Notes under the pieces: generated by a model | Told to the model about the DNA's origin: nothing | Database searches by the model: none | What the model saw: only the letters and a program-made list of their open reading frames with translations | Part shown: positions 1-64,000 of the stretch, one piece after another | Numbering within the stretch: the first letter of the stretch is position 1 | Layout: each line of letters starts with the position of its first letter | Position numbers and translations under genes: made by a program | Source: Acidovorax carolinensis | Lineage (GTDB): Bacteria; Pseudomonadota; Gammaproteobacteria; Burkholderiales; Burkholderiaceae_C | Direction of reading: 5' to 3' | DNA length: 64,000 nucleotides | Assembly: GCF_002157145.1 (NCBI RefSeq) | Contig: NZ_CP021361.1 | Location: 3,929,501 to 3,993,500 of the forward strand

Positions 1-173
1 ATATGGGGCCAGTGGAGTCGCAATGAAAGTGCTTCGGGTGGAACAGTGCGGTGCGCCCAGCAGGACAGCGGGCGCCCGGTGTCACACCCCATGGCGCATT
101 GACGCCCGCTTCTCGGGGTTGAAGTCCCGCATCCTCCGCATGCGCACATCCATGCCACCGGGCATGGTGCCCG

Positions 174-605
174 TCATGACGCCACCACCACCATCCACGA
201 CAGGCCGAAACGGTCGGCCACCATGCCAAAGGCGGGCGAGAAGAATGTCCTGCCCAGAGGCATCTGCACCGTGCCGCCCTCGGCCAGCGCGCTGAAGAGG
301 CGCTGCGCCTCGGCCTCAGTGGCGGGATTCAACGACAGTGAGACACCCTGGAAATGGGGCTTGCCCGAGCCCAGGCTATCGGACGCCATGAGCTGCGTCT
401 CGCCCACGCGGAAAACGGCGTGCATCACCATCTCGGGCTTGGGCCCGGTGCTCGCCCCCTCTGCCGCACAGCCTTGGCCGGCGGCGGGCTCGGGGTTGTC
501 CTTGTAACGCATCAGTGCCGTCACCTCAGCGCCCAAGGCGCGGCGGTAAAAATCCAGCGCCTCTTCGCAGCGGCCTTCAAAAAACAGATAGGGCTCGACT
601 TTCAT
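174..605 (-). CDS. PhnB-like VOC family protein
   Basis: A 143-residue protein of the vicinal-oxygen-chelate (glyoxalase/PhnB-like) superfamily. It opens with the family's typical first beta-alpha unit (VEPYLFFEGRCEEALDFYRR) and has the second repeat around AVFRVGETQLMASDS. Enzymes of this fold bind a metal or a small ligand, but the substrate of this branch is unknown. The frame stays open to 683; position 605 was chosen because AAGGAG lies just upstream of that ATG and the conserved fold begins there. It stands alone: upstream (606-773) is a gene-free spacer, and downstream (1-173) nothing is supported. Confidence 0.8.
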   Translation of the reverse strand: MKVEPYLFFEGRCEEALDFYRRALGAEVTALMRYKDNPEPAAGQGCAAEGASTGPKPEMVMHAVFRVGETQLMASDSLGSGKPHFQGVSLSLNPATEAEAQRLFSALAEGGTVQMPLGRTFFSPAFGMVADRFGLSWMVVVAS

Positions 606-773
606 GGCGGTCTCCTTGCGGTGGACGGATGAAAAGGGAAGTGTCCCCATTCCGCTTTGCATGACCGTAACCACCCGCAACAACCCTGCCGCCTGAGTGC
701 CGCCCGGATGCCACGCCCCTCGCTGGATCAGCGGTTTCTGGACAGGGTGTAGCGCGGACTGTGACCGCGTTGC

Positions 774-1349
774 TCAGGGCTGCTTGGCCACAAACGCTAC
801 CGTCAATCCCTTGGCGGTGACCGTGATGGGCCCCGGCTGCAGGCCCAGGCCGTCGAACACGGCCGTGTCCTGCGGGCGCAGCTGGTGCAGCGTGACTTCG
901 CGCAGCGATTGCTCGGCCAGCATCGGGCCATAGGCGTTGAGGATTTCCGTGACGGCGGGGCGAAGGGTAGGGAACTCCAGCCGCCCCAGCTTGAGCTGGT
1001 GCGCCCGCAACGTGCGGTCGCTGGCCTCGTAGCGCAGCGCAAACTCCACATCGAACATGCCCGCGTGGCTGCGCCGCAGTGCCGGTCCCGCGGCGTCCAC
1101 CGCCATGGCTGCGCCCAGGCGGTTCACCTCGGGCAGCAGGCGCAGGCGTGGCGCCTGCACCGTAAGGTCAAGCAGCCCCTGCACCGGCACGCTGCGCGGA
1201 AACTTCTGGGCCACCATCTCCTGCAATTGCGCCAGCGGCACGGTGTAACTGGGCTGGGCCTGCGCGCCGCGGCCCACCAGCAACGCCGCGCCACCCCCTG
1301 CCAAAAGGCCGCAGGTGGCAGTGCTCAGAAATCGTCGGCGATGCAGCAT
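774..1349 (-). CDS. Exported DUF1439-like (YceB-type) protein
   Basis: A 191-residue exported protein. The N-terminus has a basic patch (MLHRRRFLS), a hydrophobic Ala/Leu/Gly core and a likely cleavage site after GAQA near residue 31; the RRRFL pattern would also suit Tat export. There is no lipobox cysteine. The mature part (YTVPLAQLQEMVAQKFPRSV, later PTLRPAVTEILN) resembles the DUF1439/YceB family of envelope proteins with unknown role. The start at 1349 follows a weak GGAGAAACCC site; the frame extends to 1442 but the signal peptide sets the start. It is monocistronic as far as can be seen. Confidence 0.65.
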   Translation of the reverse strand: MLHRRRFLSTATCGLLAGGGAALLVGRGAQAQPSYTVPLAQLQEMVAQKFPRSVPVQGLLDLTVQAPRLRLLPEVNRLGAAMAVDAAGPALRRSHAGMFDVEFALRYEASDRTLRAHQLKLGRLEFPTLRPAVTEILNAYGPMLAEQSLREVTLHQLRPQDTAVFDGLGLQPGPITVTAKGLTVAFVAKQP

Positions 1350-1494
1350 GGGTTTCTCCTGGTAGGGAGGTGGGACACGGATGCGGGGAAAAGGTGCCCC
1401 GGCTGCGGTGGGGGGGGTGTGGTGTCGACTGCAGCGCGCCATCCGCGCACGCTGGGGAAGATGGGCAGACTTCCACGCGTTAGCAGCAAAAAAA

Positions 1495-1557
1495 TTGAGC
1501 TGTTTTGGCCTCCAGCGCTTATCCAGAAAGCGCCAGAAGCTATGAACTCAATAGCAA
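1495..1557. repeat. Interspersed AGCGCTT repeat, copy 1
   Basis: Forward copy: TTTTGGCCTCCAGCGCTTAT, then AAGCGCCAGAAGCTATGAA and CAATAGCAA. It lies 3' of the small gene ending at 1559. The paired AGCGCTT/AAGCGC arms can fold into a hairpin. Confidence 0.75.
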
Positions 1558-1558
1558 T

Positions 1559-1849
1559 TCAACGGCCCACCACCGACCAGCCGGCCTTCTGGTTGGTCTT
1601 GTCGTTTTCGTATTCCCAGGCCGTGCCACAGCGGTCGCACACATAGCGGGTGATGGTGACCGGGCCCTGTTCGCGGTCCTCCTGGCGGTTGCCACGTTGC
1701 ACCAGTTCAGCATGGCCGGGCGCCTTGCGCCAGTTGCGCTGGATGCCCTGGCAGGGCTCGCACAGCGCCATGGGTTTGAGTTCGTTCTGTCGGGCCAGGT
1801 CTTTGGTCATGGGGAAGCAGCCATCATCGGCTGGTGGGTTGGTTTGCAT
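1559..1849 (-). CDS. Hypothetical small CxxC protein
   Basis: A predicted 96-residue protein with two cysteine pairs, CEPC near residue 30 and CDRC near residue 72, which suggest a zinc-ribbon-like fold. No enzymatic motif is visible and I do not recognise a named family. An in-frame ATG at 1810 (MTKDLARQ) is an alternative start; neither has a convincing ribosome-binding site. A copy of the interspersed repeat abuts the stop codon. The upstream neighbour is the RIO-like kinase, 69 bp away on the same strand, so co-transcription is possible. Confidence 0.55.
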   Translation of the reverse strand: MQTNPPADDGCFPMTKDLARQNELKPMALCEPCQGIQRNWRKAPGHAELVQRGNRQEDREQGPVTITRYVCDRCGTAWEYENDKTNQKAGWSVVGR

Positions 1850-1918
1850 GCTGCGGGGCGGCTACTGTAAAGCAATGGCGCCATCGCCTGCACAGAAAGG
1901 GTTGCGTGCGGGCTCCGC

Positions 1919-2797
1919 TCAGGCAGTGGTGGCCATGCGCAGCCTGCGCGCCGCGTCTTCGTCGCGCGCATCGTCGATTTCGCGCAGCACGGCCTGCATG
2001 TCCACATCGGCATGTGCGGGCGCATAGATGCCGGTAAGCGGGGTCTCGTTGCTCAGCAGCCCGCTCTGGTACAGGCTCCAGATCTCGGGGCCGTATTGCG
2101 TGCTGCGCAGCTCGGGGGCGAACTGGCCGAAAAAGTCGCGCAGATTGCCCACGTCGCGCAGCAGCATGCGCTGGGCGTGGTTGTTGCCCGCCGCGTCCAC
2201 GGCCTGGGGCAGGTCGATGATGACGGGGCCATCGTGGCCCTCTTCACCCTCAGCGCCGGGCAGGTGCGCCAGCAGGATGTTGAACTCCGACAGATCGCCA
2301 TGCACCACGCCCGCACACAGCATGCGCACCACCTCGGCCACCAGCGTGGCGTGGTGGGTGCGGGCGTCTTCGGGCGTAAAACTTACATCGTTCAGGCGCG
2401 GGGCCGCGTCGCCGTTCGCATCGGTTACCAGCTCCATCAGCAATACGCCGTCGTGAAAGTTGTAGGGCTGCGGCACGCGCACGCCTGCGGCAGCCAGGCG
2501 GTAGAGCGCATCGACCTCGGCGCTTTGCCAGGCGGCCTCTTGCTCTTGCCGGCCGAACTTGCTGCCCTTGGCCATCGCGCGGGCCGAGCGTGAATTCTTG
2601 ACTTTGCGGTTTTCGGTGTAGTCCACCGCTTGGCGGAAGCTGCGGTTGTTGGCCTCTTTGTAGATCTTGGCGCAGCGGGTTTCATCGCCACAGCGCACCA
2701 CGAAGACCATGGCTTCCTTGCCGCTCATGAGTTGCCGAACCACGGTGTCGATGAGGCCTTCCTCAATGAGGGATTGCAGGCGGGGGGGTGCTTTCAT
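1919..2797 (-). CDS. RIO-type serine/threonine protein kinase
   Basis: A 292-residue atypical protein kinase of the RIO1-like family. Visible kinase elements are the ATP-site lysine in AKIYKE (about K44), the RIO catalytic loop HGDLSEFN (166-173) and the metal-binding IIDLPQ (about 193-198), the RIO counterpart of DFG. Archaeal and eukaryotic RIO kinases act in ribosome maturation; the bacterial members have no settled substrate. The ATG at 2797 starts the conserved sequence (MKAPPRLQSLIEEGLI); the upstream extension to 2839 looks non-coding. The DTW-domain gene ends or starts 70 bp away on the same strand. Confidence 0.85.
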   Translation of the reverse strand: MKAPPRLQSLIEEGLIDTVVRQLMSGKEAMVFVVRCGDETRCAKIYKEANNRSFRQAVDYTENRKVKNSRSARAMAKGSKFGRQEQEAAWQSAEVDALYRLAAAGVRVPQPYNFHDGVLLMELVTDANGDAAPRLNDVSFTPEDARTHHATLVAEVVRMLCAGVVHGDLSEFNILLAHLPGAEGEEGHDGPVIIDLPQAVDAAGNNHAQRMLLRDVGNLRDFFGQFAPELRSTQYGPEIWSLYQSGLLSNETPLTGIYAPAHADVDMQAVLREIDDARDEDAARRLRMATTA

Positions 2798-2867
2798 CGG
2801 TGCATTTTGCGCCCGGTGCGCAATCCCATGGCGCGGCACAGGATGCTGGTGCCGGGTGGTAAGTGGC

Positions 2868-3644
2868 TCAGGCCAGCGCGCTCAGATCGCGCAGGCGCTG
2901 GTGCAGCGCGTCGTTCTCATCCACCGGCAGCTGGTTTTTGGCCTGCAGATAGTGGTGGGTGAACACGTCAAGGTAAGCCTCCAGCGTCTGCGCCGCGCGC
3001 GTTTCGCCCGCCAGTTCAAGGCACAGGGCGGCCACCTCGGAGGTGCACAGGTGGTCGTCGTGCAGCGCATGGCGCAGGCGGTAGCGCGAGCGTTGCCCCG
3101 GCTGCAGGGTGAGCACGGGCAGGCGATCCAGATAAGGGCTTTTGCGAAACATGCGGCGCGCCTCGGGCCAGGTGCCATCGAGCAGCACAAACAGCGGGCG
3201 CTTGCCGCCACCGGCGCCCTGCGGGGCATCGGGGCCCGCGTTGCAGGCAAGGTCGGTCAGCACCCGCTCGGGCGCCACATCATCACCCGGGAACACCACC
3301 ACCGGCTGCCACTGCGGGTCGGCCAGCAGGGCCAGCAGATCCGGGTGCACCGAGGTGCGCGCCCAGCCAAAGGCAAAGGTGTCGGCCACCACATCGGCGA
3401 TCAGCCAGCCGGTGTTGCTGGGCTTGAGCGCCTCAACATCGCCCATCAGCAAACACACACCCGCGCGGGTGGGCACGGTCGGGCGCAGCGCGCACAGGCA
3501 GTGGCTGGGCAGCAGGCGGCAGCCCGCGCAGCGCTCGCCGCGCGGGCCACCACGCGCCAGAAAGGGCTTGGAACTGCGCGCCAGGCGCTCGGTGCGCTGG
3601 CGCGAGACGGCATGGGGAATCACGGGCGCTGCGGCCATGGTCAT
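2868..3644 (-). CDS. DTW-domain protein, tRNA-uridine aminocarboxypropyltransferase-like
   Basis: A 258-residue DTW-domain protein. The family includes TapT/TuaA, which transfers an aminocarboxypropyl group from SAM to a uridine in tRNA (acp3U). Visible are an N-terminal zinc-binding segment (CAGCRLLPSHCLC) and the signature DGTWPEARRM, in which the usual DTW reads DGTW. The chosen start (3644) overlaps the stop of the upstream methyltransferase as ATGA, suggesting translational coupling; in-frame alternatives are 3659 and 3638. An RNA-modification role together with the methyltransferase is inference. Confidence 0.8.
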   Translation of the reverse strand: MTMAAAPVIPHAVSRQRTERLARSSKPFLARGGPRGERCAGCRLLPSHCLCALRPTVPTRAGVCLLMGDVEALKPSNTGWLIADVVADTFAFGWARTSVHPDLLALLADPQWQPVVVFPGDDVAPERVLTDLACNAGPDAPQGAGGGKRPLFVLLDGTWPEARRMFRKSPYLDRLPVLTLQPGQRSRYRLRHALHDDHLCTSEVAALCLELAGETRAAQTLEAYLDVFTHHYLQAKNQLPVDENDALHQRLRDLSALA

Positions 3645-4258
3645 CGGCCGCCCGTGCATTCGAGCTCAAACAGCGGCACCTCGGACTGGCGGCTCAGCCA
3701 CAGGCCGCCGCCCAGCTCGGTAAAGCCCTCTTGCAGGCCGCGCCGGTACAGCTCGGCCCGGTGGCGAAACAGTCGCGGGTCGGTCAGGTCTTCGTCGAGG
3801 ATGTCGCGCTCATAGTCCTCGCGCGTGACGGCCTCGACATACAGCGCGCCCCGGCTCAACCGGCCCAGGTTGCGCAAGGCCAGTTTCAGGTCGGACGGGT
3901 TCAGGTAGGGCAGCACGCCCTGGCAGATCACCAGGTCGAACGGCTCGGCCGGGTCATGGGCCTGGTAGTCCACCACCGAACCGCGCTCCCAGCCAAAGCG
4001 CCCGCACAGGTAGTCGCTGAGCTCCACGCCGTGGTAGCTGGCATCGGGGAAATGCCTGGCCACCGCTGCACGCCACAGGCCAATGCCACAGCCCACATCG
4101 AGCACCCGCTTCACTGGCACGCGCAGGTACTGCAGGTAGCTGCACACAAAGGCGCCCAGCCGCTCGGCGTGCTCGGGGTCTATCACGCTGGTTTTCTTGT
4201 CGAAGTAGTAGCGCTGGTAGTAGGCCTCATCGAACCAGGTATCACTTGCAGATTTCAC
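3641..4258 (-). CDS. Class I SAM-dependent methyltransferase
   Basis: A 205-residue methyltransferase. The SAM-binding motif I is VLDVGCGIGLW (about residues 59-69), followed by an acidic residue at the end of strand 2 (GVELSDY), and motif IV-like FDLVICQGVLPYL. The substrate cannot be read from the sequence. It starts with GTG at 4258, preceded by a strong GAGGAG site that fixes the start. Its stop overlaps the start of the DTW-domain gene by ATGA, so the two probably form a two-gene operon. Confidence 0.8.
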   Translation of the reverse strand: MKSASDTWFDEAYYQRYYFDKKTSVIDPEHAERLGAFVCSYLQYLRVPVKRVLDVGCGIGLWRAAVARHFPDASYHGVELSDYLCGRFGWERGSVVDYQAHDPAEPFDLVICQGVLPYLNPSDLKLALRNLGRLSRGALYVEAVTREDYERDILDEDLTDPRLFRHRAELYRRGLQEGFTELGGGLWLSRQSEVPLFELECTGGR

Positions 4259-4365
4259 TCGCCCTCCTCAGGCTGGCAACACCGTCCACGGCAACAGCGC
4301 GCGTGAGGGACAGTGGCGGGCAAGTATGGCGCAGGTGCCGTTGCGGCGTGGGCGGCTGCGCAATT

Positions 4366-4425
4366 GGAGTGTTTTAGGGCTTCAGCGCTTATGTCGCCTG
4401 CGCAAGCAGCTATGAATATTGCATC
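4366..4425. repeat. Interspersed AGCGCTT repeat, copy 2
   Basis: Forward copy in the 229-bp spacer between the VOC gene and the methyltransferase: GTTTTAGGGCTTCAGCGCTT, a diverged loop, then CGCAAGCAGCTATGAA. Confidence 0.65.
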
Positions 4426-4487
4426 ACCGTGCAGGCCTGGCATAGGCCATGGCACAAGGTGCCGTTGCGAGCGCGGTTGTCGCAGGC

Positions 4488-4868
4488 CTACTTGGCAGGG
4501 CGGTGCAGCACGCAGAGCTTGTTGCCGTCCGGGTCGCGCAGATACGCCAGGTACAGCGGGCCGCCGGGGCCTTCGCGAAAGCCCGGTGGGTCTTCGCAAG
4601 TGGTGCCGCCATGGGCCACGCCCGCCGCATGCCAGGCGGCTGCCTGCTCAGGCGACTGTGCGGTAAAGCCGATGGTGCTGCCATTGCCGTGGCAGGCCGG
4701 CTCGCCATTGATCGGCGTGGAGATGGCGAACGTGCCGCCCGCGCTGCGGTAGAAATAGCGGTTCTTGTTGGCCAGGCCGGGCGCAATGCCCAAGGTGCCA
4801 AGCAGCGCGTCGTAGAACCGCTTCGACATTTCCAGATCGTTCACACCCACCATCACATGACTGAACAT
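4488..4868 (-). CDS. VOC family protein (glyoxalase/bleomycin-resistance fold)
   Basis: A 126-residue VOC-superfamily protein with the typical opening (HVMVGVNDLEMSKRFYDALL) and a C-terminal strand LYLAYLRDPDGNKLCVLH common in lactoylglutathione-lyase-like members. The substrate is unknown. GGAGG lies 6 nt before the ATG at 4868 but touches the earlier ATG at 4874, so the later ATG is the better start. The gene is divergent from the flavin reductase. Confidence 0.8.
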   Translation of the reverse strand: MFSHVMVGVNDLEMSKRFYDALLGTLGIAPGLANKNRYFYRSAGGTFAISTPINGEPACHGNGSTIGFTAQSPEQAAAWHAAGVAHGGTTCEDPPGFREGPGGPLYLAYLRDPDGNKLCVLHRPAK

Positions 4869-5022
4869 TGGCATCCTCCGTTGAAACCCGGCATCGGGTG
4901 AAATAAGTTGCTGCGCATGTTACGTGCGATGCCCGGCGCCTGACCATCCAGTCCAACCGCAGCACGTAGCTCCACGTACCCATGGCACTCCAAAAGACCG
5001 CCACGCCGCCAAAATCCACGCC

Positions 5023-5598
5023 ATGCAACCCACCCATTTCACCCCCGTTCTGCTCGACAAAGCCTACCGCCTGCTCAACCACGGCCCCACGGTGCTGGTG
5101 TCCGCCAGCCATGGCGGCGTGGACAACGTCATGTCAGCCGCCTGGGTCTGCGCGCTGGACTTTGCCCCGCCCAAGGTCACGGTGGTGCTCGACAAGGCCA
5201 CGCGCACACGCGAACTGGTGGAAGCCAGCGGCTGCTTCGCCTTGCAGCTGCCCACCGTGACACAGGCTGCGATGACGGTAGCCGTCGGCACCGACAGCGC
5301 CAAGACCGTGCCTGACAAACTGCAACGCCACGGGGTGGCGTTGTTTGAAGCCCCCGGCCACCCCAGCACCCCGCTGGTGCATGGCTGCGCCGCCTGGCTG
5401 GTATGCCGCGTCATTCCCGAGCCGCACAATCAGCAGGCCTACGACCTCTTCATCGGCGAAGTGGTAGCCGCCTGGGCCGACGAGCGTGTGTTCCGCAACG
5501 GGCACTGGGAGTTCGACACCGCCCCGGACGAACTGCGCACCTTGCATTACGTGGCGGGTGGGCAGTTTTATGCGACGGGGGCTTCGGTGCGGGTGTGA
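5023..5598 (+). CDS. Flavin reductase family protein
   Basis: A 191-residue protein of the flavin-reductase-like FMN-binding split-barrel family. Visible features are TVLVSASHGGVDNVMSAAWV (the strand-loop that contacts FMN), a second strand pair around PPKVTVVLDKATRTREL, and the C-terminal FIGEVVAAWADERVF. Members reduce flavin with NAD(P)H or bind FMN. The first in-frame ATG that begins the conserved region is 5023; no strong ribosome-binding site is visible. It is followed by a short perfect hairpin (5614-5638) and converges on the NERD-helicase gene. Confidence 0.8.
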   Translation: MQPTHFTPVLLDKAYRLLNHGPTVLVSASHGGVDNVMSAAWVCALDFAPPKVTVVLDKATRTRELVEASGCFALQLPTVTQAAMTVAVGTDSAKTVPDKLQRHGVALFEAPGHPSTPLVHGCAAWLVCRVIPEPHNQQAYDLFIGEVVAAWADERVFRNGHWEFDTAPDELRTLHYVAGGQFYATGASVRV

Positions 5599-5613
5599 GC
5601 CGCATTTTGATTA

Positions 5614-5638
5614 ATACGGCTCGGGCTTTGAGCCGTAT
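5614..5638. other. Perfect 9-bp hairpin between convergent genes
   Basis: ATACGGCTC and GAGCCGTAT pair perfectly around a 7-nt loop (GGGCTTT). It lies between the convergent flavin reductase and helicase genes. No T run follows, so it is a weak terminator candidate. Confidence 0.5.
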
Positions 5639-5757
5639 CGATCCAAACCGGCTTGGACGGAAATCGATGAAGTGCGGATGAGAAATAGATACGAGGCAAG
5701 GCGACCTCAATTCCGAAGTGCGACACCGGGCATTGAGGTCAAGATGGAAAAGAAAAA

Positions 5758-7605
5758 TTACCAGCAAACTAGGCGATCAGAAACCAAAGCCAACCTCTGT
5801 GTCGCCCTGGTAGCCGCCACATAAAGCACCCGCGCAGCCTCCCTGCGCGCCTGCAGTTCGGCGTGCGAGAGCGCCTCTGCGCACTTTCCCGCCCCGTGGG
5901 CAGGATCCAGCGCCCCCACCCCCGATATCGCCACCACCGGAAACTCCAGCCCCTTGCTGACCTTCATGGTCATGACCTTCACGCTGTTAGCCAGCGGGTC
6001 GTAGTCGCCCACGCCGAGGCGGTTTTGCACGGGCAGGCCGCGCTTGGCCAGTGTGCTGGCACACAGGTCGCGGGTTTTGGCGTCGCGGCACAGCACGGCC
6101 ATGTCGCCCCAAGCAAAGCCATCGGCGTGGGCGCCCTGCAATAGCTCCGCAATCTTGGCAGCCTGTTCGGGCAGAGTCAGCAAATTGATGATGATGGGCT
6201 CGGGGCCATCGCGGCCGCAACTAACAGGTTTAACGAGAGGAATGCCGTCGTCATCCCGATCTTCGGCCGTGAGCAAATCGCCCGCGATGGCGTTGGCGGT
6301 TTGCAGAATCTGCCGCGTGTTGCGGTAATTGATCTTGAGGATGGTGGTGCGGCCCTGGGCCTGGATGCCCACGCTTTTGAAGCTGAAGTTCTTCTTGCGG
6401 CCCCGGTCGTAGATGCTCTGCGCGTCGTCGTACAGAACCAGCAGGGTGTTGGTGGTGGGGTCCACCATTTGCGTGACGAGCTTGAGCCACTCGGGCGCAA
6501 AGTCGTGGCCTTCGTCGATGAGCACGGCGAGGTATTGACGCGTGGGGATATGGCCGCGCTCCACGCCGGTGATGACGCGCTGCACCATGTCGGCAAAGAA
6601 GGCTTCTTGCGGCAGGTTGTTGGCGGGCAGGCCCTGGCCGTAAGCCACGAGCTGGGCACGGGCCCATTTGTGAAAGTGCACGCAGTGCACGCGCTCACCC
6701 AGGCCCTTGGCGGCCAAGGTGGCGGCCAGCTTCACGGCCAGGGGCTCGTTGTAGCAAAGCACCAGCACGGGCTTGCCTGCAGCCGTGGCGCGGGCCAGGT
6801 ATTCGGCGCGGTAGCCGAGGATCATGGTTTTGCCCGAACCCGCCACGCCGTGGATGACGCGGTGGCCGTCACCCAGGCTGCGGGCCAGTTGCTCTTGCTG
6901 CAGGTCCATCACGCGCAGCATGTCGGGCACTTCGGCCTGCATGTCGGCCTCGTCAAACAGGCTGGCCTGATCGGGGATGCGCACCTGCGGAAAGAGGATC
7001 CAGCGCACCCGGTCGATTTGCGGCAAGGTGAGCGTCTGGTAGCGCTCGTAGGGAAACATTTCCCACAGGCGGCTCTGGAAAACCTCCGCGTCCACGCTCT
7101 CGGTCATCTCGTCGCTGCAGATCACGCGGTGGGCGGCGATGGCTTTGTCCAGCTGCGCATCGGTGAACTGCCTGCGCGTGATGTTGGGCAACACCACGCC
7201 GTAGCTCCACGCAAAAACCACCTCGCCCTGGCGGCGGCCATCGGGGTGCACCAGGCGCTTGTCGGCGCGCAGGGCGCCGAGCACGGCGTGGGCGTAATTG
7301 CGCGCTTGGGCGAAAGGGGATTGGATGTGCTTGGGCCCGCCGCTGGCGTTGTCCAGAATAGTCCACTCGTCTTTGTCAGCCTGCACGATGGTGCTCAGGC
7401 GGAAGTCTTTGACTTCCAGAATCAAGAGGCCCCGGCTGGGGTGCAGCACGATAAAGTCGGGATGCAGTTGCTGGGGACCCACGGGCACGTCATACCAGAG
7501 CAGGTAGTCGTCGTCGAGCTTGTGCTCCAGACGCTCTGCCAGGCGCCGCTCTCCGCTTGTCATGCGCGAAACACATGCGCCCAATGCTGGTATCAATGTC
7601 GCCAT
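5758..7605 (-). CDS. NERD-domain UvrD/Rep-like superfamily I helicase
   Basis: A 615-residue protein combining an N-terminal NERD (nuclease-related) domain, about residues 20-150 with DFIVLHPSRGLLILEVKD, and an SF1 helicase core. Helicase motifs are Walker A GVAGSGKT (about 255), Walker B VLIDEGHDF, motif III-like LYDDAQSIYD, motif IV-like INYRNTRQI, motif V MKVSKGLEFPVV and motif VI YVAATRATQRL. It probably acts on DNA or RNA with processing activity; no precise role is known. Such proteins occur in accessory and defence-like contexts, but the neighbours here are ordinary metabolic genes. The ATG is preceded by a weak AGGTGG. Confidence 0.85.
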   Translation of the reverse strand: MATLIPALGACVSRMTSGERRLAERLEHKLDDDYLLWYDVPVGPQQLHPDFIVLHPSRGLLILEVKDFRLSTIVQADKDEWTILDNASGGPKHIQSPFAQARNYAHAVLGALRADKRLVHPDGRRQGEVVFAWSYGVVLPNITRRQFTDAQLDKAIAAHRVICSDEMTESVDAEVFQSRLWEMFPYERYQTLTLPQIDRVRWILFPQVRIPDQASLFDEADMQAEVPDMLRVMDLQQEQLARSLGDGHRVIHGVAGSGKTMILGYRAEYLARATAAGKPVLVLCYNEPLAVKLAATLAAKGLGERVHCVHFHKWARAQLVAYGQGLPANNLPQEAFFADMVQRVITGVERGHIPTRQYLAVLIDEGHDFAPEWLKLVTQMVDPTTNTLLVLYDDAQSIYDRGRKKNFSFKSVGIQAQGRTTILKINYRNTRQILQTANAIAGDLLTAEDRDDDGIPLVKPVSCGRDGPEPIIINLLTLPEQAAKIAELLQGAHADGFAWGDMAVLCRDAKTRDLCASTLAKRGLPVQNRLGVGDYDPLANSVKVMTMKVSKGLEFPVVAISGVGALDPAHGAGKCAEALSHAELQARREAARVLYVAATRATQRLALVSDRLVCW

Positions 7606-7757
7606 GCCACCTGTTGCCTCCCCTGTTTGCCCGTTGATGTGTGCAGTTGTTAATGCACTGTAGGGGGTGTGGCGACAAGGCGCAACCCGTGGAGGGTCAA
7701 AGCGGCCTCAAAGCACTGCAGCAGCGGGGCGACTGAAAAGACCGCCCGCAGAACGAT

Positions 7758-7809
7758 ACAAAAGGGCTGCAGTCCTTATGAATAAAGCGCGAGCAGCTAT
7801 TAGTTTTAA
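7758..7809. repeat. Interspersed AGCGCTT repeat, copy 3
   Basis: Diverged forward copy (AAAAGGGCTGCAGTCCTTAT, then AATAAAGCGCGAGCAGCTAT) in the 218-bp spacer 7606-7823, which holds nothing else recognisable. Confidence 0.6.
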
Positions 7810-7823
7810 ATCATTGCGCACAC

Positions 7824-8585
7824 TCAGCCCTTGACCAGCCCGCCATCCACGATCAGGTTCTGCCCGGTCACAGCACGCGACCAGGGCGAGAGGAAGAACA
7901 GCACGGCGTCGGCAAACTCGGCCGGCGTGGTCACGCGGCGCAGCGGGGTCAGGCTGGCGATGAGTTCGAACACGGCCTCGGGCGTGGCGCTGCTGGCGTC
8001 GGTGCTGCGCAGCAGGCCGCCCGACACCATGTTCACCGTGATGCCGTGCGGCCCCAGGTCGTTGGCCGCCGTGCGGGTGAGCGACAGTAGCGCGGCCTTG
8101 GCGGCGGTGTAGTCGTGGTAAGGCACCACCGGGTTCTGGAACAGGTTGGTGCCCACGTTCACGATGCGGCCGAAGCCCTGTGCGCGCATGCCGGGCAGTG
8201 CGGCCTGCAAGGTGTTGAGCGCACCCTTCACGGCGCCTTCGATCTGCTGGTTGAAGCGCTGCCATGCAATGTCGCCAATCTGCGGGCGGGCGTCGCCGTC
8301 GAACCGAAAGCCCACCAGTGCGTTGTTCACCACGCTGCTGATGGCCTGGCCGGTGCGCTCATGGGCCTGCGCAAACAGCTGGTGCACGGCGACGGTATCG
8401 GTCACATCGGCCTGCAGCGCGATGGCGCGCGGGCCCAGTTCTTCGGCCAGCGCGGCGGCGGCCTGGTCGCTGCGGTGGTAGTTGATGACCACGCCCGCGC
8501 CTTCGCGCGCCAGCGCCCGTGTGATGGCCTGACCCAGACCGCGCGCGCCGCCGGTCACCAAAACCCATTGTTCCGCTATCAGCAT
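7824..8585 (-). CDS. SDR family oxidoreductase (FabG-like)
   Basis: A 253-residue short-chain dehydrogenase/reductase. The cofactor loop is TGGARGLGQ (about residues 11-19). The active-site YxxxK is YTAAK, about residue 155. The usual catalytic Ser strand reads VNVGTN, so the serine position is replaced or shifted, and NNAG reads NNAL. The C-terminus ends with the FabG-like TGQNLIVDGGLVKG. It is probably an NAD(P)H-dependent reductase of unknown substrate. The tyrosine-phosphatase gene lies 63 bp upstream on the same strand. Confidence 0.85.
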   Translation of the reverse strand: MLIAEQWVLVTGGARGLGQAITRALAREGAGVVINYHRSDQAAAALAEELGPRAIALQADVTDTVAVHQLFAQAHERTGQAISSVVNNALVGFRFDGDARPQIGDIAWQRFNQQIEGAVKGALNTLQAALPGMRAQGFGRIVNVGTNLFQNPVVPYHDYTAAKAALLSLTRTAANDLGPHGITVNMVSGGLLRSTDASSATPEAVFELIASLTPLRRVTTPAEFADAVLFFLSPWSRAVTGQNLIVDGGLVKG

Positions 8586-8648
8586 GTCGATTCCTCAGAT
8601 GGATGCAGGCGCCGATTGTGGCCGCAAAGGCGCCTGGTGCGCGGAGCG

Positions 8649-9419
8649 TCAGGGCTGCAGATACCGCCCCGCCAGCTCTTTCTGCGCCGCCGCATCCACG
8701 CCCAGCACGTCCACCAGATACGTCTGCACGCCGCCATAGTCGTTGTCCACCGTATGCAGCGCCGCATCCAGAAACTCTTCCTGCACGCGCCACAGCACGC
8801 GGAGCACTTCCTCGGGGGCTTGACTGCCCATGCCCGGCGGGCGTTGGTAGAGCGCATTGGTGAGCAGGTAGTCGTGCATGACCACATCGCGCGGCACGCC
8901 CAGGGCCAGCAGGATGAGGGCGGCGGCAAAGCCCGTGCGGTCCTTGCCGGCGGTGCAGTGGAACACGGTGGGCGCGTCGCTGGCCAGCAGCAGGCGAAAC
9001 AGCTCGGCAAAGCGCGGGGCGTTGTCGTGCACAAAGCCCCGGTAGGTTTCCTGCATCAGCGCCACGGCGTCTTGCGCGGTGAGCTGGCGGCCGGTGCGTT
9101 GCAGGTCGAGTGCGCGCTGCACCACGGTGGGCTCGATGGCCAGCGGATGGTAGGCCACGCCGGGCAGCTGGTAGGCATGGGCCGCGCTTTCGGCCTGGCC
9201 GCGGAAGTCCACCGTGCGGGTCACGCCCAGATCGGCCAGCAGGGCCTGGTCTTGCGCGGTGAGGCCCGCCAGGTGGTCGGAGCGAAAGAGCCGCCGCCAT
9301 TTCACCTGCTGCCCGCCGTGGCCGGTGTAGCCGCCCAGGTCGCGGAAGTTGGTGACGCCCGCAAAGGGCAGGGAGCGGGAAGGACCGGTGGATGGCGTGT
9401 GGTGTTGCTGCAGTGGCAT
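8649..9419 (-). CDS. Tyrosine-protein phosphatase (Y_phosphatase3/IphP-like)
   Basis: A 256-residue phosphatase with the P-loop HCTAGKDRTG (nucleophile C155, phosphate-binding R161). The lysine-aspartate pair after the glycine is typical of the MptpB/IphP-like family, whose members hydrolyse phosphotyrosine and sometimes phosphoinositides. The N-terminal NFRDLGGY is the family's conserved opening. No signal peptide is visible, so it is cytoplasmic here. It is followed on the same strand by the SDR gene. Confidence 0.85.
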   Translation of the reverse strand: MPLQQHHTPSTGPSRSLPFAGVTNFRDLGGYTGHGGQQVKWRRLFRSDHLAGLTAQDQALLADLGVTRTVDFRGQAESAAHAYQLPGVAYHPLAIEPTVVQRALDLQRTGRQLTAQDAVALMQETYRGFVHDNAPRFAELFRLLLASDAPTVFHCTAGKDRTGFAAALILLALGVPRDVVMHDYLLTNALYQRPPGMGSQAPEEVLRVLWRVQEEFLDAALHTVDNDYGGVQTYLVDVLGVDAAAQKELAGRYLQP

Positions 9420-9548
9420 GGCAGGGGCGTTGAGCTAGGCAAAGCGTGTGGACACGCGATGACCCAGCTTAGCCCATGCGGGTGACAGGCCCTGTCACGC
9501 GGGTGCCCTGGGCCCGCTACCCCCCTGCCACCACCACCCGCGTGCCGG

Positions 9549-12467
9549 TCAGCCCAGGTGATTGCCCAGGATGCCCGCCAGCTCGAACATGCCTGCGCTG
9601 TCCTTGCCGAACACGGCGCGCAGCTTGTCGTCGGCGACGATGGTGCGCTTGTCCTTGGGGTCTTGCAGGTTGTGGGCCTTGATGTATTCCCACATCTTCT
9701 TGACAGCCTCGGGCCGGGCCACGGGCTCGGCGCCGATCACGGCAGCCAGTGCGGCGCTGGGCGCCTTGCCGGCAGCGGCCTTGCGGGGGGTCTTGGCGGC
9801 GGCCGTCTTGGTGGCAGGGGCCTTTTTGGTGGCGGCAGGTTTTGCGGCTTTTTTGGCTGCAGCGCTTGTCCTGCTTGCGCTAGCAGCTCCTGTTTTTGCA
9901 GCAGCACCGGGGCGCGGCGGGAACTTGGATGGCGCAAACTCGAAGTTGACCTTGGCTGCCTCCTTGTCCCACGCCAGGTGGGCCTTGAAGGCGCGGCGGG
10001 TGCGCATGCTGACGAACTTGTCGAGCAGATCGGTCTTGCCGGTGGCCAGCAGCTTGGTCATCTGCTCGCGCTCCACGGGCTGCTGCAGGATGATCTTGCC
10101 GCTCTTGAACGTGCAGCTGGGCGTGGGCTGGGCGGCGGTGGGCACGGCCTTGCTGCACACGTAGTTGCTGCCATGCTCATGCACTTCTGAGCCGCAGATG
10201 GGGCAGGCGCCCAGCGATGCGTCTTCAAACTCCACGATCTCACCGGACTCTTCGCCCTTCTTGTCGTCGCCAAAGTCGAATTCGAGCTTGTAGTTGTGCG
10301 CCTCGTCGTCGTACTTGATGACGATTTCGGACGTGAACGGCCAGCCCGCCTTGGAGCGGAAGCCTTCCAGCGGGCCGATCTTCTTGTCGCGCAGCAGGGC
10401 GTTGGCCTCGGCCGTCTCGAACGTGCGGCCGGCGGGCGACTTGCCGAAGCTGAAACCGCAGCCTTCGGCGCCCGGCTTGCCCACGCAGGCAAAGCGGCGG
10501 TAGTTCTCTTTCACCACGCCGCCGCAGTTGGGGCATGGGGATTCGAGCGTGGCGTAGTCGCCGGGGATGGTGTCGCGGTCGTATTCCTTGGCCTTTTTCA
10601 CCATGCGCTCGGTCATGGCGGCGATCTGCTGCATGAACGCTTCGCGCGAGAGCAGACCCTTTTCCATCTGCGAGAGCTTGAACTCCCATTCGCCCGTGAG
10701 GTCGGCGCGGCAAAGTTCTTCCACCTCCAGCCCGCGCAGCAGCGTCATGAGCTGGAAGGCCTTGGCCGTGGGGATGATCTCGCGGCCTTCGCGCAGCATG
10801 TATTTTTCGGTCAGCAGGCCTTCGATGATGGCCGCGCGCGTGGCTGGCGTGCCCAGGCCTTTTTCCTGCATCGCGCTGCGCAGTTCTTCGTCGTCGATCT
10901 GCTTGCCCGCGCTTTCCATGGCGCCCAGCAGCGTGGCTTCGGAGTAGCGGGCGGGCGGCTTGGTCTTGAGGCCCTTGGGGTCGGCGGCCAGGGTGTTGAC
11001 CATCTCACCGGGTTTCACGGGCACCAGGTTCTGGCCCTTGTCGCCCTCTTTGCCGCCTTCCACTTCATCGGCGGCTTCCTTGCCGTAGATGGCCAGCCAG
11101 CCAGGCTTGACCAGCACCTTGCCCTCGGTCTTGAAGCTGTGCGGTGCGACGGTCGAAATGCGCGTGGTCACCGTGTATTCGGCACTCGGGAAGAACACGG
11201 CCATGAAGCGGCGCACGACCAGGTCGTACAGCTTCTGCTCGGCTTCAGAGAGGCCACTCGGCGCCTGCAGCGTGGGGATGATGGCAAAGTGATCGCTCAC
11301 CTTGCTGTTGTCAAAGATGCGCTTGGACGGGCGCACGTAGTTGTTGTTCAGCGCCGTGAGCGCGTGCGGCGCCAGGTGCCGCATGCCGCTGTCGGCCAGC
11401 ATTTCGAAGGTCTGCTTGGCCACGGGCAGATAGTCCTCGGGCAGCGCGCGCGAGTCGGTACGCGGGTAGGTCAGGGCCTTGTGGCGCTCGTACAGGCTTT
11501 GCGCCAGCGCCAGCGTGGTCTTGGCCGAGAAGCCGAACTTGCCGTTGGCCTCGCGCTGCAGGCTGGTCAAATCGAACAGCAGGGGCGAGGCCTGCGTGGT
11601 GGGCTTGCTCTCTTCGGTGACCGTGGCCTGCTTGCCGCGCACGGCGTTGGCAATGGCCTGGGCTTCGGCGGCCGACCACACGCGGTCCGCGCGGGCTTCT
11701 GCGTCTTCGCTTTTCTTCCACTTCGGATCGAACCACTTGGCGGGGTACTCGCCCGCTTCGGCGCCAAAGGTAGCGTGGATTTCCCAGTAGTCGCGGCTGA
11801 TGAACTTGCGGATCTTTTCTTCACGCTCCACCACCAGCGACAGCGTGGGCGTCTGCACCCGGCCCACGGTGGTCAGAAAGAACCCGCCATCGCGCGAGTT
11901 GAACGCCGTCATGGCGCGCGTGCCGTTGATGCCCACCAGCCAGTCGGCCTCGGATCGGCTGCGGGCTGCACTGGCCAGGCCCGCCATCTGCTGCTCGGTG
12001 CGCAGCGCGTCAAAGCCGTCGCGAATGGCCTGCGGTGTCATGGACTGCAGCCACAGGCGCTTGACGGGCTTGCCCAGGGGTTTGGCGCCGCCCGCGTACT
12101 GCTCGATCAGGCGAAAGATCAGCTCGCCCTCGCGGCCCGCGTCGCAGGCGTTGATGAGTTCGGTCACATCCTTGCGCTTGGCCTGCTTGACCACCGCGTT
12201 CAGGCGGCTCTTGGTCTTGTCCACGGGCTTCAAGTCAAAGTACGGCGGGATCACGGGCAGGTGGGCAAAGCTCCACTTGCCGCGCTTCACGTCAAACTCT
12301 TCGGGCGCCTGGATTTCCACCAGGTGGCCGACGGCGCTGGTGACTACATAGCGGTCGTTCTCGAAGTGGTCGTCGTGCTTGTCGAACTTGCCGGCCACGG
12401 GGGTCAGTGCGCGCACGATGTCTTGCGCGACAGAGGGTTTTTCTGCAATTACCAGGGTCTTGGTCAT
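9549..12467 (-). CDS. topB: DNA topoisomerase III with H1-like tail and SWIB domain
   Basis: A 972-residue type IA topoisomerase, far longer than the 653 residues of E. coli TopB. The toprim domain opens with VIAEKPSVAQ and carries the acidic NACDAGREGELIFR; the catalytic tyrosine is in LTYPRTDSR. Two C-terminal zinc-ribbon-like segments follow (CPNCGG..C..C and CPICGS..C). After them comes an Ala/Lys/Pro-rich stretch of about 70 residues resembling bacterial histone-H1-like tails, then a SWIB domain (KMWEYIKAHNLQDPKDKRT to the end). Part of the tail is encoded by a repeat copy at 9851-9899. The ATG at 12467 begins the conserved MTKTLVIAEK. It is divergent from the SET-domain gene. Confidence 0.93.
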   Translation of the reverse strand: MTKTLVIAEKPSVAQDIVRALTPVAGKFDKHDDHFENDRYVVTSAVGHLVEIQAPEEFDVKRGKWSFAHLPVIPPYFDLKPVDKTKSRLNAVVKQAKRKDVTELINACDAGREGELIFRLIEQYAGGAKPLGKPVKRLWLQSMTPQAIRDGFDALRTEQQMAGLASAARSRSEADWLVGINGTRAMTAFNSRDGGFFLTTVGRVQTPTLSLVVEREEKIRKFISRDYWEIHATFGAEAGEYPAKWFDPKWKKSEDAEARADRVWSAAEAQAIANAVRGKQATVTEESKPTTQASPLLFDLTSLQREANGKFGFSAKTTLALAQSLYERHKALTYPRTDSRALPEDYLPVAKQTFEMLADSGMRHLAPHALTALNNNYVRPSKRIFDNSKVSDHFAIIPTLQAPSGLSEAEQKLYDLVVRRFMAVFFPSAEYTVTTRISTVAPHSFKTEGKVLVKPGWLAIYGKEAADEVEGGKEGDKGQNLVPVKPGEMVNTLAADPKGLKTKPPARYSEATLLGAMESAGKQIDDEELRSAMQEKGLGTPATRAAIIEGLLTEKYMLREGREIIPTAKAFQLMTLLRGLEVEELCRADLTGEWEFKLSQMEKGLLSREAFMQQIAAMTERMVKKAKEYDRDTIPGDYATLESPCPNCGGVVKENYRRFACVGKPGAEGCGFSFGKSPAGRTFETAEANALLRDKKIGPLEGFRSKAGWPFTSEIVIKYDDEAHNYKLEFDFGDDKKGEESGEIVEFEDASLGACPICGSEVHEHGSNYVCSKAVPTAAQPTPSCTFKSGKIILQQPVEREQMTKLLATGKTDLLDKFVSMRTRRAFKAHLAWDKEAAKVNFEFAPSKFPPRPGAAAKTGAASASRTSAAAKKAAKPAATKKAPATKTAAAKTPRKAAAGKAPSAALAAVIGAEPVARPEAVKKMWEYIKAHNLQDPKDKRTIVADDKLRAVFGKDSAGMFELAGILGNHLG
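9851..9899 (-). repeat. Interspersed AGCGCTT repeat, copy 4, inside topB
   Basis: Repeat within the coding sequence (CTGCAGCGCTTG, then TTGCGCTAGCAGCTCC TG). It is read in frame as AAKTGAASASRTSAAAKKA in the Lys/Ala-rich linker of topoisomerase III. Confidence 0.6.
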
Positions 12468-12533
12468 TTGGGGGCTCTCGCCAGTCATTCTGGTTGCCCG
12501 GGTCCGGCCCGGGCGCTTCTACAATTCGGGTCT

Positions 12534-12570
12534 CACGCGCATACACGCGCACGCACACACATGTGTGCAC
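12534..12570. other. 37-nt alternating purine-pyrimidine tract (Z-DNA candidate)
   Basis: Every step from 12534 to 12570 alternates pyrimidine and purine (mostly CA and CG steps) without a break. It lies between topB and the SET gene. Such tracts are prone to flip to left-handed DNA under negative supercoiling. TACAAT at 12520-12525 could be a -10 element for the SET gene, which would put the tract in its leader. Confidence 0.6.
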
Positions 12571-12594
12571 CATCAAGTTAACAGAGTTTTTGCC

Positions 12595-13212
12595 ATGCCC
12601 CGCTTTGCATCGCCCGCCGCCCCTACCGTTGCCCCGGGCCGCCGCATCCAGACCCGGCGCTCGGGCGTGCATGGCAAGGGCGTGTTTGCCGTGCAGGATA
12701 TTGCGGAAGGCGAAGTCCTTGTCGAATACACGGGCGAAGTGATCGGCTGGCAGGAAGCGCAGGACCGCCACCCGCACGACCCCCTGCAACCCAACCACAC
12801 GTTCTACTTCCATGTGGATGAAGACCGTGTGATCGACGCAAAGTTCGGCGGCAATTCCTCGCGCTGGATCAACCACAGCTGCAACCCCAACTGCTACGCC
12901 GACGAGCGGGACGGCCGCATTTTCATCACGGCGCTGCGTAACATCAAGGCGGGCGAAGAGCTGAACTACGACTACGGCCTGATCATCGAAGAGCGCTACA
13001 CCAAGAAGCTCAAGGCCGAATACCCCTGCTGGTGCGGCAGCAAGAACTGCCGGGGCACGCTGCTGGCGCCCAAGCGCGGCTGGGCGCCGCCCGTGCCGCT
13101 GCCACCGTCCAAGGCCCGGGATGCTGCGCCCCAAAAGGCCAGGCAAAACAAGAAATCCAAGGCGACTGCCCAGCCTGTGGCGCCCAAGCCCCGCCGCAAC
13201 CGCCCACAGTGA
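12595..13212 (+). CDS. SET-domain protein-lysine N-methyltransferase
   Basis: A 205-residue SET-domain methyltransferase. Motifs are GKGVFA near the start, the SAM/active-site NHSCNPNC (93-100) and GEELNYDY (120-127), and a post-SET zinc cluster CWCGSKNCRG (145-154). The tail is basic (KARQNKKSKATAQP and more). SET enzymes methylate protein lysines; chlamydial members act on histone-H1-like proteins. The ATG at 12595 begins the conserved region. Its TGA overlaps the birA ATG as TGATG. The neighbouring Lys-rich TopB tail is an obvious candidate substrate, which is only inference. Confidence 0.88.
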   Translation: MPRFASPAAPTVAPGRRIQTRRSGVHGKGVFAVQDIAEGEVLVEYTGEVIGWQEAQDRHPHDPLQPNHTFYFHVDEDRVIDAKFGGNSSRWINHSCNPNCYADERDGRIFITALRNIKAGEELNYDYGLIIEERYTKKLKAEYPCWCGSKNCRGTLLAPKRGWAPPVPLPPSKARDAAPQKARQNKKSKATAQPVAPKPRRNRPQ

Positions 13213-14149
13213 TGCAGCAGCCCGTTCGCTGGCCCGCCGAGGCCATCTGGGAGGCGGTGGCCCCGCTGCTGCCCGGCTTCACGGTCGAGGTGCTGCCCAG
13301 CATCGACTCCACCAACACCGAACTCATGCGCCGCGCGCGCGCGGGCCGGTGCGATCCCACCTTGCTGGTGGCCGAGCAGCAGACGGCAGGGCGCGGGCGG
13401 CTGGGGCGCGTGTGGCAAAGCGGTGTGGACGGGAGCAGCGCCGGGCCGCCCAAGCTGCGAAGGCCCCCTTGGGGGGCAGCGCCGCACACGAAGCGGCAAG
13501 CGTGGGGGCTATGCCATCCCTCATGATGTCCCTGGGCCTGCCGCTGGCGCCTGCCGACTGGTCGGGCCTGTCGCTGGCCGTGGGAGTGAGCGTGGCCGAA
13601 AGCTTGCAGCCCGAGCTGCCCGCCGTGGGTAACGATAAGGCGGCCCGGATTGGTTTGAAGTGGCCCAACGACCTGTGGCTGGGCGGCGCGAACGGCGATC
13701 GCAAACTGGGTGGCATCCTGGTGGAGACGGCGAGTTTTGTGGCGCCCCAGGCGGCCGCTGCACCGGCCGGAGCCCGCACCGCACGCTACGTGGTGGTGGG
13801 CATCGGCATCAACGTGCTGCCGCGCAGCGCCGAGGGCATGAGCCTGCCGCCCGGCAGCCTGCAGGACGTGGAACCCGGCCTGGATGCGCCCACAGCCCTG
13901 CTGCGCATCGTGCCCGCGCTGGTGTCCATGCTGCAGGCATTCGAAGGCTATGGTTTTGCCCCCATGCAGGCGCGCTTTGCCACGCGCGACGTGCTGCAGG
14001 GACGCGTGGTGACGCTGAGCGACGGGCAGACCGGCACGGCCCATGGCGTGGCCGACGATGGCGCGCTACTGGTGCACACCGCGCAGGGCATGCAGGCCAT
14101 CACCAGTTCTGAAATCAGCGTGCGGCCCGCGGCCACGCCCCCCCACTGA
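13212..14149 (+). pseudogene. birA: Biotin-[acetyl-CoA-carboxylase] ligase, frame broken inside a repeat
   Basis: Two frames together encode BirA. From 13212 the first frame gives the N-terminal catalytic half with DSTNTEL and the biotinyl-AMP loop GRGRLGR, then runs through a repeat and stops at 13526. The second frame carries MSLGLPLAPADWSGLSLAV, the ligase signature KWPNDLWL, GILVE and the C-terminal domain to 14149. The repeat sits in the loop right after GRGRLGR. The shift equals one missing base, perhaps in the C5/G6 runs of the repeat; restoring it would give one protein with an inserted loop of about 25 residues. Alternatively an ATGA overlap at 13523-13526 could make two chains. BirA is normally essential, so a fully dead gene would be surprising unless another copy exists. 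Confidence 0.8.
13439..13509. repeat. Second repeat family (CCCCCTTGGGGGG core) inserted in birA
   Basis: A GC-rich segment starting GGGCCGCCCAAGCTGCGAAG, with a central near-palindrome CCCCCTTGGGGGG (13464-13476), ending CGGCAAGCGTGGGGG. It interrupts the conserved birA sequence between GRVWQSG and MSLGLPL. A relative lies at 16549-16601. Confidence 0.7.
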
Positions 14150-14161
14150 AAGACCTGCCCC

Positions 14162-14836
14162 ATGCTGCGCCTTGCCGTCATCGCCCTGCTGCTGGCCAAT
14201 GCCGGCTATTACGCGTGGTCGCAAGGCTGGCTGCGCTCGTGGGGGCTGGCGCCAGTTGAACAGTCCGAGCCGCACCGCCTGGCGCAGCAGATCCGCCCCG
14301 AGACGCTGCGCATTCTGCCGGCCCGCGACATCGCGCCGGTGGCGCCCGCCGCCGCCAACGAGGCGTTGGCCGCGCCATCATCCGGCACGGTGTGCCTGCA
14401 GGCCGGACTGCTGGAGCCGCGCCAGGCCGACGCCGTGCGCACCGCCGCGGCCGCCCTGCCACAAGGCAGCTGGAGCCTGCAATCCACCGCCATTCCGGGG
14501 CGCTGGATGGTGTACATGGGCCGCTTTGCTGACGACGAGGCACTTGCCAAGAAGCGCGCCGAGCTGCGCACGCGCAACGTGCCCTATGACCGCCCCAACA
14601 ACCCGGCGCTGGAGCCCGGCCTCTCGCTGGGCCGCTTTGCCACCGAAGAAGCAGCCCAGCGGGCGCTGACCACACTGAGCAGCCAGGGCGTGCGCACCGC
14701 CAAGGTGGTGGTGGAGCGCGCCGAGACCCAGGGTTTCACGCTGCGCCTGCCGGCCCTGGACAGCGCCACGCGCGCGCAGGCCCAAGCGCTGCTGCGCCCC
14801 GCCCTGGGCGACAAGGAACTGCGCACCTGCCCCTGA
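14162..14836 (+). CDS. SPOR-domain-like membrane-anchored protein
   Basis: A 224-residue protein with an N-terminal membrane anchor (LRLAVIALLLANAGYYAW, about residues 2-20), an Ala/Pro-rich linker and a C-terminal region resembling a SPOR domain: WMVYMGRFADDEALAKKRAE, later LSLGRFATEEAAQRALTTL. SPOR domains bind denuded peptidoglycan glycans at division septa, so a cell-envelope role is likely. The gene starts 12 bp after birA and is probably co-transcribed with it. It converges on the histidine kinase gene; a repeat copy fills the gap. Confidence 0.75.
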   Translation: MLRLAVIALLLANAGYYAWSQGWLRSWGLAPVEQSEPHRLAQQIRPETLRILPARDIAPVAPAAANEALAAPSSGTVCLQAGLLEPRQADAVRTAAAALPQGSWSLQSTAIPGRWMVYMGRFADDEALAKKRAELRTRNVPYDRPNNPALEPGLSLGRFATEEAAQRALTTLSSQGVRTAKVVVERAETQGFTLRLPALDSATRAQAQALLRPALGDKELRTCP

Positions 14837-14849
14837 AGCAACGGAGGCA

Positions 14850-14906
14850 AAATCAGCTGCAGCGCTTGATGTATAAGCGCAATACGCTCCAGTTTTTATA
14901 GCAACC
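14850..14906. repeat. Interspersed AGCGCTT repeat, copy 5
   Basis: Copy between the convergent SPOR and kinase genes: AAAATCAGCTGCAGCGCTTG, then ATAAGCGCAATACGCTCCAG and TTTTTATAGCAA. Confidence 0.65.
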
Positions 14907-14938
14907 ACGAAGTACGGACCGCCCGGCGCGGGTCTCGC

Positions 14939-16399
14939 TCACCCCTGCGGTGCGTCGGCATCGGGCGCGCGTGCGGCAAAGCGCACCGTGAACCGCGCTC
15001 CCGGTGGTTGCTGGTCAGGGTGGGCATCTTCGAGCAGCACCTCGGCGCCGTGCTGGCGCGCGATCTCCAGCACGATGGGCAGCCCCAGGCCCGAACCGTC
15101 GGCCTCGCTGCCCAGTGCCCGGTAAAACGGTTGAAACACCAGCTCGCGCTCGGCCTCGGGCACGCCAGGGCCCGAGTCTTCCACCTGCAGCAGCAGCACA
15201 TGGCCAAAGGTATCGGTCAGCACGCGGACGGTGACCACGCCGGGCTTGTCGGGGGACGAGGGCGTGTAGTTGATGGCGTTGTCCACCAGGTTGCGCACCA
15301 GCTCCTTGAGCAAGGTGGGGTTGCCGTCCATCCACACGCCGGGGGCGCCCGGCTCGGCGCCGTCATAGCCCAGGTCGATCTGCTTGTCGAGCGCGCGCGG
15401 CACCGAGTCGCGCACCACCTCGATGGTGAGTTTGGCCAGATCACAGGTCATGCGCGCAATGCCCACGCCGCTGCCTTCGGCGCGCGCCAGCGCCAGCAGC
15501 TGGTTGACGGTGTGCGTGGCGCGGATGCTGGAGCGGCCAATTTGCTGCAGCGAGCGCTTGAGCTCTTCGGTGCTGGTGCCTTCGCGCTGGGCCAGGTCGG
15601 CTTGCATGCGCAGACCCGCCAGTGGGGTTTTGAGCTGGTGCGCCGCATCGGCCAGAAACCGCTTTTGCGTGGCCAGCGAATCGCCCAGGCGCGTGAGCAG
15701 GTCGTTCACCGATGACACCAGTGGCGCCACCTCCAGCGGCACGGTGCGGTCGTCCAGCGGCGAGAGATCGTCGGGACTGCGCTCGCGGATGCGCTGCTCC
15801 AGCTGGTTCAGTGGCTGGATGCCGCGCGCCAGCGCCAGCCACACCAGCAGCACCGCCAGCGGCAGGATGACGAATTGCGGCAGCATCACGCCCTTGATGA
15901 TTTCGGTGGCCAGCACGCTGCGTTTTTCGCGCGTTTCGGCCACCTGCACCAGGGCCAGCGGCGCATCGGGCAGCGGCAGGCGCACCCAGATATAGGCCAC
16001 GCGAATCTCCACGCCGCGCAGCTCGGCATCGCGCAGGCGCACCTCGCCCGGCGCGGGGCGCTCGTCGTCTTCGGGGGGCGGCAAATCGCGTTCGCCAGAC
16101 AGGAACTTGCGCCCTGGGCCCATCACCTGGTAGTAAACGATGTCCGAGTCGTCGGCGCGCAGGATTTCGCTGGCGGGCTGGGGCAGGTTGAACTGCACCT
16201 TGCTGTGCTGCACCGTCACCAGCTGCGCCAGCGCGTGGGCGTTGTATTCGAGCGCGCGGTCAAACGGCTTGTTGGCCAGGCCCTGCGCCACCAGCCAGGT
16301 CAGCGCCAGGCTCACGGGCCACAGCAGCAGCAGCGGGGTGAGCATCCAGTCCAGGATTTCGCCGAACAGGGAGCGCTGCTCGCGCTGGAAGATTTTCAA
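14939..16399 (-). CDS. Two-component sensor histidine kinase (TctE-like)
   Basis: A 486-residue membrane histidine kinase. The first membrane segment (LLLLWPVSLALTWLVAQ) is near residues 21-38, a periplasmic sensor domain follows, and a second membrane segment lies near 170-190 (LPQFVILPLAVLLVWLAL). Then come a HAMP-like linker, the phosphoacceptor box AAHQLKTPLAGLRMQADLA (His near 258), the N box ELVRNLVDNAINY and the G boxes DSGPGVP and GSGLGLPIV. The start codon is TTG (complement of 16397-16399) with no clear ribosome-binding site, and a repeat lies directly upstream. Its partner regulator is encoded 202 bp upstream. The TctE likeness rests on the N-terminal sequence style and the nearby Bug receptor. 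Confidence 0.88.
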   Translation of the reverse strand: MKIFQREQRSLFGEILDWMLTPLLLLWPVSLALTWLVAQGLANKPFDRALEYNAHALAQLVTVQHSKVQFNLPQPASEILRADDSDIVYYQVMGPGRKFLSGERDLPPPEDDERPAPGEVRLRDAELRGVEIRVAYIWVRLPLPDAPLALVQVAETREKRSVLATEIIKGVMLPQFVILPLAVLLVWLALARGIQPLNQLEQRIRERSPDDLSPLDDRTVPLEVAPLVSSVNDLLTRLGDSLATQKRFLADAAHQLKTPLAGLRMQADLAQREGTSTEELKRSLQQIGRSSIRATHTVNQLLALARAEGSGVGIARMTCDLAKLTIEVVRDSVPRALDKQIDLGYDGAEPGAPGVWMDGNPTLLKELVRNLVDNAINYTPSSPDKPGVVTVRVLTDTFGHVLLLQVEDSGPGVPEAERELVFQPFYRALGSEADGSGLGLPIVLEIARQHGAEVLLEDAHPDQQPPGARFTVRFAARAPDADAPQG

Positions 16400-16403
16400 G
16401 GTT

Positions 16404-16466
16404 TAAAGCCTTTTTGGCCTTTAGCGCTTTTCTGTAAAGCGCTAGCAGCTAGCATTTTTATTGCAA
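16404..16466. repeat. Interspersed AGCGCTT repeat, copy 6
   Basis: Forward copy: TTTTTGGCCTTTAGCGCTTT, TCTGT, AAAGCGCTAGCAGCTAGCAT. AGCGCTTT (16423-16430) and AAAGCGCT (16436-16443) pair perfectly. It separates the response-regulator gene from its kinase. Confidence 0.8.
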
Positions 16467-16548
16467 CTGGCTCATGGACTACGCACCGTCGTTGCCTTTG
16501 ATACTGGCGCGGTCCAGGCCCGTGCACCCGTGGAACTGGCTTTGCCAG

Positions 16549-16601
16549 GCCACCGGGTGCGTCCCCTTGGGGGGAAGGCGCGAAGCGACTCAGGGGGCCT
16601 C
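16549..16601. repeat. Second repeat family copy abutting response-regulator stop
   Basis: Contains GTCCCCTTGGGGGGAAGGCG, CGAAGCGACTCAGGGGGCC, related in its CCCCTTGGGGGG core to the birA insertion. It ends directly at the stop codon of the response-regulator gene (16602-16604). Confidence 0.6.
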
Positions 16602-17276
16602 CTATCCGGGGATTTTTTCCAGGCAGTAACCCAGGCCGCGCACCGTGGCGATGCGGATCGGGCCTTTCTCGATTTTTTTGCGCAGGCGGTGGATGTACAC
16701 CTCGATGGCATTGTTGCTCACCTCTTCGCCCCACTCGCACAGGCGCTCCACGAGCTGCTCCTTGCTCACCAGCCGGCCGGCGCGCTGCAGCAGCACTTCC
16801 AAGAGGCCCAGCTCGCGGGCCGAAAGCTCGACCATCTTGCCGTCGATGGTGGCCACCCGGCCGGCCTGGTCGTACACCAGCGGGCCGTGCTTGATGGCGC
16901 TGCTGGTGCCGCCCATGCCCCGGCGTGTGAGGGCGCGCACGCGGGCTTCGAGCTCTTGCAGGCTGAAGGGCTTGGCCATGTAGTCGTCGGCGCCAAAGTC
17001 CAGCCCCTTCACCCGCTCGTCCACGCTGTCGGCGGCGGTGAGGATGAGCACCGGCAAGGCCGAGCCCCGGCCGCGCAGTTTTTTGAGCACTTCCAGCCCG
17101 TGCATCTTGGGCAGGCCCAGGTCCAGGATGAGCAGGTCGAACTCGTTGTTGGTCATGAGGGCCGCGTCGGCTTCGCCGCCGCTGGCCACATGGTCCACCA
17201 CGGCGCCCGAGGCGCGCAGCGTGCGCAGCAGGCCATCGGCCAGCACCTGGTCGTCTTCGGCAATGAGGATGCGCAT
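16602..17276 (-). CDS. OmpR/PhoB-family response regulator (TctD-like)
   Basis: A 224-residue response regulator. The receiver domain (1-120) has the acidic pocket EDD (7-9), the phosphoacceptor aspartate in LLILDLGLP (about D51), T in LILTAAD and K in AKPF. The C-terminal winged helix contains LSARELGLLEVLLQRAGRLV and VRGLGYCLEKIPG. It is the partner of the downstream kinase. AGGAG precedes the ATG at 17276; the longer open frame to 17561 is not supported. The 202-bp gap to the kinase gene is long for such a pair and holds two repeats. Confidence 0.92.
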   Translation of the reverse strand: MRILIAEDDQVLADGLLRTLRASGAVVDHVASGGEADAALMTNNEFDLLILDLGLPKMHGLEVLKKLRGRGSALPVLILTAADSVDERVKGLDFGADDYMAKPFSLQELEARVRALTRRGMGGTSSAIKHGPLVYDQAGRVATIDGKMVELSARELGLLEVLLQRAGRLVSKEQLVERLCEWGEEVSNNAIEVYIHRLRKKIEKGPIRIATVRGLGYCLEKIPG

Positions 17277-17400
17277 GCGGGAGTCTCCTGGTGGGTTGGC
17301 TGCGGTCTGGCGCCGCGCCGGTGCCACGATTTTAGGCGCCGCGCCGGCGCTGCGGGAGCGGGCCGTGCGCGGGCTTGCACCCGCCACGCCACCGCAGCCC

Positions 17401-18329
17401 TCAGCGCGGGTCGGTGGCCAGCAGCTTGCGCACCAGCGCCGTGAGGTCGGACTGCAGGCGGGCCATGCCCTCGGGGTGCTGGGCCAGCGTGGTTTCGTCC
17501 ATGTAGAGCTTGCGGTTGATCTCGACCTGGATGCTGTGGCGGTGCTGCGCCGGGTTGCCATAGCGGCGCACCAGCTCCACGCCCTTGTAGGGGTGGTTGT
17601 ATTCCACGCTGTAGCCGCAGCCGCGCAGGTGCTCGCAGATCAGCGCCGACAGCGCCGGGCTGGCGGTGCTGCCATCGCGGTCGCCCACCACGAAGTCGGC
17701 ATGCACGAGGCCCGGAAACTCGGTGGCATGGCTGGCGGCCACGGCGGGCATGGAATGGCAGTTGATGTGGATGCTGTAGCCATGGCGTGCGTGGGCCGCG
17801 TCAATGGCCTGCGCCACGGCGGCGTGGTAGGGACGCCAGCAGCGGTCGATGCGCGTGCGCACTTCGGCCACGGACAGCAGGCGGTTATAGATGGGCTCGC
17901 CTTCGTCGGTGAACTTCCAGATCAGGCCCTTGCCCAGGCGCACCTTGCTGAGCACCTGGGGATCGGTGGAGAGGGGTCGGTCCATTCACCGTCGAGCAGC
18001 GTGGTGTCGAGCTCGGTGGTGTCGCGGTTGGCATCCAGGTAGATGCGGGGGAAATGCGCCTCGACCCAGGCCACGCCCAGGGCGGGGGCGAAGGCGTAGA
18101 TCTTTTCGACATGCGTGTCCTCGGCGCGGCGCAGTGTGGCCAGATCGAGGGCGGCGCCAAAGTCGGCCGGGTATCGGGTGCCGCTGTGCGGCGAGTCGAG
18201 GACCAGCGGTGTGCTGCCGGGCTGGTGCGAAACCATGGGAACGGGCGGTGTTGCAACGCCCGGCGAGCCAGTGGCACCGGGCTGGGCTTGCTGGAAGCGG
18301 TGGTTGATCAGTTTCAAGGCTGCATGCAT
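17401..18329 (-). pseudogene. N-formylglutamate amidohydrolase, frameshifted
   Basis: An N-formylglutamate amidohydrolase-family gene read in two frames. The N-terminal part from 18329 has LVLDSPHSGTRYPADFG, EDTHVEKIY and LDANRDTTELD up to DGEWTDP. The rest continues in another frame from LSTDPQVLSKVRLGKGLIWK with INCHSMP and SIQVEINRKLYMDE to 17401. The break lies at the four-base G run 17973-17976; one additional base would restore a single protein of about 309 residues. The enzyme releases formate from N-formylglutamate in histidine or amide catabolism. It lies between the Bug receptor and the two-component system on the same strand. Genuine decay and a sequencing error are both possible. 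Confidence 0.8.
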
Positions 18330-18445
18330 AGGCAGAGTGTGCTTAATTTGGGGCGACCGGCCTAGCCGCCCGGACCCGAAAGACCCCGTGGTTATCCCTG
18401 AGTCTTTCCGGCTGTGGCCATCGGGCCCGCAGGCCCGCGCAGTGA

Positions 18446-19410
18446 TCAATCGAGGCTGACCTTGGCGAATGCCGCCACGCCCTTCATCTTGTCGATTTCG
18501 CGGGCGATCTGGGCCGTGAAGGCCTTGGGCGTCGTGCCCGAGGGGTACAGCCCCTGCCCGGCCAGCCGCTCACGCACGGCGGGTTCCTGCAGGGCCTGGG
18601 CCACGGCATGCTGGATGCGGTCCACCGCCGCGGCCGGGGTGCCAGCAGGCGCCACCAGGCCAAACCACGACGGATCGTTGTTGTTGGCATGGCCCAGCTC
18701 GCCGTAGGTAGGCACATCGGGCAGCACATCCAGCCGCTGGGGCCACGACACGGCCAGCGCCTTGACTTTGCCAGCCTTGATGTGCGGCAGCGACGAAGCC
18801 ACTTGGTCAAAGTAAACCGCCACCTGCCCCGCCAGCACATCGTTGATGGCCGGGCCTGCACCACGGTAGGGGATGTGCACCATCGAGGTGCCCGTGCTGC
18901 TCTTGAACAGCTCGCCCCACATGTGGCCGATGGTGCCGTTGCCCGGCGTGGCGTAGGACACCTTGCCGGGGTTGGCCTTGAGGTACTTCACCAGGTCGGC
19001 AAAGTCCTTGACAGGCAACGCCTTGGGGTTGATCACGATGACGCCCGGGGCCTTGACGATCTCGGTCACGCCCACGAAATCCTTGGTGGGGTGATAGGGC
19101 AGCTTGCTGTACACGGCGGGGTTCACGCCGTGGGTGGACAGCGTGGCCACGCCAATGGTCAGGCCGTCTGCCGGGGCGCGGGCCACTTCGGCCATGCCGA
19201 TGGAGCCGCCTGCACCGCCGCGGTTTTCCAGCACCACGGGTTGCTTGAGGATTCGGGCCATGGCGTCTTGCAGCGTGCGCGCCGTGATGTCCGTAGCGCC
19301 CCCGGCGGGAAGGGAACGATCATGCGCAATGGTTTGCCCTCCTGGGCGAATGACATTCCAGGCGCTAAAGATACGGATGCCAGTGTGGCAAGCAGGTGAC
19401 GGCGTTGCAT
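18446..19410 (-). pseudogene. Bug-family solute-binding receptor, frameshifted
   Basis: A tripartite-tricarboxylate-transporter (Bug/TctC-like) periplasmic receptor gene. From 19410 one frame gives the signal peptide MQRRHLLATLASVSLAPGMS and KPLRMIVPFPPG; the body continues in another frame with GGATDITARTLQDAMARILK, the Bug-typical NRGGAGGSIG and TIGHMWGELFKSSTG, to 18446. The break lies in a five-base G/C run (19299-19303), where a sixth base would join the frames into about 321 residues. Bug receptors capture carboxylates or amides for TctAB-type transporters, which are not in this window. The divergent LysR gene probably regulates it. Confidence 0.85.
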
Positions 19411-19484
19411 AGGGTAGTTCTCCTGTGAGATGCACTGAGGTTATCGAAAGGAACGTCCTCATCCAAGCAATGGATGTGCCTGAT

Positions 19485-19505
19485 AACATTCCAATTCGGA
19501 ATGTT
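19485..19505. promoter_or_regulatory. Inverted repeat, likely LysR operator
   Basis: AACATTCC and GGAATGTT form a perfect 8-bp inverted repeat with a 5-nt spacer (AATTC). It contains the T-N11-A type arrangement expected for LysR regulators and lies between the divergent bug and lysR genes, 19 bp before the lysR start. Confidence 0.65.
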
Positions 19506-19524
19506 TTGAGTACTACACCCCACC

Positions 19525-20610
19525 ATGTCACTGCGCCGCCTGGCTCCTCCGCTGCATCTGCTGCGCGCGTTCTCTACCGTGGCCCGGTTCGGCGGTGTGT
19601 CACGCGCCGCCGAGGCGCTGCACCTCACGCAGAGCGCCGTGAGCAAGCAGATCAAGGACCTGGAAACCTGGGTGGCGGTGCCGCTGTTTGAACGCACCCG
19701 CAAGCGCCTGACCCTGACCCCGGCCGGAGAGCGCTACGAAAAGGCCGTGCAGGCCGTGCTGCTGCAGCTCGAGGCCGCTACGCTGGAGCTCATCACCAGC
19801 GACGACGGTGGCGGCGCGTTGCACCTGGCGAGCCTGCCCACCTTTGGCGCCAAGTGGCTCATTCCACGCCTGCCGCAGTTTCAACAGCAGCATCCCCAGG
19901 TCACGCTGCATTTCGTGCCCTATGTGCACAGCTACAACTTCGAGCGGCCCGAGCTCGACTGCGCCATCCTGTTTGGCGACGGCCACTGGCCCGGCGCCCA
20001 CGCCCACTACATCACGGGCAACGAGGTGGTTTTGATCGCGCCCCGCACCAAAGTGGCCGACTGGTCCATCCACACCCCGCGCGATGTGGCGCACCACACA
20101 CTGCTGCGCCATGTGACCGTGCCCGAGGCCTGGCTGCGCTGGAGCGAAACGCATGGTGCGCAAGGCTGCATCGACCCGCTGGCAGGCCCGCAGTTCGACC
20201 AGTTCCAGACCATGATTCGTGCCGTGATGGCCGGCATGGGCCTGGCGCTGGTGCCGCGCTGCCTGGTGCAGGACGAAATCACTGCCGGCCTGGTGCGCGA
20301 GCCCCTGGCCGATGCTGCCCAGCGCGGCGGTTACCAGAGCGATGTGGGCTACTGGTTTTGCTACCCCGAAGGGCGCACACAGCTGCATGCGCTGCAGTGC
20401 TTTCGGCAATGGTTGCTGGCCTGCACGGAACCCGTGGGCGCCACGAACGCGGCAACGTTGCTTACTCACCCCCCGCCGCCCCGGCGTAGGCCTCCAGCCC
20501 GATGGCCACCACCGTGGCCACATCGGGCCCCACTTCCTCGCGAAACTCGGCTTCGGCCTGCGCCACGGCGTCGCGAAACGCCCGCAACCAGGCCAGGCCC
20601 ATGGGCGTGA
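19525..20610 (+). CDS. LysR-family transcriptional regulator (GcvA-like)
   Basis: A LysR regulator. The N-terminal winged helix covers about residues 5-65 (HLLRAFSTVARFGGVSRAAE, LTQSAVSKQIKDLE, VPLFERTRKRLTLTPAGE); the remainder is the periplasmic-binding-like effector domain. Family members usually end near residue 300-310; here the conserved part ends around FRQWLLAC and a Pro/Arg-rich tail continues to residue 361 through 149 bp of the convergent marR gene. A lost stop codon or a frameshift near 20400-20460 could explain this. It is divergent from the Bug receptor, with the inverted repeat 19485-19505 between them. Confidence 0.85.
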   Translation: MSLRRLAPPLHLLRAFSTVARFGGVSRAAEALHLTQSAVSKQIKDLETWVAVPLFERTRKRLTLTPAGERYEKAVQAVLLQLEAATLELITSDDGGGALHLASLPTFGAKWLIPRLPQFQQQHPQVTLHFVPYVHSYNFERPELDCAILFGDGHWPGAHAHYITGNEVVLIAPRTKVADWSIHTPRDVAHHTLLRHVTVPEAWLRWSETHGAQGCIDPLAGPQFDQFQTMIRAVMAGMGLALVPRCLVQDEITAGLVREPLADAAQRGGYQSDVGYWFCYPEGRTQLHALQCFRQWLLACTEPVGATNAATLLTHPPPPRRRPPARWPPPWPHRAPLPRETRLRPAPRRRETPATRPGPWA

Positions 20611-20995
20611 AGCACACCCGCCGCGCGCGCGCATCCAGCGGATCGGCCGCGCGCGTGACCAGGCCCCAAGCCTCGCACTGGTCCACCAGATTGGCCATGG
20701 CCTGCTTGGTCATGCCCGCGCGCTGGGCCAGTTCAGTCAGCCGGTCGCCTTGCAGCGCCAGATGGCGGGTGATGTGCACATGCGCCGCCGTGACCTGGTC
20801 GCGCGCCGCGAGGTTGGACAACGCCAGCGGCACCTCGACATTGCGCGCCATGAGCTGCAGCACCCGGGCGTCAAAGCGGCGCAGCGCGCTGCCCATGAGG
20901 CGGCCCAGGTGGGTTTGGCGCCAGCGATCGTCCAGCGCCGAAGTGGGCGCGACGAGAGACGTGGTGGGCGGTGCGATGGATGCTGAATCAGCCAT
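20462..20995 (-). CDS. MarR-family transcriptional regulator
   Basis: A 177-residue MarR-like winged-helix regulator. The DNA-binding part reads LTELAQRAGMTKQAMANLVDQCEAWGLVTRAADPLDARARRVCF, in which the recognition helix and the wing D-x-R-x-R are visible. The ligand is unknown. It is divergent from recA, with an inverted repeat just upstream (21004-21018) that could be its own operator. Its 3' end overlaps the extended lysR frame. Confidence 0.85.
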   Translation of the reverse strand: MADSASIAPPTTSLVAPTSALDDRWRQTHLGRLMGSALRRFDARVLQLMARNVEVPLALSNLAARDQVTAAHVHITRHLALQGDRLTELAQRAGMTKQAMANLVDQCEAWGLVTRAADPLDARARRVCFTPMGLAWLRAFRDAVAQAEAEFREEVGPDVATVVAIGLEAYAGAAGGE

Positions 20996-21003
20996 GCCAC
21001 ATT

Positions 21004-21018
21004 GTCAGGCAAACTGAC
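21004..21018. promoter_or_regulatory. Short inverted repeat upstream of marR
   Basis: GTCAG-GCAAA-CTGAC lies 9-23 bp upstream of the marR start, in the marR-recA spacer. Its size and placement suit a MarR autoregulatory operator; no functional evidence. Confidence 0.4.
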
Positions 21019-21059
21019 TAAAAATTGCTTTATCTCGATTCCATTGCTCGCATAAACTA

Positions 21060-21075
21060 CTGTTCAAGCATCCAG
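21060..21075 (+). promoter_or_regulatory. Candidate LexA box upstream of recA
   Basis: CTGT-N8-CCAG differs at one of eight fixed positions from the beta/gamma-proteobacterial LexA consensus CTGT-N8-ACAG. It lies 61 bp before the recA ATG. Confidence 0.4.
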
Positions 21076-21135
21076 CCTGTGATTAACCGCAGAGCGATGC
21101 CAACATCCAACCTGTTGTTTTTCAAGGAGTTTCTC

Positions 21136-22242
21136 ATGGACGTCGCAGTCAAAGGCACCAATCCCGCATTGCCCGTGAACACGGAAAAGGCCAAGGCCCT
21201 GGCCGCCGCGCTCGCCCAGATCGAGAAGCAGTTTGGCAAGGGCACCATCATGCGCCTGGGTGAAGGCGAGGTGATCGAGGACATCCAGGTGGTCTCCACC
21301 GGCTCGCTGGGCCTGGATATCGCGCTGGGCGTGGGCGGCCTGCCGCGCGGCCGCGTGGTTGAAATCTACGGCCCTGAATCGTCGGGCAAGACCACACTCA
21401 CACTGCAGGTGATTGCCGAGATGCAAAAGCAGGGCGGCACCTGCGCGTTTGTCGATGCCGAGCACGCGCTCGATGTGCAATACGCCCAGAAACTCGGCGT
21501 ACAGCTGTCCGACCTGCTGATCAGCCAGCCCGACACCGGCGAGCAGGCGCTCGAAATCGTGGACAGCCTGGTGCGCTCGGGCGCCGTGGACCTGATCGTC
21601 ATTGACTCGGTGGCCGCCCTCACGCCCAAGGCCGAAATCGAAGGCGAAATGGGCGACAGCCTGCCCGGCCTGCAGGCCCGCCTGATGAGCCAGGCGCTGC
21701 GCAAGCTGACCTCCACCATCAAGAAGACCAACTGCATGGTCATCTTCATCAACCAGATCCGCATGAAGATCGGCGTGATGTTCGGCTCGCCTGAAACGAC
21801 GACCGGCGGCAATGCGCTCAAGTTCTATGCGTCGGTGCGCCTGGATATCCGCCGCACCGGCACCATCAAGAAAGGCGACGAAGCCATCGGCAACGAAACC
21901 AAGGTGAAGGTGGTCAAGAACAAGGTAAGCCCGCCCTTCAAGACGGCCGAGTTCGACATTTTGTTCGGCGAAGGCATCAGCCGCGAGGGCGAAATCATCG
22001 ACATGGGCGTGAACGCCAAGATCGTCGAAAAGGCCGGCGCCTGGTATGCCTACAACGGCGAAAAAATCGGCCAGGGCCGGGACAACGCCCGCGAGTTCCT
22101 GCGCGAAAACCCCGACCTGGCCCGCGAGATCGAGAACAAGGTGCGCGAAAGCCTGGGCATTGCCCTGCTGCCAGCCGCCCTGGAAGCCGCCCCCGCCAGC
22201 AAGCCCGGCAAGGCCGAGAAGGGCGAGAAAGAAGACAAGTAA
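21136..22242 (+). CDS. recA: Recombinase RecA
   Basis: A 368-residue RecA. Walker A is GPESSGKT (79-86), Walker B is [10 protein letters not shown], loop L1 [16 protein letters not shown] and loop L2 [20 protein letters not shown] are intact, and the tail is acidic/basic ([10 protein letters not shown]). RecA drives homologous recombination and activates LexA self-cleavage. AAGGAG at 21124-21129 supports the ATG at 21136; the frame upstream to 21025 is not coding. recX follows after a 111-bp spacer with a repeat copy, as in many beta-proteobacteria. Confidence 0.98.
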
Positions 22243-22280
22243 GCGCAGCTACGGGCGCCCGTCGCGCCTGTCACTCCTTT

Positions 22281-22347
22281 ACTTGAAGTGAAAATGGCCG
22301 CGAGCGCTTATTCAACAAGCGCCAGCAGCTATCAATAGCAGAGCAAA
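22281..22347. repeat. Interspersed AGCGCTT repeat, copy 7
   Basis: Forward copy between recA and recX: AAAATGGCCGCGAGCGCTTA, then CAAGCGCCAGCAGCTATCAA and TAGCAGAGCAAAA. It ends 7 bp before the recX ATG and so lies in the recX leader. Confidence 0.8.
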
Positions 22348-22353
22348 ATCGCC

Positions 22354-22815
22354 ATGGGCTTTGGCAGCCTCTCCCTCAAGGGCCGCGCGCTGCGGCTGCT
22401 GGCCCAGCGCGAACATTCGCGCAGCGAGTTGGCCACCAAGCTGGCGCGCCATGCGCAAGAGGGCGACGACCTCAACGCCGTGCTCGACGACCTGCAGGCC
22501 AAGGATTTCATCAACGCGAATCGCGTGGCCGAATCGCTGGTGCACCGCCGCGCCAGCAGGCTGGGCACGCAGCGCCTGGTGCAGGAGCTGCGCAGCAAGG
22601 GGCTCGATGACGACTTGGTGCGCGCCACGGCCGAGCGCCTGCGCGCCACCGAGCTGGAGCGCGCCCAGGCCGTCTGGCGCCAACGCTTTGGCAGCGTGGC
22701 CACCGATCCGCAAGAGCGGGCGCGGCAAATGCGCTTTCTGGCCGCGCGCGGGTTCTCGGGGGACGTGGTGCGCCGTGTGGTGCGCGATGGCTACCCCGAC
22801 GACGAAACCGAGTGA
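22354..22815 (+). CDS. recX: Regulatory protein RecX
   Basis: A 153-residue RecX, which limits RecA filament growth. The tandem helical repeats are visible: LKGRALRLLAQREHSRSELATKL, DLQAKDFINANRVAESLVHRRA and RFLAARGFSGDVVRRVV. The start (MGFGSLSLKGRAL) matches the family. No Shine-Dalgarno site is obvious; a repeat copy occupies the leader. It is the downstream partner of recA on the same strand. Confidence 0.92.
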   Translation: MGFGSLSLKGRALRLLAQREHSRSELATKLARHAQEGDDLNAVLDDLQAKDFINANRVAESLVHRRASRLGTQRLVQELRSKGLDDDLVRATAERLRATELERAQAVWRQRFGSVATDPQERARQMRFLAARGFSGDVVRRVVRDGYPDDETE

Positions 22816-22865
22816 AAGGTGGAGCAACTGCCAGAGAACTGCATTGCCAACCATCCTGAGCCAAA

Positions 22866-22923
22866 CAGGTCGAAAGCGATTTATTTACAACCGCTTCAAG
22901 CTATCAAATACAGAGCAAAAAGT
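22866..22923. repeat. Interspersed repeat, diverged copy 8
   Basis: Weak copy between the convergent recX and argC genes: CGAAAGCGATTTATTTACAA, CCGCTTCAAGCTATCAAATA, CAGAGCAAAAAG. The tail matches copy 7 well and the core has diverged. Confidence 0.5.
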
Positions 22924-22977
22924 CGACACACCCGAGCGCCGGCTGCGTCACGCCCCGCTGCCGCAGGGCCTGCCCGA

Positions 22978-23910
22978 TCACAAACCCAGCATCAATTGCA
23001 GGTTCTGCACGGCCGCACCGCTGGCGCCCTTGCCCAGGTTATCCAGGCGCGCCACCAGCACGGCATGTCGGTAGGTTTCGTTCGCGAACACACGCAGCTC
23101 CAGCTTGTTGGTGTCGTTGAGCGCGGTGGGTTCGAGCTTGCCGTCTTCGGTGGGTGGCAGCACGCTCACCCATTGCGCGGGGGTATTGCTGCGCGCGTAA
23201 TGCGCGGCCAGCGCGTCGTGCAGATCGGCCGCCTTGGGCTGGCCCGGCAGCAGGTCCAGATGCAAAGGCAACTGCACGAGCATGCCCTGGCGGAAGTTGC
23301 CGACGGCGGGCACGAAGATGGGCCGGCGCGTAAGCCCGGTGTATTTGAGAATCTCAGGCAGGTGCTTGTGCGACAGGCCCAGCGCATACAGCTCGAACGG
23401 CGCCGCCTGGCCCTGCTCGTAGGCTTCGATCATGGTGCGGCCACCGCCCGAATAACCACTGACCGAGGGCAGCGCCAGTGGGAAATCTTGGGGCACCAGG
23501 CCCGCATCGACCAGCGGGCGCAGCAAGGCAATGGCGCCGGTGGCGTAGCAGCCGGGGTTGGACACGCGCAGCGCCTCGCGCACGGCCTGCGCCTGACCAG
23601 CGGCCAGCTCGGGAAAACCAAACACCCAGCCGGGCGCCGTGCGGTGCGCGGTGCTGGCGTCGATCACCTTGACCTGGCGGCCAGTGGTCTTTTCGATGTC
23701 ATCGACCATGGCCACGGTTTCGCGCGCGGCGTCGTCGTGCAGGCACAGCACCACCAGATCCACGCCCGCAATCAGTTCGCGCTTGGCGGCCGGGTCCTTG
23801 CGCAACTCGGGCGCAATGCTGACCAGCTCGATCTGCGGCATGGCCTGCAGGCGCTCGCGAATCTGCAGGCCTGTGGTGCCGGCTTCGCCGTCAATAAAGA
23901 TTCTGGACAT
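22978..23910 (-). CDS. argC: N-acetyl-gamma-glutamyl-phosphate reductase, type 2
   Basis: A 310-residue ArgC of the shorter (type 2) class, the third step of arginine synthesis. It reduces N-acetyl-glutamyl phosphate to the semialdehyde with NADPH. The N-terminal [10 protein letters not shown] is the dinucleotide loop, the nucleophilic cysteine is in SNPGCYATG (C121), and [11 protein letters not shown] and HLPEI follow the family. AGGAG precedes the ATG at 23910. It converges on recX and is divergent from sucC. Confidence 0.95.
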
Positions 23911-24087
23911 GTGAATGCTCCTGCGGGGGATGATTGCGCTGTGGCCGTCCCTGTATGTAAGCTTGGCACAAGGGATGGTGCATTGCAGCATGATACATTC
24001 ACCGGTTGCCATGTCCCAAGCCCGCGGCCAGACATTCTTGTGTCCATGGTAAACGGGTAACTACCACCCTTCCCTGAGAGAGACCTC

Positions 24088-25248
<1,161 letters not shown>

Positions 25249-25255
25249 TGACCTT

Positions 25256-25281
25256 GGGGACAGATCTTTAGCTCTGTCCCC
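25256..25281. repeat. GGGGACAGA hairpin between sucC and sucD
   Basis: GGGGACAGA and TCTGTCCCC pair perfectly around an 8-nt loop. It looks like a REP-type palindrome and could also process or stabilise the sucCD mRNA. Confidence 0.65.
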
Positions 25282-25301
25282 GACTGACTAGGACACGAAT
25301 C

Positions 25302-26198
25302 ATGTCGATCTACATCAACAAAGACACCAAGGTCATCACCCAGGGCATCACGGGCAAGACTGGCCAGTTCCACACCGAAAAGTGCCAGGAATACGCGAAC
25401 GGCAAGAACGCCTTCGTGGCCGGCGTGAACCCCAAGAAGGCCGGCGAGTCGATCTTCAACATCCCGATCTACGCCTCCGTCAAGGAAGCCGCCACGCAAA
25501 CCGGCGCCACCGTGTCGGTGATCTATGTGCCGCCCGCAGGCGCTGCTGCTGCCATCTGGGAAGCCGTTGAGGCCGACCTGGACATGGCGATTTGCATCAC
25601 CGAAGGCATCCCAGTGCGCGACATGCTGATGGTGCGCAACAAGATGAAGGCCAAGGAAGCCGCCGGCGGCAAGAAGACGCTGCTGCTGGGCCCCAACTGC
25701 CCTGGCATCATCACGCCCGACGAAATCAAGATCGGCATCATGCCCGGCCACATCCACCGCAAGGGCCGCATCGGCGTGGTGAGCCGCTCGGGCACGCTGA
25801 CCTATGAAGCCGTGGCCATGCTGACCGAAGTGGGCCTGGGCCAGTCCACCGCTGTGGGCATTGGTGGCGACCCCATCAATGGCTTGAAGCACATCGACGT
25901 GATGAAGGCGTTCAACGACGATCCCGACACCGACGCCGTGATCATGATCGGCGAAATCGGCGGACCCGACGAAGCCGAAGCCGCCCAGTGGTGCAAGGCC
26001 AACATGAAGAAGCCCATCGTCGGCTTCATCGCGGGCGTGACGGCTCCGGCCGGCAAGCGCATGGGCCATGCGGGCGCGCTGATCTCCGGCGGTGCCGACA
26101 CGGCCGATGCCAAGCTCGCCATCATGGAAGAGTCGGGCTTCATCATCACGCGCAACCCTTCGGAACTGGGCAAGCTGCTCAAGGCCCAGCTGAAGTAA
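25302..26198 (+). CDS. sucD: Succinyl-CoA synthetase, ADP-forming, alpha subunit
   Basis: A 298-residue SucD, the CoA-binding and phospho-histidine subunit. The CoA-ligase Rossmann part opens with ITQGITGKTGQFHTEKCQEY; LLGPNCPGIITP follows; the active-site histidine is in MGHAGALISGG (about H252). AGGA precedes the ATG. It forms an operon with sucC and is followed by a strong hairpin (26274-26307). Confidence 0.97.
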   Translation: MSIYINKDTKVITQGITGKTGQFHTEKCQEYANGKNAFVAGVNPKKAGESIFNIPIYASVKEAATQTGATVSVIYVPPAGAAAAIWEAVEADLDMAICITEGIPVRDMLMVRNKMKAKEAAGGKKTLLLGPNCPGIITPDEIKIGIMPGHIHRKGRIGVVSRSGTLTYEAVAMLTEVGLGQSTAVGIGGDPINGLKHIDVMKAFNDDPDTDAVIMIGEIGGPDEAEAAQWCKANMKKPIVGFIAGVTAPAGKRMGHAGALISGGADTADAKLAIMEESGFIITRNPSELGKLLKAQLK

Positions 26199-26273
26199 TG
26201 CCGTCATTGCCGTAAGCAAAATTACGGACGACCCGGGCGCCGCCGCCCGGTAGACTGAAGACTCCAAAAAAAC

Positions 26274-26307
26274 AGAAGCGCCCGAAACCCTGGTTTCGGG
26301 CGCTTCT
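26274..26307. terminator. Strong hairpin after sucD, probably terminator
   Basis: AGAAGCGCCCGAAACC and GGTTTCGGGCGCTTCT form a 16-bp perfect stem. The plus-strand tail (TCTTGCATT) is only moderately T-rich, whereas the other strand has seven Ts, so the signal may work in both directions. It also lies 27 bp upstream of terC. Confidence 0.75.
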
Positions 26308-26333
26308 TGCATTCATAACAATGGAGTTAAGTC

Positions 26334-27020
26334 ATGGAAATTCTGCACAGTGCCGATTTCTGGATCGGTCTCGTCAAGATCGTCTGGATCAACATCATCC
26401 TTTCGGGGGACAACGCGGTCGTCATTGCACTGGCCGCGCGCTCCCTGCCGCCGCACCAGCAGCGCAAGGCCGTTTTCTGGGGCTCCGGCGCGGCCGTGGT
26501 GCTGCGCATCGCGCTGACCGTGGTGGCCGCCAAGCTGCTGGAACTATCGTTCCTGCAGATCATCGGCGGCTGCCTGCTGCTGTGGATCGGCCTGCAGCTG
26601 CTCAGCGACGACGGTGATGACGAGGGCGAGTCCAAATCCTACGGCAACCTCATGGCCGCCGTGCGCACCATCCTGATTGCCGATCTGGTGATGAGCCTGG
26701 ACAACGTGATTGCCGTGGCCGCCGCCGCGCACGGCAACCTGGTGCTGCTGGTGCTGGGGCTGGCCATCAGCATCCCGCTCGTGATCTTTGGCAGCACACT
26801 GATGATCAGGCTGATGGACCGCTTTCCGGTCATCGTGGTTCTGGGTGCCGCCCTGATCGGCTGGGTGGGCGGCGAAACCATCGTCAGCGACACCTCGCTG
26901 CACGACTACGCCATGGCGCACCCGGCGTTGCACTATGTGGCCGCCGCGCTGGGGGCAGCATTCGTGGTGGGCATCGGCAAGTTCTGGCCGCGAGCCCGGC
27001 GCACCTCGTCCATACATTAA
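26334..27020 (+). CDS. TerC-family membrane protein (first copy)
   Basis: A 228-residue TerC-family integral membrane protein with about seven hydrophobic segments. The two family motifs are ILSGDNAVVIALAAR near residues 22-36 and DLVMSLDNVIAVAAAA, about 117-132, with conserved metal-site acidic residues. Family members (for example Alx) export manganese or give tellurite resistance. AATGGAGTTAAGTC precedes the ATG. Unlike the second terC at 40969, no yybP-ykoY motif is visible upstream. Confidence 0.88.
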   Translation: MEILHSADFWIGLVKIVWINIILSGDNAVVIALAARSLPPHQQRKAVFWGSGAAVVLRIALTVVAAKLLELSFLQIIGGCLLLWIGLQLLSDDGDDEGESKSYGNLMAAVRTILIADLVMSLDNVIAVAAAAHGNLVLLVLGLAISIPLVIFGSTLMIRLMDRFPVIVVLGAALIGWVGGETIVSDTSLHDYAMAHPALHYVAAALGAAFVVGIGKFWPRARRTSSIH

Positions 27021-27215
27021 GTAACACGGACGGCATGGGCAGTGACAAAAATGACATGCCCATGAGGGTCCGCTACCCGCAACGGCACGAAAAGGTCGGT
27101 ATTGCGGCCCAGCCCCCGCAAACCAGCACCATTTGCGCCGGGCGGGGCGCATCATGATGCGGGCGCAGAACTTGCTGCCTGACTGCCGGTGAACCCAGAA
27201 AGGCTGAGAGTTTTT

Positions 27216-27259
27216 TGACCATGCAAGCGCTTCCCCATCCATGACGCTAGGCATGGTCA
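27216..27259. other. 9-bp spaced inverted repeat in the terC-PP2C spacer
   Basis: TGACCATGC and GCATGGTCA are separated by 26 bp. The 411-bp spacer 27021-27431 otherwise holds nothing I can support; these arms could be a regulator site or chance. Confidence 0.3.
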
Positions 27260-27431
27260 CCACTCCACCTGTAATAGCGCTGCCGCCCCATGCACTCGTC
27301 TATGATGCGAGGAGCGATGCAAATGGGCCTGACACGGCAGATTTCCAGGAAGCCGTGATGGAACCTCCCACTGTCCGGAATTCGGTACTTCCACCGTCTT
27401 CGGCTGCCTGACGACGCACGCGGCAACCTCC

Positions 27432-28223
27432 ATGACCTACGAATTCTTTGCCCGCACCGACCGTGGACGGGTGCGCAACAACAACGAAGACGCCGTGGCG
27501 TTCGACCGCGATGCGCCATTAGCGGTTCTTGCGGACGGCATGGGCGGCTACAACGCAGGCGAAGTGGCCAGCGCCATGGCCACCACCTTCATTCGAACGG
27601 AAATGGCGCGCTGGCTCGCTCAAACGGGCAAGAATGCGCAGCTTGCCGATGTTCGAAAGGCGCTCGAAATCTGCGTGGAAAACGCCAACCACGCCGTTTT
27701 GGGCGCATCCCTTTCCAACCCCCAGTATGCAGGCATGGGCACCACCTTGGTCGTTGGGGTGTTTCGGGGTGACCGGCTCATTTTGGGCCACATCGGCGAC
27801 TCGCGCTGTTACCGCCTGCGCGATGGCGTGCTGCAGCAAATCACGCGCGACCATTCCTGGCTGCAGGAGCAGGTGGACGCCGGGTTCCTGACTCCCGAGC
27901 AAGCTGCCGCGTCCAGCAACGGCAATCTTGTCACCCGTGCACTGGGGGTGGAGCCCCATGTGCAAATGGAGGTGAACGAGTTCCAGGTCGCACCGAACGA
28001 TTTGTTCCTCATGTGCTCGGACGGCCTGACCGACATGGTGTCCGACGCCGACCTGGCGGAAATGGTGCGCGCATCCCTGTCGCTGGAAGACAAAGCCACG
28101 CTACTCATTGACACCGCCAATGCCCATGGCGGGCGCGACAACATCAGCGTGCTGCTGGCAAAAACGACAGCAGGCGCCCACAAAAAACGCGGTTTCATGT
28201 CTCGATTGATCAGGTCCACATGA
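27432..28223 (+). CDS. PP2C-family serine/threonine phosphatase (Stp1-like)
   Basis: A 263-residue metal-dependent protein phosphatase. The conserved PP2C motifs are RVRNNNEDAV, LADGMGGYNAGEVAS, GHIGDSRCYRLR, LFLMCSDGLTDMV and GGRDNISVLL, whose aspartates bind the two metal ions. It removes phosphate from Ser/Thr residues. Forty-three base pairs downstream lies an FHA-domain gene, a usual partner that reads phosphothreonine; no cognate Hanks-type kinase is visible in the window, although a RIO-type kinase is encoded at 1919. Confidence 0.93.
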   Translation: MTYEFFARTDRGRVRNNNEDAVAFDRDAPLAVLADGMGGYNAGEVASAMATTFIRTEMARWLAQTGKNAQLADVRKALEICVENANHAVLGASLSNPQYAGMGTTLVVGVFRGDRLILGHIGDSRCYRLRDGVLQQITRDHSWLQEQVDAGFLTPEQAAASSNGNLVTRALGVEPHVQMEVNEFQVAPNDLFLMCSDGLTDMVSDADLAEMVRASLSLEDKATLLIDTANAHGGRDNISVLLAKTTAGAHKKRGFMSRLIRST

Positions 28224-28266
28224 AGCCGCTCGCCCCAACAACTATTCAACACCCGAGGAGTGGATC

Positions 28267-28923
28267 ATGCCCAGAATGATCGTTTCGATCGACAGCGTCG
28301 TCATCAAAGAGGTCGAGTTGACCAAGGAACGAACCACGCTGGGCCGGCGCCCCTATAACGACATCGTTATCGACAACCTTGCCGTCAGCGGAGAGCACGC
28401 CGTCCTCCACATGACCGAAGACGAGGTCGAAATCGAAGACCTGGGCAGCACCAATGGCACCTATGTCAACGCCAAGGCCATCAAGCGCCAGGAGCTGCGC
28501 AATGGCGACGTCATCGAAGTGGGCAAATACAAGATCCGCTTCCTGCACGACGCCGAGGCCGAAAACTTCGAGAAAACCATGCTCGTCAAGCCAGGCATGG
28601 CGCCCTCGCTTGCGGCTGCGCCCCGCCCGGCCCCTGCACCCATGCCGCAGCCTGCCATGCCAACGCCGGCCGTCATTCGCGTGATGACGGGCGCGGCCGC
28701 CGGGCGCGAGGTGGCCTTGCAGAAAGTGGTTACCACCATCGGCAAGCCCGGCGTGGCCGTGGCCTCCATCACCAAGCGCCACCAGGGCCATGTGCTGGCC
28801 CATGTCGAAGGGCCCGACATGCCTTTGGTCAACGGCACCCCCATGGCGGGCGCCCCCGTGCCCCTCAAACATGGTGACCGCATCACCCTGGCAGGCACCG
28901 AAATGCAATTCGAACAAGCCTGA
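28267..28923 (+). CDS. FHA-domain protein, probably two FHA folds
   Basis: A 218-residue forkhead-associated protein. The first FHA domain (about 20-90) has the phosphothreonine-binding pattern LGRRPYNDIVIDNLAVSGEH and LGSTNGTYVN. A Pro/Ala-rich hinge (about 118-138) follows. The second half repeats the FHA outline (TIGKPG, ITKRHQGHVLAHVEG, LVNGTPM, LKHGDRITLAGTEMQF) but lacks the clear R/S/N binding residues. AGGAG precedes the ATG. It probably reads phosphorylation marks removed by the adjacent phosphatase. Confidence 0.9.
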   Translation: MPRMIVSIDSVVIKEVELTKERTTLGRRPYNDIVIDNLAVSGEHAVLHMTEDEVEIEDLGSTNGTYVNAKAIKRQELRNGDVIEVGKYKIRFLHDAEAENFEKTMLVKPGMAPSLAAAPRPAPAPMPQPAMPTPAVIRVMTGAAAGREVALQKVVTTIGKPGVAVASITKRHQGHVLAHVEGPDMPLVNGTPMAGAPVPLKHGDRITLAGTEMQFEQA

Positions 28924-29023
28924 TATTTCTGCGGGTTGTTGCATTGCCAGCCGCCCCCCCCGGGGGTGACTTCTGGGCGTGGACAAAGCGGCCCATTCCC
29001 TTTCACTTCCGATTAAGGCTGGC

Positions 29024-29815
29024 ATGAAGGTTCGCGTGTTGGGCTGCTCTGGCGCCATCGCCCAAGGCTGCCGCACCACCTCGTTTCTCATCGAGGGGCG
29101 CATCCTCATCGACGCAGGCACCGGCGTAGGCGACCTCACCCTGGCAGAAATGCGCCAGATCGACCATGTGCTGCTCACCCACGCGCACCTGGACCATGTG
29201 GCCGCCCTGCCCCTGATGCTCGATGCTGTCTCGTCCCTGCGCTGCACGCCCGTGCAGGTGCACGCCCTGCCCGCCACCATTGCCGCGCTGCAGGCACACA
29301 TTTTCAACAACGTCATCTGGCCCGATTTCAGCTGCATCCCCAGCGCTGCAGCGCCTTTGCTGGCCTACACCGCGCTAGAAACCGGGCAGGTGCTGCAATT
29401 GGCCGGCCTGACCATCGAAGTGCTGCCCGCTATCCACACCGTGCCCGCCGTGGGCTACGCCGTGCAGGGCCACACCGGCTGGTGGGCCTTCAGCGGCGAC
29501 ACCGGCCCCAACCCTGCCTTCTGGCAGCGCATCAACCAGCTGCCCCTGGCCATGCTGGTCATAGAAACCGCATTCGGCAACCACGAAAGCGCCCTGGCAC
29601 AGCGCAGCCTGCACTTGTCGCCCCACACCCTGGCGCAAGAGCTGGCCCAGCTCGCCCCCGGCAGGCATTGCCCCATCTACATCACGCACACCAAGCCGTC
29701 CGAGACGCAATTGATTGTGGAAGAAGTGCGCCGCTTTGACGCCATCACGCACCCCGGTAACGCAGCACCTCATGAAATTTCCTGGCTGCAGGCGGGGCAA
29801 GTGTTCGAGGTGTAG
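29024..29815 (+). CDS. Class-II 3',5'-cyclic-nucleotide phosphodiesterase (MBL fold)
   Basis: A 263-residue metallo-beta-lactamase-fold hydrolase. The metal motif is THAHLDHVAALPLM (about 48-61), with further ligands H in AIHTVPAVGY and D in FSGDTGPNPAF, a pattern typical of CpdP/PDE1-type class-II cAMP phosphodiesterases (also ITHTKPSE near the C-terminus). It would lower cyclic nucleotide levels. An upstream in-frame GTG at 28979 exists, but the conserved sequence begins at MKVRVLGCSG with AAGG upstream. Confidence 0.85.
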   Translation: MKVRVLGCSGAIAQGCRTTSFLIEGRILIDAGTGVGDLTLAEMRQIDHVLLTHAHLDHVAALPLMLDAVSSLRCTPVQVHALPATIAALQAHIFNNVIWPDFSCIPSAAAPLLAYTALETGQVLQLAGLTIEVLPAIHTVPAVGYAVQGHTGWWAFSGDTGPNPAFWQRINQLPLAMLVIETAFGNHESALAQRSLHLSPHTLAQELAQLAPGRHCPIYITHTKPSETQLIVEEVRRFDAITHPGNAAPHEISWLQAGQVFEV

Positions 29816-29819
29816 GGAG

Positions 29820-29876
29820 TAAAGCTGTTTTGATAGCTGTCAGCGCTCGCTGAATAAGGGTAAGACGCTGATTTAA
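29820..29876. repeat. Interspersed AGCGCTT repeat, copy 9 (inverted)
   Basis: Reverse-orientation copy just after the phosphodiesterase stop: AAAGCTGTTTTGATAGCTGT, CAGCGCTCGCTGAATAAGGG. Confidence 0.65.
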
Positions 29877-29982
29877 GCAAGATTTGGAAATCCGGCCCCA
29901 ATTTCCCCATACCAACAGCAAGCCTTGACGCGGCTACAAGTCGCCACATACCAATGCCATACACATCCTGGAAAAATGCGCA

Positions 29983-30234
29983 ATGACCATCAGCACCGTC
30001 TTCATCAACAACCGGACGCAAGCCGTCAGACTCCCCATAGACCTGCGCCTACCCGACGGCATGCGCAAGGTGAAGGTGCGCGCCAAAGGCAACGAGCGCA
30101 TCATTTCCCCTGTGGGGCAGACTTGGGATAGCTTCTTTTTGAGCGACCCGGCAGTAAGCGATGACTTCATGCCAGAGCGCGCCAGCCAGCACCAGGCAAA
30201 GCGGCAATACCGTGATGCTGCGCTACCTGCTTGA
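29983..30234 (+). CDS. vapB: VapB/VagC-type antitoxin
   Basis: An 83-residue AbrB-like antitoxin. The swapped-hairpin DNA-binding part is STVFINNRTQAVRLPIDLRL, and the toxin-binding part DSFFLSDPAVSDDFMPERAS is typical of VapB partners of PIN-domain toxins. GGAAAA lies before the ATG. The frame overlaps vapC by 20 nt; a TGATG stop-start overlap, more usual for this family, is present at 30213 in another frame, so the last residues may also be frameshifted. The toxin gene downstream is broken, making this probably an orphan antitoxin. Confidence 0.8.
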   Translation: MTISTVFINNRTQAVRLPIDLRLPDGMRKVKVRAKGNERIISPVGQTWDSFFLSDPAVSDDFMPERASQHQAKRQYRDAALPA

Positions 30235-30626
30235 CACCAATATCGTCATCTACGTCTTAAAGCGGCGTCCTCAGGAGCTGCTGCCCGTCTTCCACCAGAA
30301 CGCCAGCCGCATGGCGATTTCTGCGATCACCTTGTCTGAGCTTTTTCACGGGGCCGAAAAAAAGGCAGCAAGGTCAGCGAAAACCTGGCGGTTATTGAAG
30401 ACTTTTGCAGCCGGCTCGAAGTGCTCCCCTAGGCAGCAAAGAGGCACAGCACTATGGCACCGCCCGCGCCGGGCTGGAAAAGCTCGGCCAGCCCATGGGT
30501 GTGACTGACCTGCACATTGCAGCACATGCGTGCAGCGAAGGGCTGGTCAAGGTGACCAACAATGAGGGTGAATTTGCAAGAGTGCCCGCCCTGCAAGTGG
30601 AAAACTGCCTCGGCACGAACCAGTGA
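30215..30626 (+). pseudogene. vapC: VapC-type PIN toxin, frameshifted twice
   Basis: A PIN-domain ribonuclease toxin gene read in three frames. Frame one gives MLRYLLDTNIVIYVLKRRPQ with the first catalytic aspartate (D7) and AISAITLSELFHGAEK. After a run of seven A (30357-30363) the family sequence continues in the next frame (SKVSENLAVIEDFCSRLEVLP), which hits TAG at 30430. The C-terminal part (GSKEAQHYGTARAGLEKLGQ, PMGVTDLHIAAHA, TNNEGEFARVPALQVEN) is in the third frame. Both steps look like one missing base each. Active nuclease is unlikely if the sequence is right. Confidence 0.85.
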
Positions 30627-30960
30627 TCCATGGAAGCAGCACCAGACCACGCCACAGAAAAAGACATGACTCATGACCACTGGATATTGGCCATATTGGT
30701 AGCTGCCATCGCTTGTTGCTCAGGGCCTTGACCCGATTTATCAATAATCAGCGTCTAACCCCGAATTGCACACGGGCACTGAGTGCGTTGGCACGCGCAA
30801 GCTTGTCGGCCTGATCAAGCCCAAGGCGCGGATGGGGCGGGCCCGCCCTCTCCAAATCAAACCCGCCTCAGCGCGTGCCCCTCTCCCACACGCACAAGAC
30901 ATTTTTTGGCGGCAGGCAAGGCGTGGGTGAATGTGTAAAACAAAGATGCACTTTGCGACA
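30627..30960. other. Gene-free stretch upstream of the pilA promoter
   Basis: No reading frame, RNA or repeat in this part of the 534-bp spacer (30627-31160) is convincing. It ends where the pilA regulatory region begins. Confidence 0.4.
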
Positions 30961-30970
30961 CTCTCTGCGC

Positions 30971-31023
30971 GACAAAATTGTCATTTACATCCCTCGAAAG
31001 GCATTACTGCAACAATGCATTGT
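30971..31023. promoter_or_regulatory. Two palindromes upstream of the pilA sigma-54 promoter
   Basis: GACAA-AA-TTGTC (30971-30982) and the perfect palindrome ACAATGCATTGT (31012-31023) lie about 55-105 bp upstream of the -24 element, both with TTGT/TGTC half-sites. Placement suits PilR enhancer binding; function is inferred. Confidence 0.4.
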
Positions 31024-31075
31024 CAATTTTTAGCGCCTTCCACAGAAATAGAAACGTCTTGTTTCACTCAAAGGC

Positions 31076-31093
31076 TGGCATGAAAAATGCTGC
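31076..31093 (+). promoter_or_regulatory. Sigma-54 promoter of pilA
   Basis: TGGCATGAAAAATGCTGCA has GG (31077-31078) and GC (31089-31090) exactly 10 nt apart, as in the RpoN -24/-12 consensus. It lies 68 bp before the pilA ATG. Confidence 0.75.
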
Positions 31094-31160
31094 AATCGTT
31101 ACGAACCTGGAGAATCCTTCTGCAGGTTTTTCATTGCAATTGACCTCCTAGGAGTTTTTT

Positions 31161-31694
31161 ATGAAACGTACTCTGCAAAAGGGTTTCACCCTGATCGAAT
31201 TGATGATCGTTGTGGCGATCATTGGTATTTTGGCCGCTGTGGCACTGCCAGCGTACCAAGACTACACGGTGCGCGCACGCGTGACAGAAGGTATTTCGCT
31301 GGCCACCGGCGCCAAGAAGCTGGTGGAGACCGACGCCCAAACGGCCGATGAGCTCAAAGCCGTCGCTACCGCATTCAATGCCCAAGTGGGCGGCGCTGGC
31401 GCCAAGAGCAAATACGTCAGCAAGGTGCAAATCGCCGCCGATACTGGCATTGTGACCGTCACTTTTGACAAGACCAACATCGGTGCGATTCCTGCGAATG
31501 CCACCCTCAACTACAACCCTTACGTTCAAGTAAAGGCCGGCCCCGTTGCGCTTGCAACAGCTCTGGCAGGTGATGAAACGGGATCGATTGACTGGGGCTG
31601 CGGTTCGGATGCCATCGCCATCTCTTCCGCGCGCAAGCTGACTGCTACTGCGGGCACGCTGCCCGCCAAGTTCGCACCCAGCGAGTGCCGTTAA
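31161..31694 (+). CDS. pilA: Type IV major pilin
   Basis: A 177-residue type IVa prepilin. The leader is MKRTLQKG, cleaved before [21 protein letters not shown] with the invariant Glu at mature position 5. The C-terminal disulphide loop is probably WGC...SEC(R), the D-region. AGGAG precedes the ATG and a sigma-54 promoter lies upstream, so control by PilS/PilR is expected. A strong terminator follows at 31737-31762. A related pilin gene lies 4.1 kb downstream. Confidence 0.95.
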
Positions 31695-31736
31695 TCTGAG
31701 GTGCGCTGCCAGAATCCAGAATCTGGCGCACCCGGC

Positions 31737-31762
31737 AAAAGCCCGCCTTGGCGGGCTTTTTT
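31737..31762 (+). terminator. Intrinsic terminator of pilA
   Basis: AAAAGCCCGCC and GGCGGGCTTTT pair around a TT loop, followed directly by a T run. A textbook rho-independent terminator. Confidence 0.92.
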
Positions 31763-31786
31763 CGTAAGAATGCAGCTTTGTTTGCC

Positions 31787-32608
31787 ATGTTCACAACCCA
31801 TGAAATAACCCCGCCCCCCATGACTTTGCCCCGCCCTCGCCTGGCCTTGGCGGCAGGGCTCCATGTGCTACTGTCTGCGGTAGTGCTGGTCTTGGTAGCG
31901 TTGTTGGTGTTCGCCCTGTGGTTTCCGTCTCCGCTGGGACAATTGGCGGGCGGGCTGCGTCTCTTCTGGACGATTGTGGGTGTGGATCTGGTGTGCGGAC
32001 CGCTGCTGACCTTGCTGCTGTACCGCAGCACCAAGACCCGATTGGCACTGGCGGTAGATTATTCGTTGATTGCCCTTCTGCAATTGGCGGCACTTGCCTA
32101 CGGTCTGCAAACCCTGGCGCATGCCCGCCCTTTAGCGCAGGTCTTTGAAGTCGACCGTTTTCGGCTGGTGAGCTATGCCGACATAGCCGAGCCCGATGTG
32201 CAGAACCTGCCTCCCTGGGCGCAGCCCTGGAGGGCTGGCGCACTGCGGACGCTGGGCTTGCGCGAGGCCGAGTCCGCCAGCGAGCGCCTGCAGAGTTTTG
32301 GCTCATCCCTGTCGGGCGTGGATGCAGGCCAATGGCCCAGCCGCTGGCAGGACTACGCCATGAACCGGAAACAGGTGCGGGAGCGCTCCAAGACCTTGGC
32401 GGCGCTGCGAGCCGCGCACCCGACTTATGTTGACGTGATCGAAAAGGCCGTCGCCGAGGCTATGGCCAACATCGAGCCGGGTGAAACCCGCGAGGCAGAC
32501 AACTTGCGCTGGCTGCCCCTGGTTTCTCGCACCAGCCTGGACTGGGTGGTATTGCTGGACCCGCAAACCCTGCGCATCCGCGCCTATGCACCGCTGGATG
32601 GGTTTTAG
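31787..32608 (+). CDS. TfpX/TfpZ-like type IV pilin accessory protein
   Basis: A 273-residue membrane protein resembling the TfpX/TfpZ accessory proteins that assist assembly of particular pilins and are encoded next to pilA. About three hydrophobic segments are in the N-terminal half (HVLLSAVVLVLVALLVFALW; LFWTIVGVDLVCGPLLTLLL; DYSLIALLQLAALAYGL), followed by a soluble C-terminal domain. The open frame reaches 31748 inside the terminator hairpin, so an internal ATG (31787 or 31820) must be used; neither has a clear ribosome-binding site. Confidence 0.8.
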   Translation: MFTTHEITPPPMTLPRPRLALAAGLHVLLSAVVLVLVALLVFALWFPSPLGQLAGGLRLFWTIVGVDLVCGPLLTLLLYRSTKTRLALAVDYSLIALLQLAALAYGLQTLAHARPLAQVFEVDRFRLVSYADIAEPDVQNLPPWAQPWRAGALRTLGLREAESASERLQSFGSSLSGVDAGQWPSRWQDYAMNRKQVRERSKTLAALRAAHPTYVDVIEKAVAEAMANIEPGETREADNLRWLPLVSRTSLDWVVLLDPQTLRIRAYAPLDGF

Positions 32609-32627
32609 TAGGCGGTGATGGCACTCG

Positions 32628-35600
32628 TCATGGTTGGTTCGAGGTCTCGCGCGCCAGCGCATGGGCAATGCGGTGCAGGAACAGCCGTTCGGGGCTGATC
32701 CGCACCTTTTGGGCCTCTATGTCGAGGCTGCCTGACAGCTGGTCCCATTTCTTTTGTTGAATCAGCGCAAGCACCACTCCTGACCAGGCATACCCATCAA
32801 AGCCGGTTTTCATAAACTCGTCCTGCGGGCGGTTCTTGATCCAGTCGTTGCCGAGCGCCTCCATTTGCGCATAGTCTCGCTGGGCATGCGCCTGCAGCAG
32901 GGCCATGGCGCGCGCAAAGTCAGCCGGCAGCTTATGGGCGCAGGGCATCCATGTGGGCTGAATCCATACGCCCTGCAATAAAGAGGGCGGCAGGTACTGG
33001 ATGGTGCGGTCGGCCAGGTCGCTGATGTTGGCGGCCAACTGTCGGCGTTGCTGCACAGTCCACGGTGCGTCACAGGCACGTGCCGCAGCCTGGAGCGATG
33101 CGACGGCTGGCGAGAACAGAGTTATCTCGCCACGCATTTCTTTGGCAATGGTCCGCGCGCGAATCGTCAATGTGTCGGCTGGAAAATGCTGGATCTGGGT
33201 TGGCTCGACATTGGCGGGCAATACGGAGGCAATGCCCAGCGCCCCCAGCAGGGGTCTGTTGATGACCGGCAGGCTTTGCGTCGTCTCTGCCAAGCCGTTT
33301 TTGAATCGCGCCTTGGGCGCCTCAAGGCTCAATATCGGATAAAAATCTGAATTCGCAGCCTGTTTGGGGTGCAGTTGGCTGAGCGCCCTGAGCAGCCGCC
33401 CATCCGCAATCTGACGGAAGCCCAACTGCTCTGCATTCTCAATGCCTATGCGCTTCAAGTCCATCTGGCTTTTGGCGTTGGCCACCAGCGGGGCCAGGTT
33501 CAGCTTGGGTACCGACCCCTTAGGGCTTGCAATGATGAGCAGGTCAGACTGATTGCTCAAATACGCTGCATAGTCACTAAATGCTGGGGCCAAGGCTTTG
33601 AGGATGGAGCCGAGCAATGCATCGTTGATTTCATACATCTGCACCCACTGCACGAACAAACCATTTTCATTCAGGTGCCGTGGCACGAACTGATAGAACT
33701 CCTGAGAAAACAGGGCGCCCACACCACTGATCCACGGATTGGAGGGCTCTGAAATGATGATGTCGTACTTGCTGTTCTGCCCAGAGAAATACGATTTGGC
33801 ATCGTCAATGACAATATGCGAGCGCGGGTCGTTGTACGCACGCTCCACGCGGCGCCCATAGGCCTTGGCGCCTTGCACCATGGCCGACTCGATTTCAATG
33901 GTGTCCACCTGCCGAACCCGCGCATCACCGAGAAAGGTGTGGGTCGTCAGGCCGGAGCCAAAGCCAATTACCCCGACCCGCTGGGGCGACGCGTGCATGC
34001 TCAGCGGCAAGGCTGCGGCCAGCACCATCGTTGGCTCGTCCAAAGATGCGGGCTGGTTATCGTCCATCTGAATGGAGGCATCGGTTTTGCCATTTGTGGA
34101 AATGTGCAGGTTGCCGTTGTCAGACAGCACGGCGGCAACGCTGGTGGTTTTTCCATCCTTGTAGTACAGAACCTTGTCGCCCTGCTGCAAGCTGGTGCGC
34201 CCGTGCCGAAACACCCCGGACGCCGTTGTCATGGGGTCAAACGGAATACGCACTGCCACGATCAGCGCCACGGCGGCCAATCCCAAGCCCATGCCAAAGC
34301 GCACCATGGACTTTTGCGTATCGGCATGCAGGCGAAGCAGAACCAACCCAATGCCCATGTCCACCAATGCGGCGATGCACAGCGCGAGCTTGAGGCCAAG
34401 TACCGGAATAAGGAAATGGATGGCTGCGAACACCCCTGCAATGGAGCCCAAGGTGTTCCACGCATACACACGGCCAATGGCACGCTCGCCCTGCCCATTG
34501 CGCAACAGCGCCACGGTAAATAAGGGCAGCGTCGTGCCGGCAAAGAAGGCCGCAGGCAACATGATGGCGATGGCAGTCGTTGCGGTGCCTAAATTGAACA
34601 GCGCATATCCGCCATCCGTTTTGGCCAGGGCCTGAATCAACCAGCCCACCCAGGCAAACGCATTGGCGTAAACCGCCAGCGATGCCAGGGCCGCCACGCC
34701 CATGAACACCTGCATCCACCCAACCAGCCGCAAAGGGGCGTCGGTGCTGTCTGCATGCCTGCGTACCCAGAGGCCGCCCAGGGCGATGCCCGCAATGAAT
34801 GAGGCCAGCATGAGCTCAAAGGCATGCATGGTGCTGCCCACTGTCATGCTGAGCATGCGGATCCAGATGATTTCGTAGGCAAAAGATGCCGCCCCAGAAA
34901 GTGCTGTGCTGATCAGTACCAGCCGGAGCAACGGGTTGTGCCGCAAGCTTTGCTCAGAAGTTGGCCGCGCCTGGGCAGCCGCAGGACGCACCGGTTCTGG
35001 CTCACGCGCAAGCCACCAGGCCAGTCCCGCAACCGCGAAATTGAGAACACCCGCAACCACCATGGCGCCAGGCAAACCCACCCAGGGCAACAGAACAAAA
35101 ACGGCCACCAATGCACCGCCAGCAGCACCAATGCTATTTGTAAAGTAGAGACTTCCCAACACGTGACCATCGCTCCCTGGGAAACGGCGGATCAGCCCTC
35201 CGCTCATCAATGGGAAGGTCATACCCAGCAAAATGGTCTGCGGCAGTATCAACAGGGCGGCAACTATCCAACGCGCAAGATTTATGGCCCAAGGGTCCGC
35301 CAAGGCGGGAATGAGCCAGTCATAACTGAAACTCGCCACGCTACCAAAGATGCTGTGAAACAGCAGCCCGCACACCCCGATGATGGCTTCAATCACCGCA
35401 TAACCACGAATCAGATTGCGCCAGCGTCGGCCCGCATGTGCAATCCATGCAGCTCCGGCGGCCATGCCTCCCATGAATATCGCAAGAACGAGCGCTTGCG
35501 CATAGGCTGCATGCCCCAAGAACAGCCCAAGGTAATGCGACCAAATGGATTGATAAATTAGGCCGGCAAAACCGGATAAGACAAAAATGGCGAACAACCA

Positions 35601-35630
35601 GTGTCGATGGTTGCGATGCGTTGGGGTCAT
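32628..35630 (-). CDS. Polytopic membrane protein fused to spermidine-synthase-like domain
   Basis: A protein of 1000 residues. The N-terminal half has about 13-14 membrane segments in two sets (from WLFAIFVLSGFAGLIYQSIW to about residue 490). Then comes a spermidine-synthase-like Rossmann domain with GVIGFGSGLTTHTFLG, the acidic VDTIEIESAM, IVIDDAKSYF and IIISEPSNPWISG, and finally a soluble tail of about 250 residues. Polyamine synthesis is not certain: such membrane-fused SpeE-like proteins have mostly unknown substrates. It lies between two pilin genes and diverges from the second, so a link to pilus modification or export is possible but unproven. GGAG is 10 nt before the ATG at 35630; an adjacent TTG is also possible. 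Confidence 0.85.
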   Translation of the reverse strand: MTPTHRNHRHWLFAIFVLSGFAGLIYQSIWSHYLGLFLGHAAYAQALVLAIFMGGMAAGAAWIAHAGRRWRNLIRGYAVIEAIIGVCGLLFHSIFGSVASFSYDWLIPALADPWAINLARWIVAALLILPQTILLGMTFPLMSGGLIRRFPGSDGHVLGSLYFTNSIGAAGGALVAVFVLLPWVGLPGAMVVAGVLNFAVAGLAWWLAREPEPVRPAAAQARPTSEQSLRHNPLLRLVLISTALSGAASFAYEIIWIRMLSMTVGSTMHAFELMLASFIAGIALGGLWVRRHADSTDAPLRLVGWMQVFMGVAALASLAVYANAFAWVGWLIQALAKTDGGYALFNLGTATTAIAIMLPAAFFAGTTLPLFTVALLRNGQGERAIGRVYAWNTLGSIAGVFAAIHFLIPVLGLKLALCIAALVDMGIGLVLLRLHADTQKSMVRFGMGLGLAAVALIVAVRIPFDPMTTASGVFRHGRTSLQQGDKVLYYKDGKTTSVAAVLSDNGNLHISTNGKTDASIQMDDNQPASLDEPTMVLAAALPLSMHASPQRVGVIGFGSGLTTHTFLGDARVRQVDTIEIESAMVQGAKAYGRRVERAYNDPRSHIVIDDAKSYFSGQNSKYDIIISEPSNPWISGVGALFSQEFYQFVPRHLNENGLFVQWVQMYEINDALLGSILKALAPAFSDYAAYLSNQSDLLIIASPKGSVPKLNLAPLVANAKSQMDLKRIGIENAEQLGFRQIADGRLLRALSQLHPKQAANSDFYPILSLEAPKARFKNGLAETTQSLPVINRPLLGALGIASVLPANVEPTQIQHFPADTLTIRARTIAKEMRGEITLFSPAVASLQAAARACDAPWTVQQRRQLAANISDLADRTIQYLPPSLLQGVWIQPTWMPCAHKLPADFARAMALLQAHAQRDYAQMEALGNDWIKNRPQDEFMKTGFDGYAWSGVVLALIQQKKWDQLSGSLDIEAQKVRISPERLFLHRIAHALARETSNQP

Positions 35631-35786
35631 CAAGAGGAGGCTCCAGAGGGGAAAGAGAACTGCAGAAGCCAAGCAAGCAAAATTGGCGCCTGCCTTTGGG
35701 CAGCTTTGCGTGTGTGAGGCGCCGCAGCGGACGCGGACAAGTTCAGGGTGAAAGTGGGGCGGCGTCTTATAAAGGACTATTAACGC

Positions 35787-35803
35787 TGGAATATTAATTG
35801 CTT
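35787..35803 (+). promoter_or_regulatory. Sigma-54 promoter of the second pilin gene
   Basis: TGGAATATTAATTGCTT has GG (35788-35789) and GC (35800-35801) 10 nt apart with the consensus TTGCT. It lies about 33 bp before the pilin ATG and mirrors the pilA promoter. Confidence 0.65.
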
Positions 35804-36274
35804 TGGATATCGAATCCACTAAAGTGACACGCACATGATGATTCGACAACACGACGAGGGATTCACCCTGCTAGAACTCATGGTCGTTGTTGCGATTGTG
35901 GGTATCTTGGCAGCGATTGCGTTACCAGCATATCAAACGTTCACTGCACGGGCCCGTGTGATGGAGGGGTTGAGCATCGCCGATGGTGCCAGGGTAGAGA
36001 TCGGGTCAGGGTCGGCTGCAGCAACCGATCTGGCGAACACCATTGGGGTCTGGAACTCCCGGACGGGCGGGGTTGGTGCAAGAAGCAAGTACGTATCGAG
36101 TGTGCTGATGACGGCTGCTCCTGGGACGGCTGCAGACGGTGAAATTACCGTCACATTTAGCGCCAATGCGGGTCCCGTCGACGGACGAACACTCGTGCTG
36201 ACCCCCTGGAGACAGGGCACGGGGGGCGCCGTGGCTTTGGGTACGTCATACGCTGCGAATGCGGCTGGTGTCTT

Positions 36275-37663
36275 GGGCGTGTCCGAATTTCCGTGTGTGA
36301 GGCTCATTGAACCTTCACCGATTTCGTGAAGCTGGTTGGATATCTTACGTGCTCGGTTTCATGAATCGTTCTTCGTAGAGGATTGCAAACTGGTTCATCG
36401 CTGATTTCCAATGGTTGGCTGCTCGCCCCCAGTCCTCGGTGATGTTGCGCAGGGCCAGCCAGATCAGCTTGGTGGCCGCATCGTCGCTGGGGAAGTGTCC
36501 TCTGGTCTTGATGATCTTGCGCAGCCGCGCATTCACGCTTTCAATCGCATTGGTCGTGTAGATCACGCGTCGCACCTCGGGCGGGAAGGCGAAGAATGGG
36601 ATCACCTTGTCCCAGGCCCTGCGCCAGGCGCCCACGACCGTGGGAAATTTCTGGCCCCAGGGCCCCTTTTCAAACGCATCGAGCTCAGTCTGGGCCGCTT
36701 CGGCGCTCACTGCTGTGTAGATGGGTTTGATGGCCGCCGCCAGGCTCTTGCGGTCCTTCCAGCTTGCGAAGTCCAGGCTATTGCGGATCAGGTGCACGAT
36801 GCAGGTCTGCAGCGTCGTGGCCGGGAACACCGCGCCCAGCGCCTCTGGCATACCCTTGAGCCCGTCGGTGACGGCGATCAGGATGTCATGGACGCCGCGT
36901 GTCCTCAGATCGTTGAACACCTTCATCCAGAACTTGGCACCCTCGGTGTTCTCGATCCAGATGCCCAGGATGTCGCGGCTGCCATCGGGCAGCACACCCA
37001 GCGCCAGGTACACGGCCTTGGCGCGCACCACGCCATCCTCGCGGATCTTGACCCGCAGCGCGTCAAAGAACACCACCGGGTACATCGCCTCCAGCGGGCG
37101 CGTCTGCCAGGCCGTGACCTCGCTCATCACGGCGTCGGTGACACTGCTGATGAGGTCGGGCGAGACGTCCACCGAGTACATCTCGGCCAGGAAGCCCTGG
37201 ATCTCGCGCACCGTCATGCCCCGGGCGTACATGGCGATGATCTTGTCATCGAAGCCGGTGAAGCGCCGTTCGTGCTTGCCGATGAGTTGTGGCTCGAAAG
37301 TGCCCTCGCGGTCGCGGGGAACGTCGATGCGCAGCGCTCCCGCATCGGTCAGCACCGTCTTGGCGCTCTTGCCGTTGCGGTGATTGGCGCCAGCCCCTTC
37401 GGGCTTGGCCTGGCCGGGCGTGTAGCCCAGATGATGGCTCATCTCGGCGCCCAGGGCGCGCTCAAGAACCGACTTCTTGAACTGCTGGAAGATGCCTTCG
37501 AGCTCGGCCGGCGTTACCGGCCCGGGGATGAGTTGCTCCAGCAGCTCGGCTGAGAATTGCGGCTGCGCCGCCTTGTCCGCCGCAGCGGTTGTCTTCGTCT
37601 TGCGTGGCATTCATGCTCCTTGTTGACATGCTATGCCTCACACACAAAGTTTCTGACAGGCTC
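36275..37663 (-). mobile_element. Complete IS256-family insertion sequence, 1389 bp
   Basis: The ends are 29-bp imperfect inverted repeats (36275-36303 and 37635-37663; inner part GTGTGTGAGGC identical, outer ends GGGCGTGTCC and GAGCCTGTCA). They are flanked by an 8-bp direct duplication GGTGTCTT (36267-36274 and 37664-37671), the size usual for IS256. One intact transposase lies inside. The perfect target duplication and the intact gene suggest a recent insertion. Confidence 0.93.
36345..37610 (-). CDS. IS256-family transposase
   Basis: A 421-residue DDE transposase of the IS256 (mutator-like) family. Conserved stretches are YARGMTVREIQGFLAEMYSVDV, VFFDALRVKIREDG with the first catalytic Asp, AVTDGLKGMPEAL with the second, and the C-terminal TTNAIESVNARLRKIIKTRG containing the Glu. 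Length and motifs are complete, so it is probably active. AAGGAG precedes the ATG. It is transcribed opposite to the interrupted pilin gene. Confidence 0.96.
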   Translation of the reverse strand: MPRKTKTTAAADKAAQPQFSAELLEQLIPGPVTPAELEGIFQQFKKSVLERALGAEMSHHLGYTPGQAKPEGAGANHRNGKSAKTVLTDAGALRIDVPRDREGTFEPQLIGKHERRFTGFDDKIIAMYARGMTVREIQGFLAEMYSVDVSPDLISSVTDAVMSEVTAWQTRPLEAMYPVVFFDALRVKIREDGVVRAKAVYLALGVLPDGSRDILGIWIENTEGAKFWMKVFNDLRTRGVHDILIAVTDGLKGMPEALGAVFPATTLQTCIVHLIRNSLDFASWKDRKSLAAAIKPIYTAVSAEAAQTELDAFEKGPWGQKFPTVVGAWRRAWDKVIPFFAFPPEVRRVIYTTNAIESVNARLRKIIKTRGHFPSDDAATKLIWLALRNITEDWGRAANHWKSAMNQFAILYEERFMKPST

Positions 37664-37838
37664 GGTGTCTTGGACTGGAGTTGTCAGTCAGAGGCGAGCA
37701 CTATTTCAACATTACGCTCCATGGTCGGAACCGCAGGGTCTTTGCCCGCCAAGTTCGCGCCACCCGAGTGCCGCTAGGCGTGTTGTGCCTGCTTTAATTG
37801 GGCCCTTTCCGAGCGCGGCGGGTGAAGTCTGTGGCGCG

Positions 37839-38339
37839 CTAGGCCGATGATGCTGTCGCCACAAAACTCCCCGACTTCCCCCCATGCTTTTCCACCACGC
37901 GCACGTCGTGGATGGACATGCCCCGGTCCACGGCCTTGCACATGTCGTAGATGGTGAGCAGGGCTATTTGCACGGCGGTGAGGGCTTCCATTTCGACGCC
38001 GGTGGGGCCCACCGTTTCCACGGTTGCAGTGCAAAATATGCCGATAGCACCCGACTGTCGTGCGCTGGCAGCTTCAAATTCAATAGCAACACGGGTCAGT
38101 GCCAGCGGGTGGCACAGCGGAATCAGGTCGCTGGTTTTCTTGGCGGCCATGATGCCGGCGATGCGGGCGATGCCCAGCACGTCGCCTTTTTTGGCGGTGC
38201 CGGCTTCGATGAGGGCCAGGGTGGCGGGCAGCATTTCGATGCGGCCGCTGGCGATGGCGATGCGGTGCGTGGCGGCCTTGGCGGCCACGTCGACCATGTG
38301 GGCCTGGCCCTGGGCGTCAAAGTGGGTGAGTGCGGACAT
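37839..38339 (-). CDS. moaC: Cyclic pyranopterin monophosphate synthase MoaC
   Basis: A 166-residue MoaC, which converts 3',8-cyclo-GTP to cyclic pyranopterin in molybdopterin synthesis. Conserved elements are the opening [55 protein letters not shown] and the active-site GGKSG. Between LTRVAIEFE and CTATVETVG it has extra residues (about 85-102) encoded by a copy of the interspersed repeat. The ATG at 38339 matches the family start. It is divergent from the M48 protease; no other moa gene is in the window. Confidence 0.95.
38030..38091 (-). repeat. Interspersed repeat, copy 10, inside moaC
   Basis: The segment TGCGCTGGCAGCTTCAAATT, CAATAGCAAC matches the 3' half of copy 1. It is translated on the minus strand as the loop [19 protein letters not shown] of MoaC. 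Confidence 0.5.
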
Positions 38340-38398
38340 GGCGGGGGTAACCGGGTGAATCGGTGGGAAACATTCGGGCAAAGGGGCATCATACGTGC

Positions 38399-39994
38399 AT
38401 GTGGAAACGCAAACGCACCCTTGCAAGGCCTCGGACTGACACCTCCTTGGCTGTACAAAATATCAAGAAAAAATCGCCTCTAGCGAATACTGGTCATGCG
38501 CTGATAGCTTCTTTATTGATAGCAATAATAGGCGCGGGCACCGCGCTGCCTGCCGCAGCGCAGGCCAGCCTGCCCACCCTGGGCGATGGCAGCGCCTTGA
38601 CCACGGGCGAAGAGCGGCGCCTGGGCGACCGCATCATCCGCGAGCTGTACCGCGACCCCGACTACATTGATGACCCGGTGCTGGTGGAATATGTGCAGGG
38701 GCTGTGGCAGGCGCTGCTGGCGGCAGCGCGCGCGCGCGGCGAGCTCTCGCCCGAGCTGGACGAGCGTTTTGCCTGGGAGGTGCTGCTGGGGCGTGACCGC
38801 ACGGTCAACGCCTTTGCGCTGCCCGGTGGCTACCTGGGCGTGCATTTGGGGCTGATTGGCGTGGTGGCCACGCGCGATGAGTTGGCCTCGGTGCTGGCGC
38901 ATGAGTTGAGCCATGTCACCCAGCGCCATATTTCGCGCCTGATTGCGCAGCAAAGCCGGCAGACGCCCCTACTGGTGGGTGCCATGGTGCTGGCCGCGCT
39001 GGCTGCCAGCAAAAACCCGGGGGCTGCCCAGGCCATGATGGTGGGCGGCCAGGCGGTGGCCATCCAGAACCAGCTCAATTTCTCGCGCGACATGGAGCGC
39101 GAGGCCGACCGCATCGGCTATGGGCTGATGGAGCCCTCGGGGTTTGCGCCGCAGGGTTTTGTGAGCATGTTCGACAAGCTGCAGCAAGCCAACCGCCTCA
39201 ACGACAACGGCTCGTGGCCCTATTTGCGCAGCCACCCGCTGACCACCCAGCGCATGGCCGACATGCACTCGCGGCTGCCGCCCGGCGGCGCCGCGGCGCC
39301 GCAACCGCTGCCCCCCAGCCTGGAGCACGCCATGGTGGCGGCACGGGCCCGTGTGCTGGCAAACCCCGGGGTGGATGCGCTGCGGCTGTGGATTGCCGAG
39401 CCCCAGGGCACCGGTTTTGCCAGCCAGCCTGCGGCACGCCGCGCCGCGGGGTGGTACACCGCTGCGCTGGCCAGCATCCAGCTGCGGGATTTTGCGGCGG
39501 CACGCACCGCCCAGGCCAAGCTGGACGAGGTGGTGCGGGGCGATGCGGCGGCCCAGCGCCAGTCGCAGCGGTTGGCGGCTGAGATCGAGTTTGCGGCTGG
39601 CTTGCCCGAGGTTGCGCTGCAGCGTTTGCCGCAGGGCTCGGGCCTGCGGCCAGAGCTGGTGCTGCGCACCCAGGCCCTGCTGCGCGTGGGCCGCCCCGCC
39701 GAGGTGACGGGCGCCCTGCAGACCTGGGTAGCCACCCACCCGCACGATGCGACGGTGTGGCAATTGCTGGCGAGCGCCTGGCATGCGCAGGGCCAGCCAC
39801 TGCGGGCCGTGCGCGCCGAGGCCGAATCGCAGGCCGCCCGCTACGACTATGCCGCCGCGGTAGACCGCTTCAAGGCCGGGCAAGACCTGGCACGCAAGAG
39901 CAGCAGTGCCGCCGACTACATCGAGGCGTCCATCATCGACACGCGGCTGCGTGCGATGGAGCTACTTTTGAAGGAACAGGCCGCCGAGCGCTGA
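38399..39994 (+). CDS. M48-family metalloprotease with TPR-like tail (BepA-like)
   Basis: A 531-residue exported zinc protease similar to BepA/YfgC, which handles outer-membrane protein assembly. The metal motif is HELSH (168-172) and the third ligand is in EREADRIGY, about 60 residues on. The C-terminal half is alpha-helical and TPR-like ([40 protein letters not shown]). The signal peptide, roughly residues 23-55 ([21 protein letters not shown]), is largely encoded by a repeat copy. The ATG at 38399 has AAGGGG upstream; an earlier ATG at 38363 is less likely. The last 33 bp overlap the convergent small membrane-protein gene. Confidence 0.88.
38464..38535 (+). repeat. Interspersed repeat, copy 11, encoding a signal peptide
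   Basis: AAAAAATCGCCTCTAGCGAA, TACTGGTCATGCGCTGATAG, CTTCTTTATTGATAGCAATA matches the forward repeat. It is read in frame as the start of the M48 protease's signal sequence ([18 protein letters not shown]). Confidence 0.6.
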
Positions 39995-40315
39995 CTCGAT
40001 CAGCAAGCCCAGCACCGAATAGATCAGCGAGCCCAGCAAGGCGGCGCCAAAGCCGGTGACATGAAAACCGCCCAGCACGCCCGCAGCGGCCCAGAACATC
40101 AGGGCGTTGATCACAAAGAGAAACAGGCCCACGGTGACGATGGTTACCGGCAGCGTCAGCACCACCAGCACGGGGCGCAGCACGGCATTGAACAGGCCGA
40201 TGACCAGCGCGGCAATCAGCGCGGAGGTGAAGCTATCCACCTGCACGCCGCTGTAGAGGTAAGCCACCAGCAGCAGTGCCGCAGCGCTGAGCAGCCATTT
40301 GAGTAGGATTTTCAT
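39962..40315 (-). CDS. Small membrane protein of the phage-holin-like PF04020 family
   Basis: A 117-residue protein that is almost all membrane: four hydrophobic segments (WLLSAAALLLVAYLY; SALIAALVIGLFNAVL; VLTLPVTIVTVGLFLFVINAL; GFGAALLGSLIYSVLGLLI). The loop FNAVLRPVLVVLTLPVTIVT is typical of the family often labelled holin IV or DUF360-type; no phage genes are nearby. Its function is unknown. It converges on the M48 gene with a 33-bp overlap. Confidence 0.8.
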   Translation of the reverse strand: MKILLKWLLSAAALLLVAYLYSGVQVDSFTSALIAALVIGLFNAVLRPVLVVLTLPVTIVTVGLFLFVINALMFWAAAGVLGGFHVTGFGAALLGSLIYSVLGLLIESALGGLFLQK

Positions 40316-40412
40316 GCGCGCAGAATAGCACCGGGCTGGCCGGTGACGGCGCTCTCCAGGCACGACACCACAGACCGTTCGGGAGGAACCCGCCCCGGCC
40401 TGGGCGATCGGA

Positions 40413-40865
40413 TCACGCCATGTCCAGCGCCAGCAGGGCACCCAGCCCGGTCAGCAGGCCGGGCAAGGTGCCCGGAAATGACAGGCGCCCCGGTGCAGCG
40501 GAAGGCTGGGCGGCGGCATCCAGCTTGGGCCGGCGGGCATCCACCACGCGGGCGGCGCCCAGTTCGGCCTGCAATTGCGCGAGCAGTTCGGGCAACGGGC
40601 CTTTGGCCACCACGGTGGTCACTTGGCTGTGGCTGCCCGATTGCAACCAGGGCAGCAGCTGCGCAAAAAGCTTTTCCGACCATTTGTCGCGCCAGTTCTC
40701 GCGGGCGCGGTGGCTCACCCACTTGCTGACGCGGTGCGTCATGCGCGGGGCGCAGGCCACCAGCACCCACTGCGTGCCGGCAGCCGCCTTGTTGCCTGCC
40801 AGCAAGGGTGCCAGGATTTGCTGCGCATGGGCTGCGTCGTCCACGTACACAATGACTTTGTCCAT
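40413..40865 (-). CDS. Conserved hypothetical protein, 150 residues
   Basis: A predicted cytoplasmic protein starting MDKVIVYVDDAAHAQQILAP, with the outline of an alpha/beta fold resembling universal-stress-type domains (strand-loop-helix; later TQWVLVACAPRMT) and a hydrophobic C-terminus (FPGTLPGLLTGLGALLALD). I do not recognise a named family. GGAGGTGGT directly before the ATG at 40865 is a strong ribosome-binding site that fixes the start. The second terC gene is 103 bp upstream on the same strand with a hairpin between. Confidence 0.7.
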   Translation of the reverse strand: MDKVIVYVDDAAHAQQILAPLLAGNKAAAGTQWVLVACAPRMTHRVSKWVSHRARENWRDKWSEKLFAQLLPWLQSGSHSQVTTVVAKGPLPELLAQLQAELGAARVVDARRPKLDAAAQPSAAPGRLSFPGTLPGLLTGLGALLALDMA

Positions 40866-40890
40866 ACCACCTCCAGAGGCGGGCCCATGA

Positions 40891-40915
40891 CAAAGGGGGC
40901 ATGGTGCCCCCTTTG
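40891..40915. terminator. Hairpin between terC and the 150-residue gene
   Basis: CAAAGGGGGCA and TGCCCCCTTTG form a perfect 11-bp stem with a 3-nt loop. Only a short T-rich stretch follows on the minus strand, so it may attenuate rather than stop transcription. Confidence 0.5.
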
Positions 40916-40968
40916 CGCTAGCCCATTCGCCGGTTTGCCTGCTGGCGCACCGGCGGGTTCGTTTGCAA

Positions 40969-41697
40969 TCAGCCCTGCGCAGGCGCAGCGGCGGCGCGGC
41001 GCGCCAAAATGGCCTTGCCAGCCAGAAACACCAGCAGGGCGCCGGCCACGCTGGCCGCGTAGCGGATGGTGTCGGTCTGCGCAATCTTGAACATCCACTG
41101 CCACTTGTCGGGGTTGGCGAAGACGGGGTCGGAAACCAGCATGCCGCCGGCAATCCAGCCCAGCAGCATGCCGCCGAGCGTGATGATCATGGGGAATCGC
41201 TCCATGAGCTTGATGACCAGCTGGCTGCCCCAGACGATGATCGGGATCGAGATCAGCAGGCCCAGCACCACCAGCAGGAACTGGTGATCACCGGCGTTTT
41301 GCGCGGCGCCGGCAATGGCGATCACGTTGTCCACGCTCATCACCAGGTCGGCGACGATGATGGTCTTGATGGCAGCCAGCAGCTTGTCGCTGGTCTGGAT
41401 GTCGCCATGGCCGTCTTCATCGGGGGCCAGCAGCTTCACGCCAATCCACACCAGCAGCAATGCGCCCACGAACTTGAGGAACGGCAGCGCCAGCAGGGTC
41501 ATGGCAAACGCGATCAGGATCACGCGCAGCACGATGGCGCCTGCGGTGCCCCAGATGATGCCCTTGGTGCGCTGGGCGGGCGGCAGCTTGCGGCAGGCCA
41601 GGGCAATGACCACCGCGTTGTCGCCACCCAGCAGGATGTCGATGATGATGATCTGGCCGAGTGCCAGCCAGAATTCGGGCGATGCCAAAAAGTCCAT
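40969..41697 (-). CDS. TerC-family membrane protein (second copy, riboswitch-controlled)
   Basis: A 242-residue TerC-family protein with about seven membrane segments and the motifs LLGGDNAVVIALACR and DLVMSVDNVIAIAGAA. It is related to the protein at 26334-27020 but has a longer cytoplasmic loop (APDEDGHGDIQTSD). GAGGAA precedes the ATG. A yybP-ykoY manganese riboswitch lies about 216 bp upstream on the same strand, which points to manganese export as its role, like Alx or MntP in E. coli. Confidence 0.92.
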   Translation of the reverse strand: MDFLASPEFWLALGQIIIIDILLGGDNAVVIALACRKLPPAQRTKGIIWGTAGAIVLRVILIAFAMTLLALPFLKFVGALLLVWIGVKLLAPDEDGHGDIQTSDKLLAAIKTIIVADLVMSVDNVIAIAGAAQNAGDHQFLLVVLGLLISIPIIVWGSQLVIKLMERFPMIITLGGMLLGWIAGGMLVSDPVFANPDKWQWMFKIAQTDTIRYAASVAGALLVFLAGKAILARRAAAAPAQG

Positions 41698-41912
41698 AAA
41701 TTCCTCAATATCAAAGGGCAAAAGGACGACCCGGCTGCCACTGTAGCGCCGAGTGCGTCCGGGGGATAGGGGGCCTGCAATGGGCGGATCAGGGGCGTGC
41801 CGCAAGGGCGGGATGCGCAGGGACGGCCTTGATCAGCCCACGGTGGGCCCATCAAAGGTCTTGCTCGGTGCGGCACCCGGGTGTGTGCCGAACCCGGGCC
41901 GCCGGAAGCGAT

Positions 41913-42005
41913 GCTTCGTATTGACGACGGTTCCGATGCCATGTCCCCGATCGCCACTGACTGCCTCGGCCGGAACACATGTCGGGAGCTACTCCCCTTC
42001 GAAGC
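41913..42005 (-). promoter_or_regulatory. yybP-ykoY manganese riboswitch
   Basis: On the minus strand the leader of terC reads GCTTCGAAGGGGAGTAGCTC and, after an internal arm, GTCGTCAATACGAAGC. The hallmark GGGGAGTAGC (complement of 41988-41997) and the GTCAATACG segment are present, and the outer GCTTCG (42005-42000) pairs with CGAAGC (41918-41913) as P1. The class senses Mn2+ and commonly controls terC-type exporters. A GC-rich hairpin (CCCGGGT / ACCCGGG near 41876-41897) downstream may be the expression platform. Confidence 0.85.
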
Positions 42006-42068
42006 GGCGATTGGAACACAGGCCGCGCCGGGAGTGCAAGCCAGAGACCATGGACCCGTCGGTCATTG

Positions 42069-42128
42069 TTTAAGGCAAATCGGCCTCAAGCGCTTTACCA
42101 ATCAGCGCAAGCAGCTATCAAAAAAGGA
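42069..42128. repeat. Interspersed AGCGCTT repeat, copy 12
   Basis: Forward copy: AAATCGGCCTCAAGCGCTTT, ACCAATCAGCGCAAGCAGCT, ATCAAAAAAGGAG, in the spacer 42006-42250 between the riboswitch and the DUF3717 gene. Confidence 0.8.
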
Positions 42129-42250
42129 GTTCGCAAAGCCCGACCGTACGCCCCCGCGCCAGACAGGGCCACCAGCGTGGCCGCCCGCCCGGGCACGCCG
42201 CGCGGCTATGATCCGTGCCCCGTCGCCCCCTCTTGCTGCAACTGCGCGCC

Positions 42251-42679
42251 ATGGCCGCCATCCACATCACCGACATCGAAGCCGCCATCAACCATTGGCG
42301 CGAGCGCGCGCCCGCCACTGCCGGGGCGGCGCTGGCGCCCGAGATCAGCGCGCTCGGCGAGGTGTATGCGCGCATGGTGTTCCACCACGAAGACGAGGTC
42401 GACGAGGCGAGCCTGCCGGCGCCGGCGCGGGCCGCCTGGCTGGCCTGGTACGACACCACGCCCGACACGCCGTGCATCGCCATCTGCTCGACCAGCCAGG
42501 GCGACGACTGGTGCAAGGGCTGCGGGCGCAGCTTTGACGAGGTGCAGTTCTGGCCCGCCATGGGCCCCGCCGAAAAACGGGCCGTGTGGCGCCGCATCAC
42601 GCTGGAACACACCGCGTGGCGCTTCAACCGCTATGCCGAACGCGCGGCAGAAGGCCCCAGCCGCGCCGCGCCGCCCTGA
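42251..42679 (+). CDS. DUF3717-DUF1289 fusion protein
   Basis: A 142-residue protein with two recognisable parts. Residues 1-60 (IHITDIEAAINHWRERAP, VYARMVFHHEDEVDEASL) match DUF3717. Residues about 80-125 match DUF1289, with PCIAICSTSQGDDWCKGCGR giving four cysteines (CxxxC...CxxC) and then the typical FDEVQFWPAMGPAEKRAVWR. The cysteines suggest an iron-sulphur or zinc site. The role is unknown. An ATG at 42215 is an alternative but lies outside the conserved region. The next gene follows after 68 bp. Confidence 0.8.
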   Translation: MAAIHITDIEAAINHWRERAPATAGAALAPEISALGEVYARMVFHHEDEVDEASLPAPARAAWLAWYDTTPDTPCIAICSTSQGDDWCKGCGRSFDEVQFWPAMGPAEKRAVWRRITLEHTAWRFNRYAERAAEGPSRAAPP

Positions 42680-42747
42680 CCCCGCCCCTGATCCGCCCGC
42701 TGATCCACCCTCTGTACGCGCCGCCCGCAACGCGCTATCGTGGGGCC

Positions 42748-43053
42748 ATGCTGCGTCTCACCCAGGCCCCGAACATTGCCATAGCCACGCTGTGGGCCGA
42801 CCTGCTGTGCGAGGCGGGCATGACGGCGTCGGTGCAGCGCCAATACCTAGGGGCCGCAGCGGGGCATCTGCCGCCCGACCAGTGCCTGCCCGAGATCTGG
42901 CTCGACTACGACGAACACGCCACCCGCGCCCGCGCCTTGCTGCAAGAGCTGCAGGACTTGCCCCAGCGCCACTGGCGCTGCCGCTGCGGCGAGACGGTGG
43001 AGGGCGGTTTCGAGCAGTGCTGGCAGTGCGGCGCCCTCATGCCACGCGACTGA
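42748..43053 (+). CDS. DUF2007-like protein with zinc ribbon
   Basis: A 101-residue protein. The N-terminal part (TLWADLLCEAGMTASVQRQY, EIWLDYDEHATRARALLQEL) fits DUF2007, a putative signal-transducing domain, and the C-terminus holds a zinc ribbon (WRCRCGE and EQCWQCGALM). Function unknown. It converges on yaeQ, with a repeat-derived hairpin between the genes. Confidence 0.8.
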   Translation: MLRLTQAPNIAIATLWADLLCEAGMTASVQRQYLGAAAGHLPPDQCLPEIWLDYDEHATRARALLQELQDLPQRHWRCRCGETVEGGFEQCWQCGALMPRD

Positions 43054-43056
43054 TAC

Positions 43057-43113
43057 TCCTTTTTTAATAGCTGTCAGCGCTTGGTGGACAGGCGCTGACA
43101 GTCTATTTCATAC
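43057..43113. repeat. Interspersed repeat, copy 13, forming a hairpin between convergent genes
   Basis: Inverted copy: CTTTTTTAATAGCTGTCAGC, GCTTGGTGGACAGGCGCTGA, CAG. CTGTCAGCGC (43071-43080) and GCGCTGACAG (43092-43101) pair perfectly; T runs flank it, so it can act as a two-way terminator. Confidence 0.8.
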
Positions 43114-43127
43114 GAAACCTGGGCGAT

Positions 43128-43688
43128 TTATTTCCAGCGCACCGGCTCCACATGCACGCTGCCCTGCGTGCTGCTCAGCGTGATGGCCCCTTCCTGCACC
43201 GTGGCCTGCAGCTGCATGCTGCGTTCGGCCAGTTGTGCCAGCGCCTGTGAGGCCTCGGTGGGAATGCGCCACACCTGCAGCTTCTCCAGGCGCGAGAGCT
43301 TGGTTTCAATGCCCTTCCACCAGATCTCGGCGGCGTGGTTGAAGCAGTACACGATCACCGAATCGGCCTTGCTGCAGGCTTTGGTGAGCGGCTTGTCCTC
43401 GGGCTGGCCCACCTCGATCCACACGCGCTTGCGCCCGGTGAAGTCGGTCAGCGAGGCGTCGGGATCATCGGGGTCGGACAGCCCTGCGCCAAACGCCAGC
43501 GTGGCGTCGCCATTGCACAGGTCGTTGAGCTGGTGCGCCTGGATAGCCAGCGTCGCCAGCCGCACCATCATGCGCTCGTCGGTCTCGCTGGGGTGGCGGG
43601 CCAGCGTGAGGGCGTGGTCTGCGTAGTAACCGTGGTCGATGTCGGCGATTTGCAGGTTCGCCTTGAAGATGGTGGATTTGATGGCCAT
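43128..43688 (-). CDS. yaeQ: YaeQ family protein
   Basis: A 186-residue YaeQ-family protein, close to the family's usual 180 residues. Signature stretches are STIFKANLQIADIDHGYYAD, HPSETDERMMVRLATLAIQA, WIEVGQPEDKPLTKACSKAD and VYCFN. The fold is PD-(D/E)XK-nuclease-like; the E. coli member was linked to hemolysin expression in a suppression assay, but the biochemical role is not established. It lies downstream of purB with a terminator-like repeat between them. Confidence 0.9.
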   Translation of the reverse strand: MAIKSTIFKANLQIADIDHGYYADHALTLARHPSETDERMMVRLATLAIQAHQLNDLCNGDATLAFGAGLSDPDDPDASLTDFTGRKRVWIEVGQPEDKPLTKACSKADSVIVYCFNHAAEIWWKGIETKLSRLEKLQVWRIPTEASQALAQLAERSMQLQATVQEGAITLSSTQGSVHVEPVRWK

Positions 43689-43701
43689 GGCTTTGTGCTC
43701 A

Positions 43702-43755
43702 CAAATAAATAGCTCCCAGGGCTTACCATGTAAGCGCTGGGAGCTGAAAATGCTA
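43702..43755. repeat. Interspersed repeat, copy 14, terminator hairpin after purB
   Basis: AGCTCCCAG-G-GCTTAC-CAT-GTAAGC-G-CTGGGAGCT (43711-43745) is a near-perfect stem, followed on the minus strand by ATTTATTTGT. It probably terminates purB. Confidence 0.8.
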
Positions 43756-43769
43756 AGAATTGAGGCGGG

Positions 43770-46398
<2,629 letters not shown>

Positions 46399-46399
<1 letters not shown>

Positions 46400-47181
46400 C
46401 AAAGTCCCGTGAATCGGCGCACGGCCGGAAAATAGCACCGGTACGGCAACACCCGCAGCAGCTTCATCACGCGCGTGAAGCGCTTGGGAAAGTGGATGTC
46501 GAAATGCCCGCGCTCCCAGCCCTGCACGATGGCCGCTGCCGCAGCCTCGGGCGAGATGAGGGCTGGCATGGTGAAGTCATTTCCCTCAGTGAGCGGCGTT
46601 GCCACAAAGCCGGGGTTGATGACACTCACGCCCATGCCCAGGTCGTGCAGGTCCAGGTACAGCGCCTCGGCCAGGTTGATGAGCGCGGCCTTGGTGGGCC
46701 CGTAGGCCAGGCTCTTGGGCAGCCCCCGAAAGCCCGCCACGCTGCTGATCAGGCTCACATGCCCGGGGCGCCCGGCCTGCGCAGCCGCCAGCATGGCGGG
46801 CAGCACGGCGGCCAGCACATGTAGCACACCGTTGTAGTTGACTTGCTCGTGGCGCAGCATGACGGCCAGGTCGAAATCGGTGGCGCGCATGTCACGGTAA
46901 TAGCCGGCGCAGTAGCACACCAGGTCGGGGGCACCACCGGCCAGCACCTGCGCGGCGGCGGCCTGCACCTGATCGGGCTCTGCCGTGTCCATCGGCAAGG
47001 CAACGCTGCCGGGGTGCTGGGCAACAAAGGCACTGAGTGCATCGCCACTGCGCGCCGACACGATGACCTGCGCGCCGCGCGCATGCAGCGCGGCCGCCGT
47101 GGCCCGGCCAATGCCACTGGAAGCGCCAATCAGCCAGGCCCGGCGGCCATGCCAGTCGCGCAGGGGGGGGTTGAGGCTCAT
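46399..47181 (-). CDS. SDR family oxidoreductase of the lipid operon
   Basis: A 260-residue short-chain dehydrogenase. The cofactor loop is IGASSGIGRA (about 18-27), the catalytic residues are S in LISSVAG and YGPTK (about 153-157). NAG reads CAG. The C-terminal FPKRFTRVMKLLRVLPY resembles DltE/YbbO-type enzymes. It probably reduces or oxidises a lipid-derived carbonyl. It overlaps the DUF3833 gene by ATGA and the NTF2-like gene by TGATG. Confidence 0.9.
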
Positions 47182-47720
47182 GCTGCGCGTTTGGTGAAGG
47201 ACAGCGTGATCTCGCCCAGCCGCACGCCGAACTTGCTCATGGTGGCGCGGTTGAGCATCACGCGCTCGTCAATGAGGTATATCCAGTCGTCCAGATCGAC
47301 GTTGTAGACCTTGCCATCCACCGGCAGCGCCAGCGTGTAGGTCCAACGGAAGGCGTTGCCGCGCGTCTGCCCGTTGGCGGTGCCCACCACGTCGTCGGCG
47401 GTGCCGGTGTAGCGGCCGTCCGCGTGTTGGGTCAGGCGCCAGATGCGGCGCTGCGTGGTGCCGTCGGAGTAGGTGAACGCTTCGTCCAGCACGCCCTCGT
47501 TGCCTTTCCAGCTGCAATCCATGACCACGGTGAAGCGGCGGGCGATCTGGCCGCTGCGGTCCTGGAAGATGCCGTAGGCGTCGATCTTGCCGTTGAAATA
47601 CTGGGCCAGGTCGAGCACCGGCTTCTCGCTGGCGTAGCCATCGAGGTTCTGGCTGGCGCAGCCGGACAGGACCACGGGCGCAGCCACTGCGGCCGAAAGG
47701 AGGAGGCGTCGTTGCATCAT
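47178..47720 (-). CDS. DUF3833 lipoprotein
   Basis: A 180-residue lipoprotein. The signal sequence MMQRRLLLSAAVAAPVVLSG ends in the lipobox LSGC (Cys21 becomes the lipidated N-terminus). The mature part (SQNLDGYASEKPVLDLAQYF, FTVVMDCSWKGNEGVLDEAF, LDDWIYLIDERVMLNRATMS) fits DUF3833, a beta-rich, lipocalin-like domain. Its role may be to bind or carry the modified lipid in the periplasm (inference). The ATG at 47720 overlaps the MFS stop as ATGA. Confidence 0.88.
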   Translation of the reverse strand: MMQRRLLLSAAVAAPVVLSGCASQNLDGYASEKPVLDLAQYFNGKIDAYGIFQDRSGQIARRFTVVMDCSWKGNEGVLDEAFTYSDGTTQRRIWRLTQHADGRYTGTADDVVGTANGQTRGNAFRWTYTLALPVDGKVYNVDLDDWIYLIDERVMLNRATMSKFGVRLGEITLSFTKRAA

Positions 47721-49039
47721 GGTGGGGTGCCTTGGGGTCGGTTCGTATTCAGGATTGCCGCGCGGCGTGTCGGCCGCAGGATGAGCGCCTGCAGCGCAGC
47801 CGCTGCCAGCAGCTTGAGCACGCAAGGCAGCACCGCATAGGCCAGGCCCAGGGTCTGCAGGCCGTCTGCGCTGCGCGTGCCGGGCTGATAGCCCAGCCAG
47901 CCCAACAGGGGCAGCGCCAGGCCTGCGGCCAGGGCCAGGTTGAGCTTGGTGGCGAAGTTCCACCAGCCAAAGTACGCGCCCTCGTGCTGGCCGCTGTCGC
48001 CCTCGGCCGCAATCACGCCGGCCAGCAGGGCGCTGGGCAGGGCCAGGTCGGTGCCCAGCGCCACGCCGGACAACGCGCAGACCACGAGGAACGGCACCAC
48101 ATCGCCCGCGCCCAGGAACGCGGTCCACACAAACACGGCAATCGCCAGCAACATGCCCGCCAGCCAGGTGCGCGCCAGGCCCCAGTGCGCCACGGCACGC
48201 AGCCACAGCGGAATGGACAGCGCGGCGCAGACGAAATAGGCCGCGAGAAACATCGGCTCCTGCGCGGGCGGGGCCTGCAGGCGGTCCTGGATGAAAAACA
48301 GCACCAGCGTGGCCGGGATGGCGCTGGCAATGCCGTTGAGCATGAACACGGCCAGCAGGCGGCGGAACGCAGGGCGCCCCCAGGGCCGCCACAGGCTTGC
48401 ACGCTGGGGCGGGCGATAGACACCTGCCACGGCGCCCCCATGCGCGGCGGGCCGTGGCGCCCGGGTCCAGGCCCACCAGCCCAGCAGCAAGGTGATGGCA
48501 AATACGCTGAGCATGACCGGCAGCCCCAGCAGCGCGGGCAGCACCGAGGCCAGCACCACGCCCACCAGCGCAGCGCCTTCACGCCAGGCCACGATGCGGC
48601 CGCGCTGCAGCTCGTCGCCGCCCAGGCGCGCGCCCCAGGACTGGTGCGCAATGCCCAGCTGGCTGTAGGCCGTGTAGGTGACGAGCAGCGCCACCAGTGC
48701 CCAGGCAATCAGCGCATCGGGGCCGCGCACCGCCGGAAAGAACAGGCTGGTCAGCCCCAGCGCCAGCACCAGCGCCGACACCGCGCCCACGGCCAGCACG
48801 GCGCGCACCGATCGGCCAAACAGGTGGTCGGCCAGGCGGCCCAGCAGCGGGTCGGTGATGGCATCGAGCAGCCGCGCTGCCAGCAGCACCGCGCCCAGCG
48901 TGGCCAGCGGCATGCCGAACTCCCGTGCGTAGTGGTTGGGCAGCAGCACATACAGCGGCAAGGCTACAAAGGCCAGCGGGAGGCCCAGCAGCCCATAGGC
49001 CAGGCCCTGGCTGGCGCGGATGGGCTGCGTGTGGGTCAT
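47717..49039 (-). CDS. MFS transporter (GPH/melibiose-symporter-like) of the lipid operon
   Basis: A 440-residue transporter with about 12 membrane segments, starting QGLAYGLLGLPLAFVALPLY and carrying the GPH-type loop RLLDAITDPLLGRLADHLFG (about 57-76). The cargo is unknown; homologues occur in the sigmaE-ChrR regulons of Rhodobacter and other bacteria next to cfaA-like genes. It overlaps both neighbours by ATGA. Confidence 0.88.
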   Translation of the reverse strand: MTHTQPIRASQGLAYGLLGLPLAFVALPLYVLLPNHYAREFGMPLATLGAVLLAARLLDAITDPLLGRLADHLFGRSVRAVLAVGAVSALVLALGLTSLFFPAVRGPDALIAWALVALLVTYTAYSQLGIAHQSWGARLGGDELQRGRIVAWREGAALVGVVLASVLPALLGLPVMLSVFAITLLLGWWAWTRAPRPAAHGGAVAGVYRPPQRASLWRPWGRPAFRRLLAVFMLNGIASAIPATLVLFFIQDRLQAPPAQEPMFLAAYFVCAALSIPLWLRAVAHWGLARTWLAGMLLAIAVFVWTAFLGAGDVVPFLVVCALSGVALGTDLALPSALLAGVIAAEGDSGQHEGAYFGWWNFATKLNLALAAGLALPLLGWLGYQPGTRSADGLQTLGLAYAVLPCVLKLLAAAALQALILRPTRRAAILNTNRPQGTPP

Positions 49040-49605
49040 GGCTGCCCCGCCGGGCGCGTGGAAGCGATGAGCTGCTGGCGCAGCGCGGGCTCGGAGGTCT
49101 GGGGCGAGAGCCAGATGCCAAAGAACAGGCGCGAGAACTCGGCGTCGGGCACCTCGCCCACCACGCGCCCGCCCATCTTGAACACGGCGCCCGAGCCCGG
49201 CTGGTGAATGCCGAGCAGGCGGTCGCCCGACTTCACGTCTGGCAGCGCCGCCTGCAGCGCCTGTTGCCAGCGCGTGGCCTGCTGGGGCGTGAAGCTGCCG
49301 ACGCGGCGCATTTCTTCGAGCGAGCGCCTGGCGATGGCTTCGGCCGAAAAATCCCGGTGGTAGGTGAGTTCCAGCGCGAGCGGGCGGGCGCCGTAGTTGT
49401 CGGCCTCAAAGCCCGGCTGCACCCACAGGCGCGCACGGTAGATCTCGAAGCCCAGGAAGCGCAGAACGCCCTGGCCAGCCAGGCGCGCACCCGACAGGGG
49501 GGCCGCGGCAGCCTGGCCGGCCTCGGCCACCTGCGCCGCGGCTGGATTTGAATGAAACAGGACTGTAGCGCTTACCAGTAAAGCGCTAATAGCTATTTTT
49601 TTCAT
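49036..49605 (-). CDS. Chalcone-isomerase-like periplasmic protein
   Basis: A 189-residue exported protein of the chalcone-isomerase-like family, whose bacterial members are probably lipid-binding rather than flavonoid enzymes. The signal peptide is MKKIAISALLVSATVLFHS with likely cleavage after PAAAQ; its first 16 codons lie in a copy of the interspersed repeat. The mature domain contains GQGVLRFLGFEIYRARLWV and ALELTYHRDFSAEAIARRSL. It starts 6 bp after the methyltransferase gene and overlaps the MFS gene by ATGA. Confidence 0.87.
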   Translation of the reverse strand: MKKIAISALLVSATVLFHSNPAAAQVAEAGQAAAAPLSGARLAGQGVLRFLGFEIYRARLWVQPGFEADNYGARPLALELTYHRDFSAEAIARRSLEEMRRVGSFTPQQATRWQQALQAALPDVKSGDRLLGIHQPGSGAVFKMGGRVVGEVPDAEFSRLFFGIWLSPQTSEPALRQQLIASTRPAGQP

Positions 49606-49606
49606 A
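49560..49606 (-). repeat. Interspersed repeat, copy 15, encoding a signal peptide
   Basis: GACTGTAGCGCTTACCAGTA, AAGCGCTAATAGCTATTTTT, TTCATAG matches the repeat with paired AGCGCTTAC / GTAAGCGCT-type arms. On the minus strand it contains the ATG and encodes KKIAISALLVSATV. Confidence 0.75.
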
Positions 49607-49611
49607 GCACG

Positions 49612-50874
49612 TCAATCCTTGACCAGCGTGTACTGCACGAGGTCGATGTTGCGCATGGCAAACGCGGCCTCGCAGTAGGCCAGGTAGAACTCCCAGATGT
49701 GCAGGAAGCGCTGGTCAAACCCGAGTTGCAGGATCTGCGCGCGCTGCGCCAGAAAGCGCTCGCGCCAGCGCTTGAGGGTCTCGGCGTAGTCCTGGCCAAA
49801 CGCAAACTCGTCCACCACGCGCAGCCCTGCCGCCTCGGCCTCGCGGCGGAACTCGCGTGGGCAGGGCAGGCAGCCGCCGGGGAAGATGTACTGCTGGATG
49901 AAGTCGGTGGAGCTGATGTAGCGGTCAAACAGGCTGTCGTCGATGACGATGCTCTGGATGCAGGCCTTGCCGCCGGGCTTGAGCAGGCGGTTCACCGACT
50001 GGAAGTAAGTGGGCCAGTATTCGCTGCCCACGGCCTCGACCATCTCGATGGAGCAGATGGCGTCGTAGGGCCCGTCGTGGATGTCGCGGTAGTCCTGCAG
50101 GCGCAAATCTGCCTGGGCTTGCACCCCATGCGCCGCCATGCGCTTTTGCGCGAACGCCAGCTGCTCGGTAGACAGCGTCACGCCGGTGAGGGATGCGCCG
50201 AATTCGGTGGTCGCCATCTCGGCCAGCGCGCCCCAGCCGCAGCCAATCTCCAGCACGCGGTCGCCCGCCTGTACGCCGGCCATGCGCAGCGCGCGGCGCA
50301 CCTTGGCGTGCTGGGCGGCGCGCAGGTCGCCGCCTGCATCGCCCTCGAACCAGGCCGACGAATAGTTCATCGTGTCGTCCAACCACAGTTCGTAGAAGGC
50401 ATTGCCCAGGTCGTAGTGGGCGTGGATGTTCTTCTGGCTGTTGGCGCGCGTGTTGCGGTTGAGCAGGTGCTTGATGCGGTACAGCAGCCGCCCGGCCCAG
50501 GTGCCGTAGATCACGCCTTCCACCTGCTGGCGGTTGGCGATGAAGAGCTTGATCAGGTCGGTGAGGTGCGGCGTGGTCCAGTCGCCGGCGATATAGCTTT
50601 CGGCAAAGCCGATGTCGCCCGACCGGAGCGCGGCGCTGCACACATTCCAGTTCTTGAGCGTGATGGCGGCCAAGGGGCCGTTGCCGTGCCCGAAATGCTG
50701 CAGCGTGCCATCGGGCAGCTGCACCGTGAGGTGGCCGTGCTGCAGCCGCTGCAGCAGCTTGAGCGCCGTGCGGGCGGCGGCCGGCGTGCCTGCGGGCAGG
50801 GCCTGTGCATTGCGGCCTGAGCGGGTTGCGGTGGTGGAGTTCATGGCGGCGGTCTCGCGGGGCTGGAACGGCAT
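49612..50874 (-). CDS. Cyclopropane-fatty-acyl-phospholipid synthase-like methyltransferase
   Basis: A 420-residue SAM-dependent lipid methyltransferase of the CFA-synthase family. Conserved parts are IHAHYDLGNAFYELWLDDTM, MNYSSAW, the SAM motif VLEIGCGWGALAEMA, SIEMVEAVGSEYW (family active site) and QYIFPGGCLPCP. Such enzymes add a methyl carbon to cis-unsaturated acyl chains. The family member CfaA of Rhodobacter (RSP1091) belongs to the singlet-oxygen sigmaE regulon. The start is either 50874, 5 bp after the DUF1365 stop, or 50844 (MNSTTATRSG); neither has a strong ribosome-binding site. Confidence 0.9.
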   Translation of the reverse strand: MPFQPRETAAMNSTTATRSGRNAQALPAGTPAAARTALKLLQRLQHGHLTVQLPDGTLQHFGHGNGPLAAITLKNWNVCSAALRSGDIGFAESYIAGDWTTPHLTDLIKLFIANRQQVEGVIYGTWAGRLLYRIKHLLNRNTRANSQKNIHAHYDLGNAFYELWLDDTMNYSSAWFEGDAGGDLRAAQHAKVRRALRMAGVQAGDRVLEIGCGWGALAEMATTEFGASLTGVTLSTEQLAFAQKRMAAHGVQAQADLRLQDYRDIHDGPYDAICSIEMVEAVGSEYWPTYFQSVNRLLKPGGKACIQSIVIDDSLFDRYISSTDFIQQYIFPGGCLPCPREFRREAEAAGLRVVDEFAFGQDYAETLKRWRERFLAQRAQILQLGFDQRFLHIWEFYLAYCEAAFAMRNIDLVQYTLVKD

Positions 50875-50879
50875 GGAGA

Positions 50880-51668
50880 TCAACGGGTCACGATGGAGGC
50901 GGGCGCCTTGGGCTTGCGATGGAAACGCACGCGCTTGAGCCACAGCCGCAGCGCGTGCCAGTGGATGCGGGCAATGATGGCCAGCGTCATGGCGGGGTAG
51001 CCCCAAAGCGCGCGGCGCAGGGTCTGGGGGGTGATGGCGTGCAGGGTTCCGCTCACGCTGGTCAGGATCAGCGGGCCGCTGTCGTCGTCGTGGTCGATGC
51101 GCACCACGGTGCGGCCTGCGTCCTGTGCGCCGGCTGCCGTGCGCAGGAAACGGAACCGGTAGCCGCCACTCACCTCGCAGAACGGCGACACATGAAACAC
51201 CTTGCGCGCCTGCTGTTCCACGCCGTATTGCGGCGCATCGAGCAGATAGCAGTGACGCTCGCCAAAGGTGTTGTTCACCTCCACCACGATGGCGCGCAGG
51301 CTGCCGTCGGCGCGGTGGCAGTACCAGAAGCTCACGGGCTTGAAGGTGTAGCCCAGCACGCGCGGGTAGCAGTGCAGCCAGACCTCGCCCGTGGCGTCGG
51401 TGATGCCTTCGGTGCGCAGCAGCTCGTCCAGCCAGGCCAGCGCCCCGCCTTGCTCCACGCTGCGGCCGTCGCCATGGTCCGCATCATGAAAGCTGATGGC
51501 GCCGCGCCGGTTGATGGCCAGCGCGCCCGGCGCATCGGGTAGGCTGCGCATCGGCAGCATCAGGAAGAATGTGGTGTAGGCAAACGCATGCCACTGGGGC
51601 CGAAGCCGCGTGTGGCGCACCTGGCCAAAGCCGATCAGGGGCACAGCGGGCGCGGCGAGCTTCGTCAT
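50880..51668 (-). CDS. DUF1365 family protein
   Basis: A 262-residue DUF1365 protein. Signature stretches are GQVRHTRLRPQWHAFAYTTF, LDELLRTEGITDATGEVWLH, GYTFKPVSFWYCHRADGSLR, VVEVNNTFGERHCYLL and FHVSPFCEVSGGYRF. Its biochemical role is not established, but it is nearly always encoded between an FAD oxidoreductase and a CFA-synthase-like gene, so it is likely part of the same lipid modification. It overlaps the FAD gene by ATGA. Confidence 0.92.
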   Translation of the reverse strand: MTKLAAPAVPLIGFGQVRHTRLRPQWHAFAYTTFFLMLPMRSLPDAPGALAINRRGAISFHDADHGDGRSVEQGGALAWLDELLRTEGITDATGEVWLHCYPRVLGYTFKPVSFWYCHRADGSLRAIVVEVNNTFGERHCYLLDAPQYGVEQQARKVFHVSPFCEVSGGYRFRFLRTAAGAQDAGRTVVRIDHDDDSGPLILTSVSGTLHAITPQTLRRALWGYPAMTLAIIARIHWHALRLWLKRVRFHRKPKAPASIVTR

Positions 51669-52984
51669 GCGGCCTCCGCCAGCGGTGCGGGCCTGGCGGC
51701 CAGCAGTTGCTCGGCCACGGCCAGGCCCGATTTGAGGCCGTCTTCATGAAACCCATAGCCCGTCCAGGCGCCGCAAAACCAGGTGTGCTGCTGTCCTTGC
51801 AGCTTGCCCACCTGCTGCTGCGCGCGGATGGCCGCCATGTCAAACACCGGGTGGGCGTATTCGTAGCTGCCGATGACGTGCTCGGGCGCAATGTCGCGCA
51901 CCGGGTTGAGCGACACCACCACGGGCTGGGCAAAGGGCACGGGCTGCAGCTGGTTGATGAGGTAGTGCAGGCACACGCGGGCCGACTCGCGGCTGCGTTG
52001 CTGGGCGCGCTCGTAGTTCCACGCGGCCCAGGCAGCGCGGCGCGCAGGCAGCACCGAGGTGTCGGTGTGCAGCACGGCGCGGTTGGCCTGGTAGCGGATG
52101 GAGCCCAGCACGGCGCGCTCCTGCGGGGTGGGCTGGGCCAGCAGCGCGAGTGACTGGTCCGAATGCGTGGCCAGCACCACCTTGTCAAAGTGCTCTGTGT
52201 GGCCTGCGGTCACCACGCGCACACCGGCTGCATCGCGTTCGATGCGGTGCACAGGGGTGTTCAGGCGCTTGTCGGCGATGCCTGCCACGATCTTGTCCAC
52301 GTAGTTGCGCGCACCACCGGCCACCGTCCACCACTGAGGGCGGTTGCTGACCTGGATGAGGCCGTGGTTGTGGCAGAACCGAATCATGGTGGCCACGGGG
52401 AATTTGAGCATCTGGTCGGTGGGGCAGCTCCAGATGCAGCCGAGCATGGGCAAGAAGTACCAGTCGCGGAAGGCGTCGTCAAAGCGGTGCTGCTGGAGGA
52501 AATCGCCCAGTGGCTGCATCAGCGCGGCGTCGGCCTGCTTTTCTGCAATGCGCGTGCACAGCTGGTTGAAGCGCAGCAGATCGCGCAGCATGCCCAGAAA
52601 ACGCGGGTTGAGCAGGTTGGAGCGCTGGGCAAACACGGTGCTGAGGTTGGTGCCGCTCCACTCCAGCGTGCGGCGGCCACCTGTGCCTCCTAGCGCGCCC
52701 GGTACCTGCACCGAGAACGACATGTCAGATTGGGCGGTTTCCACGCCGAGGTCTGCCAACAGGCGGATGAGATGAGGATAGGTGCGCTCGTTGAACACCA
52801 GAAACCCGGTGTCCACGCCATGGGTGACGGGGGCCCCTGAAGCATCGGGCAGCGTGACATCCACGGTGTGGGTGTGGCCACCAAAATAGTCGCCCGCTTC
52901 ATACAGGGTAACGTCCGCCTGGCCGCGCAACTGGTGCGCAACCGAAAGGCCGGAGATGCCGGAGCCAATGATGGCAATCTTCAT
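51665..52984 (-). CDS. FAD/NAD(P)-binding oxidoreductase, first gene of lipid operon
   Basis: A 439-residue flavoprotein of the amine-oxidase/phytoene-desaturase-like fold. The FAD motif is IAIIGSGISGLSVAHQL (3-19), with YEAGDYFGGHTHTVDV following, then VDTGFLVFNERTYPHLIRLL, and near the C-terminus TWFCGAWTGYGFHEDGLKSG, which closes the FAD site. It probably oxidises an acyl chain or another lipid before or after methylation. It is the promoter-proximal gene of an eight-gene operon; an RpoE-like promoter lies upstream at 53150-53180. Confidence 0.9.
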   Translation of the reverse strand: MKIAIIGSGISGLSVAHQLRGQADVTLYEAGDYFGGHTHTVDVTLPDASGAPVTHGVDTGFLVFNERTYPHLIRLLADLGVETAQSDMSFSVQVPGALGGTGGRRTLEWSGTNLSTVFAQRSNLLNPRFLGMLRDLLRFNQLCTRIAEKQADAALMQPLGDFLQQHRFDDAFRDWYFLPMLGCIWSCPTDQMLKFPVATMIRFCHNHGLIQVSNRPQWWTVAGGARNYVDKIVAGIADKRLNTPVHRIERDAAGVRVVTAGHTEHFDKVVLATHSDQSLALLAQPTPQERAVLGSIRYQANRAVLHTDTSVLPARRAAWAAWNYERAQQRSRESARVCLHYLINQLQPVPFAQPVVVSLNPVRDIAPEHVIGSYEYAHPVFDMAAIRAQQQVGKLQGQQHTWFCGAWTGYGFHEDGLKSGLAVAEQLLAARPAPLAEAA

Positions 52985-53149
52985 GGCCGGCCCCCTCTGG
53001 CCGGCGCCTGGAATAAAAGAGTTGCGAAGCGTCCCGAAACGAATAAGAGAGGGAGGGAGGAGAAGCGCTTCAGGAGGTCAGTCGGAACCCGGGGGCCTGA
53101 AAGGCTTCGCAACGTCAAACAGGTAAGGCGCCCAATGCGCTCTTGCAAT

Positions 53150-53180
53150 CTACAGAGTGGGGTTATACCGCCAAAGTTCC
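53150..53180 (-). promoter_or_regulatory. RpoE/ECF-like promoter of the lipid operon
   Basis: On the minus strand GGAACTT (53180-53174) and TCTGTAG (53156-53150) are 17 nt apart, close to the RpoE consensus GGAACTT-N16-TCTGA. It lies between the glutathione peroxidase stop (53229) and the FAD gene start (52984), leaving a leader of about 160 nt. Confidence 0.55.
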
Positions 53181-53228
53181 AGCCCCTGTTGTGAAAAAAA
53201 ACGGCAAAGCGTAACGAGGTCATGGAAG

Positions 53229-53831
53229 TCACCGGGGTTGGGGAGCCGCGAGCTGCTGTTCGATGGCGCGGACCAGGCCCTTGCTATCGGGTGCCGTGAG
53301 GCTGGAATAACTGTCCACTAGCTGGCCGTTGCGCCCCAGCAGGTATTTGTGAAAGTTCCAGCGCGGCGCGCTGCCCGACAACTGCGCGAGCTGGCGGTAC
53401 AGCGGCGAAGCTTCGGGGCCCTTGACGCTGCTCTTGGCGAACATGGGAAATTTCACGCCAAAAGTGTTTTCGCAAAAATCGGCAATCTGCTGGTTGCTGC
53501 CGCTTTCCTGGGAAAAATCGTTGGATGGAAACCCGAGCACCACCAGGCCCTTGTCCTTGTAGCGGGCATAGAGCTCCTCCAGCCCCTTGTACTGGCCGGT
53601 GAAACCGCAGTAGCTGGCGGTGTTGACGATCAGCACCACCTTGCCACTGTACTGGCACAGCGACTGCGGCTTTTCGTCCTGCAGCCGCTCGAAGGTGTGC
53701 TGCAGCGTGGCCGGGCAGGCCTGCGCCTCGCCCGCATGCGCCGCTGCGCCCGCCAGCATCAACCCGGCGATGCCCGCAGCAGTACGCAAGGCCTTCGAGA
53801 GGCGAGAGAACGATGGCGTGGTGGGTTTCAT
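53229..53831 (-). CDS. Exported glutathione peroxidase-family protein
   Basis: A 200-residue thiol peroxidase. A signal peptide (TAAGIAGLMLAGAAAHA, cleavage near residue 33) sends it to the periplasm. The active-site cysteine is in NTASYCGFTGQY (C75) and the catalytic Trp-Asn is in WNFHKYLLG. The second conserved block reads GFPSNDF, so the usual Cys and Gln of FPCNQF are replaced, as in a subgroup lacking that resolving cysteine. It probably removes lipid or other hydroperoxides. GGAGG precedes the ATG. The lipid operon follows on the same strand after 244 bp. Confidence 0.92.
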   Translation of the reverse strand: MKPTTPSFSRLSKALRTAAGIAGLMLAGAAAHAGEAQACPATLQHTFERLQDEKPQSLCQYSGKVVLIVNTASYCGFTGQYKGLEELYARYKDKGLVVLGFPSNDFSQESGSNQQIADFCENTFGVKFPMFAKSSVKGPEASPLYRQLAQLSGSAPRWNFHKYLLGRNGQLVDSYSSLTAPDSKGLVRAIEQQLAAPQPR

Positions 53832-53888
53832 GGTGGGCCTCCAGACGGTTTTGACGATTACATCACATTTTACCCCTGCTGGTCGTTA

Positions 53889-53918
53889 TTTATACTACAC
53901 GGTATGCGCGGCGTACAA
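53889..53918 (-). promoter_or_regulatory. Sigma-70-like promoter of the glutathione peroxidase gene
   Basis: TTGTAC (complement of 53913-53918), 18 nt, TATAAA (complement of 53889-53894). It lies about 60 bp before the ATG at 53831. The rest of the 343-bp spacer 53832-54174 shows nothing else I can support. Confidence 0.5.
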
Positions 53919-54174
53919 CCATTGAATGCGTTTGCGTGCAAAAAATGTCCCGATGTCGCGGTTGGTTGAACCCTAGCGTCCGTGGGCCGGGCCTGTGCAG
54001 GGCGACCGGTGGTCCTGGTGGGGGCCATGGTGCTGCAGAACCTACGGCAGATCCATGGCGGGCGCTCGGCGATGTTGCTGGTGCGCAGTCGGGGCGCCCT
54101 GGATGCACCGGGAAAGATTCAGGGTGGCGATGGGGCTGAGCGGCGATCGGGCCCGCCGTGTCGCGAGCGCGGAG

Positions 54175-55376
54175 CTACACCAGGGCCAGCAAGCGGTCCA
54201 GGGGCAATTGCACCCGCACGTCCCGGTAGGCCACGACACCGGCAATTTTCCAGGCGGCTTGCGAGGTATCGCGCGGAATCATCTCGCCGGTGGGCATACC
54301 GTCACGGTTCATCACCACAGCCACGCGGGGCGTGGTGGCCGTTGCGCCGCGACGCAGCACCACCGCCACTTCCTGGGTGATCAGACGGACAAAAGCGCCC
54401 GGCGGGTAGACGCCGAGCGTTTTCACCAGCGCGGCACCCGCCTCGTCCACCTGGTGCTCTTCGTCGTAGTAGCTGGCCTGCATGGCAGCCGTGACCGGCA
54501 TGGGTGAGCGCGCCACGCGGGGGCCAGGCGGGCGCCAAAGATGTCGGCGCGCTGCAACAGGCGCGCCATTTGCTGCGCCTCGGACTTCTTCGCCAGCGGG
54601 CCGGGCAAGCGGTGGTGATGGCACAGCACCGCTTCCAGCCACACCGGGTCGGCCACCCCCTGCCGGCGAAGCAACTGCTCGGAGCGGCTGGCATGGTCTT
54701 CGACCGCCACGATCTGCTGGGCCGTGAGTGGCTGCGACTGCTGGGCCAACTGGTCCTGCAGCTCGGTCATGGCGATGTTCATGGTGAGCGCTGCGCTGCC
54801 CAGTTGGAGCACCCGCGCGTCGGGCCAGCGCAGCATCTCGCGCGCCACCACCATGCAGACGCAGCTCACCAGCATGGCGTGGGTGGCGCTGTACATGCGG
54901 GTTTCCTGCGCCGACAGATAGATCAGGGCCAGCAGCGTGGCATCAGGCGCTTGCTCGCAATTGCGGCTCAGTTCACCGTGCAGGGCCTGAAAACGTCCCT
55001 CAAAATCGCCCGCCAGTGGTGCGCGCAGCAACTGGGTGGCGCGCAACTGCAATTGAGGCCAGTCCGGCACATATTTGCCACCGCGTTCACGGCCAGACTG
55101 CATGCCTGCCTGGATCTTCATCGCCGCAATCTGACCCAGGGAGGTGTCGGACAGCAGCATTTTTTGCAGCTGCGCGAGGTAAGCGCGGTGACTTTCGCCC
55201 GACTCATCCGTGTCCACGCACAGCTTCAGGCCGCGCGCATCCAGCGACTCCAGTTCGGCGCGGGTACGAATGACATAGCCTTTTTGCGCCAACAACGCTC
55301 CATCCGCACCACGCAGCACAAAAGGCAGCGGATGACCCAACTGGATGGACTCGATGTTCAGGGCAACAAGATTCAT
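54175..55376 (-). pseudogene. HD-domain (HD-GYP-like) regulatory protein, frameshifted
   Basis: A gene resembling degenerate HD-GYP cyclic-di-GMP phosphodiesterases. The N-terminal part (ALNIESIQLGHPLPFVLRG) is a short PilZ-like or DUF3391-type domain. The HD region has SATHAMLVSCVCMVVAREML, VEDHASRSEQLLRR and LCHHHRLPGP, where the usual HHE..DG.GYP is altered. The C-terminus (KTLGVYPPGAFVRLITQEVA, VVLRRG) is the typical end of the HD-GYP fold but lies in another frame. The break is at the five-base G/C run 54519-54523; one extra base would yield about 400 residues. CGAGAG precedes the ATG at 55376. Confidence 0.75.
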
Positions 55377-55623
55377 GGCTCTCGTTACATTATCTAACAA
55401 CCACCGCGCTGGCAAGGGCCAAAAAACCCGTGCAATGGCTTGCTGTTTGCCAGACCACGACCTGGCCGAGCGGGCCGGCCCGCCCACTGTTCAAACCAGG
55501 ATAACGTCGCTGGATGGCCTATGGACGCCATGCGCCATGCATTTACCCGCACCGGCCTGAAAACGGGACGCGCGCAGTTGCGCGCCGCGCGAACCCCCAC
55601 TGCCCGCTCACGGGCACTTTGTT

Positions 55624-58392
55624 TCAGGTCGCGGCACGCACCGGGCTATCGCCAAAAACCGCCTGCCAGAGCGCCAGCACTGCGCGCTGCTCTGCCTGCA
55701 GCGCGGGGGGCGCCACCTCGGTCGGCACCTCGTCGAGCCGTGCCCGGTGCTGCACACGCCGCAGCTCGCGGTAGGCGTCGGCCGCCGCCTGGCCCACACC
55801 GGCAGGCAGCAAACCCACCTGTTCGGCGCGCTGCAGCAATGCGATATTCCCTACGTTGCCCACCAGTTCAGGGTGTTGGGCCGAATGCGCCAGCACGAGG
55901 TACTGCACGGCAAACTCGGCATCCACCATGCCGCCCGGACTGTGCTTCACGTCAAACTGCCCCTCGCGCGTGCGATGGGCCGAACGCACGCGCTCGCGCA
56001 TGGACACGATCTCGGCGCGCAAGGCGACGGGATCGCGCGGCGACGTGATCACGGCTTCACGCACCGCATCAAACCGCGCCTGCAAGGCGGCACTGCCCAG
56101 TACAAAGCGCGCCCGCGTCATTGCCTGGTGCTCCCAGGTCCATGCCGTGTTGCTGCCGCGTTGCTGCTGGTAGGCCGCGTAGGCATCGAAACTGGTGACC
56201 AGCAGGCCGGAATTGCCGTTGGGCCGCAGGGCCGTGTCGATTTCGTACAGATCGCCCTCGCCCGTCTTGACCGTGAGCCAGTTGATGAGCTTGCGCACAA
56301 ACGCGGCATAGATCTCGGGGGCCCGTTCGTCGTCATCGTCGAACACGAAAACGATGTCGAGATCGCTGCCATAGCCCAATTCCTTGCCACCGAGCTTGCC
56401 ATAGCCAATGATGGCAAACTGCGGCGTTTCGCGGTGCCGGTTTTTGAGACGGCTCCAGCACCACTGCGCGGAAATGCGCAGCACGCTGTCTGCCAGCGCG
56501 CTGAGGTCATCGGCAACCTGCTCTACCGTGATCCGGTGCTCCACATCGCGGGCCAGCGTGCGGAAGGTTTCCGCGTGCTGCGCGCGGCGCAACAGGTTGA
56601 GCAGGGTTTCGTCGTCGTCCTCTCCGGTGGACCGTAGCGACGCCAGCCGCAGGGCCAGTTCGCGCTCGAAATCCGCCACCACAAAGCGCTCGGCCAGCAG
56701 CGCGTTGCCCACCAGCTCATCGATGACACCCGGGTGTTGCAGCAGGTAGCGAGCGGGCCATCGGGCGGCGCCCAGCAGGTGCAGCAGCTGCTCATGCACC
56801 GAGGGGCGCTCCAGCAGCAAGGCCAGATAGCTTTCGCGCCGCAGCAGGGGCTCGAGCCAGTTGACGAGGCGCACGGCCGCTTCTTCGGTGACGCGGCCTT
56901 CGCCCAGCCACTGCGCCGTGCGCTGGATCAGCCGGAACAGCCGCGCGCGGGCCTCGTCGCGCAACGCGATCACGCGGGGATGGGTGCGCCACTCGGCCAC
57001 CCGCTCGCGAAAACCGGCAGGCAACTGTTCGAGCAAGCCTTCCAGCTCGGGCGGGGGCGCGGTGACCGCACGCGGCCCGCCACATCCGCCGCCATTGCAT
57101 TCCCTCTTGCCATTGCCACCCAAGAGCGTGTCGAACTCCTGCGCCACCAGTTCACGGTGGGCATCGAGCTCATGCAGAAAACCGCAGCTGTCGCCATAGC
57201 CCATGGTGCGGGCAATCCAGGCCAGATCGTCGTCGCGCGTGGGCAGCACATGGGTTTGCTGGTCATCCAGGTACTGGATGCGGTGCTCCACACGGCGCAG
57301 AAACACATACGCCCGCGCCAGCGCATCGGCTGTTTCCTGCGGCATGAGCCCGGCCTGCGCAAGGCGCTGCAGGGCATCCAGCGTGGGCCGGCGACGCAGT
57401 TCGGGAAACTGCCCGCCGCGCACCACCTGCAGCAACTGCACGGTGAATTCAATTTCGCGGATACCGCCACGCGACAGCTTCACATCGTTGGCGCGCTCCG
57501 GATGGCCGGCGCTGCGCTTGGCAGCATGTTCGCGGATCTGGCGGTGCAGGGTGCGCAGCGCATCAAACACGCTGTAATCCAGATAGCGGCGGAATACGAA
57601 CGGCAGCACCACGCTGCGCAGCGCCAGCACCTCGGCACCGCCAATGCAGCTTTGCGGTGCCACCACGCGGCTCTTGAGCCAGGCAAACCGCTCCCACTCG
57701 CGCCCCTGCACCTGCAGGTAGTCCTCCAGCGCGGCCAGCGACACGGCGGCGGGACCGGAATTGCCATGGGGCCGCAGCGCCAGGTCCACCCGGAAAACGA
57801 AACCGTGCTCGGTGGTATCGCCCACCAGGCTGTAGATGATCTTCACCGCATGGGCAAAATACTCGTGGTTGGAGATGCGGCCGCGCCCCTCCGGGTTGCC
57901 GGCTGTTTCGCCGTCCTGCGCATAGACGTAGATGAGGTCGATGTCGCTGGACACGTTGAGCTCCCGCGCGCCAAGCTTGCCCATGCCGATCACCCACAGC
58001 GGCACCGGCTGTCCGTCGGGTGCGAGCGGAGCCCCATGGCGGCTGTCCAGTTCGCGGCTGGCGTGAAGGCACGCCCGGTCCAGCGCGAACTCGGCCAGTT
58101 CGGTGACGGCGCGGGTGATGTCCGACAGCGGGGCCTGGGCTTCGCAATCGAGCCGGATCAGCCGCTCCATGACCAGCTGGCGCAGCACGCGCAGGGCGGT
58201 TGCTGTGTCGCACCCGCGCTCCTGCAGCGCCGCAAAGGCCTGTTCCATGGATGCTTTATCAGGCGCCCCTGCCGGCAACAAAGCCAGATCCTGTGCGTAG
58301 CGGCGGTGCAGGCGCTGAAAAAAACGCGAGTACCCGGCCAGGCCGGCCGAGTCAGGGGCGGAACCCGAAAATTCAGTGGAAGAGGTGGACAT
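55624..58392 (-). CDS. glnE: Bifunctional glutamine synthetase adenylyltransferase/adenylyl-removing enzyme
   Basis: A 922-residue GlnE, which adds and removes AMP on glutamine synthetase under control of PII. It has two nucleotidyltransferase domains: the N-terminal adenylyl-removing one with GMGKLGARELNVSSDIDLIY (about 150-170) and the C-terminal adenylyltransferase with GYGKLGGKELGYGSDLDIVF (about 665-685), each with the GS...DxD metal site. Helical regulatory segments lie between. Length matches the family. The ATG at 58392 starts MSTSSTEFSG; it is divergent from yhdP with a 102-bp spacer. Confidence 0.96.
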   Translation of the reverse strand: MSTSSTEFSGSAPDSAGLAGYSRFFQRLHRRYAQDLALLPAGAPDKASMEQAFAALQERGCDTATALRVLRQLVMERLIRLDCEAQAPLSDITRAVTELAEFALDRACLHASRELDSRHGAPLAPDGQPVPLWVIGMGKLGARELNVSSDIDLIYVYAQDGETAGNPEGRGRISNHEYFAHAVKIIYSLVGDTTEHGFVFRVDLALRPHGNSGPAAVSLAALEDYLQVQGREWERFAWLKSRVVAPQSCIGGAEVLALRSVVLPFVFRRYLDYSVFDALRTLHRQIREHAAKRSAGHPERANDVKLSRGGIREIEFTVQLLQVVRGGQFPELRRRPTLDALQRLAQAGLMPQETADALARAYVFLRRVEHRIQYLDDQQTHVLPTRDDDLAWIARTMGYGDSCGFLHELDAHRELVAQEFDTLLGGNGKRECNGGGCGGPRAVTAPPPELEGLLEQLPAGFRERVAEWRTHPRVIALRDEARARLFRLIQRTAQWLGEGRVTEEAAVRLVNWLEPLLRRESYLALLLERPSVHEQLLHLLGAARWPARYLLQHPGVIDELVGNALLAERFVVADFERELALRLASLRSTGEDDDETLLNLLRRAQHAETFRTLARDVEHRITVEQVADDLSALADSVLRISAQWCWSRLKNRHRETPQFAIIGYGKLGGKELGYGSDLDIVFVFDDDDERAPEIYAAFVRKLINWLTVKTGEGDLYEIDTALRPNGNSGLLVTSFDAYAAYQQQRGSNTAWTWEHQAMTRARFVLGSAALQARFDAVREAVITSPRDPVALRAEIVSMRERVRSAHRTREGQFDVKHSPGGMVDAEFAVQYLVLAHSAQHPELVGNVGNIALLQRAEQVGLLPAGVGQAAADAYRELRRVQHRARLDEVPTEVAPPALQAEQRAVLALWQAVFGDSPVRAAT

Positions 58393-58494
58393 GGCAGGGG
58401 GCGCGGCGGGCCGCTACATACATAAGGACACCGGTTTTCACTGAACCCACCCCGGGGTCGCGGGTCATAATTCCTGCCACATTCAAGCCCACCA

Positions 58495-61400
58495 ATGATC
58501 GATCCATTAAATCGCCCCACACGCCTGTTGCGATTCGTCGCCGGGTTCGCGCGATGGTCGCTGGGTTGCCTGCTGGTCCTGTGGCTGCTGCTGGCCGTCG
58601 GGTGGGGAGCTTTGCATGGCTGGATTGTGCCGCGTATCGGCGAGTTTCGCCCGCAACTGGAGGCGCAGGCAGCGCGGGCGCTGGGGGTACCGGTGCGCAT
58701 CGGGTCCATCACGGCGCGTTCCGAAGGGTTGATCCCCTCCGTCGAGCTTCTGGACGTGGCGCTGCTGGATGCCCAAGGGCGAGCCGCGCTGCAACTGCCG
58801 CGCGTGGTGGTGGCACTGTCTCCGCGCTCGCTGCTCAACCGGGGGTTCGAGCAGCTCTACATCGAACGCCCCGACCTTGACATCCGCAGGCAGGCGGACG
58901 GCCGCATTGTGGTGGCGGGCCTCACTTTCTCGGAGACTGCGGGCGCGGACAACGCCGCCGCAGACTGGCTGTTTTCGCAGGGCGAAGTCGTCATCCAGGG
59001 TGGCACGCTGCGCTGGACCGACGAGCTGCGCGGCGCACCCGAGCTGGCGCTGGAAGAGGTCGATGTGCTGCTGCGCAACAGCAGCTGGCAGCACAACATG
59101 CGCATCGCGGCCACGCCACCGCCGGCCTGGGGTGAGCGGTTCACGCTGACCGGGCGGTTTCGCGCGCCGCTGCTGCGTGCACGCGATGGCAACTGGCAGC
59201 ACTGGAGCGGCCAGCTGTTTGCCGATTTCTCGCGCGTGGATGTCTCCCGCTTGCGCCACCATGCCGATGTGGGCTTTGAGGTGGCGCAAGGCCGTGGCGC
59301 CGTTCGCGCCTGGGCCGACGTTCAGCGCGGCCGGATTGTGGGTGGCACCGCCGACCTGTTGCTGACCGACGTCAACGCCACGCTGGGGCCCCAGCTCAAA
59401 GCCCTGGCGCTGCCCTCCATCGAAGGCCGGCTGGGCGGCCGGCGGCTGGAAGGCGGCTTCGAGTTTTATACCGAGGGCCTGCAGTTTGTGACCGACGATG
59501 GCCTGGTGTGGCCAGGGGGCAACCTGCGCCTGCACTACACGGGGGCCGCGGGCAAGGCACCCGCCCAGGGCGAGCTGCGCGCGGACCGCCTGGATCTTGC
59601 CGCGCTGGCCCAGATCGGCAGCCGCCTGCCACTGGGAAAGGCCGCCCACACCGCACTGCAGACCTACACCCCGCAGGGGCTGGTCAACGAAGTACACACC
59701 ACCTGGCGCGGCCCGCTGGATGCCTTGCAGCAATACCAGGTGCGCGGCAAGGTCACGGGGCTGGCCCTGGCCGCCGGCGAACCGGATGCGGGCAACAGCG
59801 TTCCCGGTCTGCGCGGCGCCAGTGTGGACATCGACATGACGCATGCCGGCGGCAAGGCCAGCCTGGCCATCGCGTCGGGTGCGCTGGTTCTGCCGGGGGT
59901 CTTTGAAGACCCTGTGTTGCCGCTGGACCAGCTGAGTGCGGAGCTGCGCTGGCAAGTGGATGGGCAACGCCTGGCGGTGCAGGCCAGCAATGTGCGGTTT
60001 TCCAACGCGGACGCTCAGGGCGAGCTGCGCGCCAGCTGGCACACCAGCGACGCCAGCCAGGCCCCCCGTTTTTCACGCTTTCCCGGCGTGATGGACCTGA
60101 CGGGCACACTGGTGCGCGCCGACGGCACCCGCGTGCACCGCTATCTGCCCCAATCCATCCCGGCCGAATCGCGCCACTATGTGCGCGATGCCATCCTGTC
60201 GGGCAGCGCCAGCAACGTGCAGTTCCGGGTAAAGGGCGACCTGCACGACCTGCCTTTCAACGATCCCCGGCAGGGAGATTTCCGCATTGCAGCCCGCGTC
60301 AAGGATGTGACCTACGCCTACGTTCCACCCCGGCTGCAACCCGGCGGCGCGTTGCCCTGGCCGGCGCTGACGCAACTGGCGGGCGAACTGGTGTTCGAGC
60401 GCTCGTCCATGCAGGTGCGCGGCGCCACCGGTGGTTTTGCCGGCACGCCGGGCGTGCGTCTGGCCAAGGTGGAGGCGCAGATTCCCGATCTGTCCCACTC
60501 CGTGGTCGCGGTCAACGCCGATGCGCGCGGGCCGCTGTCCGAACTGCTGACCATCCTGCGCACCTCCCCGCTATCGCGCATGACAGGCCATGCGCTCGAT
60601 CAGGCCAGCGGCACGGGCAATGCCGATTTGCAGCTGCGACTGAGCCTGCCGATCAGCGATATCGAAAAATCCAAAGTGCAGGGCAGTGTGGTGCTGGCGG
60701 GCAATGAGGTGCAGATCACACCCGAAACGCCCCTGCTGTCGCGCGCACGCGGCATCGTGCAATTTACCGACACCGGGTTCTCCGTGAATGGCGTGCAGGC
60801 GCGCGCGTTGGGTGGGGACTTGCGCCTGGAGGGCGGAATGCGTGCGCTGGCGGCCGGCGCTGGCCCAACCGAGTCCGCCGTGCAAGTGCGGGCGCAAGGC
60901 ACGGCCACTGCCGAGGGGCTTCAGCAGGCGCGGCAGCTGGGCATGCTTGCGCAGCTGGCGCGCAGCGCTACCGGCAGCGCGCCCTACACACTTGCGCTGG
61001 CTTTTCGCCGGGGCATTCCCGAGATACGGGTCACCACCACCTTGCAGGGAATGGGCCTCACGTTGCCCGCACCGCTGGCCAAGACCGCAGATTCCCTGCT
61101 GCCAGTGCGCTATGAGACCCAGGTGGCCCGCGAATCCTTGGCCGCGGTCATGGCAGGTACGGCCCCGCCGCCCCTGCGCGACCAGTTGACCCTGGACCTG
61201 GGCTCGCTGGGATCGGTCAGCTACCAGCGGGAGCATCAGGGCAACCAGACGCGCGTGGTGCGTGGTGCCATCGGCATCGGTCTGGCCGCCGGCGAATCCG
61301 CGCCCATGCCGATGGACGGCGTGGCGGCCAACATCCGCGCGGCACACGTTGACGTGGACGCCTGGGAAAAGGTGCTGACACAGGCAACCACCACCGACGC

Positions 61401-62637
61401 CGGCACCCCTGCCACCGCCACCCAGGCAGACAGCGCGGCGCAAGACTATCTGCCCACTACCGCCGCCGTGCGCGCGCAGACGCTCACTGTGCAGGGGCGC
61501 GCATTGCACAACCTGGTCGTTGGCGGCTCGCGGGACGGCTCCACCTGGCGTGCCAACCTGGACGCCGATGAGCTCAACGGCTATCTCGAATACCGGCAGG
61601 CCGGCACCCGTGACAACCCGGCGGGCCGCGTGTTTGCCCGGCTGGCGCGCCTGAAGCTGCCCCAAAGTACCGCCACGCAGCTCGAAGCACTGCTGGACGA
61701 GCAACCCGGCACGATGCCCGCGCTGGACATCGTGGTGGACGACTTTGAGCTGCGCGGCCGCCAGCTCGGGCGTGTGGAGATCGAAGCGCAAAACCTGGGC
61801 GGGGATGTGGCCCAGCGCGAGTGGCGGCTGGGCAAGTTCAACATCATGACGCCGGAAGCCACCTTCACCGGCAGCGGCAACTGGGCGTTGGTGGCGGGCA
61901 GCGAACGGGCGCCGCGCCGCCGCACGGTCATGAACTTCCAGCTCGACATTCGCGATTCCGGCGATCTGCTGGCCCGTTTTGGCATGGAAAAGGTGGTGCG
62001 CCGCGGCAAGGGGCGCATGCAAGGGCAGGTGGCCTGGATAGGTGCGCCCATGAGCCCGGACTACCGCTCCATGACGGGGCAGATCAACCTGAATGTGGAG
62101 TCTGGCCAGTTCCTCAAGGCCGATCCGGGGCTTGCCAAGCTGCTCGGTGTGCTCAGCCTGCAGTCGTTGCCACGCCGCCTGACGCTCGATTTCCGCGACG
62201 TCTTCAGCGAGGGTTTCGCGTTCGATTTCGTGCGGGGCGACGTGCGCATCGAGCAGGGTGTCGCCATCACCAACAACCTGCAGATGAAGGGGGTCAACGC
62301 AGCCGTGCTCATGGAGGGCAGTGCCAACATCGACCACGAAACCCAGGACCTGCATGTGGTGGTCGTCCCCGAAATCAATGCCATGACGGCTTCGCTGGTC
62401 GCCACCGCCATCAATCCGGTCATCGGACTGGGCAGCTTTCTGGCCCAGGTTTTTCTGCGCGGTCCGCTGATCGAGGCCGCCACCCAGGAATTTCAGATTG
62501 GGGGCACCTGGACGGATCCGAATATCGTGCGCATTTCGCGGCGCAGCCGGGAATCGGGCAGTGCCCCCGTGCCCTCGGGGGCCGCACAATTGCCCGGCAA
62601 GACGCCTGCGCCCCCCGCGGCCGGAGAACCCTCATGA
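58495..62637 (+). CDS. yhdP: YhdP-family AsmA-like envelope protein (TIGR02099)
   Basis: A 1380-residue AsmA-like protein. One N-terminal membrane anchor (WSLGCLLVLWLLLAVGWGAL, about 22-41) precedes a very long periplasmic beta-rich domain; the family forms a lipid-transfer bridge and YhdP moves phospholipids towards the outer membrane. Conserved segments include [20 protein letters not shown] near the start and LPRRLTLDFRDVFSEGFAFD, VVPEINAMTASLVATAINPV and GLGSFLAQVFLRGPLIEAAT near the end. A short Pro-rich tail follows. Its stop overlaps the nitrilase start as ATGA. Confidence 0.93.
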   Translation: MIDPLNRPTRLLRFVAGFARWSLGCLLVLWLLLAVGWGALHGWIVPRIGEFRPQLEAQAARALGVPVRIGSITARSEGLIPSVELLDVALLDAQGRAALQLPRVVVALSPRSLLNRGFEQLYIERPDLDIRRQADGRIVVAGLTFSETAGADNAAADWLFSQGEVVIQGGTLRWTDELRGAPELALEEVDVLLRNSSWQHNMRIAATPPPAWGERFTLTGRFRAPLLRARDGNWQHWSGQLFADFSRVDVSRLRHHADVGFEVAQGRGAVRAWADVQRGRIVGGTADLLLTDVNATLGPQLKALALPSIEGRLGGRRLEGGFEFYTEGLQFVTDDGLVWPGGNLRLHYTGAAGKAPAQGELRADRLDLAALAQIGSRLPLGKAAHTALQTYTPQGLVNEVHTTWRGPLDALQQYQVRGKVTGLALAAGEPDAGNSVPGLRGASVDIDMTHAGGKASLAIASGALVLPGVFEDPVLPLDQLSAELRWQVDGQRLAVQASNVRFSNADAQGELRASWHTSDASQAPRFSRFPGVMDLTGTLVRADGTRVHRYLPQSIPAESRHYVRDAILSGSASNVQFRVKGDLHDLPFNDPRQGDFRIAARVKDVTYAYVPPRLQPGGALPWPALTQLAGELVFERSSMQVRGATGGFAGTPGVRLAKVEAQIPDLSHSVVAVNADARGPLSELLTILRTSPLSRMTGHALDQASGTGNADLQLRLSLPISDIEKSKVQGSVVLAGNEVQITPETPLLSRARGIVQFTDTGFSVNGVQARALGGDLRLEGGMRALAAGAGPTESAVQVRAQGTATAEGLQQARQLGMLAQLARSATGSAPYTLALAFRRGIPEIRVTTTLQGMGLTLPAPLAKTADSLLPVRYETQVARESLAAVMAGTAPPPLRDQLTLDLGSLGSVSYQREHQGNQTRVVRGAIGIGLAAGESAPMPMDGVAANIRAAHVDVDAWEKVLTQATTTDAGTPATATQADSAAQDYLPTTAAVRAQTLTVQGRALHNLVVGGSRDGSTWRANLDADELNGYLEYRQAGTRDNPAGRVFARLARLKLPQSTATQLEALLDEQPGTMPALDIVVDDFELRGRQLGRVEIEAQNLGGDVAQREWRLGKFNIMTPEATFTGSGNWALVAGSERAPRRRTVMNFQLDIRDSGDLLARFGMEKVVRRGKGRMQGQVAWIGAPMSPDYRSMTGQINLNVESGQFLKADPGLAKLLGVLSLQSLPRRLTLDFRDVFSEGFAFDFVRGDVRIEQGVAITNNLQMKGVNAAVLMEGSANIDHETQDLHVVVVPEINAMTASLVATAINPVIGLGSFLAQVFLRGPLIEAATQEFQIGGTWTDPNIVRISRRSRESGSAPVPSGAAQLPGKTPAPPAAGEPS

Positions 62638-63449
62638 AAGTGGCAGCCCTGCAGATGGTCTCTGGCACGCAGCGCAGCGACAACCTGGCCATGGCCCGCC
62701 GCCTGCTGGAGCAGGCCGCCGCGGCAGGGGCCGAACTGGCCGTGCTGCCCGAGTACTTTTGCACCATGGGCCTGCGCGACACCGACAAGCTGGCATGGCA
62801 GGAAACCCCGGGCGATGGGATTGTGCAGACGTTTCTCGCCCTGGCCGCACAGGAGCTGCAGATGTGGGTGGTAGGCGGCACATTGCCCATGCAGACCGCC
62901 GATCCGGCGCGCGTGCGCAACACCACGCTGGTGTATGCGCCCTCGGGCCACTGCGTTGCGCGCTACGACAAAATCCACCTTTTCCGGTTTGACAACGGAC
63001 ACGAGCATTTTGACGAGGGCCGGGTGATCGAGGCCGGGGCCACGCCGGTGCAGTTTGACCTGCCATCGCGTACCGGCCACACCTGGCGCATCGGGCTGAG
63101 CGTTTGCTACGACCTGCGCTTTCCCGAGCTGTACCGCCTGCACGCCAGTGCAGGAGCCGACCTGCTGCTGGTGCCCAGCGCCTTCACCCACACCACCGGG
63201 CAGGCCCACTGGGAACTGCTGCTGCGCGCGCGCGCAGTGGAGAACCTGGCCTATGTGCTGGCCCCTGCGCAGGGCGGACTGCACGAAAACGGTCGCCAGA
63301 CATGGGGGCACAGCATGCTGGTCGATCCCTGGGGGCTGGTCGTCAACGCACGGGCGCAGGGCCCGGGCGTGGTGCTGGGAGAGCTCGATGCCGGGCGCGT
63401 GCGCCAGGTACGCGCGCAGCTGCCCGCACTGGAGCACCGCGTCCTGTGA
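62634..63449 (+). CDS. Carbon-nitrogen hydrolase (nitrilase superfamily, Nit2-like)
   Basis: A 271-residue nitrilase-superfamily amidase. The catalytic triad is visible as E40 in LAVLPEYF, K113 in YDKIHLF and C158 in LSVCYDLRFPE. The sequence is closest in style to deaminated-glutathione amidase (NIT1) and omega-amidase (Nit2), enzymes of metabolite repair. The ATG overlaps the yhdP stop as ATGA, and the next gene starts with GTG overlapping its stop (GTGA), so three genes are coupled. Confidence 0.92.
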   Translation: MKVAALQMVSGTQRSDNLAMARRLLEQAAAAGAELAVLPEYFCTMGLRDTDKLAWQETPGDGIVQTFLALAAQELQMWVVGGTLPMQTADPARVRNTTLVYAPSGHCVARYDKIHLFRFDNGHEHFDEGRVIEAGATPVQFDLPSRTGHTWRIGLSVCYDLRFPELYRLHASAGADLLLVPSAFTHTTGQAHWELLLRARAVENLAYVLAPAQGGLHENGRQTWGHSMLVDPWGLVVNARAQGPGVVLGELDAGRVRQVRAQLPALEHRVL

Positions 63450-64000
63450 GCAGTCTGCCGCCACGCACCCGCACGCCCTGGCAGCGCTGGCGCAGCGCGT
63501 GGCGCCGGTGGTCGCTCTGGACCCTGCTGGTGGTCCTGGTGGCATCGATGCTGGTCACGCTGGTCTGGCTGGCCGGGCGCTACGAGGCCAGCCAGGTGCA
63601 ATCCCGGCTGGAGCGGGACACCGCGGACGCGGGCTCCGACATCCGCACTGCGCTCTCGCGCAACGTGCAGAGCCTGCAGGCACTTCAGGCAGGTGACCCG
63701 GGCCTGCTGGCCTGGGAAGTCAATGCGACCGAATTGCTGCGCCAACGCCGCGAACTGGTGCGCATCGAGTGGCGGGACGCCAACCTGCGCTTGCGCGCCT
63801 ATGCCCAGACCCCTTACCGCCCGGTGGCGTGGGACGCCGCCAGCCGTGAAGGCGCGCATTCCGATGCGGCGCTGGCCTGCACCAATGCCCGCCGGCTGGG
63901 TGCCCCCGCCTATTCGAGCAGCTATTTCCAGCCGCATGGCGACGGCCTGGGCTCGGAGATGATGGAGCTGTGCCTGCCCCTGAACCGCGCCGGGCGCCCC
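63446..64000 (+). CDS. Membrane sensor protein, probably histidine kinase (partial)
   Basis: A frame that starts with GTG at 63446 overlapping the nitrilase stop (GTGA) and stays open to the window end (185 codons). It has one membrane segment (WTLLVVLVASMLVTLVWLAG, about 24-43) followed by a periplasmic or extracytoplasmic domain (EASQVQSRLERDTADAGSDI, LLRQRRELVRIEWRDANLRL). The N-terminal layout resembles DctS/PAS-type sensor kinases, but the kinase domain lies beyond the window, so the assignment is tentative. Confidence 0.6.
   Translation, partial: MSSLPPRTRTPWQRWRSAWRRWSLWTLLVVLVASMLVTLVWLAGRYEASQVQSRLERDTADAGSDIRTALSRNVQSLQALQAGDPGLLAWEVNATELLRQRRELVRIEWRDANLRLRAYAQTPYRPVAWDAASREGAHSDAALACTNARRLGAPAYSSSYFQPHGDGLGSEMMELCLPLNRAGRP

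Follow-up and report, generated by a model that had tools for sequence, protein, structure and literature searches.

A conserved alternating pyrimidine-purine tract between topB and a divergent SET-domain gene in Acidovorax carolinensis and its family

Results and Discussion

The window analyzed here, a stretch of 64,000 nucleotides of Acidovorax carolinensis (contig NZ_CP021361.1, positions 3,929,501 to 3,993,500), carries a head-to-head gene pair composed of topB, which encodes the only type IA topoisomerase of the genome, and a gene for a SET-domain protein. The pair is found throughout its GTDB family, a large group of beta-proteobacteria, and a long alternating pyrimidine-purine tract, framed by two predicted -10 elements facing each other, lies between the two genes (Table 1). 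As the best explanation overall we tentatively favor a conserved pair in which the tract would be a supercoiling-responsive element for topB and SET, with the SET protein acting on Lys-rich proteins.

Table 1. Features of the topB-SET region (positions in the window)
Feature	Position	Strand	Basis or remark
topB, DNA topoisomerase III	9549..12467	-	ORF, Pfam, NCBIfam NF011313
SWIB domain of TopB, residues 910-978 of the 979-aa ORF	9555..9761	-	Pfam, E-value 4.5e-26
Lys/Ala-rich TopB tail preceding SWIB, residues 852-909, approximate borders	9762..9935	-	Composition
Putative -10 element of the SET gene, TACAAT	12520..12525	+	Conserved pattern TA[CTG]AAT or TATACT near the tract
Perfectly alternating pyrimidine-purine tract, 37 nt, Z-DNA-prone	12534..12570		No other such run in the window exceeds 15
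Putative extended -10 element of topB, TGnTAnnnT (TGTTAACTT)	12575..12583	-	Conserved pattern
SET-domain protein, 205 aa, post-SET Cys cluster, Lys-containing C-terminal tail	12595..13212	+	Pfam, alignment to relatives
birA-like gene (biotin protein ligase), which follows SET in the conserved block	13121..14149	+	Coordinates of the listed ORF, whose real start is probably more downstream

TopB and the SET protein

The topB ORF is listed as 9549-12488 on the minus strand (979 amino acids), and its likely start is at 12467 because the alignment to NF011313 begins at residue 8. The match to this family is full length, covering residues 8-978 and profile positions 1-987 of 988, and scores 2024 bits where the cut-off is 1088. 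Pfam assigns Toprim to residues 11-146 and Topoisom_bac to residues 169-620, followed by two Toprim_Crpt stretches and the SWIB domain, whose nearest solved relative is UAF30 (5.2e-15). A profile search of the genome returned TopB as the sole PF01131 (type IA) match. A previous sequence-only reading had reported for TopB a SWIB domain and an H1-like tail rich in Lys and Ala. Pfam and composition bear out the SWIB domain and the Lys/Ala-rich stretch, which has 11 K, 3 R and 25 A in about 60 residues (62 or 64 by other cuts; the borders are chosen cuts, so length and composition are approximate). At E 0.001 Pfam matches no H1 or Hc family to TopB, and "H1-like" is a statement on Lys/Ala composition only.

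The same reading had placed a SET-domain protein next to topB, and this is confirmed by PF00856 (7.4e-25), by the catalytic motifs and by the opposite strands of the two genes. The listed SET ORF opens at TTG 12379; alignment to relatives sets the start at ATG 12595 instead. The NHSCxPN and GEELxYDY signatures of SET-domain lysine methyltransferases and the post-SET Cys are present, and among 13 aligned SET members HGxGV, NHxCxPN, GEE..xDY and the post-SET Cys are invariant or nearly so. With its catalytic motifs intact, the protein is a predicted lysine methyltransferase. The best solved relatives by sequence are SET domains of the MLL/KMT2 type (human KMT2A, also named MLL1, at 1.3e-27); the SET and post-SET motifs align with them, whereas the protein found here is a small, stand-alone bacterial one.

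The SET gene was found in 151 of 160 family genomes. On plasmids all SET relatives are below 60% identity (50 records) and the promoter region is without a match, and a search of viral contigs with the window protein as query gave no SET relative. It is highly improbable, in our judgment, that the protein is a secreted nucleomodulin of eukaryotic histones, like LegAS4 and BtSET, with an incidental genomic position. A review names Burkholderia thailandensis and Bordetella as having SET effectors (PMC3980110), and there is a weak match to the LegAS4 family, of 46.9 bits where the cut-off is 550; against this stand the presence of the gene in nearly all family genomes, its conserved genomic place, and the environmental names (Acidovorax soli, Rhodoferax, Limnohabitans) among the 80 titles of family loci.

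Conservation of the gene pair

The genes are divergent in all 139 family genomes (of 160) that have both rows listed, with a gap of 57-720, and topB is beside SET in 79/79 named family loci showing TopB (of 80 loci). Thus the neighborhood, whose conservation in relatives had been named as a check, is kept inside the family; with domains far over their cut-offs and no exception among the 139 genomes, the pairing exceeds chance. The SET-TopB pairing also extends beyond the SWIB fusion, as 78 of 150 listed TopB rows have the profile match without the SWIB end. In the window, neither Rfam nor tRNA searches gave a match.

For comparisons the safer base is a panel of 40 loci from 34 genera (our own count from the genus column). 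The order topB-SET-birA is held in 34/34 SET-bearing loci of this panel, and topB adjoins birA in 6/6 SET-less loci. Since the conserved order continues into birA, and topB remains next to birA where SET is missing, the adjacency of topB and SET is partly inherited synteny. It is possible, although we are inclined to doubt it, that SET is nothing but a passenger with no functional tie to TopB, carried in an ancient syntenic block of topB, SET, birA and often a SPOR gene that was perhaps once near the replication origin. Both panel counts agree with this, and so do the loci outside the family: only 4 of 34 SET loci show TopB, several have it 8-33 kb off on the same contig, and 19 further loci (L237-L255) show neither TopB nor GyrB. 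Yet in some lineages where the block is broken SET is still beside topoisomerase genes, being located between gyrB and TopB in family f6 (L202, L213) and directly after gyrB in one f32 genus (L185, L187, L256). The constraint on the shared promoter region described below also speaks against a mere passenger.

The alternating tract and the promoter elements

Across the 40 family loci, 23 alternating runs of at least 20 were counted in the 14,302 bases upstream of TopB and none in the remaining 729 kb (p 3e-40); the longest alternating run in 800 kb of the A. carolinensis genome measures 18. Of 150 intergenic regions tried, L155 and L164 were dropped and 148 kept; 15 were identical copies, leaving 133 unique regions, many of them still close relatives, of which 116 have a run of at least 14 and 89 a run of at least 20. 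A run of at least 14 is missing from 17 of the 148 regions, including those of the deepest branch of the family (L052, L068-L070), and from 12 of the 40 panel loci. Outside the family, no alternating tract was seen upstream of TopB in 19 TopB loci and three more. The regions lacking the run and its absence outside the family indicate that TopB in general does not require the tract.

The 28 panel loci with a tract, from about 26 genera, share no fixed sequence, and the alternation is kept in mixed CG/CA/TG/TA steps with no single repeat unit. In disjoint close pairs there are 53 transitions to 11 transversions between the anchors, compared with 40 to 49 in the flanks (p 2e-6); these figures are a trimmed count, the earlier one (231:127 vs 96:146) having mixed the tract with its edges. 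The run enrichment and the transition excess place the shared promoter region under constraint. The alternation of the tract, and not its sequence, is conserved in most lineages sampled. The run is long, beyond chance and kept by selection, as would be expected of a Z-DNA-forming element. A rough B-Z estimate gives -0.041 for the tract and -0.039 to -0.045 for runs of 15-18 nt, from which it is not set apart, and the anchor-to-anchor length has no parity bias (66 odd, 69 even).

Instead of forming Z-DNA, the tract could be bound by a protein recognizing short motifs such as GTGCGCAC, or be a mutational relic of CA/CG slippage. In favor of this, GCGC and TGTGCAC words recur in many tracts and the energetic estimate is not decisive. 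We consider this unlikely given the alternation without fixed sequence, the mixed steps, the excess of transitions over the flanks, and the lack of any such run in the remaining 729 kb, which slippage should affect as well.

Regarding promoters, of 131 intergenic regions with a tract 88% have TA[CTG]AAT or TATACT close to it (shuffle mean 1%) and 76% have TGnTAnnnT (shuffle mean 3%), compared with 0% for these patterns in the reversed directions. Among the 28 tract-bearing panel loci the facing elements are present for topB in 25 and for SET in 27. A scan with the standard sigma-70 consensus (-35/-10, 16-18 nt) returned 0 pairs, the -10 elements being conserved alone, and the leaders of both genes showed no marked RNA structure (z -1.46 and -0.90).

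A tract of at least 14 is present in 3/6 SET-less loci and in 27/36 SET-bearing ones, an association that is not significant (p 0.33). Since half of the SET-less loci have it, the tract may serve topB (or birA) alone. A link between tract and SWIB fusion was considered and rejected (11/16 vs 19/26, p 1).

Is the TopB tail the substrate?

The idea that SET methylates lysines of the TopB tail (or H1-like proteins), and that this tail is the reason for the pairing, came from the sequence-only reading and is not supported by the comparison of loci. The catalytic residues of SET are intact, a Lys-rich tail is encoded next door, and a review describes in vitro methylation of histones by SET proteins from other bacteria (PMC3980110). 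Nevertheless, 5/6 SET-less loci keep the tail, and in f6 (L202, L213) it is short, with one Lys, although SET adjoins TopB. The chlamydial precedent, SET methylation of H1-like proteins, stands for the C. pneumoniae homologue, which is reported to methylate, and fails for C. trachomatis NUE, for which PMC2904774 gives no in vitro methylation of Hc1. Taken together, tail methylation as the basis of the pair is quite improbable. Covariation was also sought, as loss of Lys or Lys-to-Arg change without SET, and was rejected: five of the six loci keep 9-13 Lys and L046 has 3. The mean Lys share of the tail looks somewhat lower without SET, and six related loci prove nothing. Similarly, the first impression that the SET C-terminal tail tracks the SWIB fusion was abandoned, as the larger set, with SWIB-fused TopB in 82 of 112 by the corrected count, has many short SET tails in fused lineages.

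Comparison with known systems

The protein parts are of known kinds, because TopB-SWIB is a curated family (NF011313) and a link among SET, SWIB and topoisomerase is in print for chlamydiae. TopB resembles NF011313 / PRK14724 over nearly its whole length, SWIB included, and is no different as a protein; that model is without the promoter element and the SET partner, both present here. The genome also contains a candidate Chlamydia-like chromatin module, with the same set of SET, stand-alone SWIB protein and SWIB-type IA topoisomerase fusion as the chlamydial NUE/SWIB/TopA-SWIB (PMC6426960), and the premise that no such association had been described is not tenable in view of that paper. In chlamydiae the fusion is on TopA and the three genes have the distant locus numbers CT460, CT643 and CT737 (PMC6426960), whereas here it is on TopB and SET is adjacent, divergent and joined to topB by a shared promoter tract. 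Promoter DNA that senses topology is established for GC-rich discriminators (PMC8422995). Unlike such supercoiling-responsive promoters, the present region has a long alternating tract between two facing promoters. On the basis of literature searches with narrow terms, this arrangement is not known to us from any earlier description.

Proposed mechanism

In the supercoiling-responsive reading that we favor, the start sites would fall at the two tract borders, at about 12568 for topB and about 12532 for SET, so that each transcript would cross the tract and two polymerases would hardly fit together. High negative supercoiling would flip the tract to Z-DNA and bias the choice between the facing promoters, and the output of topB, whose product removes negative supercoils, and of SET would in this way be coupled to DNA topology. 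The SET protein would most likely modify Lys-rich chromosome-bound proteins of its own cell, such as SWIB proteins, itself and perhaps TopB; this is the weakest step of the proposal. The stronger claim, that the left-handed-prone tract is a built-in topology switch with which supercoiling decides between the only type IA topoisomerase and a methylase of chromosomal proteins, is speculative and seems to us somewhat unlikely.

Conclusions

It would be unusual for a bacterial promoter to have a natural, conserved Z-DNA-prone element at a well-defined place. As the tract is at a gene whose product relaxes negative supercoils, the question of Z-DNA as a sensor of supercoiling becomes directly testable. 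The tract may let the topB/SET pair sense DNA twist, and the SET proteins of environmental species gain a possible cellular context, that of topoisomerase genes, in place of an assumed host target.

TopB, SWIB and SET proteins

A profile search showed that the NCBIfam model NF011313 spans nearly the entire TopB (2024 bits), and TopB with SWIB is thus an already curated family. The genome has one match to PF01131, and by this model TopB is the sole type IA topoisomerase encoded there. Besides TopB, the genome encodes a stand-alone SWIB protein whose N-terminus bears a Lys/Ala tail; this protein is a possible source of the SWIB fusion of TopB as well as a possible SET substrate. SWIB is present in all 160 family genomes sampled, and the 72 with a fused TopB show no overlap with the 74 that have a single SWIB match, so the fusion occurs in addition to another SWIB gene. 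Among the matches listed, the alignment extends to the SWIB terminus of the profile in 72 of 150 TopB sequences and stops at profile position 866-934 in the other 78. The fusion requires three changes on a TopB tree of 45 sequences, a quick build with SH-aLRT support only, in which the main fused clade (support 81) includes one unfused sequence (L144), and L050 and L051 form a separate fused pair.

The closest solved relative of the SET protein is human KMT2A (MLL1; 1.3e-27). Among 13 aligned members of the SET protein, the catalytic residues and those of post-SET vary little or not at all. The earlier TTG within the listed reading frame is an unlikely start. Three small-genome family members (L217, L218 and L219) carry second SET copies away from TopB. 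Elsewhere in the window, positions 5758-7605 encode a NERD nuclease-domain and UvrD-type helicase protein, a combination frequent in defence or repair genes.

Features of the topB-SET region and of related loci
Feature	Position	Strand	Description
TopB	9549..12467 (start alternatively 12488)	minus	Toprim, Topoisom_bac core, two Toprim_Crpt stretches, Lys/Ala tail, SWIB
TACAAT element	12520-12525	plus	SET direction
Alternating pyrimidine-purine tract	12534-12570		37 nt, perfect alternation
TGnTAnnnT element	12583-12575	minus	topB direction
SET protein	12595-13212	plus	205 aa, divergent neighbour of TopB
Stand-alone SWIB protein	L032 1390-1722 (own genome C1, near 2369071)		resembles the TopB end in miniature
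gyrB-SET loci, f32 genus	L185 2620-5614; L187 4428-7424; L256 2819-5811		

Conservation of the gene pair

SET was found in 151 of the 160 family genomes sampled, and 159 have a TopB match above the model cut-off. The sequence-only reading had placed a TopB with a Lys/Ala tail and SWIB beside a divergent SET gene; these domains are present, and the two genes are divergent neighbours in all 139 family genomes with both among the matches listed (TopB not listed for 10, SET for 11), with gaps of 57-720 (median 155). TopB is visible in 79 of 80 named family loci, head to head with SET in every one; at the 80th (L155) the contig stops 193 bases upstream. As 78 of the 150 listed TopB sequences end before SWIB, the pairing extends beyond the SWIB fusion. 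Of a panel of 40 family loci, all 34 that bear SET retain the gene order topB-SET-birA, mostly with a SPOR gene further along, and TopB and birA adjoin each other in all six SET-less loci (L044-L049), which represent four genera; in the family sample 6 of 115 genera lack SET. The three genes form a conserved block in which TopB and birA adjoin even without SET, and for this reason TopB-SET adjacency taken alone is weak evidence.

SET is present in 48 of 200 genomes of the order, including 41 that do not belong to the family. From 31 of these 41 genomes, 34 loci were sampled, and TopB is visible near SET in four of the loci. The two genes lie on the same strand in L186, and also in L194, where they are 4.6 kb apart; in L202 and L213, from another family (f6), they are convergent and adjoining, with SET between gyrB and TopB. 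At three loci of one genus of a further family, f32, SET starts 1-3 bases past the gyrB stop. TopB (identity checked in all five) and SET matches are 8-33 kb apart on one contig in genomes G312, G314, G365, G246 and G328, and farther apart or on separate contigs in others. Neither TopB nor GyrB was found near SET in 19 further non-family loci (L237-L252 outside the order, L253-L255 from f32), L240 offering little upstream sequence for this check. Judged by these neighbours, this order has at least two arrangements that link SET with topoisomerase genes, though the link is not general.

The TopB tail as a substrate

The tail had also been put forward as a plausible SET substrate, and here the comparison is unsupportive. 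Most family loci have a Lys/Ala-rich TopB tail, both with and without SWIB. It is retained in five of the six SET-less loci (9-13 Lys), the tail of the sixth (L046) being Arg-rich with 3 Lys, and it has one Lys in f6 (L202, L213), where SET adjoins TopB. With the tail kept without SET and Lys-poor beside it, the comparison supports it as the conserved substrate in neither direction; methylation would be compatible with any such comparison. The chlamydial precedent, in which SET was said to methylate H1-like proteins, holds in part: Hc1 methylation is reported for a C. pneumoniae homologue, but Hc1 is not methylated by C. trachomatis NUE (PMC2904774).

An alternating tract between putative facing promoters

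The 37-nt tract between topB and SET, which the sequence-only reading of this pair did not mention, recurs among the family loci (L002-L182) and is the main result here. The second-longest alternating run in the window is 15, and the longest in 800 kb of the same genome (40 stretches) is 18. In SET-bearing family intergenic regions (n=142) a run of at least 14 occurs in 128 and of at least 20 in 102, with shuffle averages of 7-10; together with the six SET-less loci there are 148 regions, of which 133 are unique in sequence (116 and 89, respectively). All 23 runs of at least 20 in the 40-locus panel (743,438 bases) fall inside the 14,302 bases separating TopB from its neighbour, and none in the rest (binomial p 3e-40). 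A run of at least 14 is absent from 17 of the 148 regions. The deepest family branch (L052, L068, L069, L070) belongs here, as do L044, L045 and L047; alternation persists in imperfect form in L040, L047, L160 and L176 (p 0.013-0.033), all four among the 17. Upstream of non-family TopB no such run was found within 400-500 bases, the longest being 12 (19 loci plus L186, L202 and L213); the upstream DNA of L194 lies outside the fetched locus, and the same gene is visible in L263. The run is also missing upstream in L276, a distant type IA enzyme (25% identity) counted apart from the 19.

The tract is under constraint. Between its flanking anchors, transitions and transversions among close relatives stand at 53:11, against 40:49 in the flanks (p 2e-6), with anchors located by pattern, close pairs only and family loci that are related to each other. 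This excess would be expected under selection for alternation rather than for a fixed sequence. A rough estimate of the B-Z midpoint (about -0.041) does not separate the tract from runs of 15-18.

TGnTAnnnT precedes the tract in the topB direction in 76% of 131 regions (shuffle mean 3%), and TACAAT or a variant follows it on the other strand in 88% (shuffle mean 1%); both are at 0% in the reversed direction. The tract is present in 28 loci of the 40-locus panel, of which 25 have the left element and 27 the right. If transcription begins about 7 nt past the elements, the start sites would be near 12568 (topB) and 12532 (SET), the two tract borders, and the promoters would thus face each other with both transcripts crossing the tract. 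A consensus scan of the promoter region gave no -35 match, so this reading draws on the two elements, as putative -10 elements, alone. Neither leader has unusually good RNA folding. The topB leader contains a GC-rich inverted repeat (12496-12514), a 7-bp hairpin in the predicted fold.

A possible supercoiling control of topB

The protein parts are of known kinds, and their association was already suggested for chlamydiae; the abstract of a 2011 paper reportedly names SWIB and topoisomerases together with bacterial SET. From a narrow literature search, we know of no description of a strictly conserved family pair with a Z-prone region of facing promoters. In the mechanism that we propose, SET, whose role is the least certain step, might act on the cell's own Lys-rich chromosomal proteins, which is a guess. 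The start sites would lie at the tract borders, the topB and SET promoters would be mutually exclusive, the tract would form Z-DNA under high negative supercoiling, and topB would be under homeostatic control.
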